This document shows positions 1 through 64,000 of a stretch of DNA of 64,000 bases, piece by piece. Source of the stretch: Moritella viscosa (GTDB taxonomy: Bacteria > Pseudomonadota > Gammaproteobacteria > Enterobacterales > Moritellaceae); assembly GCA_000953735.1 (NCBI GenBank), contig LN554852.1, forward strand, positions 3,731,846 through 3,795,845, in the 5' to 3' direction. How positions within the stretch are numbered: the stretch's first letter is position 1; every line of letters begins with the position of its first letter. The notes beneath the pieces are model-generated. The model was not told the DNA's origin. It was given only the letters and a program-made list of their open reading frames with translations, and did no database searches. The translations under genes and the position numbers were made by a program.

Positions 1-1147
1 CGATAACTTCAATTTGCTTGTCACGGTTTGCTTGCGCAACTTCACGTGCAGTAATAACAGCTTCTTCTTTTTCTACTTTGTTCTTCTCTGCTTCCGCCGC
101 TTTAGCACGCGCTGCAGATTCTTCTTCAGACTTAACCGCAACTGCAATTTGCTTTTCTTGCATCGCAACCTCAATGTCACGCTGCTGTTGAATTCTAGAC
201 TGCTCTAATACTTTTATTTTTTCAATTTCCGCTGTTTCAATGAATTTAGCTTTTTCAATCTCAGCAGCTTCAATTGCTCTTTGCTTTGAGATTTCAGCTT
301 CACGTTCTTCCTGTGCTCTTTGCTCTCGCTGCTTAACAATCGTCGCCTGTTGCTCTGCTTTTCGCATTTCAAGAACTTGCTCTTGGTTTAATTGTGCATT
401 CTGTTTTTCTTGTTCAATTTCTAATGATTGTTTCTCTGCAAGTACATTACGTTGCTCAATAAGAATTCTATTCTCTTGCTCAATGTCATTGGTTTCTTTA
501 CGTTTACGCTCAATAATCTGAGCAAGTAACGCACGACCTTCAGCATCGAAGGCATTATTTTTGTTGAAGTATTGTAGGTCTGTTTGATCAAACCCTGTTA
601 ACGATACCGACTCAAGTTCCAGTCCATTTTTTTCTAAATCATTCATCACACTCTGCTGCACTTTTTGCACAAAGTCAGAACGCTTTTCATGCATTTCTGT
701 CATCGTCATTTCAGCCGCAACAGCACGTAAAACATCGACAAATTTAGATTCCATTAACTTTTTCAATTCTTCCACGCGCATGGTTCTAAGACCAAGTGTC
801 TGCGCCGCCATTGAAATACCTTCTTTAGTCGGTGCAACACGTAAATAGAAGTCGGCTTTTACATCAACACGCATACGATCTTTGGTGATCAATGCATCTT
901 TTTGAATTTTTTCTACTTCAATGCGTAAGGTATTCATACTGACAGGAATGGTTTCATGCAATACCGGTAACACCAACATTCCGCCATCTTTAGCAATCTT
1001 TTCGCCACCCATTCCCGTTCTCACAAAAGCCACTTCTTTGGTTGAGCGCACATACAACTTGGCAACAATAAGACCGATTGTCAGTAATGCAACAACGGCA
1101 ATGCCCGCCATGGTTAATGTGAACGTGAGATTTTCTGATAATTCCAT
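1..1147 (-). CDS. yqiK: Flotillin-like SPFH-domain membrane protein (YqiK type), C-terminus cut by window edge
   Basis: Open minus-strand frame of about 382 codons that starts at 1147 and runs off the left edge, so the C-terminus is missing. An N-terminal membrane segment (about residues 8-30) is followed by an SPFH/band-7 domain (about 35-190), then a long Glu/Lys/Gln/Ala-rich coiled coil with many Ala-Glu repeats. That is the layout of bacterial flotillins, which form oligomeric membrane microdomains. The neighbour upstream on the same strand is the OB-fold membrane protein that accompanies flotillins (YqiJ/YqiK, NfeD-like partner). Family assignment is firm; cellular role in this organism is inferred. 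Confidence 0.88.
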   Translation of the reverse strand, partial: MELSENLTFTLTMAGIAVVALLTIGLIVAKLYVRSTKEVAFVRTGMGGEKIAKDGGMLVLPVLHETIPVSMNTLRIEVEKIQKDALITKDRMRVDVKADFYLRVAPTKEGISMAAQTLGLRTMRVEELKKLMESKFVDVLRAVAAEMTMTEMHEKRSDFVQKVQQSVMNDLEKNGLELESVSLTGFDQTDLQYFNKNNAFDAEGRALLAQIIERKRKETNDIEQENRILIEQRNVLAEKQSLEIEQEKQNAQLNQEQVLEMRKAEQQATIVKQREQRAQEEREAEISKQRAIEAAEIEKAKFIETAEIEKIKVLEQSRIQQQRDIEVAMQEKQIAVAVKSEEESAARAKAAEAEKNKVEKEEAVITAREVAQANRDKQIEVI

Positions 1148-1215
1148 ATGATAATATTCCTAAAAGTGAATGGTAATTTTATTGATTAATGATTTACAGC
1201 TTAGTTATTTTCAAG

Positions 1216-1848
1216 TCAGTTAAATGGGATCGCAAGCCAGCTCGTTGTCAGCTTTTCAACCACAACAACTTCTGAACCCTGCGTAAACATTTCATGTTCG
1301 TAAGCAGGCTCGACCATCAAGTAATGCTTTTGATTAACGTCATCAATAAGTACCGCTTCTGCGGGGTTGCCTTTCGTTGCAGTCCCTATCGTAATACGGG
1401 CTAATTTGCCATTGAACTCTGCAGTTGATGTTACAGATGCGTCACGATGTGGTAATACTTTGACCAACTTAGCCCCGATGAAATGTAGAAAAACGAAGGT
1501 GATAAATACACTAATTGGTCCAGTCAATAACAATGAAGGGTGCCACTGCAGCGTCGATATAGCGGTAAAGTTGAGTATAAAGCCTGAAATAGCAAATAAG
1601 GTAAATGACAAAATTAACCAAATGAATAAGGGTAATTTACTCAGGCATAACCAGTCTAACGCCGTGGTAAAACCACCCACTTGCACAGAAGCCGAGCCAT
1701 CAAGATTAAAAGGCGAGATATTATCGAACATGTCCAATAGGCTTAGTCCAATGAGTAACCCTAATATTTCAATTACGGTAAATATAAATACGATACTAAT
1801 CGCAATGGTATAAGCTAAATTGATATCAGATAAAAAGAATGCCAGCAT
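1216..1848 (-). CDS. yqiJ: YqiJ-like inner-membrane protein with C-terminal OB-fold domain, flotillin partner
   Basis: About 210 residues. Three or more hydrophobic membrane segments occupy the first 140 residues, followed by a soluble beta-rich C-terminal domain of about 65 residues that resembles the OB-fold of NfeD/YqiJ proteins. The frame is open 9 codons further upstream, but the ATG at 1848 is preceded by a GGAG ribosome site at good spacing and begins a clean membrane segment, so it is preferred. It lies just upstream of the flotillin gene on the same strand, presumably one operon. These partners are thought to assist flotillin membrane assembly; the precise function is unknown. Confidence 0.8.
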   Translation of the reverse strand: MLAFFLSDINLAYTIAISIVFIFTVIEILGLLIGLSLLDMFDNISPFNLDGSASVQVGGFTTALDWLCLSKLPLFIWLILSFTLFAISGFILNFTAISTLQWHPSLLLTGPISVFITFVFLHFIGAKLVKVLPHRDASVTSTAEFNGKLARITIGTATKGNPAEAVLIDDVNQKHYLMVEPAYEHEMFTQGSEVVVVEKLTTSWLAIPFN

Positions 1849-2188
1849 ATTAACTCCATAAAAATCACAAGCCAAAAACTATAACTACTTGAATTTTATA
1901 GAATACACTAATTAACACTTGCCTTTGCGTGATAGATGTCACATAAAGTATTTTATACAACCAATATCAACCATAAAACTGAGTATATAAAACATTTTAA
2001 ATCAAAGTATTAGAACAAAACTCTAGGTCTTTGATTAGCACGATGAGTAAACTTTAATAGATTAATACTAGATTTGTGGGTTCAACATTGAGGAAAGGTT
2101 TAATAGAAGAAAGAAAGGCTAATAGTTAACCTTTCGATATCAACTCAAATACGATAATGGATGCGCGGTAGATTATGATGTGCAGTAG
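1849..2188. other. Intergenic region upstream of the yqiJ/yqiK pair
   Basis: No plausible gene seen. The stretch is AT-rich and should hold the promoter of the minus-strand yqiJ/yqiK pair. A CRP-like palindrome lies at 1928-1943. A TATAGT hexamer on the minus strand (1878-1883) is a possible -10 element, but it has no good -35 match. Confidence 0.5.
1928..1943 (-). promoter_or_regulatory. CRP-like binding site upstream of yqiJ/yqiK
   Basis: The sequence reads CGTGA-N6-TCACA, matching nine of ten bases of the CRP core TGTGA-N6-TCACA. It sits about 80 bases upstream of the yqiJ start codon. Assignment by motif only. Confidence 0.4.
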
Positions 2189-2635
2189 TTATTTGACGGC
2201 TAAATTATAGCTAAAATATTCCGTATCTTTTACAAACCCCAGTTTTTCATACAGTGCTTGCGCCGAAAAATTATCTTGTGCGGTATTCAAGCCAACACGA
2301 ATTGCACCAATTTGTTTCGCTTCTTTCACCACACGGTGAATCAACTCATTAGCGACACCTTGTTTACGGTATGCAGCGGCAACAAATAAGTCATTCAATA
2401 CAATAGTCTTACCTAGTGATACCGACGAAAATGAATGATAGTTAAGGACAAACCCCATTGCTTCATTTACCTTGTTATAAGCAATAAAGACTGTCGCTTC
2501 GTTATTCATTAAACGCTCACCTAAATATAGGCGATATTTATGCGGTGCTGAAGGTTGCTTATAAAACACCATATATTGATCAAATAAACTAACCAGATCA
2601 TTTAACTCTTCAAGTGAGGCTTGTTTAATATTCAT
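2189..2635 (-). CDS. GNAT-family N-acetyltransferase
   Basis: 148 residues from the preferred ATG at 2635, which has an AAAGGGAT ribosome site. The frame is open upstream for 17 more codons, but those read as an unlikely hydrophobic leader. The GNAT core is visible: a beta strand ending VLNDLFVAAAYRKQGVANELI (residues about 83-103), which contains the acetyl-CoA pyrophosphate-binding R-x-x-G-V/A loop, and a C-terminal segment with ALYEKLGF typical of motif B. Substrate is not predictable. It stands alone between the flotillin pair and an outer-membrane-like gene on the opposite strand. One of three unrelated GNAT genes in the first 8 kb. Confidence 0.85.
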   Translation of the reverse strand: MNIKQASLEELNDLVSLFDQYMVFYKQPSAPHKYRLYLGERLMNNEATVFIAYNKVNEAMGFVLNYHSFSSVSLGKTIVLNDLFVAAAYRKQGVANELIHRVVKEAKQIGAIRVGLNTAQDNFSAQALYEKLGFVKDTEYFSYNLAVK

Positions 2636-2849
2636 AAAATCCCTTTTAAATATGAATAAATAGCGAGTAGTCAGAAGAATACACACTTTTATTTTAACTC
2701 GTTGTTCATCCAGAATATCAATATTTCATTAAATTACAATAACCAGAAATTCCTTATTTATTCATACTTTAGCGAAGTTATTTATCGATATACTATAACC
2801 AATGAAAATAAACTTCCGACTTTTTAGCTCATTTAACAAGGAATGTAAA

Positions 2850-3479
2850 ATGAAACTAATATATCTGTACTTCACATTAGCCACGCTATTTTCTAGTGCT
2901 GCTTTTGCCAATAATAATTATACTCCAGTTAGTTATAGTTATTACCAACTCAACTATACAGAAATTACAGCTGAAGATGCTGATGACCCGTTAAAAACGT
3001 ACCAGATCAATATATCCAACTTAATCAGCCCTTATATCTTTAGCAGAACAAGTTTCAACTATTTAAGCAAAGAAATGATTATTGATGCACAAAATTCAAT
3101 GAAAACAACGTCGATGCAAGCCGTATTCAATATGGGCACACGGTTGGCACTATTACCTAAAATTGACCTCACGATTGAAAGTGGTGCTATTTATGAATTT
3201 GGTAAAGAAGTCGAACTTAAATCGAATTCAATTTCCGTTACTAATGATGATTTTGACCGTGAATTCGGATTTAATGCAGCTATAGGTCTCGCCATGCAAT
3301 TCAGTCATCAATTAGAATTTATTATTGATGCAGCTTATATCGATATCGGTGACGAATCAGAAATTGAATACAGTGCGGAGCTCGTTACCCATCTACTGCC
3401 AAACCTAGCGTTAGTCGCAAGTGGCGTGATGTATGAAGAAAACGTAGGTTATGGTTTTGGCCTGCAATTTGATTTTTAA
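2850..3479 (+). CDS. Exported beta-rich protein, probably a small outer-membrane barrel
   Basis: 209 residues from the ATG at 2850, chosen because an AAGGA ribosome site precedes it and a classical signal peptide follows: Lys, a hydrophobic run to about residue 18, then A-F-A before NNN. The frame is open 16 codons upstream, but that part lacks signal-peptide character. The mature part alternates polar and hydrophobic residues in strand-like stretches, is rich in Tyr/Phe, and ends in a Phe (...FGLQFDF), as expected for a C-terminal barrel strand recognised by the BAM machinery. No named family recognised; function unknown. Confidence 0.7.
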   Translation: MKLIYLYFTLATLFSSAAFANNNYTPVSYSYYQLNYTEITAEDADDPLKTYQINISNLISPYIFSRTSFNYLSKEMIIDAQNSMKTTSMQAVFNMGTRLALLPKIDLTIESGAIYEFGKEVELKSNSISVTNDDFDREFGFNAAIGLAMQFSHQLEFIIDAAYIDIGDESEIEYSAELVTHLLPNLALVASGVMYEENVGYGFGLQFDF

Positions 3480-3558
3480 TTGCAATACTTAACGACTCTA
3501 ATCCACCACTTAATATAACTTAACCAAGCCACATTCAAAATGTGAGTTAAGAAATAGA

Positions 3559-4065
3559 TTATGCCGAAGATAATTGATATCTCCGCACTTGTTGAACTTC
3601 TGCTTCATAATAGTATTCGTTAATAAATCGAGCCCCACAACTTTCAATTACCTTGCGCGAAGCGAGATTTGTCGGGTCACAAGAGATCATCACATCACCA
3701 GTAAGTGCGACCTTTTGAATAGTCGATAGCATAAACTTAGCGACTCCTTTCCCCCTAGCAGACGGTCGCGTTTCGTAGCCTATATGACCAATGAAGTCCT
3801 CGATATAAGCATTAGTCCCCTGCCTAATTCGTATTGATCCCAGGATAACGTCATTCTCGATACAGAAGTAAGTAGTAATAGGTGACCAACCTTTCGGTAG
3901 TTCTTCACCTTTAGCGTAAGCAATACGCTTTTTAAGATAACCTTCATAATTACTGAAGATAAACTCATAGAGGATAATTCCATCATCCACACATTCATCG
4001 ATATAAGATGTGAAGGCAGTTAAATGATCCATGTGTGCAAGTTCTATTTTCATATTACGATTCAT
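3559..4065 (-). CDS. GNAT-family N-acetyltransferase
   Basis: 168 residues. The GNAT signature lies at about residues 100-125: a strand (GHIGYETRPSARGKG) with the R-x-x-x-G-K-G-V-A acetyl-CoA loop, followed by helix 3 and the motif NLASRKVIESCGARF, typical of YjdJ/YkkB-like small-molecule acetyltransferases. A second in-frame ATG lies four codons in, so the exact start is uncertain (4065 or 4053). Stands alone, convergent with the barrel-like gene and divergent from ahpC. Substrate unknown. Confidence 0.85.
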   Translation of the reverse strand: MNRNMKIELAHMDHLTAFTSYIDECVDDGIILYEFIFSNYEGYLKKRIAYAKGEELPKGWSPITTYFCIENDVILGSIRIRQGTNAYIEDFIGHIGYETRPSARGKGVAKFMLSTIQKVALTGDVMISCDPTNLASRKVIESCGARFINEYYYEAEVQQVRRYQLSSA

Positions 4066-4160
4066 TTTCGATTATCTCTATTTCTAATAAGACCACAATT
4101 AATGCGCATCACACCAATCACGAACTATATCATGCCGCTTAATCATGTTTAAAACAAGTG

Positions 4161-4197
4161 ATAGATTTAAACTATCGATTTAATAGATTCAATCACA
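4161..4197 (+). promoter_or_regulatory. OxyR binding site upstream of ahpC
   Basis: ATAGATTTAAACTAT at 4161-4175 matches every fixed base of the OxyR dyad ATAG-n-T-nnn-A-n-CTAT. After a 7-base spacer a second dyad follows (4183-4197) that keeps ATAG, T and A but has CACA in place of the last CTAT. This is the known four-half-site geometry of OxyR operators. It lies 92 bases before the ahpC start, where oxidised OxyR would recruit polymerase. Confidence 0.75.
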
Positions 4198-4288
4198 TTT
4201 ACCTATAAACCTAATTATCCCATAATCCTTCTCATGGATTCGCAATAAGAATCCAATCCAGTAATCAACTAATTAATAGGATGACAAC

Positions 4289-4846
4289 ATGATCAACACT
4301 GAAATTAAACCGTTTAACGCAACCGCTTTCAAACAAGGCGAATTCGTAGAGATCTCAGAAAAAGACGTGAAAGGTAAATGGGCTGTATTTTTCTTCTACC
4401 CAGCTGACTTCACTTTTGTTTGCCCTACTGAACTAGGTGATGTTGCAGACCATTACGAAGAACTACAAAAACGTGGTGTAGAAGTTTTCTCAGTATCAAC
4501 TGACACTCACTTCACTCACAAAGCATGGCACGACAGTTCAGACACTATCGGCAAAATCAACTACTATATGGTAGGTGACCAAGCTGGCAACCTTACGAAC
4601 AACTTCGGTGTAATGCGTGAAGGTCAAGGCCTTGCAGATCGTGCAACGTTCCTCGTTGACCCACAAGGTGTTATCCAAGCAATGGAAATCACTGCAGAAG
4701 GTATTGGTCGTGACGCTGAAGACTTAATGCGTAAAGTTAAAGCTGCACAATATGTAGCTGCGAACCCAGGTGAAGTATGCCCAGCTAAATGGAAAGAAGG
4801 CGAAGCAACACTTGCTCCTTCACTAGACCTAGTAGGTAAAATCTAA
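4289..4846 (+). CDS. ahpC: Alkyl hydroperoxide reductase subunit C (peroxiredoxin)
   Basis: 185 residues, close to the usual 187. Typical 2-Cys peroxiredoxin that reduces H2O2 and organic hydroperoxides in the cytoplasm and is recycled by AhpF. The peroxidatic Cys is in DFTFVCPTE (C45) and the resolving Cys in GEVCPAKW (about C164); the [11 protein letters not shown] active-site strand and the C-terminal tail after the resolving Cys are intact. It has an OxyR-type operator upstream and is followed by a hairpin before ahpF, an arrangement that would give AhpC in excess over AhpF. A GGATTC/GAATCC hairpin lies in the leader at 4236-4254. The start has an AGGATG ribosome site. Confidence 0.98.
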
Positions 4847-4894
4847 TTTAAAGGCAACTTTAAAGATTGATTAACTGATAAATAAAAATAAGAC

Positions 4895-4932
4895 GACCTC
4901 AGTATCGCTTAGCGTCGCTGAGGTCATTTAAA
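4895..4932 (+). terminator. Hairpin between ahpC and ahpF, probable (partial) terminator
   Basis: GACCTCAG at 4895-4902 pairs with CTGAGGTC at 4918-4925, with a smaller CGC/GCG stem inside the loop, followed by ATTTAAAAAT rather than a clean T-run. It could act as an attenuator that lowers ahpF transcription, or as an RNA-stabilising 3' end of ahpC mRNA. Confidence 0.55.
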
Positions 4933-5084
4933 AATACATTTTCGATGAACATCTCTGTACCAATACCACAGCCGCTGTTAATGAAGTAAGTAAGAAAATA
5001 GATTTTTAAATTAACCAAATTGCTAATAGCGTTTCCAATAAACGTATCTCATCTAGCCATAAGCAGAATTTAAAAGGTGTCACT

Positions 5085-6680
5085 ATGTTAGACCAAAATA
5101 TGAAAACCCAGTTAAAGGCGTATTTAGAAAACTTAAAGACAGAAGTACAACTTGTGCTGACTCTTGATGACAGTGATACCGCGCAAAAATTGCATACGTT
5201 AGCAAATGACATTGCTTCATTGAGCGAAAAAGTTATCGTGATTGAAGATCAAAGTGCGAGCACGCGTAAGCCGATTATGCAGGTAATCAATCCTATCAAA
5301 CAAACCGCGATTGGTTTTGCTGGTTTACCGATGGGGCACGAATTTACTTCACTGATATTGGCACTACTGCACAGTGGTGGCCACCCTATGAAGCTAGATG
5401 CTGAGTTGATTAAACAAATTGCCAACCTTGAAGGTGAGATGAACTTTGAAATATTCATTTCATTAAGCTGTCAGAATTGCCCAGACGTTGTGCAAGCATT
5501 AAATATGATGGCGGCAACTAACCCAAATATCAAAACAACCATGATTGACGGTGCAGCGTTCCAAGATGAAGTAGCTGAACGTAATATCATGGCAGTGCCA
5601 AGTGTTTACTTAAACGGAAAAGTCTTCACCCAAGGTCGTATTTCATTAACGGAAATATTATCAAAAGTAGATACTGGCGCAGCAAAAAAACAAGCTATCG
5701 CATTAAATGAAAAAGAACCGTACGAAGTCCTTGTCGTTGGCGGTGGTCCAGCGGGTGCATCAGCTGCAATTTATGCAGCACGGAAAGGTATCCGCACTGG
5801 CGTCGTGGCAGAGCGTTTTGGTGGCCAAGTTATGGATACAATGGCTATCGAGAACTTTATTTCGGTAAAAGAAACCCAAGGGCCTAAACTCGCTGCAGCA
5901 CTTGAAGAACACGTAAAAGAATATGACGTGGATATCATGAACGAACAAAGAGCGAGTGGTTTAGTCAGTGCAGAAAAAACAGCCGATGGCTATATTCATG
6001 TTGAACTCGATAGTGGCGCGATATTAAAAAGCCGCAGTGTGATCTTATCAACAGGCGCACGTTGGAGAGAAATGAACGTACCCGGCGAACAAGAATACCG
6101 TAACAAAGGTGTTGCTTACTGCCCACACTGTGATGGTCCGTTATTCAAAGGTAAGAAAGTAGCCGTGATAGGTGGCGGTAACTCTGGTATCGAAGCCGCA
6201 ATCGACTTAGCAGGTATTGTTGAACATGTGACTGTACTTGAGTTTGCAGATACCTTACGTGCCGATCAAGTACTCGTCAACAAAGCTAACAGCATGGCTA
6301 ATATTGAGATAATTAAACAAGCACAAACCACAGAAGTTATCGGTGACGGTACGCGAGTGACTGCACTTAATTATGTAGACCGTGCGACTGGTGATGCAAA
6401 ACAGATCGAACTTGCTGGTATCTTTGTACAAATTGGTTTGATGCCAAACAGTGACTTCTTAAAAGGCAGTGGTGTTGCTTTATCACCTCGTGGTGAAATT
6501 GAAGTGAATGCCAAAGGTGAAACCTCTGTTGCAGGTGTATTTGCAGCCGGTGACGTAACCACAGTGCCTTATAAGCAAATTATTATTGCGATGGGTGAAG
6601 GTTCAAAAGCCAGTTTAAGTGCATTTGACCATTTAATTCGTACTCCAGCGCCAACTGCAGCAGACAACACGCAAATATAA
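5085..6680 (+). CDS. ahpF: Alkyl hydroperoxide reductase subunit F (NADH:AhpC disulfide reductase)
   Basis: 531 residues; family length is about 520. The N-terminal tandem thioredoxin-like domain carries its redox pair in SLSCQNCPD (C129, C132). The thioredoxin-reductase-like part has the FAD-binding GGGPAG loop at about residue 219, the active disulfide CPHC (C346, C349) and the NAD-binding GGGNSG at about residue 365. Electrons pass from NADH through FAD and both Cys pairs to AhpC. The [15 protein letters not shown] start matches the family N-terminus. It lies 238 bases after ahpC, is separated from it by a hairpin, and ends at its own strong terminator. Confidence 0.98.
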
Positions 6681-6755
6681 AACATAGCAAAAGATAAACG
6701 TCACACTAGTCCCCACGTGTAAGGCTTATCATCCCTGCCAAAATCTGTGTTTTAT

Positions 6756-6786
6756 CCCAGCAATTGCTTATGATTGCTGGGTTTTT
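6756..6786 (+). terminator. Rho-independent terminator of ahpF
   Basis: Perfect 9-bp stem CCCAGCAAT (6756-6764) / ATTGCTGGG (6773-6781), 8-base loop, then TTTTT. Oriented to end ahpF transcription. Confidence 0.9.
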
Positions 6787-6787
6787 A

Positions 6788-6928
6788 CTATATGATAACC
6801 AGTAAATCTCGCACCTCAGTAATACCAGTTGGTCTGATAAGCGTGCGGCCGAGCTTTTTACCCTTACCATCTGCAACTTTAATATGTGGTAATTCAGAAT
6901 GAATCGCACGGAGTACCTTGATGATATT
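6788..6928 (-). pseudogene. Possible remnant of a protein C-terminus (unidentified)
   Basis: A minus-strand frame with no start codon, between a TGA at 6929-6931 and a TAG at 6788-6790, encodes about 46 residues that look like real protein (VLRAIHSELPHIKVADGKGK and on to a hydrophobic VRDLLVII end). It overlaps the 3' end of the NTF2-like gene in another frame. It may be the tail of a gene truncated by rearrangement. No family recognised, and chance cannot be excluded. Confidence 0.25.
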
Positions 6929-7256
6929 TCAATTGCCATTGCTCACCATCTAATACCCAAATAGAAACACGTTTAGCAAAGTGGCTTTTGATTCCTAATT
7001 CATTAACCGATGCTGATTTGTATAGCAGCATTTGCACGGATGCCTCTAAATTAATACATTCAAAGTCTTGAGAATGGATATAGCCGTTTGACGCTTGCTC
7101 TTCTTCCATCATGGCATTAATACTTTGGAAATCGTAACTCGTTCCCGACTCTCCAACTTCTCTAAATTCAGGATGCAATAGGCGTATAATGTCAGCTTTA
7201 TTCTGTCTTACTTCATATTGATGAAGCGCGATTTCTTGTTCAATTAAAAAATTCAT
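6894..7256 (-). CDS. NTF2-like / DUF4440-type small protein
   Basis: 120 residues. N-terminal helices with EQEIALHQYEVRQN, then LLHPEFREVGESGTSYDF, a conserved-looking curved-sheet entry seen in DUF4440/SnoaL-like proteins, and a C-terminal strand WQLKYHQGTP that matches the usual end of this fold (W-x-L/M-x-(F/Y)-H-Q-G-T-P). Such proteins form cone-shaped alpha+beta barrels and serve as isomerases, hydrolases or ligand binders; the actual role is unknown. It is followed in the minus direction by a frame that looks like a remnant and lies next to the GFA-family gene on the same strand, 41 bases away. Confidence 0.75.
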   Translation of the reverse strand: MNFLIEQEIALHQYEVRQNKADIIRLLHPEFREVGESGTSYDFQSINAMMEEEQASNGYIHSQDFECINLEASVQMLLYKSASVNELGIKSHFAKRVSIWVLDGEQWQLKYHQGTPCDSF

Positions 7257-7297
7257 CTAAACCTCGATAGATACAATAGTTAACGCTTATATCAGTA

Positions 7298-7702
7298 TTA
7301 CTTAACAGGACCTTGCTTAAACTGCTTTAACTGGTCATTAATATCAAGCCATGGCGCTTTTGAAGCGACAAAGATATGAAAGTTAGGTTTATGTGTCGGG
7401 GTATCATCTAAGATCCCCAAACGGATATTATGTTTACCGCCCGTAATTTTTCTTGAAAACAAGCTAGAGCCACAGCACTGACAAAAGGCTAATTCTGTCT
7501 CTTCACTTTTTGGATATATCGAGACAAACTCCTCACCTTTTGAAAAATAAAATTTTGAAGATGAAATCCCCCCCACTGACGAGTAATCTGAACCAGTAAA
7601 TTTACGACACTCAGAACAATGACAGTTACCCATATAATCAAAGTCATCAGGTACTTCAATACCCACTTTTCCACATAAACATGATCCGTTTAATATTCTC
7701 AT
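7298..7702 (-). CDS. GFA-family (CENP-V/GFA domain) zinc-binding protein
   Basis: 134 residues. The zinc-ligand pattern of the glutathione-dependent formaldehyde-activating (GFA) fold is complete: GSCLCGKV (C8, C10), CHCSECRK (C27, C29, C32) and FCQCCGSSLF (three Cys near residue 95). True GFA enzymes catalyse formation of S-hydroxymethylglutathione, but most members of this superfamily are of unknown activity and are often misannotated, so only the fold is claimed. It sits between the NTF2-like gene and a GNAT gene on the same strand, with short gaps (41 and 22 bases), so all three may be co-transcribed. Confidence 0.85.
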   Translation of the reverse strand: MRILNGSCLCGKVGIEVPDDFDYMGNCHCSECRKFTGSDYSSVGGISSSKFYFSKGEEFVSIYPKSEETELAFCQCCGSSLFSRKITGGKHNIRLGILDDTPTHKPNFHIFVASKAPWLDINDQLKQFKQGPVK

Positions 7703-7724
7703 TTTATTCCCTCAAAAGTATGCC

Positions 7725-8207
7725 TCACATTGAGTCACTGTTATTTAAGTTACGTTTTTCCATTGTGAAATTAACTAAAGTCACACCATTCCGTTGGAAG
7801 GTATTTCTCTTTATTACAAAGAAACCCCTATGCTCGAAGAACGGCTTAGCAATAAATGATGCCTCAACATATAAACGTTCGATATTGTTAAGTCTTGCTT
7901 CCGTAAGTAAGTGCTCATAAAGTGCAGACGCGACACCCATCCCCTGAAAATTTGGGTGTGTGTAAGTACAATCAATATGACCATCGGCATCCAGTTCGAT
8001 AAAACCAGCGACACACCCATTGACGATAGCCACAAACGGTCTTTTTTCATCTAGTCGTAGGGACCATTTTTCATAGTCAGGAGGGGTTGCAGCCCAAGCT
8101 TCTTTCTGTTCTGGGGTATATACCGAAGGATCAATCGCGTGAACAGATTGATGAAACAAGTCTGCAATCTCAATCGCCCATTCTGCAGCATATGATTTAA
8201 TGTCCAT
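7725..8207 (-). CDS. GNAT-family N-acetyltransferase (YafP-like)
   Basis: 160 residues. The pattern GCVAGFIELDADGHIDCTYTHPNFQGMGVASALYEHL at about residues 64-100 contains the GNAT strand 4 and the Q-G-M-G-V-A acetyl-CoA loop. The C-terminal FFEHRGF-x6-NTFQRNGV-x4-F-x-MEK matches the YafP-type subgroup. Substrate unknown. It is probably the first gene of a minus-strand trio with the GFA and NTF2-like genes, and is divergent from the AraC regulator. Confidence 0.87.
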   Translation of the reverse strand: MDIKSYAAEWAIEIADLFHQSVHAIDPSVYTPEQKEAWAATPPDYEKWSLRLDEKRPFVAIVNGCVAGFIELDADGHIDCTYTHPNFQGMGVASALYEHLLTEARLNNIERLYVEASFIAKPFFEHRGFFVIKRNTFQRNGVTLVNFTMEKRNLNNSDSM

Positions 8208-8374
8208 AGATTACACGCGCTCATTCATAAGGAATTATAAATAAACATTATAACTAAAAATAACACCATTTTAAATATCAGTTAAAAATCAATAAATTGA
8301 GAATGAATGAAAATATTGGTACAGTGGCTATGATGATAAAGTTAAACCGTTGTTTATTGATTCAGGATCAAAGT

Positions 8375-9076
8375 ATGAACAAGAAAATCACAATACGGAC
8401 ATACAGCAAATATGCCAAAGGTCATACTCATGAGCATCATCAAATACTGATTCCGATTCGTGGATTCATTGATCTAAAACTGAATGGGGTAACAGCTAGT
8501 GTCTCATATGGGGACTGCGTGGTGATAAAAGCGGGCTGTTACCATGAGTTTAGAGCAAGAGAAGACTTTCGCTTTCTGATCATTGATGTCAACGAACTAC
8601 CAAATAAATTGAACACCATCATTCCACTGGGTGAAGCCGCAAATAACTATGTGAAATTCGTAGAAAATCAATTAGAATTTCATTTAACCCCTTCCGTCGA
8701 GGAAAGAATGATATTATTACTCTTCGATATACTCGACATGCAAGATCTAAGCAGCAAAATTGACTCTAGAATCAAAAACACAATTCAATATATCAATCAG
8801 GATATTTCTAAACATTATACTATTGATGAACTTGCGCAAGTTGCATTCCTAAGTCCAACCCAATTTAAATTCCTCTTCAATAAAAACATTAAATTAACAC
8901 CACTAAAATACCTTGCAAAGATGAGAATGGAGCGAGCAAAAATTTTGCTAAATAATACCGATTTACCAATTACTCGCATCTCAGAAGAAGTCGGATTTGT
9001 CTGCCCATCTTCCTTTACACGCTGCTTTTCAAATCACTATGGTCAGTCACCTAAAAACTACCGCATTAAGTGTTAG
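8375..9076 (+). CDS. AraC-family transcriptional regulator with N-terminal cupin domain
   Basis: About 233 residues from the ATG at 8375, chosen because AGGA lies 7 bases before it. The frame is open upstream, with other ATGs at 8303, 8330 and 8333 and a TTG at 8297, so up to 26 more residues are possible. The N-terminal cupin-like sensor has GHTHEHHQILIPIRGFIDL (sugar/ligand-binding type). The C-terminal double helix-turn-helix (about the last 100 residues) shows YTIDELAQVAFLSPTQFKFLF and the signature ISEEVGFVCPSSFTRCF. It is convergent with, and overlaps by 11 bases, the EamA exporter gene of the dioxygenase operon, so regulation of that operon is plausible but not shown. Confidence 0.88.
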   Translation: MNKKITIRTYSKYAKGHTHEHHQILIPIRGFIDLKLNGVTASVSYGDCVVIKAGCYHEFRAREDFRFLIIDVNELPNKLNTIIPLGEAANNYVKFVENQLEFHLTPSVEERMILLLFDILDMQDLSSKIDSRIKNTIQYINQDISKHYTIDELAQVAFLSPTQFKFLFNKNIKLTPLKYLAKMRMERAKILLNNTDLPITRISEEVGFVCPSSFTRCFSNHYGQSPKNYRIKC

Positions 9077-9974
9077 AAGTCGATTGAAGAACGGCTTTTT
9101 TACGGTATAACACCACAGAAGTCGCAACCAATATTATGCCGATAAAAGTAACTAACGTTAATTTTTCATCAAACAAAAAATAGTCAAATAGAAAGGTGAG
9201 TATTGGAATCGCGTAAAATAGTACGCCTACACTATCTGAACTTTCTCTTTGGATCATATACATGAGTAAGAGTAGTGCACCCACAGATACAACAACACTC
9301 ATCCACAGAGCAGAAAAAATAAATTCCGTTGTCCAAGTAACCTGCCAGCCATTAATGTAGCCGATAACAACAAAAATAGAAGCTGACAATAGGTTCTGGT
9401 AAAACATCGCTTGTACAAGGTTTACCTCGAGTTTACCCTGCCTGATTGTACCTAACGTAATAGAGAGTAATGCTAATCCAGCGAACAGTATCCCTGATAG
9501 GGCCAACATTTCTACGTCTTTTGTGCCTAATATAGCAATGCTCAATCCGACAAATCCTAACATTAGCAGCGCAACTTTAGTACTGTCCAACTTATGCTTA
9601 CAGAATATAGGGATCAGTAACGGTTGTAGCCCCAATATTAAAGTAACAAGTCCCGGAGATATCCCCGTATCGATTGAAATAAAATAAAACGACAAATACA
9701 AAACCTGAAGTAAAAGACCGACGATCCATATTTGTATCTTGTCTTTGGTTGCAATTACTTTCAATGGTGTCTTATTTATTTTTATCATGACTAAATATAT
9801 CAAACCGATACAACTAAGTGATATCAATGCTCGAATAGCAAGAAAAGTCCACACTGAAGAATAAAGCAAGCCAACTCTGACCATCACAGCACCGCTACTC
9901 CACATCAATAAAAATAGTATTGGTGCTATTTCATTTAAGTTAAACGTATTTGTTTTATAGGTTATGTTCATCAT
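9066..9974 (-). CDS. EamA/DMT-superfamily inner-membrane transporter
   Basis: 302 residues with ten predicted hydrophobic helices in two EamA repeats of five, the RhtA/YdcZ-like drug/metabolite exporter architecture. The N-terminus has the usual PILFLLMWSSGAVMVRVGL first helix, and the second repeat ends in a short positively charged tail. Its start codon overlaps the stop of the upstream dioxygenase gene (ATGA, 9971-9974), so the two are translationally coupled. Known relatives export amino acids and metabolites; here the likely cargo is the hydroxylated amino acid made by the neighbour (inference). Confidence 0.87.
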   Translation of the reverse strand: MMNITYKTNTFNLNEIAPILFLLMWSSGAVMVRVGLLYSSVWTFLAIRALISLSCIGLIYLVMIKINKTPLKVIATKDKIQIWIVGLLLQVLYLSFYFISIDTGISPGLVTLILGLQPLLIPIFCKHKLDSTKVALLMLGFVGLSIAILGTKDVEMLALSGILFAGLALLSITLGTIRQGKLEVNLVQAMFYQNLLSASIFVVIGYINGWQVTWTTEFIFSALWMSVVVSVGALLLLMYMIQRESSDSVGVLFYAIPILTFLFDYFLFDEKLTLVTFIGIILVATSVVLYRKKAVLQSTSNT

Positions 9975-10846
9975 AATAAGCTTAACGCCATCGGGTAATC
10001 AGGATGCTTGTTCAAAGAATCATATTTGTATGATACATGGCCTTTCATTGATGGCTTTCTTGTAAAAAATATCAGCATATCCCTTGTCGCTTCTTTCATT
10101 GTGTCTATTGCTTCAAGCGACGATAAGCTATGCTTTCGTTCATTATCACAAATGATCAAAGTATCTAGAAAATGATTGTGCTGCTTTTCATCTAAAATCA
10201 GCTCTGGATTCGCGTCATGCCATCTAAGTGAGTTATCTTCTTCCATTGAATGTATAAAAGTCTTAGCACTGTGCTCTGCCATATTATGATGTCCCAATAA
10301 TGTGGTCATCGTGTGATCAACACCATCCGTGTGGACACCTTCTAGCGCCGGTTCGCCAATTAAGTCAGGAGATGTAATCGTGCGTAAATTGAAAACAGTA
10401 CACACCCATTTTTTAGAGGCGTAATCGATATTTGGACGACAAGTGGTGACAATGTCATGACATACTAAATGCTTGAACAGAAGTAAACTTTTAAAAATCG
10501 TATTATCTTGTAACGATTCACTCAATCCTCTAAAGTGTCTATCTTTACCTGAATCATGGCGAATAAAGTCTTCCTCTTTCGATAAAACAAAAGGCTGAAA
10601 TTCTGTTCTATAACAGTTTTTTTTATCTAAATCATAGCAAAACCGCCCACTTCTAGAACGCCGAAACGCCAAAGTCGGATCATCTACTAGGCCTTCGCTC
10701 ACCAGCTGTAATTCTTCGATATCATCTCGCTTAGCACCGAGTCCGATAAGAACTTCTAATAGTTCTTCCCCTGGAATATAAGCCATTCTGTTTTTCTTAT
10801 AACCTTGTTTAATATCATTTAGCTTCGCGTGCGTTAATGTGTTCAC
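9971..10846 (-). CDS. 2-oxoglutarate/Fe(II)-dependent dioxygenase, isoleucine-dioxygenase-like (PF10014 type)
   Basis: 291 residues. The facial triad of a 2OG/Fe(II) dioxygenase is visible: H172-x-D174 in EGVHTDGVDH and a distal H239 in ERKHSLSSL, followed by Arg residues (about 255 and 263) suited to binding the 2-oxoglutarate carboxylate. The spacing and surrounding residues resemble the 2OG-Fe dioxygenase family that includes bacterial L-isoleucine 4-hydroxylase, which acts on free amino acids. First gene of a two-gene operon with an EamA exporter (4-base overlap). The exact substrate cannot be read from the sequence; a free hydrophobic amino acid is the best guess. Confidence 0.8.
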   Translation of the reverse strand: MNTLTHAKLNDIKQGYKKNRMAYIPGEELLEVLIGLGAKRDDIEELQLVSEGLVDDPTLAFRRSRSGRFCYDLDKKNCYRTEFQPFVLSKEEDFIRHDSGKDRHFRGLSESLQDNTIFKSLLLFKHLVCHDIVTTCRPNIDYASKKWVCTVFNLRTITSPDLIGEPALEGVHTDGVDHTMTTLLGHHNMAEHSAKTFIHSMEEDNSLRWHDANPELILDEKQHNHFLDTLIICDNERKHSLSSLEAIDTMKEATRDMLIFFTRKPSMKGHVSYKYDSLNKHPDYPMALSLL

Positions 10847-11218
10847 TTATTACCTCAAAAGACAATTCCCATAGTTTTTAAAATATAAATTCAATTTACA
10901 AATAAAACACATAACAAGTTGTTATACATAAGTTATTTATAAAATATATATTGTATATTTAATTAATATATATAATTTTTTTAGTCATGCTTTTCTTAAA
11001 AGACGGTTTTACATTCATTAAAGTCACACTATTGATTAAACAATTAGAATTATTCAGTAGAGTAAGTAAAGGAGGGATCTTAATGTGAGAGGTATTCTAG
11101 TCGTATAGTAAAACGAGATCAAAAAAGCCTTACCGCGACCCATTGTAACAACGGCTGCAGAGTAAGGCTTATTGAGTACGTACTATTCGCAGTCAGTACT
11201 GTTGTAGTAGCAACTAGC
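10847..11218. other. AT-rich intergenic region between the dioxygenase and aapP
   Basis: No gene seen. The left half is strongly AT-rich and should contain the dioxygenase promoter on the minus strand. The right end holds the aap operon terminator. Confidence 0.5.
11121..11170 (-). terminator. Rho-independent terminator of the aapJQMP operon
   Basis: On the minus strand AAGCCTTAC (from 11170-11162) pairs with GTAAGGCTT (11133-11125) and is followed by a run of T (A-run at 11121-11126 on the plus strand). It lies 49 bases past the aapP stop. Confidence 0.85.
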
Positions 11219-11965
11219 TTAGTGCGATAAGATCTGATCTAAGAACATTTTTAAACGATCTGATTGTGGATTATCAAAGAACTCATGTGGTTCATTTTCT
11301 TCAATAATTTGCCCTGCATCCATGAAAATAACGCGGTCAGCCACTTTCTTAGCAAAGCCCATTTCGTGCGTTACACAAATCATGGTTATACCTTCATCTG
11401 CAAGCTCAACCATTACATCTAACACTTCCGATACCATTTCAGGATCCAGTGCCGATGTTGGCTCATCAAACAGCATAATCTCAGGGTTGATACACAGACA
11501 ACGAGCAATCGCTACACGCTGTTGTTGGCCACCAGAAAGCTGATTTGGAAACTTATGCGCTTGGTCGGCAATCTTCACACGCTCAAGGTAGTACATCGCA
11601 GTTTTAATCGCTTCATGCCTTGGTTTCTTATGCACCCAGGTTGGTGCTAATAACAAGTTTTCCAATACTGAAAGATGTGGGAACAAATTAAAGTGCTGGA
11701 ATACCATACCAACTTGTGAGCGAATATGACGTACGATTTTTACATCATCAATCAGGTCAGTACCGTTAATACTAATCTTACCTTCCTGAAATTTTTCAAG
11801 GTGGTTCAAGCAACGAATAGTAGTTGATTTACCCGAGCCTGACGGGCCACAGATAACCACTTTTTCGCCTTTCTTAATATTTAAGTTAACATCTTTAAGT
11901 ACGTGAAAATCACCATACCATTTGTTAACGTCTTGCATGCTGATCATATATTCTTGTTCTGACAT
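11219..11965 (-). CDS. aapP: General L-amino acid ABC transporter, ATP-binding subunit
   Basis: 248 residues. All ABC ATPase motifs are present: Walker [11 protein letters not shown] (about 40-49), Q-loop, signature [13 protein letters not shown], Walker [15 protein letters not shown] and the switch His in CVTHEMGFA. The sequence belongs to the GlnQ/AapP polar amino-acid class. It powers import through AapQ/AapM in the inner membrane. Last gene of the operon, separated from aapM by 66 bases that contain a long imperfect hairpin, and followed by a strong terminator. Confidence 0.95.
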
Positions 11966-11980
11966 GATACTTCCTTATAC

Positions 11981-12031
11981 CAATTACCTTACGTAAATGG
12001 TCAGTTTAAACTGTAAAATTTACGGTAATTG
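11981..12031 (-). repeat. Long imperfect inverted repeat between aapM and aapP
   Basis: CAATTAC (11981-11987) pairs with GTAATTG (12025-12031), and CGTAAAT (11992-11998) pairs with ATTTACG (12018-12024), leaving a 4-base bulge and about a 19-base loop. No T-run follows. It probably folds in the mRNA and may protect the upstream message or tune aapP expression. Confidence 0.55.
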
Positions 12032-13111
12032 TTAATGGTCGGTATTATATTTACGTTCAATCACGCGCGAGTATTGCGACATACTGAAACAAAATACCCA
12101 ATAAATCATGGTAACAAATACGTACCCTTCGATTTCAAAACCAAGCCAACTGGTATCACTGTTAGTCAGTGTTACCATTGCTAGAATATCGAATAAGCCA
12201 ATAATAAGTACCAGTGTTGTATCTTTAAACAGCGAGATGAAAGAGCCTACTAGATTCGGGATAGAGATCTTTAATGCCTGTGGCAGAATAATCAAAATCA
12301 TCCCTTGCCAATAGGTTAGCCCTAATGACTCACTGGCTTCGTATTGACCTTTCGGAATAGCTTGTAAACCACCACGAATAACTTCAGCGATATAAGCTGC
12401 TTGGAACAATGTAATACCAATTAACGCACGTAATAACTTATCAAATTCGATACCATCACTAAAGAATAATGGCAGTACTACCGACGCCATAAACAAAATA
12501 GTAATAAGCGGTACACCACGAATAAACTCGATAAACCCAACACATAAGGTTTTAACAATCGGCATGTTGTCTGACTGACGTCCTAACGCCAATAAAATAC
12601 CAATTGGGAATGATGCAATGATACCGACAGCTGCAACCAAAATAGTCAGCATTAAGCCGCCCCATTTTTCAGTACTGACTACTTCAAGTCCTAGTCCACC
12701 ACGGATCAAGATAAAGCATACAATTGGGTACAATAGCATTGCCGTAAGTTTAATCTTAATATTACCAATGCGTGGCACGACAAATATAAGCCCTAAACTC
12801 AACACAGCAACCAGATTCGGACGCCAATGTAAGGCTTCAGGATAGAACCCATACATAAATTGATCGAACTTTTCGATGATAAATATCCAGCGAGCACCTT
12901 CTTTAACCACTTCCTCTTTAGTGCCACTCCAAGTCGCATCAAAGAGCATCCAATCTAATAATGGTGGTATCGTCGAATAGATAAAGTAGATGCCAAGCAG
13001 TGTTAACAGTGTATTAGGTATAGTAGAAAATAAATTCTCTCGTAACCAGAATACAACACCCTTAGTGGTTGAAGGTGCAGGTTTGGCCTCTTTAATCGTA
13101 TAAACAGCCAT
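12032..13111 (-). CDS. aapM: General L-amino acid ABC transporter, permease subunit M
   Basis: 359 residues from the ATG at 13111, which has an AAGGAAG ribosome site inside the end of aapQ; the frame extends 10 codons upstream into aapQ but without such a site. Long N-terminal region with several membrane helices, then the HisMQ-type permease core (about 150-355) with the EAA loop AEVIRGGLQAIPKGQYEASESLGL, which contacts the ATPase. Pairs with AapQ as a heterodimeric channel. The length and the extra N-terminal helices are typical of AapM (YhdY). Confidence 0.94.
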   Translation of the reverse strand: MAVYTIKEAKPAPSTTKGVVFWLRENLFSTIPNTLLTLLGIYFIYSTIPPLLDWMLFDATWSGTKEEVVKEGARWIFIIEKFDQFMYGFYPEALHWRPNLVAVLSLGLIFVVPRIGNIKIKLTAMLLYPIVCFILIRGGLGLEVVSTEKWGGLMLTILVAAVGIIASFPIGILLALGRQSDNMPIVKTLCVGFIEFIRGVPLITILFMASVVLPLFFSDGIEFDKLLRALIGITLFQAAYIAEVIRGGLQAIPKGQYEASESLGLTYWQGMILIILPQALKISIPNLVGSFISLFKDTTLVLIIGLFDILAMVTLTNSDTSWLGFEIEGYVFVTMIYWVFCFSMSQYSRVIERKYNTDH

Positions 13112-13112
13112 A

Positions 13113-14297
13113 TTATCTTCCTTTAATTTCCATTCTTGCATTAACCCAATTCAGCAGCAGTGATATAACAATACTGAAAACAAGATACACAGCCATCGTC
13201 ATTAGAATGATCTCAATAGCCTGCCCAACTTGGTTAAGCGTCGTCCCCGAGAACAAGGTAACAATTTCCGGATAACCAATTGCAGTTGCCAGTGATGAAT
13301 TTTTCACTAGATTAAGGTATTGATTAATAACAGGGGGAATGATCACGCGTAATGCTTGTGGTAAAACAACTTTACGTAAGATCACATGTTCTTGTAATCC
13401 TAATGATTTTGCCGCTTCTTTTTGACCTGGGGGTACAGCTTCAATCCCCGCACGTACAGCTTCTGCAATATAAGTCGCGGTATAGATACTTAACGCAAAG
13501 ATAAGCGCAAGTAACTCAGGGATTATGGTAACCCCTCCTTTGAAATTAAACCCTTTTAATGCCGGATATTCAGCACTGATTGGTTGACCCGTAATAAAGA
13601 ATACAAGTAAAGGAGCTGAGACTAAAATAGCCAAAGATACTTTCACTAAAGGAAATTCTTCACCGGTTAAGTCATGACGTTTAGTCGCCCATTTAGCAAG
13701 AAATACGACACTAACACACGCCAGAACAAACGCAATAAGAATAAAGCTACTGCCCGATTCGAAGATCGGATCTGGAATAATTAAGCCACGGTTATTAATG
13801 AAGACAGAATCAAAATAAGAAATACTTTGTCGTGGGCTTGGTAACGTAGCAAGTACCACGTTATACCAAAACAATATCTGTAATAAAATAGGAATATTAC
13901 GGAATGTTTCAATGTAAACCAGTGACAGTTTAGCAATCAAATAATTTGATGATAGACGACCAATACCAACCATTAAGCCAATAATTGAAGCTAAAACAAT
14001 ACCAATAACACCCACTAGAATTGTATTTAATAAACCAACAATAAATACATCTAAAAAGGTGGAGCTTGTATCATCATAGTGAATAAGCGATTGACTGATA
14101 CCAAAACCAGCAGTTTCACCTAAGAACGAAAAACCTGTAGTAATACCCCTTTTTGCTACATTATCAAACATGTTGTTAACGAAGTAAAAAATGCATAGAA
14201 CCACAACAGCCAAAGAAAGCACTTGGAAAATAATCGCGCGATTTTGTGGGCTGTTAAATAAACCGTTGGAGGTCGGGGGGAGCTTTGAATTATTCAT
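13113..14297 (-). CDS. aapQ: General L-amino acid ABC transporter, permease subunit Q
   Basis: 394 residues. HisMQ-type permease with about eight membrane helices, a large insertion between core helices as in AapQ/YhdX, and the EAA loop AEAVRAGIEAVPPGQKEAAKSLGL near residues 285-310. Forms the membrane channel with AapM. It follows aapJ after a 97-base gap that contains a GC-rich hairpin, and its stop abuts the aapM start. Confidence 0.94.
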   Translation of the reverse strand: MNNSKLPPTSNGLFNSPQNRAIIFQVLSLAVVVLCIFYFVNNMFDNVAKRGITTGFSFLGETAGFGISQSLIHYDDTSSTFLDVFIVGLLNTILVGVIGIVLASIIGLMVGIGRLSSNYLIAKLSLVYIETFRNIPILLQILFWYNVVLATLPSPRQSISYFDSVFINNRGLIIPDPIFESGSSFILIAFVLACVSVVFLAKWATKRHDLTGEEFPLVKVSLAILVSAPLLVFFITGQPISAEYPALKGFNFKGGVTIIPELLALIFALSIYTATYIAEAVRAGIEAVPPGQKEAAKSLGLQEHVILRKVVLPQALRVIIPPVINQYLNLVKNSSLATAIGYPEIVTLFSGTTLNQVGQAIEIILMTMAVYLVFSIVISLLLNWVNARMEIKGR

Positions 14298-14310
14298 AAC
14301 AAAATAAACC

Positions 14311-14334
14311 TTTTAAAAAGGGGGCTAAGCCCCC
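14311..14334 (-). terminator. Intercistronic hairpin between aapJ and aapQ (attenuator)
   Basis: On the minus strand GGGGGC-TTA-GCCCCC (14320-14334) is followed by TTTTTAAAA. A compact terminator-like structure directly after the binding-protein gene, in a position where partial termination gives more binding protein than permease. Confidence 0.75.
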
Positions 14335-14394
14335 GATATACCGACGTCACTTCAACATATAGTGCTGTTAAGATGAAGTGACTAAGGTATTAAT

Positions 14395-15408
14395 TTATCG
14401 AATTGGCATTGCGTACATTAAGCCGCCTTTATTCCATAAATTATTGATGCCGCGATCAATGTTAAGAGGTGAATTTTTACCTACGTTGTTCTCGAACATT
14501 TCTTCATAGTTACCAACTTGCTTAACAATTTGGTAAGCCCAATCCGCTTTAAGCCCTAAGTTTTCACCGGCTTTACCAGAAACACCTAATAGACGTTTCA
14601 CAGATGGATTTGCTGATTTTAATTGCTTATCAACATTGCTTGCTGTTACACCTAGTTCTTCTGCTTCTAGTGTTGCAAACATGGTCCAGCGCACGACGTT
14701 AAACCATTCATCATCACCTTGGCGAACAACAGGGCCTAAAGGTTCTTTAGAAATGATCTCTGGTAATACGACTGCTGATTTAGGATTGTCTAATTTGATT
14801 TTTAAACCGTATAACTGAGATGCGTCAGATGTAACTGCGTCACAACGACCTTTTTTGAATGCATCAATTGTTTGACCTGATGTATCAAATGTAACGGCTT
14901 TATATTCCATGTTGTTTGATTTGAAATAGTCAGTCAGGTTAAGTTCAGTTGTTGTACCCGCTTGAATACAGAAAGAAGCACCATCTAGCTCTTTCGCTGA
15001 CGTTACACCAAGGTCTTTACTAACAAGGAAACCTTGACCATCATAATAATTCACTCCCGCAAAGTTTAAGCCAAGTGAAGTATCACGTGTTGCAGTCCAA
15101 GTAGATGAACGTGCTAGCACATCGATTTCACCACTTTGTAGTGCAGTAAAACGTTCTTTAGCAGTCAGTGGAATAAATTTAACTTTCGATGCATCACCTA
15201 ATACGGCAGCCGCAACTGAACGACAAAAATCAACATCGATACCTTTCCAAACACCTTTTGAATCAGTAGCTGAAAACCCTGGAATCCCTGTCGATACACC
15301 ACAGTTCAATACGCCTTTTTTCATCACCTTATCTAATGTAGCAGCATTAACTAAATTAGGTAATGTTGATGCTAGACCTAGTATTAAAGCTATTTTTGTA
15401 ACCTTCAT
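14395..15408 (-). CDS. aapJ: General L-amino acid ABC transporter, periplasmic binding protein
   Basis: 337 residues from the ATG at 15408 (ribosome site AAGGAAAT); the frame runs 20 codons further upstream but the signal peptide starts here: MKVTKIALILGLASTLPNLVNA. The mature protein is a type II solute-binding protein of the AapJ/YhdW family, with the early motif LNCGVSTGIPGFSATDSKGVWKG-x-DVDFCRSVAAAV and the hinge segment RCDAVTSDASQLYGL. Binds a broad range of L-amino acids in the periplasm and delivers them to AapQM. First and presumably most highly expressed gene of the operon. Confidence 0.96.
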   Translation of the reverse strand: MKVTKIALILGLASTLPNLVNAATLDKVMKKGVLNCGVSTGIPGFSATDSKGVWKGIDVDFCRSVAAAVLGDASKVKFIPLTAKERFTALQSGEIDVLARSSTWTATRDTSLGLNFAGVNYYDGQGFLVSKDLGVTSAKELDGASFCIQAGTTTELNLTDYFKSNNMEYKAVTFDTSGQTIDAFKKGRCDAVTSDASQLYGLKIKLDNPKSAVVLPEIISKEPLGPVVRQGDDEWFNVVRWTMFATLEAEELGVTASNVDKQLKSANPSVKRLLGVSGKAGENLGLKADWAYQIVKQVGNYEEMFENNVGKNSPLNIDRGINNLWNKGGLMYAMPIR

Positions 15409-15573
15409 ATTAATTTCCTTGTCTATTTTTATTATTGCAAATATCAGTTTTAAGCAGCTAAGCACCACTTGAAAGTGTTATTTTCTCTGATTCGGGAACA
15501 CAAAATAATCATAAGGGAATTTTTATACAACATCTACGCAGCAACAATCGATTAACAAAAGCATTAACAACTA

Positions 15574-15589
15574 TTTGACCTCGATCACA
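15574..15589 (-). promoter_or_regulatory. CRP-like binding site upstream of aapJ
   Basis: Read on the minus strand the site is TGTGA-TCGAGG-TCAAA, nine of ten bases of the CRP core. It lies about 170 bases upstream of aapJ. Motif evidence only. Confidence 0.4.
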
Positions 15590-16124
15590 AACTTAACACT
15601 TAATTAACACAAGAACGGTAATTTAAGGTGAATAATACTTTATGGATATTCACATTAAGGCTTTTATCCATATTTAATTCAATAATGGCAAGTAATATAC
15701 TTTAAAGATGAGCAGTGTTTTAACATAGTTATTTTATATCGACACCGTAGGTCATCACCCTGTTCATAAGTCCTCTCAAGTATTAAAGTCACTTTTAACG
15801 TCGTTCGTATATAGAATTAATTTAAACATGTATAAATGTATAAATACTGACAAGCCAAGCCTTATCTAGGCCTCTCGATAACAATGACAATCTTATAGTC
15901 CGTGTTAAATGGTTGATAATATCATGTTGCTCTCCTCCGATGAGCATCAGCAATATTCTGTTGCATAGCTCACACAATAGAACAATGGTAGTGACGAACA
16001 CAGACGATAACGTCAGTTAAGTCAGTATTAACTATAGGTCTTAAACACGAAAAGTGAGCGGGAAGCGTATGATGAGATTGCAGAGTATCGATTTAATGTT
16101 AATGTTGTTCAGTCAGGATGATGT

Positions 16125-16161
16125 GAATAACTTGCTTTCATTTAGGTCGCGCAAGTTATTC
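16125..16161. repeat. Perfect 11-bp inverted repeat (hairpin)
   Basis: GAATAACTTGC (16125-16135) and GCAAGTTATTC (16151-16161) with a 15-base loop. No T-run on either side, so it is not a classical terminator. It lies 20 bases past the stop of the minus-strand gene at 16182 and may stabilise its mRNA end or be a dispersed repeat. Confidence 0.6.
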
Positions 16162-16181
16162 TATCTATAAATCCGCTCACA

Positions 16182-16490
16182 TCAAATAACCAGTTTCAAA
16201 TAATGTTTACGTCCAAATGTTGCGAACAGAGTAGAACAAAATAGAACAAGTATCGGGTTATGAGAAAAGGCATTTTTAACAGTGACAGCACCGTGGGAGA
16301 GATCGTTCGTATAGATGGGTTGACTAGAACACCAACTGAGTTTGGCTTGCAAGATTTGAGTATCATCGGGGACGTCAATAGCAAAACGTTGACCGCGTTT
16401 CACATAGGTCACAAATTTTCCATCAGCATATAATTTATAATTTCGCACCGCATCCAGCAGTTGCGCAGGCCTGTATATCCATAATTTCAT
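16182..16490 (-). CDS. Small hypothetical protein with C-terminal membrane segment
   Basis: 102 residues. The N-terminal 65 residues look like a compact beta domain (YKLYADGKFVTYVKRGQRF, then VPDDTQILQAKLSWCSSQPI), reminiscent of short PEGA/DUF2846-like beta-sandwich modules. The last third is hydrophobic (NPILVLFCSTLFATF) and ends in a basic tail, suggesting membrane anchoring. The ribosome site AAGGA precedes the ATG. The gene is flanked by a 12-bp inverted repeat (16116-16127 and 16491-16502). Function unknown. Confidence 0.6.
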   Translation of the reverse strand: MKLWIYRPAQLLDAVRNYKLYADGKFVTYVKRGQRFAIDVPDDTQILQAKLSWCSSQPIYTNDLSHGAVTVKNAFSHNPILVLFCSTLFATFGRKHYLKLVI

Positions 16491-16668
16491 TTCACATCAT
16501 CCTTAATGTAAAGTTTATTCCAATTGTATAGCTCCTTTTATCTTAGCTAAACAATGTCATCTTCAAGCATGAAATAAGTGCGAATAATCTGTTTATTCGT
16601 TGTGAAACGGGTTACTCGCACTTTTAAAATATAACACCACTCAAACAAGTCGTGGTAATAGATATCTA

Positions 16669-17391
16669 TTAAGGTTCTTGACGTGTACTTGCTAATACGA
16701 TCTCACGGATACATACATCTTGTGGTTGTGCGTAAGCAAATTCAATTGAACGTGCTACATCACCAGGTGTAAGTATATTACCCATCGTTGATTTCCACTC
16801 TTCGTAGCCCGCTTTAATGTCTTCTGAAGTTGTATGTGATAACAATTCAGTTTCAACAGCACCTGGGGCGATAGTAATTACACGCACATCAGACGTTGCC
16901 ACTTCTTCACGAACATTTTCAGTAATAGCGTGTACCGCAAATTTAGTACCACAATAAGCAGCATGCGCACCAAATGTCTTGCGACCTGCAACTGAACTAA
17001 TATTAATAATAGTACCAGTATTACGGGCTTTCATTGGCGCAAGAACTGCTTGCATGCCGTTTAATAATGCGATCACATTAATATCGAACATGGTTTTGAA
17101 TTCTTCAGCAGGTTGGGTATCAATTTGACCTAATAACATCATACCAGCATTGTTAATCAATAGATCTGTTGGACCGTATAATGCTTCAGCTTTAGCAAGT
17201 GCAGCGTGGAATTCGGCGTGAACCGTTAAGTCTACTTTTTCACATAAACAGTTTGGTAAATCTAGCGATTCTAGCTTTTCAACACGACGAGCAACTAATA
17301 ATAACGGGTGACCAGCGGCGCTTAAACGCTTCGCTGTAGCTTCACCAATACCTGAACTTGCACCTGTGATCACGACTAATTTTTTCATCAT
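16669..17391 (-). CDS. Short-chain dehydrogenase/reductase (SDR) family oxidoreductase
   Basis: About 240 residues. Classical SDR: TGASSGIGEATAKRL cofactor loop at the N-terminus (TGxxxGxG), NNAGMM, and the catalytic tetrad Ser in INISSVAG and Tyr-x-x-x-Lys in YCGTKFAVHA. The RR after the second strand (LVARRVEKL) favours NADPH. Three ATG codons in a row (17394, 17391, 17388) leave the start slightly uncertain; the GAGAG ribosome site best fits the second. The frame is open far upstream but without family similarity. Divergent from the LysR gene, its likely regulator. Substrate unknown. Confidence 0.9.
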   Translation of the reverse strand: MMKKLVVITGASSGIGEATAKRLSAAGHPLLLVARRVEKLESLDLPNCLCEKVDLTVHAEFHAALAKAEALYGPTDLLINNAGMMLLGQIDTQPAEEFKTMFDINVIALLNGMQAVLAPMKARNTGTIINISSVAGRKTFGAHAAYCGTKFAVHAITENVREEVATSDVRVITIAPGAVETELLSHTTSEDIKAGYEEWKSTMGNILTPGDVARSIEFAYAQPQDVCIREIVLASTRQEP

Positions 17392-17589
17392 CATATACTC
17401 TCTATTTTTGATTATATTCATACCCAAAAACGAATATCTCAATGTTAGATCTAAGCGCTTCTGAGTGGATGAAAGAGAGTATATAGAAATGATTATTGTT
17501 GATATATACACAATAAAGAACATAACTATTACGTATTAAGCTACAATAAAAAAGTTTATTTTTATTCACTTAATCAATACAGGCATAAT

Positions 17590-18519
17590 ATGCAAAGTAA
17601 CTCTTCTCTTGCTGATATACGCGCTTTTGTAACTATTGCTGAACAAGGAAGCTTTACCAAAGCCGCTGAAGTTCTACAGTCATCTCGCGCCCATGTATCA
17701 CGTCAACTCGCACAGCTAGAGCACCAGTTAGGTGTGCAATTGATTATCCGCACAACTCGAGCACAGCGTCTTACTCCTGTTGGTGAACAATTCTTTCAGC
17801 AATGTCTTGGCTCGCTGCAAACGATTAACCAAGCCGTGATAGCAGCCAAAAATGATACAGAACAATTAAAAGGCTGCATTTGTATTAACTGTGTTGGCGG
17901 GGTAATTGGTGAGGATATCTTAACGAAAATTATCAGCGAGTTTAATTTACAGTACCCTAATATTGAAGTTGAGCTCGACTTTAGTAGTCCTCGTGTAGAT
18001 TTGATTGCAGAAGCTTTTGATTTGGTCGTGCGCATGGGGGAGTTAGAAGATTCAGGATTGGTCGCTAGAAAGCTCACTGACATAAAAGTACAGGTGTTAG
18101 CCAGTCCTGATTACCTTGCCAAGCACGCTGTTATAGCTCATCCAAAAGATTTAGAACAACATAACTGCTTAACCGGCAGTATCAAGCGCTGGCGCTTCCA
18201 TCAAAAATCACTTCAACACAATAATGCACCAATACACGAAGTAGAGATACACGCGAAGGGTAACTTTAGTTGTAAGAGTGGTCGTGCATTAATTAACGCC
18301 GCTAAGAATGGTAATGGTATTGTGCGATTACCCGAGCTGTATTGCGACACTGAGATTAAGGAAAATACCTTAGCCCCTGCTTTAATATCAGCATCGCATG
18401 AAGAACAATGGCACTCACCGAATGTACCGCTGTTTCTGCTGTATCATCGCAATCGTTATCAACCCGTACGATTAAAAGTATTAATTGATTTCATTTATCA
18501 TAAATTTAAAACCATTTAA
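17590..18519 (+). CDS. LysR-family transcriptional regulator
   Basis: 309 residues. The N-terminal winged helix-turn-helix (about residues 8-66) has FVTIAEQGSFTKAAEVLQSSRAHVSRQLAQLEHQLGVQL, the standard LysR recognition region. The C-terminal effector domain begins near residue 95 with LKGCICINCVGG. It belongs to the DhaC/AaeR-like subgroup that often sits divergent to an oxidoreductase. Transcribed away from the SDR gene with a 198-base shared intergenic region, so control of the SDR gene is the natural inference. Confidence 0.92.
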   Translation: MQSNSSLADIRAFVTIAEQGSFTKAAEVLQSSRAHVSRQLAQLEHQLGVQLIIRTTRAQRLTPVGEQFFQQCLGSLQTINQAVIAAKNDTEQLKGCICINCVGGVIGEDILTKIISEFNLQYPNIEVELDFSSPRVDLIAEAFDLVVRMGELEDSGLVARKLTDIKVQVLASPDYLAKHAVIAHPKDLEQHNCLTGSIKRWRFHQKSLQHNNAPIHEVEIHAKGNFSCKSGRALINAAKNGNGIVRLPELYCDTEIKENTLAPALISASHEEQWHSPNVPLFLLYHRNRYQPVRLKVLIDFIYHKFKTI

Positions 18520-18594
18520 CATTAGTATAAAGATCACTATCCTTAAAGCTGTGTCCGCTGATGTAAAGTGAAGGTATCACTAACGCTATTTATT

Positions 18595-19125
18595 TCAGTA
18601 ACTAGCGTCGTTTATCATTATCTCACCAGTATCAACGTTATAATCCATCGTTAATGCTTTCTGTCCGCGTTGGATAAAATGTAACGCTCGATAAATACAA
18701 ATAGTCGGGTTTACGCTATAGGTATAGGCAATATTAACATTTGCTGAAGCTAAATCACTATCAGCAACATATGCAATAGTTAGCGATGTTTGAGTTAATC
18801 CTGTCCACAGCTCTTCACAAGCTGTAAAAGGGAGAGTTGATGCGCCTGATGTAGAATAAGGATATCCAGTAGCAGTAGAACTTACATCACCATCACCAAA
18901 ACCAGCTAGACTTTCAACTGCACCACTGTTCCCCTGAGCCAACCAGCCGCTGTGATATAATTTTACCGCACTTTCAAATGCACCAAACTGCCCTTTAAGC
19001 ACCGAGCGATTCGCATCGTCTTGCAGATTAATAAATTTAGGTATTGCCGTTGCCGCTAATATACCTAACACAATAATGACAATAACTAATTCAATTAATG
19101 TAAAACCATTCATTCGACGTTTCAT
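18595..19125 (-). CDS. Type IV-like pilin / prepilin (MSHA-like)
   Basis: 176 residues from the ATG at 19125 (GAGGAT ribosome site); the frame also has a TTG four codons earlier. Basic leader MKRRMNG followed by FTLIELVIVIIVLGILAA, the class III prepilin signal cleaved and N-methylated by PilD/MshO-type peptidase after Gly, with the conserved Glu5. The remainder is a small pilin head with two Cys (FTACEELW and TICIYRAL) that could form the C-terminal disulfide loop. Resembles MshA/MshB-type pilins. It stands alone here, without assembly genes, so its secretion machinery must be encoded elsewhere. Confidence 0.87.
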   Translation of the reverse strand: MKRRMNGFTLIELVIVIIVLGILAATAIPKFINLQDDANRSVLKGQFGAFESAVKLYHSGWLAQGNSGAVESLAGFGDGDVSSTATGYPYSTSGASTLPFTACEELWTGLTQTSLTIAYVADSDLASANVNIAYTYSVNPTICIYRALHFIQRGQKALTMDYNVDTGEIMINDASY

Positions 19126-19430
19126 TGTTATCCTCAATTCCCATGTTTATTTCAACTATCACATCTAATAAGTCGTAAGTATATTTAAAGCATAACGAAA
19201 ACAAAACTAGATACTACATAAAAAACTAAAGCTAGAGTAAATAATTAAAAGCCCATATATTTTTACTATATTAAGCTTAATGGTGAGTATTTAATACAAT
19301 TAAAGCTCGAAAAGGAACACAAAGCAACATCCAACTTCGATATCGAGCATTGATGATTAAGATCAATTCATAAAAACCCAGCTAGTTCATACTTATAAGT
19401 AGTTAATTGACCTGAATATATGGATGAATT
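19126..19430. other. Intergenic region between the pilin gene and glpA
   Basis: No gene seen. Contains divergent promoters for the pilin gene (minus) and glpABC (plus), the latter with an FNR-type box at 19353-19366. Confidence 0.5.
19353..19366 (+). promoter_or_regulatory. FNR-type box upstream of glpABC
   Basis: ATGAT-TAAG-ATCAA matches nine of ten positions of the FNR consensus TTGAT-N4-ATCAA. A CATACT hexamer at 19388-19393 could serve as the -10 element, which would put the start of transcription near 19400, about 41 bases from the centre of the box: the geometry of an FNR-activated class II promoter. In E. coli glpABC is an FNR-dependent anaerobic operon. Confidence 0.55.
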
Positions 19431-21074
19431 ATGGGAAAGATAACCCGTTTCAATACCGAAGTATTGATCATTGGTGGTGGCGCGACTGGCACCAGTATTA
19501 TGCGCGATTGCGCATTACGTGGCATAACATGCATACTGCTTGATAAAGGTGATATCGCCTCAGGTACAACAGGCCGTAATCATGGCTTATTACATTCCGG
19601 TGCGCGTTACGCAGTCACTGACAGCGAGTCTGCACGAGAATGTATTCAAGAAAACAAGATCCTCAAAGCTATCGCGAGTCACTGTATCGAAGACACTAGC
19701 GGGTTATTTATTACCTTACCAGAAGATGATCTAGATTTTCAACGTACCTTCATTGACGCGTGCAGTAGCGCTGGTATCGACACACAAAGACTCACCCCAC
19801 AACAAGCTATCGACCTTGAACCGAATGTAAACCGAAGTCTACTCGGCGCAGTCAAAGTCCCTGATGGCACCCTTGACCCATTTCGTTTATGTGCATCGAA
19901 TGTATTAGATGCAAAAAACCATGGTGCAAAACTGCTTACCTATTCGATGGTAAAATCCTTAATCCGCATTGGCGATCGTATCATTGGCGCAAAATGTATT
20001 AATACTCGAACCAATGAACGGTTTGAAGTATATGCCCAAGAAGTTATCAATGCAGCGGGAATTTGGGGTAAAAACATTTGCCACTACGCAGAACTAAACG
20101 TGCAAATGTTACCAGCTAAAGGATCATTATTAGTATTCGAACACCGCATTAATGATCTGGTTATCAACCGTTGCCGTAAACCTGCCGATGCCGATATTTT
20201 AGTGCCCGGCGATTCAATTTCGTTAATTGGCACCACTTCTGAAGAAATTGATTACAAAGATATCGATGCCCTAAAAACCAGTGAGAGAGAAGTAAATATC
20301 TTAATTGAAGAAGGGGAAAAACTGGCACCAATACTCGCAAAAACCCGAGTTTTACGGGCTTATGCTGGTGTTCGTCCCCTCGTTGATGTGGGAGGTGGTG
20401 ATGGCCGAAACATCAGCCGTGGTATCGTATTATTAGACCATGAACAACGCGATGGTTTAGCTGGGTTTAACAGTATCCTTGGTGGTAAGTTAATGACAAG
20501 CCGCTTAATGGCTGAAATGACCACCGATCTTATTGCCAGTAAACTTGGAAATACCAGCGGTTGTACAACCCATTTACAGTCACTACCCGGTTCTGTTGCT
20601 AATAAAAAGAGTAAACCTCAAAAAACAGTCTTCACAACCAAAGCAGCCACCCACCGTCACGGTGAAAATGCAGTTGCCACATTTGACCAAAGCACCAAAG
20701 GTAAATCCATTGTCTGTGAATGTGAAATGGTGTCAGTTGGTGAGATTGAATACGCCATCAAACAACTCGATGTCACCAACTTAGTTGATTTAAGGAGACG
20801 TACCCGCCTCGGGATGGGGTCGTGTCAGGGTGAACAGTGTACCTATCGTGCTTCCAGCCTATTTTGTGATTTTGCCAACTGTAGCGGTCATGAATCAAGT
20901 AAATTATTAATGCAGTTTTTTGAAGAACGCTGGAAAGGCATTAAGCCGGTGTTATTTGGTGATGCACTACGAGAAGCCGAGTTTACCTATTGGCTGTATG
21001 AAGGACTTTTCGGCGCAACAGACATTAACAAGCTAGGCGAAAAACAAGAAGATAAGGAATATTATGAAATTTGA
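19431..21074 (+). CDS. glpA: Anaerobic glycerol-3-phosphate dehydrogenase subunit A
   Basis: 547 residues, family length about 540. FAD-dependent catalytic subunit that oxidises sn-glycerol-3-phosphate to dihydroxyacetone phosphate and passes electrons to menaquinone via GlpB/GlpC. N-terminal FAD loop IIGGGATGTSIMRD at about residues 13-26, the DAO-type core, and a C-terminal BFD-like [2Fe-2S] domain with CECEMV and GSCQGEQC cysteines (about residues 428-470). First gene of glpABC; its end overlaps the glpB start by 11 bases. Confidence 0.96.
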   Translation: MGKITRFNTEVLIIGGGATGTSIMRDCALRGITCILLDKGDIASGTTGRNHGLLHSGARYAVTDSESARECIQENKILKAIASHCIEDTSGLFITLPEDDLDFQRTFIDACSSAGIDTQRLTPQQAIDLEPNVNRSLLGAVKVPDGTLDPFRLCASNVLDAKNHGAKLLTYSMVKSLIRIGDRIIGAKCINTRTNERFEVYAQEVINAAGIWGKNICHYAELNVQMLPAKGSLLVFEHRINDLVINRCRKPADADILVPGDSISLIGTTSEEIDYKDIDALKTSEREVNILIEEGEKLAPILAKTRVLRAYAGVRPLVDVGGGDGRNISRGIVLLDHEQRDGLAGFNSILGGKLMTSRLMAEMTTDLIASKLGNTSGCTTHLQSLPGSVANKKSKPQKTVFTTKAATHRHGENAVATFDQSTKGKSIVCECEMVSVGEIEYAIKQLDVTNLVDLRRRTRLGMGSCQGEQCTYRASSLFCDFANCSGHESSKLLMQFFEERWKGIKPVLFGDALREAEFTYWLYEGLFGATDINKLGEKQEDKEYYEI

Positions 21075-22407
21075 TAGCATCATTATTGGCGGTGGTATTG
21101 CGGGCTATACCGCGGGATTACGCAGCCTCGAAGCTGGATTAAAAACAGCTATCATTTCAAATGGTCAAAGCGCCCTGCACTTTTCATCAGGCTCTATCGA
21201 CCTACTTTCGCATACGCCAACGGGCAAGGCCATTCGTAATCCTGCTGCGATATTTGACAAGTTTACCGATGAGTTTCCTAGCCATCCTTATAGCAAGGTA
21301 GGTAAAAACACCGTATTTGAATCGCTTGAATGGTATAAAAACTTGCTCACCAAGGCTGGAATTTCATTACTGCAGCAAGACAATGGTGACAATCATCTGC
21401 GTATCACCCCACTAGGCACATTAAAATCGACCTGGTTATCGCAACCTTATGTGCAGCAGCTACCAATGCGCCTAACGGAACATACCATCACGCGAATTGT
21501 AGTCGTACAAATTAATGATTTCCGCGATTTCAATGCCAAAATGATGACGGATAATTTGATCCAAACACCTGAATTTAAAGACGTGGAAATAAGTAATACC
21601 AGCATTTCGATTGATGGATTCTCAGGACTGAAACGTAATGCTTGTGAACTGCGTTCGATTGATATTGCCCGTATCTTAAGTAACGAAAGTGAGGTTGAAG
21701 CGTTAGCAACTAAGCTAAAGGCTATCGCAACATCTAATGACTTGGTGATCATCCCCGCAATTACAGGTAATGGTATGGGGCTGTCTGTCCTTAACAAATT
21801 ACATGCATTAACCAACCTGAACTTTCATGAAGTGCCGACTATGCCACCTTCAATGCTAGGGGTCCGCCTTGAAGAAACAATGACTGATTTATTCATCAAG
21901 CGCGGGGGAATGCTGTTAAAAGGCGATCAAGTCACTCATGGTGATATGGCAGAAAATAACGACGAGTTAACCCTTAAGCGCGTTTACACCCGTAACTTAG
22001 AAACCATGCCATTAACCGCAGACAACTATATTTTCGCATCCGGTAGTTTCTTTAATAAGGGGTTAATTGGCCACCATAACAAATTGCAAGAACCTGTTTT
22101 TGATTTGGACATGAACAACCTTGATGCACGTAATACATGGTACAACCCACAATTTTTTGCTTGCAATTCACAGCCATTTTTATCACTGGGGATCAAAACT
22201 AATCCCATATTCAATCCAATGTTAAAAGGTAAAGTCATCACGAATCTATTTTGCGCAGGTTCTAATTTAGGCGGATATGATCCTATCGCTGAAGGCTCTG
22301 GTAGTGGTGTTGCGATTAGTACCGCCTATCACGCCGTAAACCAGTTATTGCAACAACATATAGTGAATAGCGGTTCACAACAACCAACCAGCAACAGCTT
22401 TGCATAA
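21064..22407 (+). CDS. glpB: Anaerobic glycerol-3-phosphate dehydrogenase subunit B
   Basis: 447 residues, slightly longer than the E. coli protein (419). FAD/FMN-binding fold with the N-terminal loop IIGGGIAGYTAGLRSLEAG and a C-terminal NLFCAGSNLGGYDPIAEGSGSGVA flavin-binding segment. Couples GlpA to the membrane subunit GlpC. Overlaps the end of glpA by 11 bases (ribosome site AAGGA inside glpA), so translation is coupled. Confidence 0.95.
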   Translation: MKFDSIIIGGGIAGYTAGLRSLEAGLKTAIISNGQSALHFSSGSIDLLSHTPTGKAIRNPAAIFDKFTDEFPSHPYSKVGKNTVFESLEWYKNLLTKAGISLLQQDNGDNHLRITPLGTLKSTWLSQPYVQQLPMRLTEHTITRIVVVQINDFRDFNAKMMTDNLIQTPEFKDVEISNTSISIDGFSGLKRNACELRSIDIARILSNESEVEALATKLKAIATSNDLVIIPAITGNGMGLSVLNKLHALTNLNFHEVPTMPPSMLGVRLEETMTDLFIKRGGMLLKGDQVTHGDMAENNDELTLKRVYTRNLETMPLTADNYIFASGSFFNKGLIGHHNKLQEPVFDLDMNNLDARNTWYNPQFFACNSQPFLSLGIKTNPIFNPMLKGKVITNLFCAGSNLGGYDPIAEGSGSGVAISTAYHAVNQLLQQHIVNSGSQQPTSNSFA

Positions 22408-22420
22408 GGGGACAAATATA

Positions 22421-23629
22421 ATGGACTTAGCATCAACACGTTTTGAAAAATGCATCAAGTGTACTATTTGTACCGTATACTGCCCAGTTGCCAAAGCCAA
22501 TCCGAATTATCCAGGACCAAAAGAATCAGGCCCTGATGGTGAACGATTAAGAATAAAAAGCCCAGAGTATTACGATGAAGCATTAAAGCTTTGCACTAAC
22601 TGTAAGCGCTGTGAAACGGCTTGTCCGTCCAACGTTAATGTCGGTGATATTATTGCGGTTGCACGCGGTAGATTTGAGAAGAAAAAGCTTAATCCCAAAT
22701 TAATGCGTGATTACATTTTAAGTCACACAGATTTATTCGGTACATTATCTACACCTGTAGCCCCCTTGGTGAACAAGATCACGGATTCGAAAATTATCAA
22801 AACCATCATGGATAAAACCGTGGCGATTGATAAGCACAAATCTTTACCTAAATATTCATTTGGTTCATTTAGACATTGGTATAAAAAACAAGCCAATACA
22901 CAAGCCCAGTTTGAACGCCAGATCAGTTATTTCCATGGCTGTTATGTTAACTACAACCATCCGCAACTTGGGAAAGATTTAGTTAAAGTATTAAATGCCA
23001 TAAATATCGGTGTTAAATTATTGAAGAAAGAAAAATGCTGTGGTGTGCCATTAATCGCGAATGGTTTTCATGACAAAGCCCGTAAAAATGCAGAGTTTAA
23101 TGTTAAACACATGACCGAAGCTGTCGAACAGTTTAATACCCCTATTCTATCAACATCATCAACTTGCTCGTTGACCTTAAAACAAGAATACCCACATGTA
23201 TTAAAAGTCGATAACAGCAAGATTTCCAATAAGCTTGAATTCATCACGCCATTTTTATTACGCGAGTTTATGAATGGCAATATGCCAGAATTAAAACCCG
23301 TAAATAAAACGATTGTCTACCATACACCTTGTCATTTAGAGCGCAGTGGTTTGGCTATATTCACTATCGAATTGTTACGCACTATTCCCGGCTTAAACGT
23401 TATTGTGCTCAACAGTGAATGCTGTGGTTCGGCAGGTACTTATGGTTTTAAAAAAGAAAACTACGAGGTATCGATGAAAATAGGGAAAGGCTTATTTGAA
23501 CAGATTAAACAGGCGAATGCTGACTTTGCTATTACCGATTGTGAAACCTGCAAATGGCAAATTGACGAAAACACGGACTTAGAAACTATCCATCCGGTGA
23601 GTTTATTAGCGCAGTGTTTACCTGAATAG
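22421..23629 (+). CDS. glpC: Anaerobic glycerol-3-phosphate dehydrogenase subunit C
   Basis: 402 residues from the ATG at 22421, which has an AAGGGGA ribosome site; the open frame begins seven codons earlier inside glpB. Two ferredoxin-type 4Fe-4S clusters (CIKCTICTVYCP near residue 12 and CTNCKRCETACP near residue 58), then two CCG domains (KCCGVPL and ECCGSAG) of the heterodisulfide-reductase/GlpC type. It anchors the GlpAB dimer to the inner membrane and passes electrons to the quinone pool. Confidence 0.96.
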   Translation: MDLASTRFEKCIKCTICTVYCPVAKANPNYPGPKESGPDGERLRIKSPEYYDEALKLCTNCKRCETACPSNVNVGDIIAVARGRFEKKKLNPKLMRDYILSHTDLFGTLSTPVAPLVNKITDSKIIKTIMDKTVAIDKHKSLPKYSFGSFRHWYKKQANTQAQFERQISYFHGCYVNYNHPQLGKDLVKVLNAINIGVKLLKKEKCCGVPLIANGFHDKARKNAEFNVKHMTEAVEQFNTPILSTSSTCSLTLKQEYPHVLKVDNSKISNKLEFITPFLLREFMNGNMPELKPVNKTIVYHTPCHLERSGLAIFTIELLRTIPGLNVIVLNSECCGSAGTYGFKKENYEVSMKIGKGLFEQIKQANADFAITDCETCKWQIDENTDLETIHPVSLLAQCLPE

Positions 23630-23638
23630 TCATTAAAA

Positions 23639-23670
23639 GGACGTCTTTGTCAAATAGGCGTCCAATAATT
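23639..23670 (+). terminator. Possible terminator after glpC
   Basis: GGACGTC (23639-23645) and GGCGTCC (23657-23663) form a 7-bp stem with one G-T pair, followed by AATAATT, a weak tail. Placed directly after the glpC stop. Confidence 0.4.
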
Positions 23671-23886
23671 ATCATATCAAATGCTCAGCCTAAAAATAAA
23701 AAACCATGGTTATATAACCTTATAACTTAGCACGTTATAACCATTATATTTTCTAATCCTAACGATGAAAAAACTTCGCTATAAATATTATTGTAGAGCG
23801 TTATAATTCACTTTAAACAAGGAGGGAGGTAACATAATAATCTCTCATCTGAATTATTAGATAAACTAATTAAAAAGGTAGATGTT
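23664..23886. other. AT-rich intergenic region after glpC
   Basis: No gene seen. Holds a 12-base perfect palindrome GGTTATATAACC (about 23709-23720) and TTATAAC/GTTATAA half-sites nearby. It leads into the small frame at 23887. Confidence 0.35.
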
Positions 23887-23973
23887 ATGACAATTCAAAC
23901 AATAATGACAAAAATCATAGCTGCTTATCGGCGTTCATTTGTAGAATTATATAATCGCGATAATAAATTATGA
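23887..23973 (+). CDS. Possible 28-residue small protein
   Basis: ATG at 23887 with an AAAGGTAG ribosome site at suitable spacing, reading 28 codons to TGA at 23971. The peptide MTIQTIMTKIIAAYRRSFVE is amphipathic and ends in the polar YNRDNKL. It has the look of short helix-forming proteins such as truncated DUF1127-like peptides, but no family is recognised. It sits alone between glpC and the convergent dbpA gene. Coding status is unproven. Confidence 0.4.
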   Translation: MTIQTIMTKIIAAYRRSFVELYNRDNKL

Positions 23974-23980
23974 TGATAAT

Positions 23981-24028
23981 ATCTGTCAATAACGAAGCAA
24001 TAAATAAAGCAAAGCGTTACTGACAGAT
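23981..24028 (-). terminator. Long hairpin between the small ORF and dbpA
   Basis: ATCTGTCA-A-TAACG (23981-23994) pairs with CGTTA-C-TGACAGAT (24015-24028), 13 pairs with one mismatch and a 20-base loop. It lies 10 bases past the dbpA stop, so it probably ends or protects the dbpA message; the T-rich tail is weak on both strands. Confidence 0.5.
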
Positions 24029-24038
24029 GCATTAACGA

Positions 24039-25439
24039 TTAATCGTTAAATGAACGTACAATCCAAGCGCGGAACGTGCGGCCTTTCAATTTACCTTTAC
24101 CAATTTTCTGTACCGCCGCTTTAGCAACTTTAGTGTCAACAGCAACGTACGCACAGTGATCAAACAGTTGGATTTTACCAACTAGCTTGCCATCAATACC
24201 GTCTTTACCTGTTAATGCCCCTAAAATATCACCTGCACGTACTTTCTGTTTTTTACCACCATCAATACGGATACATTCCATCGGAGGTGTCATTGGCGAT
24301 TCATTTAAAACACTTTCTGATGGTAGGGCTTCTGCCGTTATCATACCAAAACGATCTTCTAATAATGCAACTTGATATGCTTCTTTATCATCAAATATAG
24401 TACAAGCAATACCTTTACTACCCGCACGACCTGTACGGCCAATACGGTGAACGTGTACTTCGCTGTCATGCGCAACTTGGAAGTTAATCACAGCATCTAG
24501 AGAGTCAATATCCAGACCACGTGATGCAACGTCAGTCGCTACCATGATAGAAATACTCTTATTAGAAAAACGCACTAACGCTTGGTCGCGATCACGTTGT
24601 TCTAAGTCACCGTGCAGTGCAATGATACTAAAACCAAAATGGCCTAATTCATCAGCAACATCTTGCACATCTTTCTTGGTATTACAGAAGATAACCGTTG
24701 ATTCAGGTTTATGCTGTAGTAATAATCCACGAACGGCATCTAAACGTTCGCCAAAGTTTTTCACTTTATAGAAATGCTGTTTGATTGAGCTATCATCATG
24801 CGTTGCTGCAACTTCAACCATTTCAGGATTGTTCATGATTTTAGATGCTATCGCTTGGATTTTTTTCGGGAACGTTGCACTGAATAATAATGTTTGACGA
24901 TCACTTGGTGCTTTCTCTACGATTGCGTCAAGTGCGTCTTGGAAACCCATTTCTAGCATACGATCAGCTTCATCCAGCACAAATGTTGTTAGATTATCTA
25001 ATCGTAACGTGCCTTTGTTTAAGTGATCTAATACGCGACCTGGCGTACCAACAATAATGTGAGCGCCATGTTCTAATGAACCAATTTGTGGGCCAAATGG
25101 CATACCACCACACAGCGTTAATACCTTAATGTTGTGAATAGCGCGTGCAAGTTTACGAATTTCTTTCGCGACTTGGTCTGCTAATTCACGTGTAGGACAA
25201 AGTACTAACGTTTGAATACGGAAACGCTCAACGTCTAAACGCTGAAGTAAACCTAAACCAAAAGCAGCTGTTTTACCTGAACCTGTTTTACCTTGGCCAA
25301 TTACATCTTTACCTTCAAGGATACTCGGTAAACTTTGTGCTTGGATAGGTGTCATTTCGGCATAACCGAGAGACTCAAGATTAGAGACAAGCTCTGGACG
25401 TAAATTTAGAGAAGAAAAATCAGTTTGGCTCACAGGCAT
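24039..25439 (-). CDS. dbpA: ATP-dependent RNA helicase DbpA (DEAD-box)
   Basis: 466 residues, family about 460. DEAD-box motifs in order: Q motif with MTPIQAQSLP, Walker [39 protein letters not shown], and the C-terminal ARGx[11 protein letters not shown] motifs. The last 75 residues form the DbpA RNA-binding domain (RIDGGKKQKVRAGDILGALTG), which targets 23S rRNA hairpin 92. Works in late 50S subunit assembly. Adjacent to a cold-shock gene and a second DEAD-box gene, rhlE. Confidence 0.96.
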   Translation of the reverse strand: MPVSQTDFSSLNLRPELVSNLESLGYAEMTPIQAQSLPSILEGKDVIGQGKTGSGKTAAFGLGLLQRLDVERFRIQTLVLCPTRELADQVAKEIRKLARAIHNIKVLTLCGGMPFGPQIGSLEHGAHIIVGTPGRVLDHLNKGTLRLDNLTTFVLDEADRMLEMGFQDALDAIVEKAPSDRQTLLFSATFPKKIQAIASKIMNNPEMVEVAATHDDSSIKQHFYKVKNFGERLDAVRGLLLQHKPESTVIFCNTKKDVQDVADELGHFGFSIIALHGDLEQRDRDQALVRFSNKSISIMVATDVASRGLDIDSLDAVINFQVAHDSEVHVHRIGRTGRAGSKGIACTIFDDKEAYQVALLEDRFGMITAEALPSESVLNESPMTPPMECIRIDGGKKQKVRAGDILGALTGKDGIDGKLVGKIQLFDHCAYVAVDTKVAKAAVQKIGKGKLKGRTFRAWIVRSFND

Positions 25440-25459
25440 ACCTTTAATGGTTATAATAG

Positions 25460-25498
25460 ATAAAACAAAAAGGGCAAGCTCCGAAGAACATGCCCTTT
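25460..25498 (-). terminator. Rho-independent terminator of the cold-shock gene
   Basis: On the minus strand AAAGGGCA (25498-25491) pairs with TGCCCTTT (25476-25469), followed by TTGTTTTA. It lies about 70 bases past the cspA-like stop. Confidence 0.85.
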
Positions 25499-25569
25499 AT
25501 ACTTAAACTTTTTGATTCATCATCAATCCATTTAAGTTAACAATCTTAGTAACTGTTAATTCAGAAGAA

Positions 25570-25776
25570 TTAAAGTACTACGATGTTTTCTGCTTGAGGA
25601 CCTTTTTGGCCGTCAGTAACGTTGAATTCAACTTTTTGGTTTTCTAAAAGTGTACGGAAACCGTCACTTTCGATAGCGCTGAAGTGAGCGAACACGTCAG
25701 GACCGTTATCTTGTTGAATGAAACCGAAACCTTTAGTTTCGTTGAACCATTTTACTGTACCAGTAATTTTAGACAT
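25570..25776 (-). CDS. cspA: Cold-shock protein, CspA family
   Basis: 68 residues, one cold-shock domain. RNP1 KGFGFIQQ and RNP2 DVFAHFSA nucleic-acid-binding motifs are intact (RNP2 has Ala in place of the commoner Val), with the usual start [12 protein letters not shown] and GPQAENI end. Binds single-stranded RNA/DNA and melts secondary structure at low temperature. It has a consensus promoter about 150 bases upstream and thus a long untranslated leader, as for cold-inducible csp genes. Paralogue class (CspA versus CspE/CspG) cannot be fixed by eye. Confidence 0.93.
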
Positions 25777-25925
25777 AATAGTAATCCTATTTATCGAGTA
25801 ATTTAAGTGGCATAAAGCCGGTGTTGCTGGAAGTGTTACTACTTACTTATGATAAAACAGGACGAGGTACTAAAAAAACTTCGAAATGGAATTCATTCAT
25901 AAAACTAACCTTAAAGCTGCGGCTA
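25777..25925 (-). promoter_or_regulatory. Long 5' leader of the cold-shock gene
   Basis: About 140 transcribed but untranslated bases between the inferred start near 25919 and the ATG at 25776. CspA-type leaders of this size fold as temperature-responsive RNA. The length matches; the structure was not computed. Confidence 0.55.
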
Positions 25926-25953
25926 ATTATATAGACTTCAGGTTTAGTGTCAA
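25926..25953 (-). promoter_or_regulatory. Consensus sigma70 promoter of the cold-shock gene
   Basis: On the minus strand TTGACA (25953-25948) and TATAAT (25931-25926), both perfect hexamers, separated by 16 bases. Confidence 0.85.
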
Positions 25954-25981
25954 CAGCCTTATTCCCTATTAATACATCAGA

Positions 25982-26014
25982 CCGACTATAATTATCCTGT
26001 TTGCACTTAGTCGG
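25982..26014. repeat. Inverted repeat between the cspA and rhlE promoters
   Basis: CCGACTA (25982-25988) and TAGTCGG (26008-26014) with a 19-base spacer. It lies between the divergent promoters of the cold-shock gene and rhlE and may be an operator or a hairpin; unassigned. Confidence 0.4.
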
Positions 26015-26039
26015 CCTATCATGTACCCTGCAGCACCGC

Positions 26040-26048
26040 TGTTATACT
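26040..26048 (+). promoter_or_regulatory. Extended -10 promoter of rhlE
   Basis: TG-T-TATACT, an extended -10 element 47 bases before the rhlE ATG; no good -35 match seen. Confidence 0.5.
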
Positions 26049-26094
26049 AAACACTAGCCCATAACTAGCAACTACATAAATAAAGAGACACTAT

Positions 26095-27450
26095 ATGAGT
26101 TTTACCGACCTCGGTTTATCCGCACCAATCCTAAAAGCTGTAGCAGAAAAAGGCTACGACACACCATCGGCAATTCAAGCGCAAGCAATACCAGCTGTAC
26201 TGTCAGGTAGGGATGTAATGGCTGCGGCACAAACAGGGACAGGTAAAACAGCTGGTTTTACTCTACCTATTTTAGAAAAATTAAGCCAAGGCCCACGTCC
26301 ACGTGCCAATCAAGCACGTACATTAATCTTAACGCCGACACGTGAACTAGCAGCACAGATTGCAGAAAACGTTGAAGTTTATAGCAAGCACTTACGTTTA
26401 ACATCAACAGTTGTATTTGGTGGTGTTAAAATTAACCCACAAATGGCGCGTTTACGTCGTGGTGTTGATATCTTAGTTGCAACACCTGGCCGTTTATTAG
26501 ATTTATATAATCAAAACGCTATTCGCTTTCACCAATTAGAAATTTTGGTATTAGATGAAGCCGATCGCATGCTTGATATGGGTTTCTTACGTGATATCCG
26601 TAAAATCCTTGCGGTGCTACCACAAAAACGTCAAAACTTATTATTCTCAGCAACCTTTTCTGATGACATCCGCCAACTTGCTAAAGGCTTAATCAACGAT
26701 CCCGTTGAGATTTCAGTGACACCACGTAATGCGGCAGCGAAATCTGTTGAACAATGGATGCACCCGGTTGATAAAAAGAAAAAACACTTACTATTAACAC
26801 AGCTAATTAAAAATGAAAATTGGCAACAAGTGTTAGTATTTACAAAAACGAAGCACGGCGCGAACAAATTAACAAAACACTTAGAAGAACAAGGTATCTC
26901 TGCTGCTGCGATTCACGGTAACAAGAGTCAAAGTGCACGTACAAAAGCACTCGCCAACTTCAAATCAGGTGAAGTAAGAGCTCTTATCGCTACAGATATT
27001 GCTGCACGTGGAATCGATATTGAACAACTACCACAAGTCGTTAACTTTGAACTACCAAACGTAGCAGAAGATTATGTTCACCGTATTGGTCGTACAGGTC
27101 GTGCTGGCGCTGAAGGTACTGCGATTTCATTAGTTTGCCATGACGAACTAAAAGAACTTATCGCAATTGAACAGTTAACACAGAAACATCTGGATCGTAT
27201 TGTTATTGAAGGCTTTGCACCTACTGATTCATTTCCAACAACACCTGGGATTCGCCCACCAAAAGCGAAAAAACCAAAGAAACCTCAAGCGCCAAAAATG
27301 GACCACCAAGACGGTCAACGTTCTGGGGAAAATTCCCGAGGCCACAAACCTGCGAGTAAAAACCGCCGTCACACTGGCCCGCGTAGTGAAACAAGTGCAA
27401 CAGCAAACAAAGGCAACCGCCGTCGTCCAGCTAGTTCTGCGAATAAATAA
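26095..27450 (+). CDS. rhlE: ATP-dependent RNA helicase RhlE (DEAD-box)
   Basis: 451 residues. Complete DEAD-box core: [11 protein letters not shown] (Q motif), Walker [57 protein letters not shown] and [10 protein letters not shown]. The RhlE subgroup is recognised by the [21 protein letters not shown] start and a basic, Lys/Arg/Gly/Pro-rich disordered tail after about residue 385, which binds RNA. Such helicases act in ribosome maturation and mRNA decay, often at low temperature. Neighbours dbpA and cspA share the cold-RNA theme. Confidence 0.95.
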
Positions 27451-27478
27451 AAGTAGCAACTGCACTAAATAATATCCT

Positions 27479-27511
27479 AGTACATTGCCTTTGCAAATAA
27501 GGCAATGTACT
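27479..27511 (+). terminator. Strong hairpin after rhlE, probable terminator
   Basis: Perfect 13-bp stem AGTACATTGCCTT (27479-27491) / AAGGCAATGTACT (27499-27511), 7-base loop. No T-run follows, so it may rather protect the 3' end. Confidence 0.6.
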
Positions 27512-27579
27512 TCAATTGATAACAACATCTTGCTATTCTAAATTAACAACCCCCAACTCTGTCGACCCTAATTACTTTA

Positions 27580-27622
27580 CATTTATTTAATCATTTATTT
27601 AATCATTTATTTAATCATTTAT
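27580..27622. repeat. 12-bp tandem repeat (3.6 copies)
   Basis: Unit CATTTATTTAAT repeated three times from 27580 and then seven bases of a fourth copy. It lies between rhlE and the DUF3087-type gene. Confidence 0.9.
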
Positions 27623-27693
27623 CCTAAGTTAACATTATTATTTACGCCCTTATTTGTTAGAATATTCACTCTTCATTAAAGAGCGGAAAGTAA

Positions 27694-28209
27694 ATGAAAT
27701 TACAACCAATAGACAAAGTTCGTTATCGTAAACACTTAAATATGGCGAGTGTTGTCGCAACAGCCGTGTTAATCGCGTTTGCATTATTTTATGGCCAAGT
27801 CTTAATTCATTTTTTTGCCGGGCCAGACGAGAATAATTTTAAACTAAACTTAGCTGGCGTGATCCTTGGTGTTATTAGCTTATTGGTCGTATTTAACCTT
27901 ATCCGCCGCCATTCTTATTTAGTTGAAGTCATGTATGTCTGGGACCTAAAGCAAGAAAACAATAAAATTTACCGCAAACTTCATCATATAAAAACAGCCT
28001 TAAGTGACAGTGGCAATACCAATATAGATGCAATCACTATCCTAAATTACTATTATTCCGCATCGAAACAACAGTACAATTTAGACAACAATACATTAAC
28101 GATGGAAGGTTTAATGGCTGATATAGCAATATTAGATAATCTTATAGCAGAAAATAACTTAACCATTACTCTTGATGACTACAATTCAAGCTTGTTAAAG
28201 CAGTTTTAA
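27694..28209 (+). CDS. DUF3087-type inner-membrane protein
   Basis: 171 residues. Short basic N-terminus, two membrane helices (about residues 20-42 and 52-72), then a cytoplasmic, mostly helical domain with charged stretches (VWDLKQENNKIYRKLHHIK) and Asn-rich loops. Length and layout fit the DUF3087 family found in marine gammaproteobacteria. A GAGCGGAAAG ribosome region precedes the ATG. Function unknown; stands alone between rhlE and the EF-G2 gene. Confidence 0.7.
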   Translation: MKLQPIDKVRYRKHLNMASVVATAVLIAFALFYGQVLIHFFAGPDENNFKLNLAGVILGVISLLVVFNLIRRHSYLVEVMYVWDLKQENNKIYRKLHHIKTALSDSGNTNIDAITILNYYYSASKQQYNLDNNTLTMEGLMADIAILDNLIAENNLTITLDDYNSSLLKQF

Positions 28210-28400
28210 ATCACATTTTTAATGGCATATCAAAAACAGACTCGACTATAATTACGCCTATTTTTAGAAAAAAAACACAACATTTTCGCCACTTATTAGG
28301 TTTTTACAGCCTTAATACGAATTTATTATATCTAAATGAAAAAAAACACCGTAAATGCCGTCTAATCGTCAGCTAGTTCTTTTTTGTTCTCAAAAAAACG

Positions 28401-28416
28401 TGATATACTCCGCGCG
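28401..28416 (+). promoter_or_regulatory. Extended -10 promoter of the EF-G2 gene
   Basis: TG-A-TATACT (28401-28409) followed by the GC-rich stretch CCGCGCG, a discriminator of the kind seen at promoters under stringent (ppGpp) control. 33 bases of leader remain before the ATG. Confidence 0.6.
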
Positions 28417-28448
28417 AATCTTTAAATAAATAAATTATAGAGAACATA

Positions 28449-30536
28449 ATGGCAGATTTATCAAAATACAGAAATATCGGGATCTTCGCTCACGTTGATG
28501 CTGGTAAAACAACAACAACTGAACGTATCTTAAAACTTACTGGTCAAATTCACAAAACTGGTGAAGTACATGATGGTGAGTCAACTACAGATTTCATGGA
28601 ACAGGAAGCTGAGCGCGGTATTACTATTCAGTCAGCAGCTGTAACTTGTTTCTGGAAAGATCACCGTTTTAACGTTATTGATACTCCTGGACACGTTGAC
28701 TTCACAGTAGAAGTTTACCGTTCACTTAAAGTTCTTGACGGCGGTATCGGTGTATTCTGTGGTTCTGGTGGTGTTGAACCACAATCAGAAACTAACTGGC
28801 GTTATGCGAATGACTCAGAAGTTGCTCGTATCATCTTCGTAAACAAATTAGACCGTATGGGTGCTGATTTTTATCGCGTTGTTAAGCAAACTCAAGACGT
28901 ACTAGATGCTAATCCACTAGTTATGGTTCTACCAATCGGTATCGAAGATGATTTCGTTGGTGTTGTTGACCTTCTTACTCGTCAAGCATATGTTTGGGAT
29001 GAAACTGGTCTTCCAGAAAACTACGAAATTCAAGATGTTCCTGCGGACATGGTTGAGAAAGTAGAAGAATACCGTGAAATGCTAATCGAAACTGCTGTAG
29101 AGCAAGACGATGACCTAATGGAAGCTTACATGGAAGGTACAGAACCTTCTATCGAAGACATCAAACGTTGTATCCGTAAAGGTACACGTACAATGGACTT
29201 CTTCCCAACTTACTGTGGTTCAGCATTTAAGAACAAAGGTATGCAGCTAATTCTTGACGCTGTTGTTGATTACCTACCTTGTCCAACTGACGTAGATCCT
29301 CAGCCGCTTACAGATGAAGAAGGCGAGGCTACTGGTGAAGTTGCACTTGTTTCAACTGAAGAAACTTTTAAAGCGTTAGCATTTAAAATTTCAGACGACC
29401 GTTTTGGTGCCCTTACTTTCATCCGTATCTACTCTGGTACGTTGAAAAAAGGTGATACGATCCTTAATGCTGCTACAGGTAAAACTGAGCGTGTTGGTCG
29501 TATGTGTGAAATGCAAGCCGATGAGCGTAAAGAACTAACATCAGCACAAGCTGGTGACATTCTTGCTATCGTAGGTATGAAAGGTAACGTTCAAACAGGT
29601 CACACTTTATGTGATCCTAAAGATCCTATCATCCTAGAAGCGATGGTATTCCCAGAACCAGTAATCTCTATCTCTGTAACTCCTAAAGATAAAGGTTCAA
29701 CTGAGAAAATGGGTATTGCGATCGGTAAAATGGTTGCTGAAGATCCAACGTTTAAAGTTGAAACTGACCAAGATTCAGGCGAAACAATCCTTTCAGGTAT
29801 GGGTGAACTTCACCTAGACATTAAGGTTGATATCCTTAAGCGTACATACGGCGTTGAACTAGTTGTTGGTGCTCCTCAGGTTGCTTACCGTGAAACTATT
29901 ACTCAAGCAATTGAAGATAGCTACACACATAAGAAACAGTCTGGTGGTAGTGGTCAATTCGGTAAAATCGATTACCGTATCAAGCCAGGTGAACCAGGTT
30001 CAGGTTTCGTATTCACATCATCTGTTGTTGGTGGTAACGTTCCTAAAGAATTCTTCCCTGCTGTTGAGAAAGGCTTCAAGAGCTTGATGGACACAGGTGT
30101 TCTAGCTGGCTTCCCAGTACTAGACGTTGAAATCGAACTATACGATGGTGGCTTCCACGCAGTGGATTCATCAGCAGTAGCATTCGAACTTGCTGCACGT
30201 GGTGCATTCCGTCAGTCTATCCCTAAAGCTGGCGCACAGTTAATCGAACCTATCATGAAAGTTGACGTATTCACGCCAGACGATCATGTTGGTGACGTAA
30301 TTGGTGATCTTAACCGTCGTCGTGGTATGATCGCAGGTCAAGATGCTGGCGCAACTGGTGTTCGTATTAAAGCTGACGTACCTCTTTCAGAAATGTTTGG
30401 TTACATCGGTTCACTACGTACTATGACATCTGGTCGTGGTCAGTTCTCTATGGAGTTCTCACACTACAACCCTTGTCCAGCTAACGTAGCTGAAGGCGTT
30501 ATCGCTAAAGTTAAAGAAGAAAACGCTAAAAAATAA
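28449..30536 (+). CDS. fusA2: Elongation factor G, second type (EF-G2)
   Basis: 695 residues. The translational GTPase core has G1 [16 protein letters not shown]2 RGITI, G3 DTPGHVDF and G4 NKLDRMG, followed by EF-G domains II-V; the tip of domain IV includes the segment [10 protein letters not shown]. The start [20 protein letters not shown] and the pattern [19 protein letters not shown] match the second EF-G of Vibrio/Pseudomonas-type genomes rather than the str-operon copy. There are no rpsL, rpsG or tuf neighbours, which supports a paralogue. It moves tRNA-mRNA on the ribosome or acts in recycling; which of these this copy does is inferred only. Own promoter and own terminator. Confidence 0.93.
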
Positions 30537-30561
30537 GTAATTATTTTTAGTTAATCTTCCT

Positions 30562-30596
30562 AACCTCAGTTATGTAAATAACTGGGGTTATTTTTT
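30562..30596 (+). terminator. Rho-independent terminator of the EF-G2 gene
   Basis: 12-bp stem AACCTCAGTTAT (30562-30573) / ATAACTGGGGTT (30578-30589) with one G-T pair, GTAA loop, then ATTTTTT. Confidence 0.93.
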
Positions 30597-30686
30597 GCCT
30601 AAAAAACACTAGTCCCCGCTCTTCTCTTAAAACTTAGCCCTAAGACTTTATCTTCCTCCGACAACTATAATAGCTAAATTACAGAC

Positions 30687-30719
30687 AAAAAAAAGCACCA
30701 AGACCATCAGCCTTAGTGC
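30687..30719 (-). terminator. Rho-independent terminator of roxA
   Basis: On the minus strand GCACTAAG (30719-30712) pairs with CTTGGTGC (30702-30695, one G-T pair), followed by eight T (A-run 30687-30694). Confidence 0.92.
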
Positions 30720-30762
30720 CATTGATTGTACTTATCAACTCACGCTAACAGCATATTAACCG

Positions 30763-31902
30763 TTACTCGAAGTGCCAGTAACCTAAGTTTACCCATTCAA
30801 TCAACAGTTGACCAAAAACTTTATCTTCCATTAATACTTCAAGTTCTTTAGCTGACTGTTCAGTAGTGTTACATAACGTCTGTACACTTGCCGCAATGCT
30901 GGCATCAAAATCATAACGCTCGCCATCGATAAAGCAACTCGTTGGCATCTCAGGGAAGTATAATGTCTTCAATCCATTCACTTTACGCAAATAAGATTCC
31001 ATGCCAATTTCATCTAACACAATCGCATAATCCGCAATGTAACCACCTTCAGGTGCCACTAAATCTAATTCGTGTGCAGATTCACTGTAATGACGACCAA
31101 GGAAATCATGCATAACGCTTTTATCAGCCATTAATGATGTCATGATGTCTGTTAAACCTTGTACTTCGCCTGATTCGATAGAACCGTGCTGAGTACGTGG
31201 TTGTAACTTAGGATCGCTATAACGAACAAACTCTTTGTCTTGTTGCAATAGGTAATCACCAAAGTCGTTTAGCAGCTCTTTTTGATCTTGTGCGCGAAAA
31301 CCAACTGAGTAGTTAATCGCTTCGCCAACAGCATAACCTTCATGCGGAGCATAAGGTGGAATATATAAAATATCACCAGGTTCTAATACGGTATCAATAA
31401 CAGCATCAAACGCTTCACAATGCTTCAGAGCACCGTTCGCAGCAAACTCTTGAGGATTCATATCTTGAGCACCCACACGCCAATGACGCTTGCCTAAGCC
31501 TTGAATAATGAATACACAATAACGATCGATATGCGGGCCTACACCACCAGTATCAGTGCTGTAAGAAACCATCAGATCATCAAAGCGCCAGCTAGGAATA
31601 AAATTAAACGTATTCGCTAATTCAGCAGAAGGATCATGCCAGTGATTAATCGCTTGCACTAGAATCGCAGCGCCTGGTTTTTCCATACGTTCAAAGTCAG
31701 TAAACGGACCGCACTTCGCTTCCCATTTACCTTCTTCACGTGAAACCATACGTGATGTAATTTCTTCTTCCATCGCTAAACCAGCAATTTCATCCGGGCT
31801 GATTGGATCGATAAAGTCCTTGAATCCCGCTTTAATTAACAGTGGTTTTTTCTGCCAATAATTTTCCATGAAGTCAGCAATATCAAGATTTAATTTATAC
31901 AT
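30763..31902 (-). CDS. roxA: 50S ribosomal protein L16 3-hydroxylase (arginine), JmjC-type 2OG oxygenase
   Basis: 379 residues from the ATG at 31902; the open frame has a TTG two codons earlier. Homologous to E. coli YcfD/RoxA: the YWQKKPLLIKAGF and DPISPDEIAGLAMEEE N-terminus, the JmjC iron-binding HxD in GPHIDRYCVF (H124, D126), the distal His in YIPPYAPHEGYA, and a C-terminal dimerisation/winged-helix region. It hydroxylates an arginine of L16 in an oxygen-dependent way. Stands alone, with its own terminator, next to the EF-G2 gene in convergent orientation. Confidence 0.94.
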   Translation of the reverse strand: MYKLNLDIADFMENYWQKKPLLIKAGFKDFIDPISPDEIAGLAMEEEITSRMVSREEGKWEAKCGPFTDFERMEKPGAAILVQAINHWHDPSAELANTFNFIPSWRFDDLMVSYSTDTGGVGPHIDRYCVFIIQGLGKRHWRVGAQDMNPQEFAANGALKHCEAFDAVIDTVLEPGDILYIPPYAPHEGYAVGEAINYSVGFRAQDQKELLNDFGDYLLQQDKEFVRYSDPKLQPRTQHGSIESGEVQGLTDIMTSLMADKSVMHDFLGRHYSESAHELDLVAPEGGYIADYAIVLDEIGMESYLRKVNGLKTLYFPEMPTSCFIDGERYDFDASIAASVQTLCNTTEQSAKELEVLMEDKVFGQLLIEWVNLGYWHFE

Positions 31903-32065
31903 AGTCAACCCGCATTCAATAATCGAAGTAATAGAGCGCGTATCATAGGTATTTTACTGATAATAGCAACAAAAAAAATCCCAAGGAATGGGACATTGCA
32001 TTAAGTACTGTAGGCCAAATATTAGTTCAATGAACTAGACCGGGTCTCACGATCAGAGTAAGAAA

Positions 32066-32476
32066 CTATTTAAGTAAAGAACGAAGACCCTCTTTTCTAT
32101 TGAAGTCTACAGTTTTTAAACAATTCCCTATCACATCTAATCTATCCGGATATTTAACGACTTGCTCTAAAATAAGGCAAGAAGAGTAATACTTTGTATA
32201 ACGTTTATAATTGTCCGATGAAACAGAGCTAAATTTCATCTTTGATTTTTCAATACACTTCTGAGCAGCATTATTTAATTCAACTAAACACTGCTTTTGA
32301 GTTATTCCAAAACAAGTTGAATACTCAGGCTGATCACAGAACAAAGATGGAGCATTTTCGTTTAACTTTTCCATTACAACTTCAATAACAACTTCAATAA
32401 CAACTTCATCTTGGTTATTGCTCATAGTACAACCAATAAGTAATAAAGCCAAAGTAGCAGTAACGTAATGCTTCAT
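32066..32476 (-). CDS. Small predicted lipoprotein of unknown function
   Basis: 136 residues. Signal peptide with a lipobox LIGC (Cys16), then a short repeat Glu-Val-Val-Ile made by a 12-base tandem duplication, then a helical domain with six more cysteines (CDQPEYSTCFG, KQCLVEL, KCIEKS, SSCLILEQ, GNCLKT) that likely form disulfides in the periplasm. No family recognised. It lies 57 bases downstream of the Sel1-repeat lipoprotein on the same strand, so the two are probably co-transcribed and could act together. Confidence 0.7.
   Translation of the reverse strand: MKHYVTATLALLLIGCTMSNNQDEVVIEVVIEVVMEKLNENAPSLFCDQPEYSTCFGITQKQCLVELNNAAQKCIEKSKMKFSSVSSDNYKRYTKYYSSCLILEQVVKYPDRLDVIGNCLKTVDFNRKEGLRSLLK
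32378..32408. repeat. 12-bp tandem repeat inside the small lipoprotein gene
   Basis: Unit AACTTCAATAAC, 2.6 copies, in frame with the gene; each unit adds Val-Val-Ile-Glu to the protein. Confidence 0.85.
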
Positions 32477-32533
32477 GAATTTATCCTATTAAAATTTTCA
32501 AGCCAATGACTAAGTTAAACATAAATTTTAAGT

Positions 32534-33538
32534 TTAAATACCGTCTAGGTATTTCAATCTTCTTTTCGCTTTAAGGTAGCCTTGCTCTGCTGCTTTGCTG
32601 TACCAAATTAAGGCTTCACTATTATTTTTAGTTACTCCGAGTCCCTTTTTATACATATCTCCAAGATTGGTTTGTGCATAGATATTTTCCTGTTCGGCTG
32701 CCTTACGATACCAATTTATCGCATCACTGTAACTCTGAGCGACGCCATGTCCGGTTTCATACATAATACCAAGACTATTTTGCCCTCTGGCATCCCCCTG
32801 TTCTGCAGCCTTGCGATACCAACTTACCGCTTCGTTGTAATTCTGAGTAACACCTTGTCCTTGATCGTACATATTACCAAGATTTGTTTGTCCCCTTGCA
32901 TAACCCTGCTCTGCGGCCTTGCGATACCAACTTACAGCTTCACTGTAACTGTACACGACAGCAAGTCCTTCTTCGTACATATAACCAAGATTTGTTTGCC
33001 CTCTGACATCTCCTTGCTCAGCCGCCTTACGATACCAATTTACCGCTTCGCTGTAGCTTTGAGTAACACCTAGCCCATCTTCATACATTTCACCAAGGTT
33101 ATTTTGCGCTTGAGCATGGCCCTGCTCAGCCGCCTCACGATACCAAGTTATTGCATAACTGTAACTCTGAGCAATACCACGTCCATATTTGTACATAAGA
33201 CCAAGATTTAATTGCGCGATCGCGTAGCCCTGTTCAGCCGCCTTGCGATACCAAATTATCGCTTCGCTATAACTCTGAGTAACACCGAGCCCGTCTTCGT
33301 ACATATAACCAAGGAATATTTGCGCTCGAGCATAACCCTGTTCAGCAGATTTTCGGTACAAACTTGCAGCTTGGCTATAGTTCTGGAGAACACCGTCACC
33401 GTAATAATATTTATGCGCTAAATTATACTGTAAAGAAGCCAGACTCTGTTCTGCAGTTCCTGACGTTTCATTCGTGTTTGAACAACCAGAAAGTATAAGA
33501 AAGGCAGCAAGAGTGACAATTAATAAATTACATTTCAC
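32534..33538 (-). CDS. Sel1-repeat (SLR/TPR-like) lipoprotein
   Basis: 334 residues. Signal peptide with lipobox LSGC (Cys19), then eight consecutive Sel1-like repeats of 36 residues from about residue 36, each of the form A-Q-x-N-L-G-x-M-Y-x-x-G-x-G-V-x-Q-(S/N)-Y-(S/N)-x-A-x-x-W-Y-R-K-A-A-E-Q-G. The repeats form an alpha-solenoid used for protein-protein contact. The DNA repeats are similar at 108-base spacing. Lipid anchoring places it in the periplasm. The partner is unknown; the small lipoprotein downstream is a candidate. Confidence 0.9.
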   Translation of the reverse strand: MKCNLLIVTLAAFLILSGCSNTNETSGTAEQSLASLQYNLAHKYYYGDGVLQNYSQAASLYRKSAEQGYARAQIFLGYMYEDGLGVTQSYSEAIIWYRKAAEQGYAIAQLNLGLMYKYGRGIAQSYSYAITWYREAAEQGHAQAQNNLGEMYEDGLGVTQSYSEAVNWYRKAAEQGDVRGQTNLGYMYEEGLAVVYSYSEAVSWYRKAAEQGYARGQTNLGNMYDQGQGVTQNYNEAVSWYRKAAEQGDARGQNSLGIMYETGHGVAQSYSDAINWYRKAAEQENIYAQTNLGDMYKKGLGVTKNNSEALIWYSKAAEQGYLKAKRRLKYLDGI

Positions 33539-33651
33539 TATAAATCCTTTTGCGTGATGATGACTTTAAACTGTGAAACGAAGTGAAAAAAAGCCTGTGT
33601 TAATACCAGCCAATAGCATCCATTATAGATGAATTTACTGGCATTATTAAT

Positions 33652-33897
33652 ATGAAAAATCCACAACAAACACAATTTAATTATCTTTATGAACAACACC
33701 TTATCAATTAAACAGCATAAGGTAAACGGTTAACGACTATTGGTAATTATTCTTAGCTAATTTAATGCATTTCAGCTTATTTTGATAAATATCCCAAGGG
33801 TTTAACTACGATGAATTTAAAGGGAGACTCCAATAGCCTAATTCAGACACACTCATGGTGTACCGCCATTACGCAGATGGTTATAGTAGCCCTTTAG
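33652..33897 (+). pseudogene. Decayed N-terminal part of a tyrosine recombinase (phage/transposon-type integrase)
   Basis: ATG at 33652 followed by MKNPQQTQFNYLYEQHLIN, then stop codons at codons 20, 23, 35 and 38, with readable protein between them: GKRLTTIGNYS, CISAYFDKYPKGLTTMNLK and LIQTHSWCTAI. Read through the stops this follows the N-terminal SAM-like domain of integrases that start M-K-N-P-x-x-x-x-F-x-x-L-Y-E-Q-H-L-x-N-L-x-L-Q-G-K-R-P-x-T-I-x-x-Y-S-R-A and go on to Y-F-D and S-H-S-W-S-T. Frame is kept for about 73 codons; the catalytic domain is missing. The family match is from memory of such proteins. Confidence 0.65.
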
Positions 33898-34349
33898 AAG
33901 GAGTCAACTGCACATCCATAAAAATATGCTTTTGCTCATGATGAATTTTTAAGTGGGGGGGAGTAAGAATGTAATATAAAACTTAAACAACGCACCGAAT
34001 CAATCAATAGCTAAAAAGAAAGATATATATTTTTTACATAAAAATTACTAATATTCAGCACGTAATTATCTCTACAAGGCCTTATTTAAAACGGTGTTGA
34101 CTAATTTATAGCGTTAATCGAATAGGTAATTTAATTACCTCATAATTATCAGCGTCTTTGGATACATAAATGAGCATTGCGTCTTGAATATACAAGCTAA
34201 CGTTCTCTTACAGCTTTCAATTTTTTGCACATAACCCTTTCCTATTTTAGCCCACATAGATAAAAGTAACGATGCTGCTGCGCTTGAACACTACACAATG
34301 AATGAGACTAACGATAAGCTCTAGTTAGGAAAAAATACGACAAAGAATT

Positions 34350-34389
34350 AAAATCCCCGTGGATATTATATAACATAATTTCCACGGGG
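34350..34389 (-). terminator. Rho-independent terminator of the ccm operon
   Basis: CCCCGTGGA (34355-34363) pairs with TCCACGGGG (34381-34389), 9 bp plus an AT-rich inner stem; on the minus strand it is followed by ATTTTAA. It lies just past the ccmI stop. Confidence 0.8.
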
Positions 34390-34442
34390 CTTATTAACAA
34401 GCAATAACACAGGGTTACAAACTTGGTAACACCATGATTAAA

Positions 34443-35711
34443 TTAACGACTAAAATTAAGCATCACTGAACGTGAATCGCCTTCATTAAGCGTCACAATA
34501 TTACTATTGATGTCATCATCTTTCGTCATCACATTCTCATCTTGAGAAAGCTTAGCACTCACTTTAATCGATGGGAATTGTGACATTTTCATTTGCTCCA
34601 TCATCGCATCACTATCTGATAATGAGATAGTTAATGGAAATGTTGGGTTCGTGACACGTTTAACAGCCAGTGGCGCTTTAGGGCCAACTGCCGCTTGAAC
34701 GTAAACATACAGATAGCCTTTAAGCTGCGTTTGGTCAGCTGTAATAGTGATTGTAACTTGCTCATTACCCACAGCGGCTTCATTTGCGGCTGCTACAGGT
34801 CGGCTATCAGTTGCAGTATCAACTACAGCTGGTGCAGTACCACCTTTCGCTTCAATCTGTTTTCTTGCATATTCAATACTACCTTGAATCATCTCGATAC
34901 GATCTGGTTGGCCAGTAAGTAACGGTAACATACGTTGCCATTGCTCAATTGCGCCAAGGTAATCTTGGTTTTCTAACGCCATGAAAGCAGAAGTAGATAA
35001 TACTTCGATATCGCCAGGTTTCTCTTTTTTAAGATCCATCAATATTTTACGTGCTAAGTTATTTTTATCAGGATCATCACTCAGCATTAATGCTTGCGCA
35101 TAACCCGTCACGATTGATGTGTTCATCGGTGCTAATTTATAAGCACGGTCCATTGCAATGAATGCCGCGTTTGGATCACCTAAAGCAACGTTTAGACGAC
35201 CCAATAATAACCAACCAAATTCATTATCCGACTCTTCTATCATCTTAGTCGTCAATGCTAGTTTAAAGTCGGAGATCTCTTGATCAGTAACTATATCACC
35301 TTCATTCATTACGCGATTTGTTAGCTCAGGTAAACGTGAATATACATCTTCCCAGTTAGCTACCTTTTCACGAGCACCTAATGTCATGTACAAAGCCACA
35401 GAAAAGACCACTAAAAACACAACACCAGCAAGCCAGATGAATGGTGAGTCAGCGGTATTTTCTTTTTCCACTTTCTCATCAATAACGTCATCCAGTAGAC
35501 CACGTTGCATTTCATCAATAAACTCTTCGCTTTTATCTAACAAGCCTTGATCTTCATCGTCAGCTAATTCGCTAATACGACTTTTATAAAGGTCTTTGTT
35601 TAATTGGTCTCGTGTCGCGCCTGTTAACTTGCTCTCACCCGTAACAGGAATAACAAATGCCAGCGCGGCAACAATCACCAATACAATACTTACTATCCAA
35701 AATAACAACAT
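34443..35711 (-). CDS. ccmI: Cytochrome c maturation protein CcmI (TPR)
   Basis: 422 residues. Two N-terminal membrane helices (about 1-25 and 92-112) enclose a cytoplasmic loop with a leucine-zipper-like charged segment. A periplasmic TPR domain (about 150-290) binds apocytochrome c, and there is a beta-rich C-terminal domain. As part of the CcmFHI module it presents apocytochrome to the haem ligation site. Last gene of the ccm operon, starting 2 bases after the ccmH stop. Confidence 0.93.
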   Translation of the reverse strand: MLLFWIVSIVLVIVAALAFVIPVTGESKLTGATRDQLNKDLYKSRISELADDEDQGLLDKSEEFIDEMQRGLLDDVIDEKVEKENTADSPFIWLAGVVFLVVFSVALYMTLGAREKVANWEDVYSRLPELTNRVMNEGDIVTDQEISDFKLALTTKMIEESDNEFGWLLLGRLNVALGDPNAAFIAMDRAYKLAPMNTSIVTGYAQALMLSDDPDKNNLARKILMDLKKEKPGDIEVLSTSAFMALENQDYLGAIEQWQRMLPLLTGQPDRIEMIQGSIEYARKQIEAKGGTAPAVVDTATDSRPVAAANEAAVGNEQVTITITADQTQLKGYLYVYVQAAVGPKAPLAVKRVTNPTFPLTISLSDSDAMMEQMKMSQFPSIKVSAKLSQDENVMTKDDDINSNIVTLNEGDSRSVMLNFSR

Positions 35712-35712
35712 G

Positions 35713-36180
35713 CTATTTCTCGCTATCCTTTAAAATTTTGGCCAAACGGTCTTTTTCCGCACTCGATAACTCTTCGTCGCGCTCATCCGTTTCAACACCG
35801 ACTTTACGACGACTGTTACGAACAATAATCAGACCACCAAATAATACGAATAAACCTGGAGCAACCCATAAAATGGCCGTGCCTAAGGTTACTGGCGGTT
35901 TGTATAAAACAAAGTTACCAAATCGATCAATCCAGTAAGTAACAATCTGATCTTCATCCTGACCTTCGATCACCATGTTATAGGTTTTTTGACGCATATC
36001 TTTGGCGATCGAGGCATTTGAATCCGCAAGGTTATTATTTTGACATTTAGGACAGCGTAATTCTGCCGTTAATGTTCTAAACAGGGCTTCTTGTTCTTCA
36101 GTCTCAAAGTCATAGACATCAATAACCGCCGCAACACTAAAACTGAGCATTAAAGTCATTAATACGAATAATTTTTTCAT
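35713..36180 (-). CDS. ccmH: Cytochrome c maturation protein CcmH
   Basis: 155 residues, the short form that works with a separate CcmI. Signal peptide, then the thiol-disulfide motif LRCPKCQNN (C43, C46) on a three-helix domain, and one membrane helix at about residues 105-125. Reduces or holds the CXXCH thiols of apocytochrome c before haem attachment. Confidence 0.95.
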   Translation of the reverse strand: MKKLFVLMTLMLSFSVAAVIDVYDFETEEQEALFRTLTAELRCPKCQNNNLADSNASIAKDMRQKTYNMVIEGQDEDQIVTYWIDRFGNFVLYKPPVTLGTAILWVAPGLFVLFGGLIIVRNSRRKVGVETDERDEELSSAEKDRLAKILKDSEK

Positions 36181-36189
36181 CTTAAGTCC

Positions 36190-36738
36190 TTATTTTAATT
36201 GCTCATAAACAGCTTTCAATTCACCATTCCAATTACGCGGGTTAATATCACCTACGTGCTTGTATTGAATAATGCCTTTACTGTCGATGAAAAAGGTTTC
36301 TGGCGCGCCGTAAACACCTAGGTCAAGACCTAACATGCCATCAGGATCATAAAGACTGATCTTGTATGGATTATCTAATTCTTCTAACCATTTCAACGCT
36401 TTTTTACGCTCGTCTTTGTAGTTCATACCAACAATATAAACACCGTCTTCAGCAAGTTCATTTAAGTACTTATGCTCGGCGTAACACGTTAGGCACCACG
36501 TTGCCCATACGTTTAACAGCATAGGCTTACCTGATAACACACTCTTATCGTGCTGCAGTTCAGGCTCAACTAAATCGTTTAATGCAAACTCAGGAACAGG
36601 TCGACCAATGAAGGTCGACTCTAAAACGGTAGCGTCACGAAATAAGCCAATGTAAAGGAAAATAGACACACATAAAAATACAATTAGGGGTATTAGTCGT
36701 GTTATTAACTGTTTCTTTTTTTTCACATCATTAGTCAT
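36190..36738 (-). CDS. ccmG: Thiol:disulfide interchange protein CcmG/DsbE
   Basis: 182 residues. Single N-terminal membrane anchor (about 14-33), then a periplasmic thioredoxin domain with the active site WATWCLTCYAE (C82, C85) and the cis-Pro region YGAPETFFID. Keeps apocytochrome c cysteines reduced. The central dipeptide is Leu-Thr where E. coli has Pro-Thr, a modest deviation. Confidence 0.95.
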   Translation of the reverse strand: MTNDVKKKKQLITRLIPLIVFLCVSIFLYIGLFRDATVLESTFIGRPVPEFALNDLVEPELQHDKSVLSGKPMLLNVWATWCLTCYAEHKYLNELAEDGVYIVGMNYKDERKKALKWLEELDNPYKISLYDPDGMLGLDLGVYGAPETFFIDSKGIIQYKHVGDINPRNWNGELKAVYEQLK

Positions 36739-36752
36739 TATTTTTGTCCTAA

Positions 36753-38717
36753 TTATTGCGCTTTCGCTGCACGTTTATTCACAAAACGATAGCGGCGATC
36801 AGATACAGCTAATAAACCACCGATAGACATGACTAAGCCACCCCACCAGATGAAACGAATAAAAGGTTCGTAATAAATACGAATTGCCCATGAATCATCT
36901 TCTAACTGTTCACCAAGTGCGATATAGAGGTCGCGAGTCACACCCCAATCAATTGCAGCTTCAGTCATTGGCATACCACGTTGAGCTAAGTAGTTACGTT
37001 TTTCTGCGCGTAATACCGTTTCAAACTTACCGTTTTTACTGACCTTAAATACCGCTTCATAACCTTCGTAGTTCGCACCATTTGATTCAGCAATACGATC
37101 AAACTCAAATAAGTAATCAGCAAATATAACTTCATCACCCGGCACCATACGTAAGTCTTTTTCGATTTTGTAATTCTGAGTGGCAGAAATACCAATCAGC
37201 ATCATTGCTAGGCCAATGTGACCAAGTACCATAGCCCAATGGCTACGACCAAGTTTAACCATGCCCGACGCAAAACTATGGCGATGCGTTGCTCGGATAT
37301 ACACTTCTAACGCACTCGTGATAATTACCCAGAATGCTAATGCAAAACCAACAACTGCAACAATTTTAATTTTATCCGCAAAGATTGCTGGTAACGCGAT
37401 CGCTAACACTATGCTAGCAACAGCAATTACAGCTAGCTGTGTAAACAGTGGACGTAAGTCACTTTCTTGTTTCTTCCAACGTAATAACGGTGCAACACCC
37501 AAGGCAATTGCGAACGGAATAATGATATAGAAGAAGATATTATTAAAGAATGGCACACCGATTGAAATCGAGCCCATACCCAGTTCTTTATGTACCAGCG
37601 GTAACAAAGTACCAATTAGTACAACTAATAGCGCTGCAATTAATAATATGTTATTCACCAACAAGAAAGTTTCACGAGAAAACAGACCGTATTTACCACG
37701 ACTCTTAATCTCTGAACCTTTTACTGCGTAAAGCAGTAATGAACCACCTACAACCGCGATTAAAAAGGCTAAAATAAACAAACCACGCGCAGGATCTGAC
37801 GCAAATGCATGCACAGATACCAATACACCAGAACGTACTAAGAAGGTACCTAATAGACTCAGGCTAAAGGCCGCAATCGATAATAGTACTGTCCATGATT
37901 TAAACACACCACGTTTTTCACTTACAGCAAGTGAGTGAATCAACGCAGTACCTGCAAGCCAAGGCATAAATGATGAATTCTCTACTGGATCCCAGAACCA
38001 CCAACCACCCCAGCCGAGTTCATAATAAGCCCACCAACTACCCAATGCGATACCAGATGTTAAGAATACCCAAGCAACTAATGTCCAAGGACGAGACCAA
38101 CGTGCCCATGCCGAATCAAGACGACCAGCCATTAATGCCGCAATCGCAAAAGAAAAAGCAACAGAAAAGCCAACATAGCCTATGTAAAGCATAGGTGGAT
38201 GGAAAATCAAACCAATGTCTTGTAGCAATGGATTTAGGTCATTACCATCGAGTGGTAAGTAAGGTAAAGTACGATCAAATGGATTCGACGTTAACAAAAT
38301 AAACAAGTTAAAACCAATCGCAATCATACCCATCACAGAAAGTACACGAGCGAGTGCGACCTTAGGAATACCACGGCTAAACACAGCAACAGCAGCAGTC
38401 CAAATAGCTAATGTTAAAGACCAAAGTAATAATGATCCTTCATGACCGCCCCACACAGCAGATATTTTATACTGTATCGGTAATAATGAATTTGAGTTAG
38501 TCGCAACATAACCGACTGAAAAATCATCAGTCGCGAATGAGTAAGCTAAAACAGAAAATGAAAGACTCATTAGCAAAAATTGCATAATGGCTAATGGTTT
38601 AGCACTATTAATCATACCAGGATGATTAATCTTTGCGCCAATAAGTGGATAAATTGCCAGCAAGAACGACAACGCCGTCGCTACAATTAAACTAAAATGT
38701 CCTATCTCAGGAATCAT
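36753..38717 (-). CDS. ccmF: Haem lyase subunit CcmF
   Basis: 654 residues, usual length. Multispanning inner-membrane protein with the WWD-type tryptophan-rich motif GWGGWWFWDPVENSSFMPWL (near residue 235), conserved His ligands, and a large periplasmic loop near the C-terminus. Transfers haem from CcmE to apocytochrome c with CcmH/CcmI. Confidence 0.97.
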   Translation of the reverse strand: MIPEIGHFSLIVATALSFLLAIYPLIGAKINHPGMINSAKPLAIMQFLLMSLSFSVLAYSFATDDFSVGYVATNSNSLLPIQYKISAVWGGHEGSLLLWSLTLAIWTAAVAVFSRGIPKVALARVLSVMGMIAIGFNLFILLTSNPFDRTLPYLPLDGNDLNPLLQDIGLIFHPPMLYIGYVGFSVAFSFAIAALMAGRLDSAWARWSRPWTLVAWVFLTSGIALGSWWAYYELGWGGWWFWDPVENSSFMPWLAGTALIHSLAVSEKRGVFKSWTVLLSIAAFSLSLLGTFLVRSGVLVSVHAFASDPARGLFILAFLIAVVGGSLLLYAVKGSEIKSRGKYGLFSRETFLLVNNILLIAALLVVLIGTLLPLVHKELGMGSISIGVPFFNNIFFYIIIPFAIALGVAPLLRWKKQESDLRPLFTQLAVIAVASIVLAIALPAIFADKIKIVAVVGFALAFWVIITSALEVYIRATHRHSFASGMVKLGRSHWAMVLGHIGLAMMLIGISATQNYKIEKDLRMVPGDEVIFADYLFEFDRIAESNGANYEGYEAVFKVSKNGKFETVLRAEKRNYLAQRGMPMTEAAIDWGVTRDLYIALGEQLEDDSWAIRIYYEPFIRFIWWGGLVMSIGGLLAVSDRRYRFVNKRAAKAQ

Positions 38718-38728
38718 TACAAACTACC

Positions 38729-39208
38729 TTATTTAGTTTCGTTACCGTATTCTGGTTTCATATGCTTGATGCCTTTAATTGCTTCAGCAACTTCAGGTGG
38801 CATATATTCTTCGTCATGTTTAGCAAGTACTTCAGAAGCGGCAATCACATTAGCGGACTTCAGTACACCTTGTGCAACAATCCCTTGCCCTTCACGGAAT
38901 AAATCGGGCAAGATACCTTCGTATTCCAGTGTAACTAGGCCGCCTCTGTCATCACTTAAGATAAAGCTAACTTTAAGATCTTCCATGTTACGTTTAACAG
39001 TGCCAGGCATCACTAAACCACCAATACGTAAACGCTGACCAATTTCAGGCTTGACCTTATCTTCACCTAAGCCTTCAACAAGTTGCGTCGGCGTGTAAAA
39101 TAAATCAATGTTCTGTTTTAATGCGTATAGAACAAGGCCGGTCATACTACCTAAACCAATGACAATCACCAGAGCAATAGATAAGCGTTTTTTACGTCTT
39201 GGGTTCAT
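38729..39208 (-). CDS. ccmE: Haem chaperone CcmE
   Basis: 159 residues. N-terminal anchor (about 9-29) preceded by NPRRKKR, then a periplasmic OB-fold. The haem-linking histidine sits in [10 protein letters not shown] (H131, Y135). Holds haem covalently after CcmC loading and hands it to CcmF. The start overlaps the ccmD stop by 4 bases. Confidence 0.96.
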
Positions 39209-39411
39209 AGAGTATTCTCCATTTTTTCAGCAGCGCGCATTCGCTTAATACGTTGATGCTTATTTTTAATTTCGTTAATAATTTGGCGACGTTTGACAAT
39301 AGTACTCACTGTTAATGAACCTAATGTCAGTACGCTAAAAGCCACAGCTAGCCAGACATAGAAGCCGTAACCCCCCATCGCTAAAAAAGCAGAAAAGCTA
39401 TCAAATTGCAT
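39205..39411 (-). CDS. ccmD: Haem exporter-associated small protein CcmD
   Basis: 68 residues. One membrane helix (about 12-34) and a basic helical tail ([20 protein letters not shown]), with the family start [18 protein letters not shown]. Releases holo-CcmE from the CcmABC complex. Confidence 0.93.
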
Positions 39412-39412
39412 G

Positions 39413-40153
39413 TTACTTGTCCTCGATAAATAATTTTTTCACCCAAGGTCTGTGCGACTCACGGGTAATTAACTCATTTCTAAAGCGCATCAAGGTCAAG
39501 GTACCAAATAGTAAACCGAAGCCTAATAAGTTAATCAGTAATGGCCACAGCATATCGGTATCCATCGACGGTTTATCGAATTTACTGATAGTGGCTTTTT
39601 GATGTAGGGTGTTCCACCATTCAACAGAATAATGAATAATAGGCAGATTAATGACCCCTACTAAGGCAAGAATACCCGCAGCACGACCTGCTAATATTTT
39701 GTCACTAAACGCACCATAAATGGCAATGACACCAAGGTATAAAAATAATAGAATAAGTTCAGATGTTAAACGCGCATCCCATACCCACCAAGCACCCCAC
39801 ATAGGTTTACCCCATACTGCGCCAGTGAATAATGCGATGGCTGTAAATACCGCACCAACAGGTGCAATCGCAGCCACAGCTATGTCCGCCATTTTTAATT
39901 GCCAGACTAAGCCAATAAAAGCAGCGATTGCCATGCTTAAGTATGCCCCCATAGATAATGACGCGGCAGGTACATGTAGATAGATAATACGGAAGCTATC
40001 GCCTTGTTGATAATCAGCGGGCGCGAATGCAAAGCCCCAAATCATTCCGATTGTCAGTGATATAATACTAAATAGCGCAAACCAAGGCAGCATTTTACCG
40101 GCCAAATTATAACTTACTTCTGGTTTCGCATAAGGATGGAGCCATTTCCACAT
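39413..40153 (-). CDS. ccmC: Haem transporter/handling protein CcmC
   Basis: 246 residues from the ATG at 40153 (AGAGAG ribosome site); the frame runs 10 codons upstream. Six membrane helices and the tryptophan-rich periplasmic motif WGKPMWGAWWVWDARLTSELIL, flanked by conserved histidines. Loads haem onto CcmE. Stops 2 bases before ccmD starts. Confidence 0.96.
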   Translation of the reverse strand: MWKWLHPYAKPEVSYNLAGKMLPWFALFSIISLTIGMIWGFAFAPADYQQGDSFRIIYLHVPAASLSMGAYLSMAIAAFIGLVWQLKMADIAVAAIAPVGAVFTAIALFTGAVWGKPMWGAWWVWDARLTSELILLFLYLGVIAIYGAFSDKILAGRAAGILALVGVINLPIIHYSVEWWNTLHQKATISKFDKPSMDTDMLWPLLINLLGFGLLFGTLTLMRFRNELITRESHRPWVKKLFIEDK

Positions 40154-40238
40154 ATTAAACTCTCTACATAAATAACGGCTCAATTATATGAACCTAAATA
40201 ATGATTGAAACTAACTTTACTTATCTTTAACTAACAAT

Positions 40239-40907
40239 TTAACTCAGGCTAACCCGCAGTGATGCGGCAATAGCAAACGGTGATAAAGTAACTGACGCTG
40301 CAAGCATCGCCCCTAAAATCGCCACAGGTCCAGAATAGGAAACGCCAAAACTAGCCGCATCAATGGCACTGGTTGCAAAAATCAATACCGGAATAAATAA
40401 CGGTAAAATAAGCAGACTCAGTAATACGCCTCCCTTACGTAAACCAACAGTCAATGCCACACCTATCGCACCGACAAAGCTCAGCACTGGCGTACCCAAT
40501 AACAGGGTAATAAAAGTGGCCATGAAGGTATTCGCATCTAATGATAAAAATACTGCCAACAAAGGCGACACAAATAATATAGGTAAGCCAGTCAGTAGCC
40601 AATGTGCTACCACTTTTGCCGTCACAATAAGTCCTAACGGGGTGTCCGTTAGCATCAACTGCTCTAATGAACCATCGAGGAAGTCATCTCGAAATAAACG
40701 CTCCATCGACAATAGCGCCGATAATAATGCCGCGACCCAGATAACGCCAGGGGCAATACGTAATAATAAGTTTGGCTCAGGGCCTATTCCTAACGGAAAA
40801 AGAGTAATCACGATAATAAAAAACCACAGTGGATTTAAAATATCTGATTTACGACGAAAAGCCGTGATCAATTCACGCTTTATCACCTGTATAAAAACAG
40901 CAAACAT
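40239..40907 (-). CDS. ccmB: Haem exporter permease CcmB
   Basis: 222 residues, six membrane helices, and the family N-terminus VIKRELITAFRRKSDILNPLWFF. Membrane subunit of the CcmAB ABC complex that drives release of holo-CcmE. Starts 1 base after the ccmA stop. Confidence 0.96.
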   Translation of the reverse strand: MFAVFIQVIKRELITAFRRKSDILNPLWFFIIVITLFPLGIGPEPNLLLRIAPGVIWVAALLSALLSMERLFRDDFLDGSLEQLMLTDTPLGLIVTAKVVAHWLLTGLPILFVSPLLAVFLSLDANTFMATFITLLLGTPVLSFVGAIGVALTVGLRKGGVLLSLLILPLFIPVLIFATSAIDAASFGVSYSGPVAILGAMLAASVTLSPFAIAASLRVSLS

Positions 40908-40908
40908 A

Positions 40909-41541
40909 TTAATACTCAGTTAAGTGTTGACGGGTTAAGGTGATCTTACGTAAACGTCCCACAGAAAATTGTAAATCTTGGTGCGTTGTAAGAATAACGT
41001 AACCACCTTTATCTGCATGGGCTAAAAATAAACGCTCTAATACTTTCACACCATTTTTATCTATCGCAGTAAAAGGTTCATCAAGGATCCACAATTTTTT
41101 GTCAGACAACCATAGACGCGCTAAAGCAATACGACGTTGCTGTCCAGCTGAAAGGTGACAAGCTAATTGATCTTCATAACCTGCAAGGCCGACTTGTGCA
41201 AGCGCTTCCCAAATTTTCTCTTTGGCGACAGCTTTATGCATGGCATGGTAGAAGAATAGATTTTCAAATGCGGTCAGTTCTGCTTTTACACCAGGTAAAT
41301 GACCAAGGTAGAGTAAGTCTTGATGATAGCTTTCACGATCTTCTAAAGTGTTATTTTTCTGCCAAAGAATATGACCATCTGCAGGCGATGAAAGTCCGGC
41401 TAATAAGCGCAACAAACTGGTTTTACCTACGCCATTAGGGCCTTCGACTTGAATTATTTCACCACTCGAAACGGTGAAACTAAGATCAGAAAACAACACG
41501 TTATCTTCACGTATACAACTTAACTTAGAAACTTCCAACAT
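40909..41541 (-). CDS. ccmA: Haem exporter ATP-binding protein CcmA
   Basis: 210 residues. Walker [17 protein letters not shown] (about 34-49), signature [13 protein letters not shown], Walker [13 protein letters not shown] and switch-His TTHQDL. ATPase of CcmAB. First gene of the ccm operon. Confidence 0.96.
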
Positions 41542-41644
41542 ACTTTTCTATTCTTTCAGCATCAATCTGAGCGAATATTAACATATTCCGGCTTTAAGCA
41601 TAATTAAGCGATATCAATAACCGGTCAAATATAAGCAATTAAAG

Positions 41645-42058
41645 TTACTTTTTATGGAAATTTAATAATAATTCTGCTTCTGCGCGCGGTAGCTCGCACT
41701 CACGCATGATTTCTTCAAGACTTGCTCCAAGTTCAACAAGCTTCACGGCACGCGTATAAAAACGACTATCAGGGTCTTGCTGTTCGTGTGTAGTCATCTC
41801 TTCTTTCATTTCGTCTTGCTGGAACTTAGTTTGCTGTAATTCCGATGCCACGCCTTGAATTGCACCACCAAGGTTAATATTTGAAGTACTTAACTCAATG
41901 ATTCGCTTTTGAAGTGAATCTCTTGATTTAGATAAATCTTTGAGCAATAAATTATGCGTTGCCTGCAGCTTGGTTAACTTACGAAATAATACAACGCAGC
42001 CAATAACCGCAGCAACAGCAGCAGTAATCGCAACGCCAGATAAAATCAAAGCAAGCAT
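41645..42058 (-). CDS. DUF2802-type membrane-anchored protein
   Basis: 137 residues from the ATG at 42058 (GAAGGA ribosome site); the open frame starts 15 codons earlier. One N-terminal membrane helix, a coiled-coil segment (about 30-85), and a small C-terminal helical domain with EEIMRECELPRAEAELLL, which resembles a sigma-like helix-turn-helix and defines DUF2802. It lies between the chemotaxis operon (beyond a terminator) and ccmA, a fixed place in Vibrio-type genomes. Role unknown. Confidence 0.82.
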   Translation of the reverse strand: MLALILSGVAITAAVAAVIGCVVLFRKLTKLQATHNLLLKDLSKSRDSLQKRIIELSTSNINLGGAIQGVASELQQTKFQQDEMKEEMTTHEQQDPDSRFYTRAVKLVELGASLEEIMRECELPRAEAELLLNFHKK

Positions 42059-42085
42059 ATTCAGTCCTTCAATAAAGTAGAAATT

Positions 42086-42119
42086 AAAAAAGCACTGTAA
42101 CAATCATTACAGTGCTTTT
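42086..42119 (-). terminator. Rho-independent terminator after cheW
   Basis: On the minus strand AAAAGCACTGTAA / TTACAGTGCTTTT (42119-42107 and 42100-42088) with a 6-base loop, followed by T's. It closes the flagellar/chemotaxis operon; the DUF2802-type gene lies beyond it. Confidence 0.92.
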
Positions 42120-42143
42120 CTAGATAGAAATAAGAAATTAAGC

Positions 42144-42632
42144 TTACATGTCGCTTAATTCCTCCCATTCGTCATCACTCAAAAACTTATTCAAATCAAC
42201 AAGAATAAGTAACTCGCCTTCACGGTTTGATACGCCTTGAATGAATTTAGCGCTTTCATCAGTACCCACATTAGGTGCCATATCAATTTCTGAAGAACGT
42301 AGATATACCACTTCAGCAACACCATCAACAAGAATACCAATCACTTGCTTTTCAGCTTCAATGATAACAATACGTGAATTTTCACTCACTTCAGATGGCA
42401 TTAAACCAAAACGTACACGCGTATCAATAACAGTGACAACATTGCCACGTAAATTAATGATACCAATAACGTAATTTGGCGCACCAGGTACTGGGGCAAT
42501 TTCTGTATAGCGTAATACTTCTTGTACTTGCATTACGTTAATACCGTAGATTTCATTCTCTAACTTGAATGTAACCCATTGTAATACTTCATCTTCAGCT
42601 ACATTTTCCACTAGGTTTCGAGACTGACTCAT
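42144..42632 (-). CDS. cheW: Chemotaxis coupling protein CheW
   Basis: 162 residues, one CheW domain (about 18-155) with the family features FKLENEIYGINVMQVQEVLR, VPGAPNYVIGIINLRGNVVTVID and GVAEVV. Links methyl-accepting receptors to CheA in polar arrays. Last gene of the chemotaxis operon, 17 bases before parP in the minus direction. Confidence 0.96.
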   Translation of the reverse strand: MSQSRNLVENVAEDEVLQWVTFKLENEIYGINVMQVQEVLRYTEIAPVPGAPNYVIGIINLRGNVVTVIDTRVRFGLMPSEVSENSRIVIIEAEKQVIGILVDGVAEVVYLRSSEIDMAPNVGTDESAKFIQGVSNREGELLILVDLNKFLSDDEWEELSDM

Positions 42633-42648
42633 GTTTTATTTCCTTCTA

Positions 42649-43644
42649 CTATTGCCCATGAATATTGATGCCATTATCCAGCAATTTAATCATTTCGGTT
42701 ACGTGTAATAATACGCACATACGGGATTTAACCATGCCAGCCAACCAAGGTCGACTACCAGGTGTACTTCGCCATTTAATATCATTACTGTTTAAAGTTT
42801 CAGTACCATGCAGGCTTTCACAGCCTAGTACCCAATTCGACTGACTTAATTGGATCTGATATTTATAATCTATCTCACCCATATTTTGCTCTGGCATAAC
42901 CCATAGAGCAGTATCGACAACACTCAATTTCTGCTCTCGGTGCTGCATAAGACCTAAATACCAATCCGGTTTACCAAATAAGCTGCTTACTGTTTCGTTT
43001 TGATGAATACCACCAAGCTCTGTCAATGGCACCGCAAAAATAACCCCTGCGACTTCAAAAAACAGTGCTTGAAAGTGCTCTTCTAACTCAATATTTTTCC
43101 ATTGCTCAACAGGTTCAGATTCCTGTACTAGCTCAACGTCCGATACTGACACACTTTCCACATGATTATCTAGGATAGTATCACTTTCTGCAGGCTCAAT
43201 TGTTAGCTCTGTTTCAGTAATGATAATATCCGCTGGTGTGATCGTTATCATGGTATCAGTGCTTTCAGTTTCAACATCAACATCAACATCAACATCAGGA
43301 ACAGTCTGTATTTCTGTCGCATCGACATTATCTAATACCGACAAATCAATATCAGCTAAGTCAATATCAATGACAGAGCCTAACAATTGATCTAAATCGC
43401 TTAATGACCCCGAAGCATCTGGCTCAGGTATTTTAAAGTCATTTTTTATCGTTAGCTCTGTTTCAGAAAATAAGGGTGTTAATACTTCCTGTGACTCTTT
43501 CGTTAACTCTTTTTTTAACGTGAATTTAGGCACTACCGTTTGTTCTACAGCTGCCTTCGCGGCCTGTGGTTTTTCAACAACAGGCTCAGATAGCATGGAT
43601 GTGAAATAATCATCCAACGCAGAATGCTTTGTGTGCTTATCCAT
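42649..43644 (-). CDS. parP: ParP: CheW-like array-integration protein
   Basis: 331 residues from the ATG at 43644, which overlaps the parC stop (ATGGATAA). N-terminal HSALDDYFTSML motif, then a long acidic, repetitive linker rich in Asp/Glu/Val/Thr, then a C-terminal CheW-like AIF domain (about 190-325, from HFQALFFEVAGVIFAVPLTELGGI). In Vibrio, ParP binds ParC and CheA and keeps chemotaxis arrays at the old pole. Position directly after a ParA-type ATPase and before cheW supports this identity. Confidence 0.87.
   Translation of the reverse strand: MDKHTKHSALDDYFTSMLSEPVVEKPQAAKAAVEQTVVPKFTLKKELTKESQEVLTPLFSETELTIKNDFKIPEPDASGSLSDLDQLLGSVIDIDLADIDLSVLDNVDATEIQTVPDVDVDVDVETESTDTMITITPADIIITETELTIEPAESDTILDNHVESVSVSDVELVQESEPVEQWKNIELEEHFQALFFEVAGVIFAVPLTELGGIHQNETVSSLFGKPDWYLGLMQHREQKLSVVDTALWVMPEQNMGEIDYKYQIQLSQSNWVLGCESLHGTETLNSNDIKWRSTPGSRPWLAGMVKSRMCVLLHVTEMIKLLDNGINIHGQ
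43271..43294. repeat. Hexamer tandem repeat inside parP
   Basis: About four copies of the unit ATCAAC in the acidic linker, encoding alternating Val-Asp on the minus strand; in frame. Confidence 0.75.
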
Positions 43645-44425
43645 ACATTCGGTCCTGTTCAGCCTCAATCAGCAAATCTTGTAGTAATGTGGCATAGGCT
43701 GCTACACCTCGACTACTTCGAGTATACATAGATGGCGGCATATGTTTTAAGCTAGCATTTCTAAATTGTGTATCAACAGGGATCACTGCTCGCCAAACAT
43801 TACGGCTGTAATTCTTCTGCAAGGTTTGTAACGATATCAACGATGCTTTAGTGCGCCGATCAAACATGGTGGGAATCACCGTATACTGAAATTGATTAGT
43901 ACAACTACGCTGCATAATTTCAAAGGTTTTCACCATGCGATCTAAGCCCTTTAATGCTAGGAACTCAGTCTGTACTGGTACTAAAATACGATCACAACTA
44001 GCGAGTGCATTCACCATCATCACGCCAAGTACAGGCGGACAATCGATAAGCACAAAGTCATAATCATCGGAAACTAAGGTAATAATATTCTTAAGAATAA
44101 GTCCCATACCATCACGATGACCTAACGTTCTATCTAACGTGGCAAGTGACATTGTCGCAGGTAATAAATTAATACCGCTATAAGGCGTTTCTATTATCGC
44201 ATTATGAACCAGCTCGGTATCCAGTGTGGCTGCAACAAAAAGGTCAAACAATCCAACGGTTAAATCATCACTATCATAGTTTAGATAACTGGTTAATGAT
44301 GCATGTGGATCAGTATCAATCAATAATACTCGTTGCCCCTGTTCTGCCAGTAAGCCAGCTAAGGAGATTGCAGTGGTTGTTTTACCAACACCACCCTTTT
44401 GATTAGCAACAGTCCAAACTTTCAA
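43637..44425 (-). CDS. parC: ParC: ParA-family ATPase for polar chemotaxis arrays
   Basis: 262 residues. Deviant Walker A KGGVGKTTTA at about residue 10, switch I/II DTDPHASLTSYL and DCPPVLGVMMVNAL, and conserved Pro-Val-Gln (VPVQTEFLAL). A chromosomal ParA/Soj-like ATPase inside a chemotaxis operon is the hallmark of ParC in Vibrio and PpfA-like proteins elsewhere; it recruits CheW/CheA clusters to the cell pole. Located between cheB and parP. Confidence 0.9.
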   Translation of the reverse strand: MKVWTVANQKGGVGKTTTAISLAGLLAEQGQRVLLIDTDPHASLTSYLNYDSDDLTVGLFDLFVAATLDTELVHNAIIETPYSGINLLPATMSLATLDRTLGHRDGMGLILKNIITLVSDDYDFVLIDCPPVLGVMMVNALASCDRILVPVQTEFLALKGLDRMVKTFEIMQRSCTNQFQYTVIPTMFDRRTKASLISLQTLQKNYSRNVWRAVIPVDTQFRNASLKHMPPSMYTRSSRGVAAYATLLQDLLIEAEQDRMYG

Positions 44426-44451
44426 CTTTACCCTACCTTGCCTGCATGTCG

Positions 44452-45654
44452 TTACCGACAGCCGACTTCAATATTAATGCGCTCTGCAATTTGTTGCAGG
44501 TTCACCTGATCATCAGCCAAACCAGCGTTAACAATTGCTTGTGGCATACCATAAACAACACAAGACTGTGCATCTTGCGCCCATATCGTACTACCTTTCT
44601 GTTTTAGTAATTTAGCGCCATCGCGTCCATCTGCACCCATACCCGTGAGTACAATCGCTAATACTTTATCATTATATAACTGAGCTGCAGAACCAAATGA
44701 AATATCAACACTCGGTTTATAATTAATCCCTGCAGGGCTTTCTATTACTTTTAAAGTAAAACCACCCGCTTTGTTTTCAATAAGCACCTGCTTACCACCG
44801 GGCGCTAAATAAGCGACCCCAGGCTGTAAGCGATCGCCATGCTCAGCTTCTTTTACTTTAATTTGACATAACGTATTTAGTCGTGCGGCAAATGCAGCAG
44901 TAAATGTAGCGGGCATATGTTGAATTAACAAAATAGGCAATGGAAAATCACTGCGTAAAGGCGTTAATACATTTTGTAATGCTACAGGACCGCCTGTCGA
45001 AGAACCGATTGCCATTAAACTGTATTTTTTACCTGATGCACGTTTTCTTACACGGCTTGCAGTAACTGGCGTTTGAGCTTCAAGTGTCTTGTTATCGACA
45101 TTAGCAACATGTCTCAAGTTCACAGCACTCGCCGTATGTAATCGACTTGCATCGGCACTTTTACGCGGTAACGTTGCTGTATTAATACGATTATCAGCTG
45201 CGACTGTCGCGCTGCGAACTGGTGCTGGTGAAATACGCGGTGTTCTTAATAAACTTCTGCGTTTACTGATTTCTTTAATGTTTTGTTGCAGTAATCGAAC
45301 AGCTTCCGCTTTGTCTTTCGCTATATCTTCAAATTTTTTCGGTAAGAAGTTAGCCGCTCCCGCTTCTAATGCCGCGATAGTTGATTTAGCACCTTGATGC
45401 GTCAATGACGAGAACATTAAAATAGGCGTAGGTGTATCCTTCATGATCGCTTTAACAGCGGAAATACCATCAAGAACTGGCATTTCAATATCCATAGTTA
45501 TCACGTCAGGACGTAAAGATTTCGCTTTAGTAATCGCCTCTTCACCATTTTTAGCAGTATCAATCACTTCCATTTCTGGATCTGCATTAATGATTTCACT
45601 TACTCTACGTCTGAAAAAACTGGAATCATCAACAACTAAAACTTTTATTTTCAT
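44452..45654 (-). CDS. cheB: Chemotaxis methylesterase/glutamine deamidase CheB
   Basis: 400 residues, longer than the usual 350-370 because of an extended linker. N-terminal receiver (DD at 9-10, phosphoacceptor D55 in TMDIEMP, Lys in LPKKFEDI), an Ala/Arg/Thr-rich linker at about 140-215, and the C-terminal methylesterase with the catalytic Ser in AIGSSTGGP, His in IQHMPATFT and Asp in [11 protein letters not shown]. Removes methyl groups from receptors for adaptation. Confidence 0.96.
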
Positions 45655-45698
45655 CTAATCTATCTACTTCAATGTGTTTACTTCAATGTAAAAGCACA

Positions 45699-45714
45699 CA
45701 GGGGTTCCCCCCTG
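45699..45714 (-). other. GC-rich hairpin between cheA and cheB
   Basis: CAGGGG (45699-45704) / CCCCTG (45709-45714) with a short loop. On the minus strand it is followed by TGTGCTTTTA, so weak attenuation between the two genes is possible. An 11-base direct repeat TACTTCAATGT lies next to it. Confidence 0.45.
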
Positions 45715-45724
45715 CATCAACAAA

Positions 45725-47872
45725 TTAGCGTTTTGCGTAATGATTTAAGAGACTTGGAATATCTAAAATCAATGCAATACCACCATCACTGGTGATTGTA
45801 GCTCCCGCCATACCCGGCGTACCCTGCAATAAGTTATCTAACGCTTTAATAACAACTTCTTCTTGCCCAATAAGGCTATCGACAACAAAGCCAACTTGCT
45901 TAATACCAAGCTGAACAATAACCACATGCCCTAACCCACGATTATTCCGCGTGGTGGCTTGTGGGTCCATTTTAGTTAACCAATCATGTAGATAAAATAA
46001 TGGAATCGCTTTTTCTCTAACAATAATGGTCAATTGGTTATCGACGACATGGGTCTTTCTTAAGTCTAAGTGGAAGATTTCATTCACACTCGTCAATGGT
46101 AAAGCAAAGATTTGCTTACCCACCTCGACCATCAAAGTTGGCAGAATAGCGAGTGTTAATGGCACCTTAATTTCAATCGTTGTACCAGAACCCAGTTTTG
46201 AGTCGATTGAGATTGTACCATTAAGTTGGCTAATACCAGTTTTAACCACATCCATCCCCACACCACGACCAGAAATATCTGATATCTGATCTTTGGTTGA
46301 GAAACCAGGAGCAAAAATAAGGTTGTATGCTTCGTTATCCGAAATCCTTGCCGCTGCATCAGCATCAAGAACCCCACGATTAACCGCAATTTCCTTTAAT
46401 CGTTCGGGATCCATACCCGCACCATCATCTGCAATTTTCAGACGAATATGATCGCCTTCTTGCGATGCGGCTAAGGTAATATTCCCCTGTCGTGACTTGC
46501 CATTTTTCTCACGTACATCAGGCATTTCAATACCATGATCCACCGAGTTTCTCACTAAATGAACTAATGGATCCGCAAGTGCTTCCACTAAGTTTTTATC
46601 TAAATCTGTTTCTTCACCAATCAGTTCAAGGTTAATATCTTTTGACAAACTACGTGCTAAATCACGTACAACCCGTGGGAAGCGACCAAATACTTTTTTG
46701 ATTGGTTGCATACGGGTTTTCATTACTGCGCCTTGCAAGTCAGCAGTAACGACATCCAGATTCGACACAGCTTTCGTCATGTCTTCATCATTAGTTGAAA
46801 TACCTAAACTCACTAAACGATTACGGACAAGTACTAGCTCACCGACCATATTCATAATTTCATCGAGAGTACGAGTATCAACACGAACTGTTGAGTCTGC
46901 TTGTGGTTTCGCTTTCTTCTCTGCTTTTACTGATTTGCTTTCAGTCGCTTTTGGGGCTACAGGGGTCGCAACAGACATTACAGTTTCTGTAGCAGGTGCA
47001 GCGGCAGCGGCAGCAGGTTCAGGCTGGGTGGCGACAACAGGATCTGCGGCGCTCACCACATTTTTTATCGTTGCAGCTGCACTTGGCGCATTACCTTTAC
47101 CATATAACTCATCAAGTAAGTGTTCAAAATCATCATCATTAAGTTCACCACTACTGCTACTCGTTACCGAAGTAGGTATCTCGGCAGCTGGCACTGGAGG
47201 GGTATTACTCACACCATGCTGACCAACACCATGCAAATCATCAAGTAGTTTTTCAAATTCATCATCCGTAAAATCTGAATTTGAACTTGTAACTACAGCA
47301 CTCGGTTTCGTAGCGCCAGTATTAGTTGCTGTTGGTGCAGTACCTTTACCGTGCAGTTCATCCAATAATTGTTCAAATTCAAGTTCTGACATGCCATCGA
47401 TATCAGTGCTCTTGTCTGATACGGTAGGCACTGCAACTTTCGGTGCTTCAACAACAGTTTCAATCACTACTGAAGGAGCAGCCTCAGGTTGAGTAAGCAA
47501 ATGAAGTTGATGAATTAATGCCGCATCTGCAGCAACCAATGGCTCACGTTCTTGAATCAATGCAAACATCTCGTTAACACAATCCAATGATTTTAGAATG
47601 ACATCCATCAGCTCTGGTGTTACTGCTCTTAAGCCATTACGTAGGCTATCAAACACATTCTCTGCACCGTGGCAAATATCAACTAATTCAGATAGTGCTA
47701 AAAATCCTGCGCCACCTTTAACGGTATGAAAGCCCCTAAAAATTGCATTAAGTAACTCGGCATCTTCTGGACTTTTTTCTAAATCAACGAGTTGTTCAGA
47801 GAGTAGCTCCAGAATTTCAGATGCTTCAATCAGGAAGTCCTGTAGAATATCTTCATCAACATCAAAGCTCAT
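45725..47872 (-). CDS. cheA: Chemotaxis histidine kinase CheA
   Basis: 715 residues from the ATG at 47872 (GGGAG ribosome site; a TTG precedes it). P1 HPt domain with the phospho-His in GFHTVKGGAGF (H49), a long linker (about 130-325), P3 dimerisation, a P4 kinase domain with LVRNSVDHGIE (N box), DDGAGM and GRGVGMDVV (G boxes), and the P5 CheW-like domain. The linker has no recognisable P2 CheY-binding domain; instead it has three copies of an acidic motif (see the repeat entry). Receives receptor signals through CheW and phosphorylates CheY and CheB. Confidence 0.96.
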   Translation of the reverse strand: MSFDVDEDILQDFLIEASEILELLSEQLVDLEKSPEDAELLNAIFRGFHTVKGGAGFLALSELVDICHGAENVFDSLRNGLRAVTPELMDVILKSLDCVNEMFALIQEREPLVAADAALIHQLHLLTQPEAAPSVVIETVVEAPKVAVPTVSDKSTDIDGMSELEFEQLLDELHGKGTAPTATNTGATKPSAVVTSSNSDFTDDEFEKLLDDLHGVGQHGVSNTPPVPAAEIPTSVTSSSSGELNDDDFEHLLDELYGKGNAPSAAATIKNVVSAADPVVATQPEPAAAAAAPATETVMSVATPVAPKATESKSVKAEKKAKPQADSTVRVDTRTLDEIMNMVGELVLVRNRLVSLGISTNDEDMTKAVSNLDVVTADLQGAVMKTRMQPIKKVFGRFPRVVRDLARSLSKDINLELIGEETDLDKNLVEALADPLVHLVRNSVDHGIEMPDVREKNGKSRQGNITLAASQEGDHIRLKIADDGAGMDPERLKEIAVNRGVLDADAAARISDNEAYNLIFAPGFSTKDQISDISGRGVGMDVVKTGISQLNGTISIDSKLGSGTTIEIKVPLTLAILPTLMVEVGKQIFALPLTSVNEIFHLDLRKTHVVDNQLTIIVREKAIPLFYLHDWLTKMDPQATTRNNRGLGHVVIVQLGIKQVGFVVDSLIGQEEVVIKALDNLLQGTPGMAGATITSDGGIALILDIPSLLNHYAKR
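47090..47386 (-). repeat. Three copies of a short acidic motif in the CheA linker
   Basis: Protein-level repeats EFEQLLDELHGKG, EFEKLLDDLHGVG and DFEHLLDELYGKG, about 41-44 residues apart (near residues 165, 205 and 248), joined by Ala/Thr/Ser/Pro-rich spacers. Conserved D/E-F-E-x-L-L-D-(E/D)-L-(H/Y)-G pattern. It lies where Vibrio CheA carries the localisation domain bound by ParP. Confidence 0.85.
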
Positions 47873-47883
47873 CAATATCTCCC

Positions 47884-48636
47884 TTAAAATCCTAAACTTG
47901 ATAATAAATCATCAACATCATTTTGGCCGTCTACTACATCAACACGTTCACTCGCATTCATGATTGGACCTTCTGCCTCAATGCCACTTATTTCTTTTTT
48001 AACTGATTCTGTTATTACATTTAGTGGTCTTGAAGCCTCACCAAACATCGTCAACATTTCAACTAATTTAACTTCAACTTCTTGTACCAAATTAATCACG
48101 CGACGGATCATTTGACCAGTCAAATCTTGAAAATCTTGCGCCATGAGAATTTCAGTTAAATACTGTCTTAAACTATCGGCATCAGATACTGAAACTTGAA
48201 GAAAATCGTCTAATAATTTACAAAGTTCTTTAAATTGACCCAATTGTAAATCACGACTCATCAAGTTCTTCCAATTTGGCATCACTTGTTGAATGCGGTC
48301 ATTAAAACTATCAGCAATTGGTAAGCAGGCTTCAACTGCATCCATCGTTCTGTTTGCCGCTTTATCCGTCATCTCAATAACATAATTCAAACGCTCACGA
48401 GCATCAGGAAACTCATCGTTAGCTAAGCTTTCAATACGCGTATCTAACTGGAAATCTTCTAATGAATCATGTAATTGACGTGTTAACACACCAACTTTTT
48501 CAAATAGTGCATCTGAATTTGCATTCTGAATTTTCGTAATTATTTCATTTGCCATCTCAACCTGACCACACTCTAGCAGTGTCACCAGTTCTTTGGCTTC
48601 TTCTAATGAAATCAACGATTCTTGTTGTTCACTCAT
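47884..48636 (-). CDS. cheZ: Chemotaxis phosphatase CheZ
   Basis: 250 residues from the ATG at 48636, which has AAGGA seven bases upstream; another ATG lies two codons earlier (48642). All-helical, with the catalytic segment ILMAQDFQDLTGQMIRRVI (Gln in QDLTGQ attacks the phosphoryl group of CheY) at about residues 165-183, and the C-terminal CheY-binding peptide DVDDLLSSLGF. Dephosphorylates CheY-P. Confidence 0.95.
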   Translation of the reverse strand: MSEQQESLISLEEAKELVTLLECGQVEMANEIITKIQNANSDALFEKVGVLTRQLHDSLEDFQLDTRIESLANDEFPDARERLNYVIEMTDKAANRTMDAVEACLPIADSFNDRIQQVMPNWKNLMSRDLQLGQFKELCKLLDDFLQVSVSDADSLRQYLTEILMAQDFQDLTGQMIRRVINLVQEVEVKLVEMLTMFGEASRPLNVITESVKKEISGIEAEGPIMNASERVDVVDGQNDVDDLLSSLGF

Positions 48637-48648
48637 GCGCATCCTTGC

Positions 48649-49044
48649 TTATTGAATTCGTTCAAAGATTTTCTCTAATTTTTCTTTTAATGTCGCTGCT
48701 GTAAATGGTTTAATAATGTAACCGTTCACACCTGATTGAGCAGCTTCAATAATCTGTTCACGCTTCGCTTCAGCCGTAACCATTAGTACTGGAATATGAC
48801 ATAGCGCTTGGTCTTTACGGATCTCTTTAAGTAGATCGATACCTTGCATGCCTGGCATATTCCAATCAGTAACAACAAAGTCATAATCGCCATTTTTTAG
48901 CATTGGTAATGCCGTGTTGCCGTCATCAGCTTCATAGGTATTACTAAAACCAAGATCACGAAGTAAGTTTTTAATGATACGTCTCATAGTAGAAAAATCA
49001 TCGACAATAAGAATTTTAATTTGCTTTTTCAAGTTGTTCTCCAA
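48649..49044 (-). CDS. cheY: Chemotaxis response regulator CheY
   Basis: 131 residues, a single receiver domain. Acidic pair D15/D16, phosphoacceptor D60 in VTDWNMPG, T90 in LMVTAEA and K112 in IIKPFTA are all in place. CheY-P binds FliM to reverse the flagellar motor. It follows fliA after an 87-base gap that may hold a promoter. Confidence 0.97.
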
Positions 49045-49131
49045 AATAAGTAATTACAATATTCACAGTCCCTGATCCCATAAATATCTTACTTCAATAT
49101 TCAAGTACTAGATAAATAGTACCAATTAAAC

Positions 49132-49857
49132 TTAGTCATCTAACCAAGCATGCATACGTGCTTTCACTCGATGCATCGCTTGGCTGTGTATTTGACTCAC
49201 GCGAGATTCACTGACACTGAGTACTTCCCCGATCTCTCTTAGGTTTAACTCTTCATCGTAATAAAGTGATAAAACTAAGCTTTCTCTTTCAGGTAATGTT
49301 TTAATGCAGTTTGCTAATGCTTGCTGAAAACGCTGTTCAGAAAAATCGGCACAAGGGGTGCTTGATTTTCCTTCGTAAACTGAATAGGCATCTTCATTAC
49401 TCGCGGTCAAATCTTCGACAGCCAATATATGCCCACTATTAACATCCATCAACATACTATGGTAGTCAGTCAGATTTACGCCTAATTCTTCAGCAACATC
49501 CGTATCTTTTGCATCCGTACCAGTTTGTTTTTCGATACGGTCAATGGCAGCAGCAATATCACGACCATTTTTATGCACAGATCTTGGAACCCAATCCCCA
49601 CGTCTCATTTCATCAATCATTGAGCCGCGGATACGAATACCTGCATACGTTTCAAAGCTAGCACCTTTAGAGCCATCAAAATTGCGCGCAGCATCCAGTA
49701 ATCCAATCATACCCGACTGGATTAAATCATCTAACTGAACACTCGGCGGCAAACGTAGAAGCAAGTGATGGGCAATTCGTTTTACTAAAAAACCGAATTG
49801 CTCAACAGCATGATTCTGTTGCGACTGGATGTTACTGTAAGCGGATGCCTTATTCAC
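49132..49857 (-). CDS. fliA: RNA polymerase sigma factor FliA (sigma28)
   Basis: 241 residues. Sigma regions: region 2 with LDDLIQSGMIGLLDAARNFD and FETYAGIRIRGSMIDEMRRGDWVPRS, region 3, and region 4 helix-turn-helix LREIGEVLSVSESRVSQIHSQAM. Directs late flagellar and chemotaxis promoters. Starts 1 base after the flhG stop. Confidence 0.97.
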   Translation of the reverse strand: MNKASAYSNIQSQQNHAVEQFGFLVKRIAHHLLLRLPPSVQLDDLIQSGMIGLLDAARNFDGSKGASFETYAGIRIRGSMIDEMRRGDWVPRSVHKNGRDIAAAIDRIEKQTGTDAKDTDVAEELGVNLTDYHSMLMDVNSGHILAVEDLTASNEDAYSVYEGKSSTPCADFSEQRFQQALANCIKTLPERESLVLSLYYDEELNLREIGEVLSVSESRVSQIHSQAMHRVKARMHAWLDD

Positions 49858-49858
49858 T

Positions 49859-50734
49859 TCAATCTTCTACCCTAGCTTTGTTTTCAAACAGGTTCTCAAT
49901 GAAGAACTCCAGATGACCGCCGACTTTATTCGGTACTGGCCAAGTTGCAGCTCGACTTGCTAACGCTCTAAACGCCAGTGAAGCGGGCGCTTTTGGAAAT
50001 GCTTCTACAACCACTTTCTGTTTACGAACGGCTTGACGAACACTGTTATCAAATGGAATACAAGCAACAAGCTCTAATGTTGCATCTAAAAATCGGTCCG
50101 TTACACGTGTCAATTTAGTAAATAATTCTTGGCCTTCACGTAAACTGCGCACCATATTAGCCACAATTTTAAAACGATGAACACCGTGTTCTTTTGATAA
50201 TAATTTAATTAACGCGTAAGCATCCGTAATTGATGTTGGTTCATCACACACTACCATTAGGATATCTTGTGAAGCACGGCAAAAACTTAACACCATGTCC
50301 GAAATACCAGCAGCAGTATCAACCAACAGCACATCAATAGGTGTTTTCAATTCAGCAAACGCACGGATTAAACCAGCATGTTCTTGTATTGATAACTCAA
50401 CCATCGAACGTGTACCAGATGTTGCCGGTGCGATTAAGATCCCATTCGGACCTTCAATCAAAATATCATCTAATGTACATTCACCCGAAATAACGTGAGA
50501 AATATTTTTATGTACGCGTAAACCGAGTAAAACATCGACATTTGCCAATCCAAGATCGGCATCTAAAACCATTACTCGCTTGCCTTGGGCTGCGAGAGAT
50601 ACTGCCATGTTCAGTGTTACGTTAGTTTTACCTACGCCACCTTTACCACCTGAAACGGCAATGACTTTAACTTTTTTGTTATTACTCATTTGTCTTAGAC
50701 CACTTGCTTGATCGAAAAAAATATTTTTATTCAT
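49859..50734 (-). CDS. flhG: Flagellar number regulator FlhG (FleN/YlxH, MinD-like ATPase)
   Basis: 291 residues. N-terminal DQASGLRQM motif (the FlhF-activating helix of FlhG), deviant Walker A SGGKGGVGKTNV at about residue 29, DADLGLANVDVLLGL and DTAAGISDMVLSF switch segments, and a C-terminal amphipathic membrane-targeting helix region. Limits polar flagella to one or few by stimulating the FlhF GTPase. The start overlaps the flhF end region (TAGTAATG). Confidence 0.95.
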   Translation of the reverse strand: MNKNIFFDQASGLRQMSNNKKVKVIAVSGGKGGVGKTNVTLNMAVSLAAQGKRVMVLDADLGLANVDVLLGLRVHKNISHVISGECTLDDILIEGPNGILIAPATSGTRSMVELSIQEHAGLIRAFAELKTPIDVLLVDTAAGISDMVLSFCRASQDILMVVCDEPTSITDAYALIKLLSKEHGVHRFKIVANMVRSLREGQELFTKLTRVTDRFLDATLELVACIPFDNSVRQAVRKQKVVVEAFPKAPASLAFRALASRAATWPVPNKVGGHLEFFIENLFENKARVED

Positions 50735-50736
50735 TA

Positions 50737-52233
50737 CTATTTATCATCGCCTAACCAAAAATGCGTATCGTTTTGTTCTTCTAGCGTATCTCTGTTCAGT
50801 ACAGTACGAACTAATTGCTGCGCATTGGCTGAATCTATATCTTCAGGAACCCTTTGCCCATTTGTTATATATGCAATCGGTAGTTCATTTTGTATTAGTA
50901 CGCTTAAAATCTCACCTAAGCTTAAACTTTCATCCACTTTACTTAAAATACAGCCTGCTAACGGAATGTGATGAAAATGCTCTAATGTTTCTTGTACAAC
51001 CCTACGCTGTGCAGTTGCAGGGACAACCAAATAGTTACGAATCACGACTTTTTCATTATTAACTAATGTATCTAACTGCTCGGATAAACGTTTATCACGC
51101 TGTCCCATACCGGCAGTATCAATCAAGACTAAACGTTTACTTCTTAACTGATACAAGTATTGTGCCAACTCTGCTTCATCACGGGCAACCTTAACAACAC
51201 AACCCATAATACGGCCGTAAGTCGCTAATTGTTCGTGAGCACCAATACGATATGTATCAGTAGTAATCAACGCAACATTCTCTGAACCATGCAACATGGC
51301 AAATTTTGCCGCTAATTTGGCGATAGTTGTCGTTTTACCAACACCCGTTGGGCCAACTAATGCAACAGCACCGCCTTTGCTTAAAATATCATCTTTCGCA
51401 ATAAGAACGCTGTCCGTCAGTAGCCCTTCAATCTGCTCCCAAGCCGACTCAATCGAACACTTTTCAGCCACACAGTTAGCTAACTGGTCTGCAACCTCTT
51501 CGGTAAAACCAATCTTGACCAAATATTTTATCAACATAGCACGAATAGGTTCATTACGTTCAACTTCCTGCCACTGTAATCCTGATACTTGGTGCTCAAG
51601 CAACTTTCGGATTGAGGCAAGTTCTGTCTTCATCGCACTTATATCTTGTTGGTTGTCACTTTTCGGTGTCGTAGACTCAAACTGCTTATAACCACTTTGT
51701 TGAGAAGAGCGCGCCATACCATCACGCATTTCATTTTGTTCAGCGAGTGTTGCCGGTGCAGTATTTGGACGTTCAGCAAAGCGACGAGCGACAGGTTTCT
51801 TTAAAAAACTGGTGTCCCAATTATTAGGTTCACGTGCATTATCATCGTTATTTATTGCTTGTGACATTTGCTGTTTATGTTCTTGCTGACGTGCCAATAA
51901 GCTCGCTAATGAGTCATTTGGCGCGACAGGTCGCTCTGGATCTGCTTGCTGTGACAGTTCATTATTCATTAATTTTTTGAAACCGAATTTAGATGCCGAT
52001 AAATTGACGGAGTCTTCAGAAAGTTGACGGTCTGATTTATTCGCTACAATTTTTGGTTCGCTTGCTTTTTCAGGCGCGACAGGCTTACTTTCAGAGAAAT
52101 CCACAGCAGCAACGATTTCAATACCACCAGTGACCTTTTTGTTAGACATAATAACAGCGTCAGGGCCAAGAACCTCTTTGACTTCAGCCAATGCCGCTCG
52201 CATATCTTTGGCAAAAAAGCGCTTTATTTTCAA
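50737..52233 (-). CDS. flhF: Flagellar polar placement GTPase FlhF
   Basis: 498 residues. N-terminal B domain (MKIKRFFAKDMRAALAEVKEVLGPDAVIMS), a long Ser/Gln/Asp-rich linker to about residue 210, an N domain, and the SRP-type G domain with GPTGVGKTTTIAKLAA, DTYRIGAHEQL, DTAGMGQRD and SKVDESLSLG. Marks the pole for flagellar assembly; its presence with FlhG implies polar flagellation. Confidence 0.96.
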   Translation of the reverse strand: MKIKRFFAKDMRAALAEVKEVLGPDAVIMSNKKVTGGIEIVAAVDFSESKPVAPEKASEPKIVANKSDRQLSEDSVNLSASKFGFKKLMNNELSQQADPERPVAPNDSLASLLARQQEHKQQMSQAINNDDNAREPNNWDTSFLKKPVARRFAERPNTAPATLAEQNEMRDGMARSSQQSGYKQFESTTPKSDNQQDISAMKTELASIRKLLEHQVSGLQWQEVERNEPIRAMLIKYLVKIGFTEEVADQLANCVAEKCSIESAWEQIEGLLTDSVLIAKDDILSKGGAVALVGPTGVGKTTTIAKLAAKFAMLHGSENVALITTDTYRIGAHEQLATYGRIMGCVVKVARDEAELAQYLYQLRSKRLVLIDTAGMGQRDKRLSEQLDTLVNNEKVVIRNYLVVPATAQRRVVQETLEHFHHIPLAGCILSKVDESLSLGEILSVLIQNELPIAYITNGQRVPEDIDSANAQQLVRTVLNRDTLEEQNDTHFWLGDDK

Positions 52234-52280
52234 CTTAACATCCTTAGTTCTGTTCGCTACTTAAATTTTTTATTTACGTG

Positions 52281-54380
52281 TTATTGACCAACAACACTTA
52301 CAATTCGAATCTGTTTATCATCAGGTACTTCTTGATATGATAATACGCGTAATGAGGGTATTGAGTACTTCACAAATTTCGCCAATGTGGACCTTAATAC
52401 ACCAGAGGTCAGCAAGATTGCCGGTTGTCCCGCTAATTCTTGATTTTGTGCAACCTCTGTTAATGAGGTTTGCATTCTTTCAGCTAAACCAGGTTCAATA
52501 CCCGCACCTTCACTACCAGCAGCCTGTAACGACTGATGTAATATTTGCTCTAATTCTGGAGCCAATGTTACGACAGGTAATTCACTGTCAATACCATTTA
52601 TATCTTGAACAATCATGCGGCGTAAGCTTACACGGCAAGCAGAAATCAACACTTCTGGATCTTGCGTTTTAGTACCATATTCAGCCATTGTTTCAACAAT
52701 GGAGCGAATATCTCGAATTGGCACATTATCATGTAATAACCCTTTCAACACTTTTACAACAACCCCTAACGGTAAAATTTCAGGGACTAAACTTTCGACC
52801 AGTTTAGGGTGTGTTTTCGCTAATACATCTAATAAATTCTGCACTTCTTCATAACCGAGTAATTGCGCTGCATTGTTCAGTAGTAACTGACTCAAGTGTG
52901 TAGCAACAACTGTAGCTGAGTCAACAGCTGTATAACCCAAGGTTTGCGCTTGATCACGCTGTTGAGGGTTGATCCATAAAGCAGGCAGGCCAAAAGCGGG
53001 GTCTATGGTTGAAATACCATCAATCTTGCCATATACCTGACCCGGATTAATGGCTAACTCTTTATCATGGAAAATTTCAATTTCACCATTTGAAACTCCC
53101 ATAATATTAATACTATAACAATTTGGTGGTAATTCGAGGTTGTCACGAATATGCACAGCGGGCACCAAAAAACCTAATTCTTGAGAAAGCTTCTTACGAA
53201 CACCTTTAATACGGTTTAATAACTCACCACCTTGGCTCTTATCAACCATAGGAATAAGTCGGTAGCCGACTTCCAGACCGATCGTATCTACGGGTTTAAC
53301 ATCGTCCCAGTCGAGATCTTTTTGATCATTCAAATTCGCTTTAATATCTGCATCTTCTGGAATGTTGTTTTTTTCTTCTTCGCGTTTGGCTTCTGCTTTC
53401 ATTAACCACCACGCCCAACCACCAGTAATCACACCAAAGCCGATAAAAGCAAGGTGTGGCATACCTGGTACTAACCCCATCACGGTCATAATGACAGCAA
53501 CAACAGCCAATGCTTTTGGATTAGCTACCATTTGGGTCGTAACTTGAGTGCCGAGCTTTTCGTCTTTATTTTGACGAGTAACAATGATCGCTGCGGCGAT
53601 AGATAAGAGTAATGACGGTATCTGAGCAACCAGGCCATCACCAATGGTCAATAATGTATAAATTTCACCGGCTTCCGCAAAACTTAAATCATGCTGGGAA
53701 ATACCAATGATAAGGCCACCGATAATATTAATAAATAAAATCAATAAACCAGCGACCGCATCACCTTTTACAAATTTACTGGCACCGTCCATCGAACCAT
53801 AAAAATCAGCTTCTTGAGTGACTTCTTCTCGGCGTGATTTGGCTTGCTCTTGGTCAATAATACCTGCGTTCAAATCGGCATCAATGGCCATCTGTTTACC
53901 CGGCATAGCGTCGAGCGTAAAACGCGCACTTACTTCCGAAATACGTCCAGCACCTTTGGTTACCACAGCAAAGTTAATAATCATTAAAATCATAAAAACA
54001 ATGAGACCGACCGCCAAATTTCCGCCGATCACAACAGAACCAAAGGCATCGATAACTTGTCCGGCAGCATCACCACCTTTATGCCCTTCTAGTAACACCA
54101 CTCGAGTTGATGCAACATTCAGGGCTAAGCGTAGTAATGTTGCAATTAATAACACTGTCGGAAATGCTGCAAAATCAAGTGGTTTATTGACGTATACCGA
54201 GACAAGCAGAATTAATAACGATAAAGCGATATTAAAAGAAAAGAACACATCTAGTAGGAATGCAGGTATCGGTAATACAACCATGCCGAGTGTAGCTAAC
54301 ACAACTATCGGGGTGCCGATATTTTCTAACGCAATCGCTCTTTTACCCCAGATTTTTGACAGATTTGTTGCTACTTGCAT
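52281..54380 (-). CDS. flhA: Flagellar export apparatus protein FlhA
   Basis: 699 residues, usual size. About eight membrane helices with the cytoplasmic FHIPEP-region segment GKQMAIDADLNAGIIDQEQAKSRR (proton-channel loop), then the large cytoplasmic domain from about residue 345 that docks export chaperone-substrate complexes. First of the export/placement block flhA-flhF-flhG-fliA. Confidence 0.97.
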   Translation of the reverse strand: MQVATNLSKIWGKRAIALENIGTPIVVLATLGMVVLPIPAFLLDVFFSFNIALSLLILLVSVYVNKPLDFAAFPTVLLIATLLRLALNVASTRVVLLEGHKGGDAAGQVIDAFGSVVIGGNLAVGLIVFMILMIINFAVVTKGAGRISEVSARFTLDAMPGKQMAIDADLNAGIIDQEQAKSRREEVTQEADFYGSMDGASKFVKGDAVAGLLILFINIIGGLIIGISQHDLSFAEAGEIYTLLTIGDGLVAQIPSLLLSIAAAIIVTRQNKDEKLGTQVTTQMVANPKALAVVAVIMTVMGLVPGMPHLAFIGFGVITGGWAWWLMKAEAKREEEKNNIPEDADIKANLNDQKDLDWDDVKPVDTIGLEVGYRLIPMVDKSQGGELLNRIKGVRKKLSQELGFLVPAVHIRDNLELPPNCYSINIMGVSNGEIEIFHDKELAINPGQVYGKIDGISTIDPAFGLPALWINPQQRDQAQTLGYTAVDSATVVATHLSQLLLNNAAQLLGYEEVQNLLDVLAKTHPKLVESLVPEILPLGVVVKVLKGLLHDNVPIRDIRSIVETMAEYGTKTQDPEVLISACRVSLRRMIVQDINGIDSELPVVTLAPELEQILHQSLQAAGSEGAGIEPGLAERMQTSLTEVAQNQELAGQPAILLTSGVLRSTLAKFVKYSIPSLRVLSYQEVPDDKQIRIVSVVGQ

Positions 54381-54469
54381 TACGAGACCTCAAAATTTTA
54401 TGCTTGATAGTATAAAGCAATAATCATACCTAAGGCAAAAGCATTAGGTGCTGAAGTCCCAAAATGACG

Positions 54470-55600
54470 CTAATATTTTAGATCATCAGGAATATCGATG
54501 GTTTTTGGTAACGGTTTAGGCCGATTACCTTTACGCTGCTTAAATTGTTCAAGCTGATAAACATATGCAAGTATCTGTGCGACCGCGGTAAATAACCCTT
54601 CAGGTATTGGATCATCGATCTCAGTGGTATGATAAATAGCACGTGTTAAAGCCGCAGATTCTAAGATTGGTACTTTGTGTTCTTTTGCCATTTCACGAAT
54701 ACGAAATGCCACTTGATCAACACCTTTAGCCACAACTTTAGGGGCGGCGTTACCGGTTTTTTCGTATTTTAACGCCACAGAATAATGCGTAGGGTTGGTA
54801 ATAATCACATCAGCATCAGGAACATCACCCATCATACGACGTTGCGATACCTCCATCTGCATTTGTCGGATCTTACTTTTTAACTGTGGATTACCATTCA
54901 CATCTTTCATTTCATCTTTAACTTCTTGCTTGGTCATCCGCAATTCTTTGGCATGCTTCCAATATTGATAAGGCACATCAATCGCGACAATAATAATCAA
55001 AGACGCACACAACCAAATAAAAATATCCGTCAAAAAATTCAACGATTGGATAATCGAAATATGTAATGGCTGGAGACTAAACTCCATAATCTGTAAAAAT
55101 TGTACTTTTAACACCAATAAGGCAATCGTCACAACAACCGCAACCTTGGCAATTGATTTAATCAATTCAACCATGGCTTGCGGTCCCATCATTCTTTTAA
55201 GACCGGCTTTAGGAGACATTTTTGATGCTTTTGGACGAATGGATTCACCACTAAAAACCATGCCCCCCATAAGAATATTGCCGATAATACCGGCAAAAAA
55301 ACCCACAATCATAATACCAAAAAGAGGCCAAAATAACGGTTTAACACTCACACTTACAATTTCAAGCAAAGCATCAGGGCTGAATACTTCTTCACGCTTA
55401 AGTTGAAATAGGCGTGTCATATTAGTCACAAGCGCACGGGCAAGTGCATCACCAAAAGCAAGGAAAGCCGCACCACTTGCCGTCAGAACCAAGGTTGTCG
55501 CGAGTTCTTTCGAACGTACTACCTGACCTTTTTCTCTGGCTTGGGTGAGCTTTTTCTCGGTGGCGTCTTCGGTTTGTTCTTGTCCGTCTTTTTCAGCCAT
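54470..55600 (-). CDS. flhB: Flagellar export switch protein FlhB
   Basis: 376 residues. Four membrane helices and a cytoplasmic domain with the self-cleaving site N269-P-T-H (in IITNPTHYSVALKY), which changes export specificity from rod/hook to filament substrates together with FliK. Charged N-terminus with TEDATEKKL. The start is preceded by a GAGG-type site. Confidence 0.97.
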   Translation of the reverse strand: MAEKDGQEQTEDATEKKLTQAREKGQVVRSKELATTLVLTASGAAFLAFGDALARALVTNMTRLFQLKREEVFSPDALLEIVSVSVKPLFWPLFGIMIVGFFAGIIGNILMGGMVFSGESIRPKASKMSPKAGLKRMMGPQAMVELIKSIAKVAVVVTIALLVLKVQFLQIMEFSLQPLHISIIQSLNFLTDIFIWLCASLIIIVAIDVPYQYWKHAKELRMTKQEVKDEMKDVNGNPQLKSKIRQMQMEVSQRRMMGDVPDADVIITNPTHYSVALKYEKTGNAAPKVVAKGVDQVAFRIREMAKEHKVPILESAALTRAIYHTTEIDDPIPEGLFTAVAQILAYVYQLEQFKQRKGNRPKPLPKTIDIPDDLKY

Positions 55601-55635
55601 GAGGAAATACCTTTATCCTAATGTGGTGAGCGGCG

Positions 55636-56421
55636 TTAATACACACAAGCATTATTGAGCAGCGAACAAATCAATTCACCCGCTCTCTGCCATTGGGCAT
55701 TAAAATGAAACATAAAACTTTTTAATGATAAGTAAATAATAAATAAGCCTGCGACCATACCAACCGCGAAACCTAAACTAAATACGTTGAGTTGTGGTGC
55801 AGCTTTGGTCATCACACCAAATGAAAAGTTAATCACGAGCATAGCAACAACAGCAGACAATGACATACTCAATGCAGCAGCAATCATTACCGACATCCAG
55901 CCCGCTATTTCATAGTACTGAACAGCCATTAAACCAGAGGCCGAAACGGGGAGTGTCTCAAAAGATTTAACGACTGTTTCAATCATAAATAAATGACCAT
56001 TAACAGATAGATAAACCAATGTGCCTAATAAAATATAGATTTGACCAATAACAGGTGAAGTCTGACCTGATGCAGGATCGGCCATTGCAGCGAAACCTAA
56101 ACTGGTTTGCATCGCAATAATTTGCCCCGCAATAACAAATGTCTGAATCAACATAACGGTGACAAAGCCAATCGCAATGCCAATCAAGCTCTGTTGCAGA
56201 ATAATCATAAAACTGCCTAAAGAGAACAACTCTACATCTGGCATAGGTGGTAATACAGGCGCGACCATAGCTGTAAGGGCAAGACAGTAAAATAATCGAA
56301 TCATGGGTGGCGTTGTTTTCGCACCACTGACTATCATTACCATAACCATGCCAGAAAGACGTGCAAACGGCCAAATATAACTAGCCATAAACATCATAAT
56401 ATCAGCCGATAGAATCTCCAC
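55636..56421 (-). CDS. fliR: Flagellar export apparatus protein FliR
   Basis: 261 residues, about six membrane helices, family pattern FARLSGMVMVMIVSGAK and TFVIAGQIIAMQTSLGFA. Forms the FliP5Q4R1 export gate. Three bases separate its start from the fliQ stop. Confidence 0.96.
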   Translation of the reverse strand: MEILSADIMMFMASYIWPFARLSGMVMVMIVSGAKTTPPMIRLFYCLALTAMVAPVLPPMPDVELFSLGSFMIILQQSLIGIAIGFVTVMLIQTFVIAGQIIAMQTSLGFAAMADPASGQTSPVIGQIYILLGTLVYLSVNGHLFMIETVVKSFETLPVSASGLMAVQYYEIAGWMSVMIAAALSMSLSAVVAMLVINFSFGVMTKAAPQLNVFSLGFAVGMVAGLFIIYLSLKSFMFHFNAQWQRAGELICSLLNNACVY

Positions 56422-56424
56422 TAA

Positions 56425-56694
56425 TTAACCTACAACTTGTGGGACTTGGAGCATCATATTGGTAAAAAATTCCATCAAACGAGCAAAGCCCCAATGCGCA
56501 CCATAAATGAGTGCTAGTAAGGTCGCAATTAAACGCGGTAAGAAACTTAATGTTTGTTCATTTATCGATGTCGCAGCCTGAAAGACAGAGACCACTAAAC
56601 CGACGAATAACCCAGGAACAACAACCGCACATACCAGCAGTAATACTGTCCATAATGCTTGTCGAAATATATCTACAAAGACTTCAGGTGCCAT
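56425..56694 (-). CDS. fliQ: Flagellar export apparatus protein FliQ
   Basis: 89 residues with two membrane helices; PEVFVDIFRQALW start and GLVVSVFQAATSINEQTLSFLPR loop are family hallmarks. Component of the export gate. Confidence 0.96.
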   Translation of the reverse strand: MAPEVFVDIFRQALWTVLLLVCAVVVPGLFVGLVVSVFQAATSINEQTLSFLPRLIATLLALIYGAHWGFARLMEFFTNMMLQVPQVVG

Positions 56695-56772
56695 GGTGTC
56701 CCCTATTACTTATTAACAGGATTATAAACAGATTAATGAACTTGTATGAGGACTTATATATAAAAAGCGTCG

Positions 56773-57519
56773 TCATAAGCCAAAACTAGTCGCAAGCGTA
56801 CCCATAATTAAACCCCAACCATCGACTAACACGAACAACATCAGCTTAAAAGGTAATGAAACAATCATCGGTGATAACATCATCATACCCATAGCCATCA
56901 AAATACTTGCCACTACCAAGTCAATAATCAAAAATGGAATGAACACCATAAATCCAATTTGAAAGGCAGTTTTTAATTCGCTGGTAACAAATGCAGGGAT
57001 CAATACGCGTAAAGGTACTTCTTCAGGAGAATTCGCTTCAACTTTTGCAATTCGCATGAAGGTATCAATATCGGTCACCCGGGTTTGCGCCAGCATGAAT
57101 TGTTGCATCGGCAACTTAGCCTGTTCAAAGGCTTGCATCGAGGTCAGTTCTTCACTCAAATAAGGCTGTAGCGCATTGTCATTAATACGCTCAAATACTG
57201 GCGACATAATAAAAAAAGACAGGAATAAAGTGATCCCGACTAACACCTGATTAGAAGGGCTTTGTTGTAACCCTAATGCTTGGCGTAAAATAGACAACAC
57301 AATGATGATACGAGTAAAAGAGGTCATCATAATCAACGCAGCTGGAATAAAACTCAGCGCCGTCATCATGGCTAAAATTTGTAATGACACTGAGTATTCC
57401 TGCGAGCCATCATTGTTAGTGATCACTTTCACCGCCGACATCACTGAATTATCAGCCCATGCAGCGGAGGTGAAGAAGAGCACGACAAGCGACAGCAATA
57501 CCGTAAACTTATTTTTCAT
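56773..57519 (-). CDS. fliP: Flagellar export apparatus protein FliP
   Basis: 248 residues with a cleavable signal peptide (ends near AAWA-DNS) and four membrane helices. Family segments [35 protein letters not shown] and [13 protein letters not shown]. Core of the export gate. Its start overlaps the fliO end by 11 bases; fliQ follows after 78 bases. Confidence 0.97.
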
Positions 57520-57832
57520 TATGCGGTTTCATCATCTGGGCTAATTTAGTAGCAAATGGATTGAGTTCAGGTTGGTTATTTATCAGTGGTTGTTCAAGTT
57601 CTTTGAGCAAATTAATTTGTTGCCCAGTTACGCCAAGTAGTACTTGTTTTGTACCAACTTGTACGACCATGATACGTTCTTTCGGCCCTAACGGTAACGT
57701 TGCCACGACATTTAGCTGTTGATGATTGCTACCAAATACGCGCGCCTTTTTGGCCAAAAAAGCTAACATTACGATAACCGCAATAACCACCAGCAATGAT
57801 AATAGCCATTGCAGCATATCAATATCGTTCAT
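57509..57832 (-). CDS. fliO: Flagellar biosynthesis protein FliO
   Basis: About 107 residues from the ATG at 57832; the frame extends upstream into fliN and another ATG lies at 57817. One membrane helix (about 6-28), then a small cytoplasmic domain with [30 protein letters not shown], the FliO signature. Assists FliP assembly. Confidence 0.9.
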
Positions 57833-57833
57833 A

Positions 57834-58217
57834 TTATTTAAGCTTTTTAATACGTTCGGTTTGACTGATAACATCAGTTAAACGAATACCAAATTTATCA
57901 TTGACGACAACCACTTCACCGTGGGCAATCAATGTACCGTTAACCATCACATCGAGTGGTTCACCCGCAATGCGATCGAGTTCAACAACAGAGCCTTGGT
58001 TTAACTGTAATAAATTACGAATACTAATTTTACTACGACCAACTTCCATCGAGATCACAACCGGAATATCAAGAATGCTATCTAGCTTTTGTTGATGTTC
58101 CGCCGAGAATGGAACATCATCATTGTTAAAATCTTCTAATTCAGTGGCCTCAACAGTACTTTGTTCAGCCATCGCTGCAGCCCAATCATTCGCCATCTGG
58201 TCTTGATCTGTACTCAT
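57834..58217 (-). CDS. fliN: Flagellar motor switch protein FliN
   Basis: 127 residues. Acidic N-terminus, then the SpoA domain with LDIPVVISMEVGRSKISIRNLLQLNQGSVVELD and VVNDKFGIRLTDV. Part of the C-ring that sets rotation direction. Nine bases follow the fliM stop before its start. Confidence 0.97.
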   Translation of the reverse strand: MSTDQDQMANDWAAAMAEQSTVEATELEDFNNDDVPFSAEHQQKLDSILDIPVVISMEVGRSKISIRNLLQLNQGSVVELDRIAGEPLDVMVNGTLIAHGEVVVVNDKFGIRLTDVISQTERIKKLK

Positions 58218-58226
58218 TTAAATACC

Positions 58227-59285
58227 TTATTTATCGTCATTTTTATCATCATTTTGCTCGCCTAAATTCAATAACCCACCACGTAATGCAACGTGGTCGA
58301 TCTCTGATTTAGTTAAATTACTTACTTTTAACTTTTTACTAATTTTAACCGCTACGTTATCTCTATTTCGGCCAAGTTTAGCTTTATAACTCGGTAAATC
58401 TTCAATGAAAACAGTAAGATCTTCTGGCATATCGACGGGGATAATATCACCTGTCTTCAATTCCATTATCTGCCTTAATGAAAGCTCAGTTTCAAGCAAT
58501 CTTGTGCTTAACCCTACCGGAACGTCTAAAATTTCTTCTTGCAATGCCGAGCTCCAACGTTCGTCAGTATCCTCTTTATCACTTTGCACACCAGCATCGA
58601 GTAACTCACGAATCGGTTCAAGCATAGAATATGGCATGGTAATATGAAAATCACCGCCACCGCCATCAAGTTCAATATGGAATGAGCTAACCACAACCAC
58701 TTCAGTTGGACTTACAATATTGGCCATTGCCGGGTTTACTTCAGAATCTAGATATTCAAACTCCGCATCCATGACCGGAGCCCATGCTTCATGATAATCT
58801 TCAAAGACAATCTTCAATAGCATTTGAATAATACGGCGTTCGGTTGGCGTAAATTCACGACCTTCAATTTTGGCATGATAACGACCATCACCACCAAAAA
58901 AGTTTTCAACCAAAATAAACACTAACCGTGCTTCCATGGTCACTAACGCCGTGCCTTTTAATGGGCGAAAACGTACCATATTTAAACTAGTTGGTACGAA
59001 TAATGTGTGAACATACTCACCAAACTTCAACATTTGCACGCCATTAATGGACACTTCAGCTGTACGACGCATCATATTAAATAGGCTTATGCGCATGTGC
59101 CGAGCGAAACGTTCATTCACCAACTCTAGCGTAGGCATACGTCCACGCACAATACGATCTTGCGATGAAAAGTCAAAATCGACAATATTGCCACTCTCTT
59201 CTACGGTGTCAAACTCATCTTCTTCAACATCATCAACACCGTGTAATAGCGCATCAATCTCGTCTTGGCTTAATAAATCACTCAC
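58227..59285 (-). CDS. fliM: Flagellar motor switch protein FliM
   Basis: 352 residues; starts with GTG at 59285, since the nearest ATG upstream is out of frame. The N-terminal CheY-P-binding peptide LSQDEIDALLHGV is intact, followed by the FliM middle domain (GRMPTLELVNERFARHMRISLF) and the C-terminal SpoA domain. C-ring component contacted by CheY-P. Confidence 0.97.
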   Translation of the reverse strand: MSDLLSQDEIDALLHGVDDVEEDEFDTVEESGNIVDFDFSSQDRIVRGRMPTLELVNERFARHMRISLFNMMRRTAEVSINGVQMLKFGEYVHTLFVPTSLNMVRFRPLKGTALVTMEARLVFILVENFFGGDGRYHAKIEGREFTPTERRIIQMLLKIVFEDYHEAWAPVMDAEFEYLDSEVNPAMANIVSPTEVVVVSSFHIELDGGGGDFHITMPYSMLEPIRELLDAGVQSDKEDTDERWSSALQEEILDVPVGLSTRLLETELSLRQIMELKTGDIIPVDMPEDLTVFIEDLPSYKAKLGRNRDNVAVKISKKLKVSNLTKSEIDHVALRGGLLNLGEQNDDKNDDK

Positions 59286-59292
59286 ACATAAC

Positions 59293-59802
59293 CTACTGCA
59301 TTACAAAACCAGAAAACAGGATCTTTTCAACAACCCCTTTTCCAGTATATTTAATCAAAATTTCATTCACACTCGCTAATGAATCTGAACGCAATAATTC
59401 TTTGCCTTCATATGTAGCGAGCTGCTGTTCTGTTGTTGCGCTAAAAACTTGCAACAAGGTACTTTCAATTAAAGGGACATTGGTTTTTGCTAATTTTTGA
59501 TTGTCACTACCGCGTACCATTAATTGAACTTTAATCTGAACTAAACGTTCGCGCTTTAATCCTATAATATTAAAAACAAAAGGACGTGGCATGGCAACAT
59601 AATATGCCGTTTCTGCTACACTTCTATCGACACTTTCAATCACAGGTTTTGCGCTATCTGTAGGCGCACTATCATCGCTACTTAAAAAGAAAAATGCTGC
59701 GCCAGCCCCTGCAAGCGTTAAAATTAAAATCACCGCAATAATAATAATTTTTTTATTGCCTTTACTTTTATCATCTATTTTCAAATCGTTGTCGTCGGCC
59801 AT
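59293..59802 (-). CDS. fliL: Flagellar basal-body protein FliL
   Basis: 169 residues. Cytoplasmic charged tail, one membrane helix (about 18-40), and a periplasmic stomatin-like domain with YYVAMPRPFVFNI and KGVVEKILFSGFVMQ. Surrounds the stator and supports torque at high load. Confidence 0.94.
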   Translation of the reverse strand: MADDNDLKIDDKSKGNKKIIIIAVILILTLAGAGAAFFFLSSDDSAPTDSAKPVIESVDRSVAETAYYVAMPRPFVFNIIGLKRERLVQIKVQLMVRGSDNQKLAKTNVPLIESTLLQVFSATTEQQLATYEGKELLRSDSLASVNEILIKYTGKGVVEKILFSGFVMQ

Positions 59803-59856
59803 TATCGTCCTTAAATCGAATTTTATATTACGCTAAATAAATGCTAATTAAACTGT

Positions 59857-61413
59857 TTAGGCGTAAAAGTCTACCCCTTTAGCTGAGTCTTGCCAATACT
59901 GAGTAGTAACAGGGACTTCAGTCTGTGAATCTATCGTATAATTAGCTTCGTTATTGCTATTTTTTTGTCCGTTTTCTTGTCTTGACTGTTGAAATGCAGA
60001 TTGCTGCTGCCCACTGTCGGCTTGCACTTGCGTCTCACCCAATGTCATCCCCTGTTGCTGTAACATTTCTCTTAATCGCGGCATTTGTTGTTCAAGTAAA
60101 TCACGGCTTTGATTATTTTGCGCTTGAATTGTCACATTTATTTGATCGTTTTGCACAACCAATTTGATATTCATACTACCTAATTCAGCAGGGTCTAAGC
60201 GGATTGTCGCTGTTTGTAATTCTTTACCCGCCATAATAGCGATTTTTTCATTTAATTCCGAAGTCGCGGAATTGTTATTAAGATTAACCCGTTTCTCTAA
60301 TACTTGTTGTTCAGCGTCCGTTAATACCGGTATCTTGACCAAGGTACGTGCGGTTTGGTCTAACGGTTCTTGCTTACGTGCTGATTCCATAATTTGCGCA
60401 AAGTCTAATTGTTCAATAGGTTCAGCCGATGTCATCCCCAGCTGTTCAAGTGCTGAATTATCACTCTCTGCTACTACACTGCTGCTCCCCGCGGCCATGC
60501 CATTAGCTTGACCAAAAGGTGTATTTTTCGCCAACCCTGTTTCGCTAAAAACAGTGGCTAAGTTTACCTTTTCTGCGCCACCTAATAGTTCACGATCAAG
60601 TGTGCCATCATCATTAATTGCATCGCCCGCAGCGAATAAATCGCCTCTCGTAAATTGAGGATTATTATCAGTAAGGCCAGCGACTGTCGACATACCGGCT
60701 AACGTTGACGCTGTAATAGTATCTGTTCGGACGATTGAATCTGTTAAATCTGTTGATAGCTCGTTCATTTGCAATGCTTGTGTCAGCTCATTATTACTAA
60801 AATCACTAACATCACTAACATCACTAACATTAGTCATTTCTGCAACGCGACTATCAGGTGTAGATAAGTCAGTCATGCTAACAGATGTTAACGAGGCAAT
60901 ATTCCCCCCTTCGACTTGTAAAGGCAATTCATTACCGTTAGCTTTACCCTGAACATATGTGCCTGCGTCACTCGCAGCATTACTTTGCAACAGCATAGAT
61001 GATTGATCGAGACGCGCCAAAAAGTCATCACTACTTTCATTTTGGCTCACGACACTTAAGCCATCGCCAGCTATCGCTTCAACTTCATCAGCGTTATCTA
61101 TCTGCCCAGCGACAAAACCATCATCAATACTAGCGGCAGAATCAGGCTCAGTATTAAGTACAGAACCCTCCGCCACACTCTCAGCCGTTATATTCTCAGC
61201 GCTATCAATGGCTGTTTGTCTAACGATAACATCGGTTTGATTATTGCTACTAAAGAGAGAAAATAGTTTAGAAAAGCTACTTTCAGGCGTACTTAACTCT
61301 CCATCGCTCGCCATATCTTCAGCTGTATCGCCTTTGACATTAAGCGCTTGCGATTTATTATTCGCCGCCTGTGTATCAGTCATCGCTGTTGATTTGTGTA
61401 GAGAGAAAGTCAT
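59857..61413 (-). CDS. fliK: Flagellar hook-length control protein FliK
   Basis: 518 residues. Long Ser/Asp/Ala-rich, low-complexity N-terminal part, the usual disordered ruler, then the conserved C-terminal domain (about 400-470) with TIRLDPAELGSMNIKLVV and the Gln-rich MPRLREMLQQQG. Measures hook length and triggers the FlhB switch. A 9-base repeat unit (Val-Ser-Asp) is triplicated near residue 200. Confidence 0.93.
   Translation of the reverse strand: MTFSLHKSTAMTDTQAANNKSQALNVKGDTAEDMASDGELSTPESSFSKLFSLFSSNNQTDVIVRQTAIDSAENITAESVAEGSVLNTEPDSAASIDDGFVAGQIDNADEVEAIAGDGLSVVSQNESSDDFLARLDQSSMLLQSNAASDAGTYVQGKANGNELPLQVEGGNIASLTSVSMTDLSTPDSRVAEMTNVSDVSDVSDFSNNELTQALQMNELSTDLTDSIVRTDTITASTLAGMSTVAGLTDNNPQFTRGDLFAAGDAINDDGTLDRELLGGAEKVNLATVFSETGLAKNTPFGQANGMAAGSSSVVAESDNSALEQLGMTSAEPIEQLDFAQIMESARKQEPLDQTARTLVKIPVLTDAEQQVLEKRVNLNNNSATSELNEKIAIMAGKELQTATIRLDPAELGSMNIKLVVQNDQINVTIQAQNNQSRDLLEQQMPRLREMLQQQGMTLGETQVQADSGQQQSAFQQSRQENGQKNSNNEANYTIDSQTEVPVTTQYWQDSAKGVDFYA
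60802..60828. repeat. 9-bp tandem repeat inside fliK
   Basis: ATCACTAAC three times in a row, in frame, coding Val-Ser-Asp on the minus strand. Confidence 0.9.
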
Positions 61414-61533
61414 AGTTCAAGCCTAAATGTCATCAAGAAAAAGTTATAGCGAAATAAATGCAAAATTCACGCCAGAGTACTATTAATAATAATTGTAAAA
61501 TATGAATCGCTAAATATGACTAGATTAATCGTA

Positions 61534-61980
61534 TTATCGGTTATTTTTACGCTTGAAATATTGGAAGTTAGAAAATTCATCGAGATCTTTTTGCTCACGT
61601 CGCTGTTCGATAAGCTGTGCGGCGGCTTTGCGTTTATCTAATAATAAACCCAGTGCATCACGCTTCTTACGAATTTCCATCCAATCTAAGTGCTTGTTCT
61701 TAACTGTCTGTTGGATATTATCGAGTGCTTGTTTCTGCTCAAACTCAGCTAATTCTAGTTTTTTCATGAAGTTATGATAATGCGCATAACTATTACCTGA
61801 GATACCTTCTTCCCCACGTTCAGTGAATTGCTGTAAATATTGTTTACGATAATCACTTAATTGCTGCATTTGGTTATGGTAACGCTCAGCATCTTGTTGG
61901 ATCAGCGCATAAGCTCTCCCGGCGTGTTTTTCTTGTTCTTCAAGTTGCTGATAGACCCGTTGTAGCGCTGTATTAGACAT
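61534..61980 (-). CDS. fliJ: Flagellar export chaperone FliJ
   Basis: 148 residues, almost wholly alpha-helical coiled coil with heptad Leu/Tyr/Glu patterns (QLSDYRKQYLQQF, KKLELAEFEQKQALDNI), as for FliJ, the stalk-like partner of the FliI ATPase. Lies between fliK and fliI as expected. Confidence 0.93.
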   Translation of the reverse strand: MSNTALQRVYQQLEEQEKHAGRAYALIQQDAERYHNQMQQLSDYRKQYLQQFTERGEEGISGNSYAHYHNFMKKLELAEFEQKQALDNIQQTVKNKHLDWMEIRKKRDALGLLLDKRKAAAQLIEQRREQKDLDEFSNFQYFKRKNNR

Positions 61981-61998
61981 TATATTGACACTGTTTCA

Positions 61999-63336
61999 TT
62001 ATGAGGTTGCCACGCCTAGATGCGGCGCGATAGCAGTAAGCATTTCTTCACATTGCGAGAACGGAATAACTTCTTTCATACCTTGCTGTAAGAATTGGTC
62101 CATTGCTGGTTTTAAACGAATAGCGCGATCAATTTTTGCATCCGCACCTTGGCTATAAGCGCCAATCGAAACCAAGTCTTTGTTCTGTTGATATAGCGAG
62201 TAAGCTTGTTTGAATCCACGAGCCGCGGCTTGATGAAAATCAGTCGTCACCATAGGCATAACACGGCTAATAGATTTTTCAATATCAATCGCAGGATAGT
62301 GCCCCGCGTCTGTTAACTCTCGAGACAATACAATATGGCCATCAAGAATAGCGCGTGACGCATCTGCAATGGGGTCTTGTAAATCATCACCTTCAGTTAA
62401 TACGGTAAAGAATGCGGTAATCGAACCTTGCTCGTCACTACCGTTACCGGCACGCTCTACCAGCTGTGGCAATTTTGCAAATACTGACGGTGGATAACCT
62501 TTCGTTGCCGGTGGCTCACCGACCGCTAAAGCAATTTCACGCTGTGCTTGCGCAAAACGAGTCAATGAATCCATTAACAGTAATACGTTCAATCCTTGAT
62601 CACGGAAGTACTCCGCTAACGCTAATGAGGTTTCACAACCTTTTAGACGCATCAACGGCGAGGCATCTGCGGGCGCAGCCACAACAACAGATCGCGCGCG
62701 TCCTTCTTCACCGAGGATCTCTTCAATAAATTCTTTTACTTCACGGCCACGCTCACCGATCAAGCCAACGATAACAACATCCGCAGTTGAACCGCGAGTC
62801 ATCATACCTAGCAACACACTCTTACCTACACCGGAACCAGCAAAAAGTCCCATACGCTGGCCTTGACCAACGGTAAGCATTGCATTAATGGCTTTAACAC
62901 CCACATCAAGTGGTTGTGATATTTTTTTACGCGCCAGCGGATTAATACGCTTAGCAGTAAAAGATGTTGTTTGTCCGGTAATGAGCTCACCTTTACCGTC
63001 AATTGGCTTACCAACACCATCTAATACACGTCCAAGTAGTTCCATACCAACTGGAATACCTTGCGTCTCATTGAGTGGCGTCACTTTAGCGCCAGGAATA
63101 ATACCAGTCACTTGCTCACTGGGCATTAAAAATAATTTATCGCCATCAAAGCCTACAACCTCAGCATCCATCAGTCCATTGTCAGTTTCAACAGAGCACA
63201 AACTGCCAATCGCAGCCCGGCAGCCAACCGCTTCTAGTGTTAAACCAACCACACGAGTAAGCTTACCTGCAACAGTTGGTTTATTCGCGAGTGAGTCAGT
63301 GTTCAATTGTTGTAATCGAGTCAGTAATTCCGTCAT
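61999..63336 (-). CDS. fliI: Flagellum-specific ATPase FliI
   Basis: 445 residues. F1-ATPase-beta-like: Walker [18 protein letters not shown] (about 163-179), [11 protein letters not shown], Walker [16 protein letters not shown] and the export-ATPase signature [20 protein letters not shown]. Drives loading of export substrates. Its ATG overlaps the fliH stop (TAATG). Confidence 0.97.
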
Positions 63337-64000
63337 TATGCACCTGGTTTATTGGCAATAAGAAACTGACGCATCATCTGTTTTATACGTTGCTCCATTA
63401 ACAGTTCTACCGACGAAACTTCGTTATTAATAACCAAATCACCTTGTTTCATCATCGGTTCTGAAATTAATACCCAATCACGCTTTACGCACTCTTCAAC
63501 AGAATAGTATTCATTGATCACCGCTAAATCATCAGGATGTAATGTAATGGTAATTTTTTGTTCAAGTACAGGTAAAGCATCTAACGCGAGCTTTAATGTT
63601 TGCAATAATATATCGTGATTAAACGTCACTTCGGTCTTAATTAATTCTTCTGCTAAACCTGTTGCCACACGAATTAATTCATTTTCTACTTCACTATTTA
63701 CCGCAGCAAGGGGGGTATGCATTTGCGTTTGCAATTGCTCCCAAGCAGCCGCCTTATCAGTAATTTGTTGCTGGCCATCAGCCAATCCTTGCGCGAGTCC
63801 TTGCGCTAAACCTTCTGTTTCCCCCTGGTTCAGACCTTCAGCTGTACCGCTGTTCAAACCATCTTGGTAACCCTGTTCTTTACCTTCACTATAACCGTCT
63901 TCATACGCAGCTTGGCGTATCGCATCAAGTTCTTCTGCCGTCATGGGCTGAGGTTCAACGTCTTCAACTGGCACGCCTGTAGCAAGCTTACCTTCATACC
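63336..64000 (-). CDS. fliH: Flagellar assembly protein FliH, N-terminus cut by window edge
   Basis: About 221 codons seen; the frame continues without a stop to the right edge, so the true start is outside and the GTG at 63974 is not taken as a start. Acidic N-terminal part with [23 protein letters not shown], then a run of G-x-x-x-G repeats (about 63770-63905) typical of FliH, and the C-terminal FliI-binding domain with HPDDLAVI. Negative regulator/linker of the FliI ATPase at the C-ring. Confidence 0.95.

Follow-up and report, generated by a model that had tools for sequence, protein, structure and literature searches.

The window, a stretch of 64,000 nucleotides of the Moritella viscosa genome (C1:3731846-3795845, in a genome of 5.09 Mb), contains a truncated and apparently inert fragment from a known kind of mobile element, located between a Sel1-repeat lipoprotein gene and a ccmI-like gene. 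We consider this region to be old mobile-element debris and give a probability of about 0.85 to the following account. A two-gene element, with a tyrosine recombinase followed by an IS91-family Y2 transposase, would have landed on the upstream side of the Sel1 gene, where the interval between ccmI and a RoxA-like gene is variable; it may have been complete or already shortened by an internal deletion. A MITE with IS1634-family ends would later have entered the recombinase gene near codon 71. The right part would then have been lost, including the remainder of the gene, any transposase and the right ends of both elements, and the surviving relic would have accumulated stop codons since. What is observed is the homology, the stops, the truncation point, the second repeat and the absence from this locus in ten relatives. 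The features are as follows, in window positions:

32534-33538, minus strand: Sel1-repeat lipoprotein gene, start codon toward the relic (Pfam Sel1, E 1.1e-87).
33571-33581, plus strand: possible remnant of the left terminus; 8 of its 11 bases agree with the conserved end (alignment, by eye).
33582-33651, plus strand: 5' untranslated part of the element's left end (blastn of 33582-33865 against L010, 74%, and alignment).
33652-33864, plus strand: integrase relic, the N-terminal 71 codons of the tyrosine recombinase of an IS91-type two-gene element (60-62% identity to own-genome copies, and plasmid homology).
33863 to about 34075, plus strand: MITE-like repeat, truncated or decayed (73% to L065 and L066; left inverted repeat 33863-33876).
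34271-34330, plus strand: probable scrap of a different, phage-type integrase, 20 codons with one stop (homology to L116 and L113).
34443-35711, minus strand: ccmI-like gene, 3' end toward the relic (ORF list; named after the "ccm" of the first-pass annotation).

The first-pass annotation had read the plus-strand frame 33652-33897 as about 73 codons of a decayed integrase. The translation agrees with it on four in-frame stops, at codons 20, 23, 35 and 38; a fifth, at codon 82, lies past the integrase sequence. The N-terminal integrase sequence itself extends to codon 71 (33864), with no frameshift across its 213 bp. Similarity ends at 33864/33865, and what follows in the frame, 33 bp from 33865 to 33897, is not integrase. 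The read-through translation, with stops as X, was searched against the M. viscosa genome, giving seven matches including itself. Three copies without a stop inside the match have 60-61% identity to residues 1-72 of the translation: C1:1338933, the best match (61%, residues 1-72, E 2.9e-23), C1:2993693 (60%, E 8.1e-22) and C1:2990261 (60%, E 1.6e-21). Two weaker partial matches have one stop each (E 2.4e-4 and 0.0037), and the remaining one is at chance level (E 0.49). An alignment across the stops had been set beforehand as the test of the integrase reading, and the best of these own-genome alignments is clearly significant; the residues that had been named at the four stops (Leu, Gln and two Arg) are also consistent with it. 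None of the own-genome copies is a full-length integrase. Among the matches listed, two full-length integrases of this family are found in the genus, both in G010. Seven plasmid records also match the relic, with 29-52% identity (E 3e-12 for the best, 2e-2 for the weakest). Two of the plasmid integrases (L008 and L009), each followed by an IS91 transposase, have 49-52% identity.

Profile scans of the fragment alone gave no recombinase family in Pfam, NCBIfam or PHROGs (one unrelated sub-threshold match in Pfam, zero in the other two), so its identity as an integrase comes from direct comparison with its relatives. The L008 integrase matches PF13495 (E 1.8e-19) and also PF00589 in Pfam. Through homology to this protein, sequence of the N-terminal SAM-like core-binding domain (PF13495) is present in the relic. 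When integrase and transposase queries were compared by tblastn with positions 31900-34450, the sole significant place was 33652-33864, which matches query residues 1-71; all other matches have E values of 0.4 or higher. No significant C-terminal integrase homology, corresponding to the catalytic domain, is found in this region, and the Y2 transposase with its zinc-binding domain gives only a 29-residue match (E 0.69). The relic has no recognisable coding product now.

In its relatives, the gene of the relic stands at the head of an IS91-family element with two genes, an integrase followed by a Y2 transposase. This is the arrangement in the two plasmid loci we have opened, L008 from a Photobacterium plasmid and L009 from an E. 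coli IncC plasmid, and the genes overlap by 4 bp in both. The L008 transposase contains PF04986 (Y2_Tnp) and PF14319, and both L008 and L009 match NCBIfam NF033538. The order is kept in L010, a copy in the M. viscosa genome, where the integrase is broken into two frames and the transposase has, near its 3' end, an inserted pair of IS3-type ORFs (labelled from the ORF sequences). The relic shares the N-terminal integrase sequence with the integrase-bearing elements of both plasmids, and with the Moritella copies it also shares the noncoding stretch of the left end. Unlike all of them, it lacks the catalytic domain, the transposase and the right end. Homology and the context of these relatives both support the earlier proposal that a decayed tyrosine-recombinase gene marks a former mobile-element insertion.

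The DNA similarity between the relic and L010 (33582-33865, 74% over 288 columns) includes 70 bp ahead of the start codon, so the relic is the left end of an element of this kind. Element DNA begins to the left of the integrase frame, at 33582 or slightly earlier. The conserved terminus of the element in its relatives is TTGTTGAACGAAGC; the match in the window, at 33571, is poor at best, and the left end of the relic shows no clear terminal hairpin. The region upstream of a Sel1 paralogue (L078) is similar to the window as far as 33570, which places the insertion point probably close to 33571.

Internally deleted copies of this element are abundant in Moritella. About 30 of the matches listed, with the relic excluded, are confined to the first 72 integrase codons (counted by eye; a few may belong to larger copies that are split). 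We dropped the idea of a special N-terminal element behind these matches, since many of those examined carry adjoining right-end sequence. Those copies, for example L077 at 10502 and 12666, L170 and L173, are therefore internal deletions. For other copies a left piece was found with no adjoining right end (L163, L166, L169, L172, L174, L175, L079, L080 and L084, for example). Break points of the copies range from about position 175 to 417 of the element, that is, from about codon 26 to 107 of the integrase. Left and right ends are found side by side at L077 10502-11226, L077 12666-13332, L071, L072, L170 and L173. Some break points are recurrent in deleted copies, about 218/1831 and about 253/954 in element positions, suggesting amplified shortened derivatives.

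The decay of the relic had been attributed to simple point mutation. The stops are indeed present, but the gene is also cut at codon 71, where a second element starts that had been overlooked, and the remainder of the gene is missing. This second element is a MITE-like repeat whose terminal repeat directly abuts the integrase sequence. From 33863 it has 70-73% identity to repeats in relatives, one of which (L065) sits between genes, and it is matched in 8 of the 11 genomes of the genus at E <= 0.001, in some as short pieces only. Two copies in G010 (L065 and L066) have 274 bp, with CCGACATTCCGCAC at both ends. The left inverted repeat of the copy in the window (33863-33876) has 3 mismatches to it, and no second match was found in the gap when up to 3 mismatches were allowed. 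The same 14-bp end (CCGACATTCCGCAC) flanks an element of 1820 bp, with five pairs at such spacing in G010; the one that was opened (L162, G010:C1:1286400-1288500) codes for an IS1634-family transposase. The MITE which interrupts the relic therefore has the terminal inverted repeat of a Moritella IS1634-family insertion sequence, from which it differs in having a hardly similar interior and, in the window, no right inverted repeat. Since there is hardly any internal similarity, the kinship between both elements rests on their shared ends. In 34067-34345, a continuation or a right end of either element gave scores no better than shuffles, so the loss of the right part is an assumption of our account. 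The order of events and the entry of the MITE by transposition are also inferred. The possibility that the second repeat is the right end of the integrase element was rejected: L008-L011 have no match to this repeat, and its own inverted repeats also rule this out.

Nonsynonymous to synonymous ratios (pN/pS) between the relic and the three own-genome copies are 0.52, 0.58 and 0.59, compared with 0.07, 0.14, 0.27 and 0.35 in four comparisons among other copies (simple counts, with stops scored as nonsynonymous). The values of the relic fit relaxed constraint over part of its divergence. As they are 0.5-0.6, and not 1, part of the divergence would have arisen under constraint, before decay.

As the Sel1 gene is read from the minus strand, the relic is on the 5' side of its start, upstream and not downstream of it as had been described. 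The Sel1 start and the ccmI stop are 904 bp apart, and relic and MITE together fill about 500 bp of this gap. The ccmI-like protein has one match in each of the ten other genomes of the genus, with 85-93% identity, and the ccmI and RoxA-like matches are adjacent in 11 of 11 genomes. The interval between them has 2537 bp in M. viscosa, 161, 173 and 178 bp in G010, G008 and G002, respectively, 1079-1161 bp in G001, G003, G005, G006 and G007, 2496 bp in G004 and 3377 bp in G009. DNA similarity between the window and each of the ten relatives ends at 31969-31996 and restarts at 34325-34350, and no similarity to the relic is found at this locus in any of the ten. Conservation of the stops in many strains had been named as grounds against the integrase reading; in this comparison across species, all ten lack the relic here. 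In the three intervals for which we have ORF lists (G003, G004 and G009), there is an ORF of 252-263 amino acids, apparently of one family by eye. The intervals of G004 and G009 also contain an ORF which we take to be patatin-like. Relatives of the Sel1 gene are found at other places in the genus. Judged by DNA similarity, the Sel1 gene, a small neighbour and the debris at this locus appear to be particular to M. viscosa among the 11 species compared. The interval (31970-34350) is a variable spot across Moritella where mobile DNA lands.

A third mobile fragment, also overlooked by the first-pass annotation, is perhaps present at 34271-34330, near the 3' region of ccmI. It is probably a scrap of a phage-type integrase, unrelated to the relic: It has 65% identity to L116 over 20 amino acids (E 1.4e-5) and 60% to L113 (E 0.002), both in a search space of 2.5 kb. 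Three relatives have DNA matches to it, at five places in all, the best with E 2.1e-6 when a whole relative genome was searched; four of these places encode integrases of 341-359 amino acids and one a 70 amino acid frame. The relatives of 341-359 amino acids are found in G003, G004 and G009. Other signals in this region are few. An Rfam search of 33400-34500 gave one match, far below the gathering score, and terminators were not above shuffles. An inverted repeat at 34355-34389, downstream of ccmI (CCCCGTGGA ... TCCACGGGG), is similar in relatives and is perhaps the ccmI terminator; its loop is longer than the terminator scan permits, and it was not reported by the scan.

Several other explanations may be considered. 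One is a narrower form of our account, in which the inserted element was not a full one but already a miniature with an internal deletion, and the relic is its left half. The N-terminal-only copies which are so common in the genus, about 30 by eye among the matches listed, and those in which left and right ends adjoin (L077 at 10502 and 12666, L170 and L173) speak for it. Nothing is decisive against it: Given the range of break points, the end of the relic at codon 71 fits either form. We regard a miniature origin as quite possible, somewhat short of even odds. It is also conceivable that the integrase fragment was joined to a MITE already present by deletion or recombination, instead of transposition. 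As neither the right end of the MITE nor the remainder of the integrase is present, a deletion must have happened somewhere. Nevertheless, it is at the terminal inverted repeat of the MITE that the two parts meet, a position that random deletion would seldom produce, and no match spanning both parts was found among the matches listed in ten relatives. We think this unlikely.

Co-option of the relic, for example as a promoter or 5' region of the Sel1 gene, would agree with its place directly upstream of the Sel1 start, with similarity to the upstream region of the Sel1 paralogue stopping about where the relic starts, and with a minus-strand promoter-like site at 33650-33622. However, the five promoter-like sites found compare with 5.3 expected from shuffles, and the arrangement is found in no relative; we consider such a role improbable. 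Finally, the resemblance to integrases might be due to chance, as could be thought from the lack of a Pfam, NCBIfam or PHROGs recombinase match for the fragment itself. The protein match to an own-genome gene (E 2.9e-23) and the 74% DNA identity over 288 columns, which include noncoding sequence before the start, refute this idea, and we give it practically no weight. The account which we prefer is still the insertion of the IS91-type element or its derivative, later interrupted by the MITE.

The live relatives of the relic show an association with integron attC sites. Our sample consists of 29 left ends from Moritella, Vibrio and the two plasmids, all with distinct flanks and an exact copy of the motif. 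An inverse attC core-like motif is present 50-125 bp upstream in 18 of them; 500 mononucleotide shuffles gave 2.3 on average and 8 at most. Three of the 11 left ends without the motif (L004, L008 and L009) have AACGC just inside 50 bp in the printed sequences. At distinct right ends the next bases are GTTA in 23 of 24 cases and GCTA in the other one, although the search pattern already demanded the G. These ends come from loci found via the element, favour well-kept ends and include related copies, so the counts are indicative only. The L009 element splits what we take to be the attC of aadA1. In the M. viscosa genome, the L011 locus (G000:C1:2985500-2999500) contains three integrase and IS91-transposase copies among small minus-strand ORFs with attC-like sequences. 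The copies are opposite in orientation to the ORF array, and at least two of the three are internally deleted. An integron integrase is found close to L011, at L121 17903-18889 (TIGR02249, 399.8 bits, cut-off 265). This integrase and the array of small ORFs point to a chromosomal integron, and L011 is likely to be one invaded by the element. On the Sel1-side flank of the relic, no attC-like motif is found by the rule which 18 of the 29 left ends pass.

There is a printed precedent for an association between IS91 and attC. In the available excerpts of a Shewanella survey, one IS91-like element, ISShvi3, adjoins an attC, and no insertion sequence interrupting an attC is reported (PMC9229058). 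Going by this description, many relatives of the relic resemble ISShvi3 in being IS91-like and next to an attC, and it might belong to the same subgroup; the relic itself is not at an attC. Another article, as far as its excerpts go, deals with other elements (PMC9345347). In the literature searched, we have found no account of IS91-type elements that carry a tyrosine recombinase of their own and are specific for attC. The ancestor of the relic might belong to such a subgroup, which would target attC sites (GTTA in the outer box, in one orientation) and spawn deleted derivatives across Moritella, the relic being an insertion outside an integron. We see this proposal as evenly balanced between right and wrong.

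In summary, the live relatives of the relic look like parasites of integron cassette sites which carry a second recombinase. These attC-dwelling relatives, with their many deleted copies, are a better lead than the relic itself.
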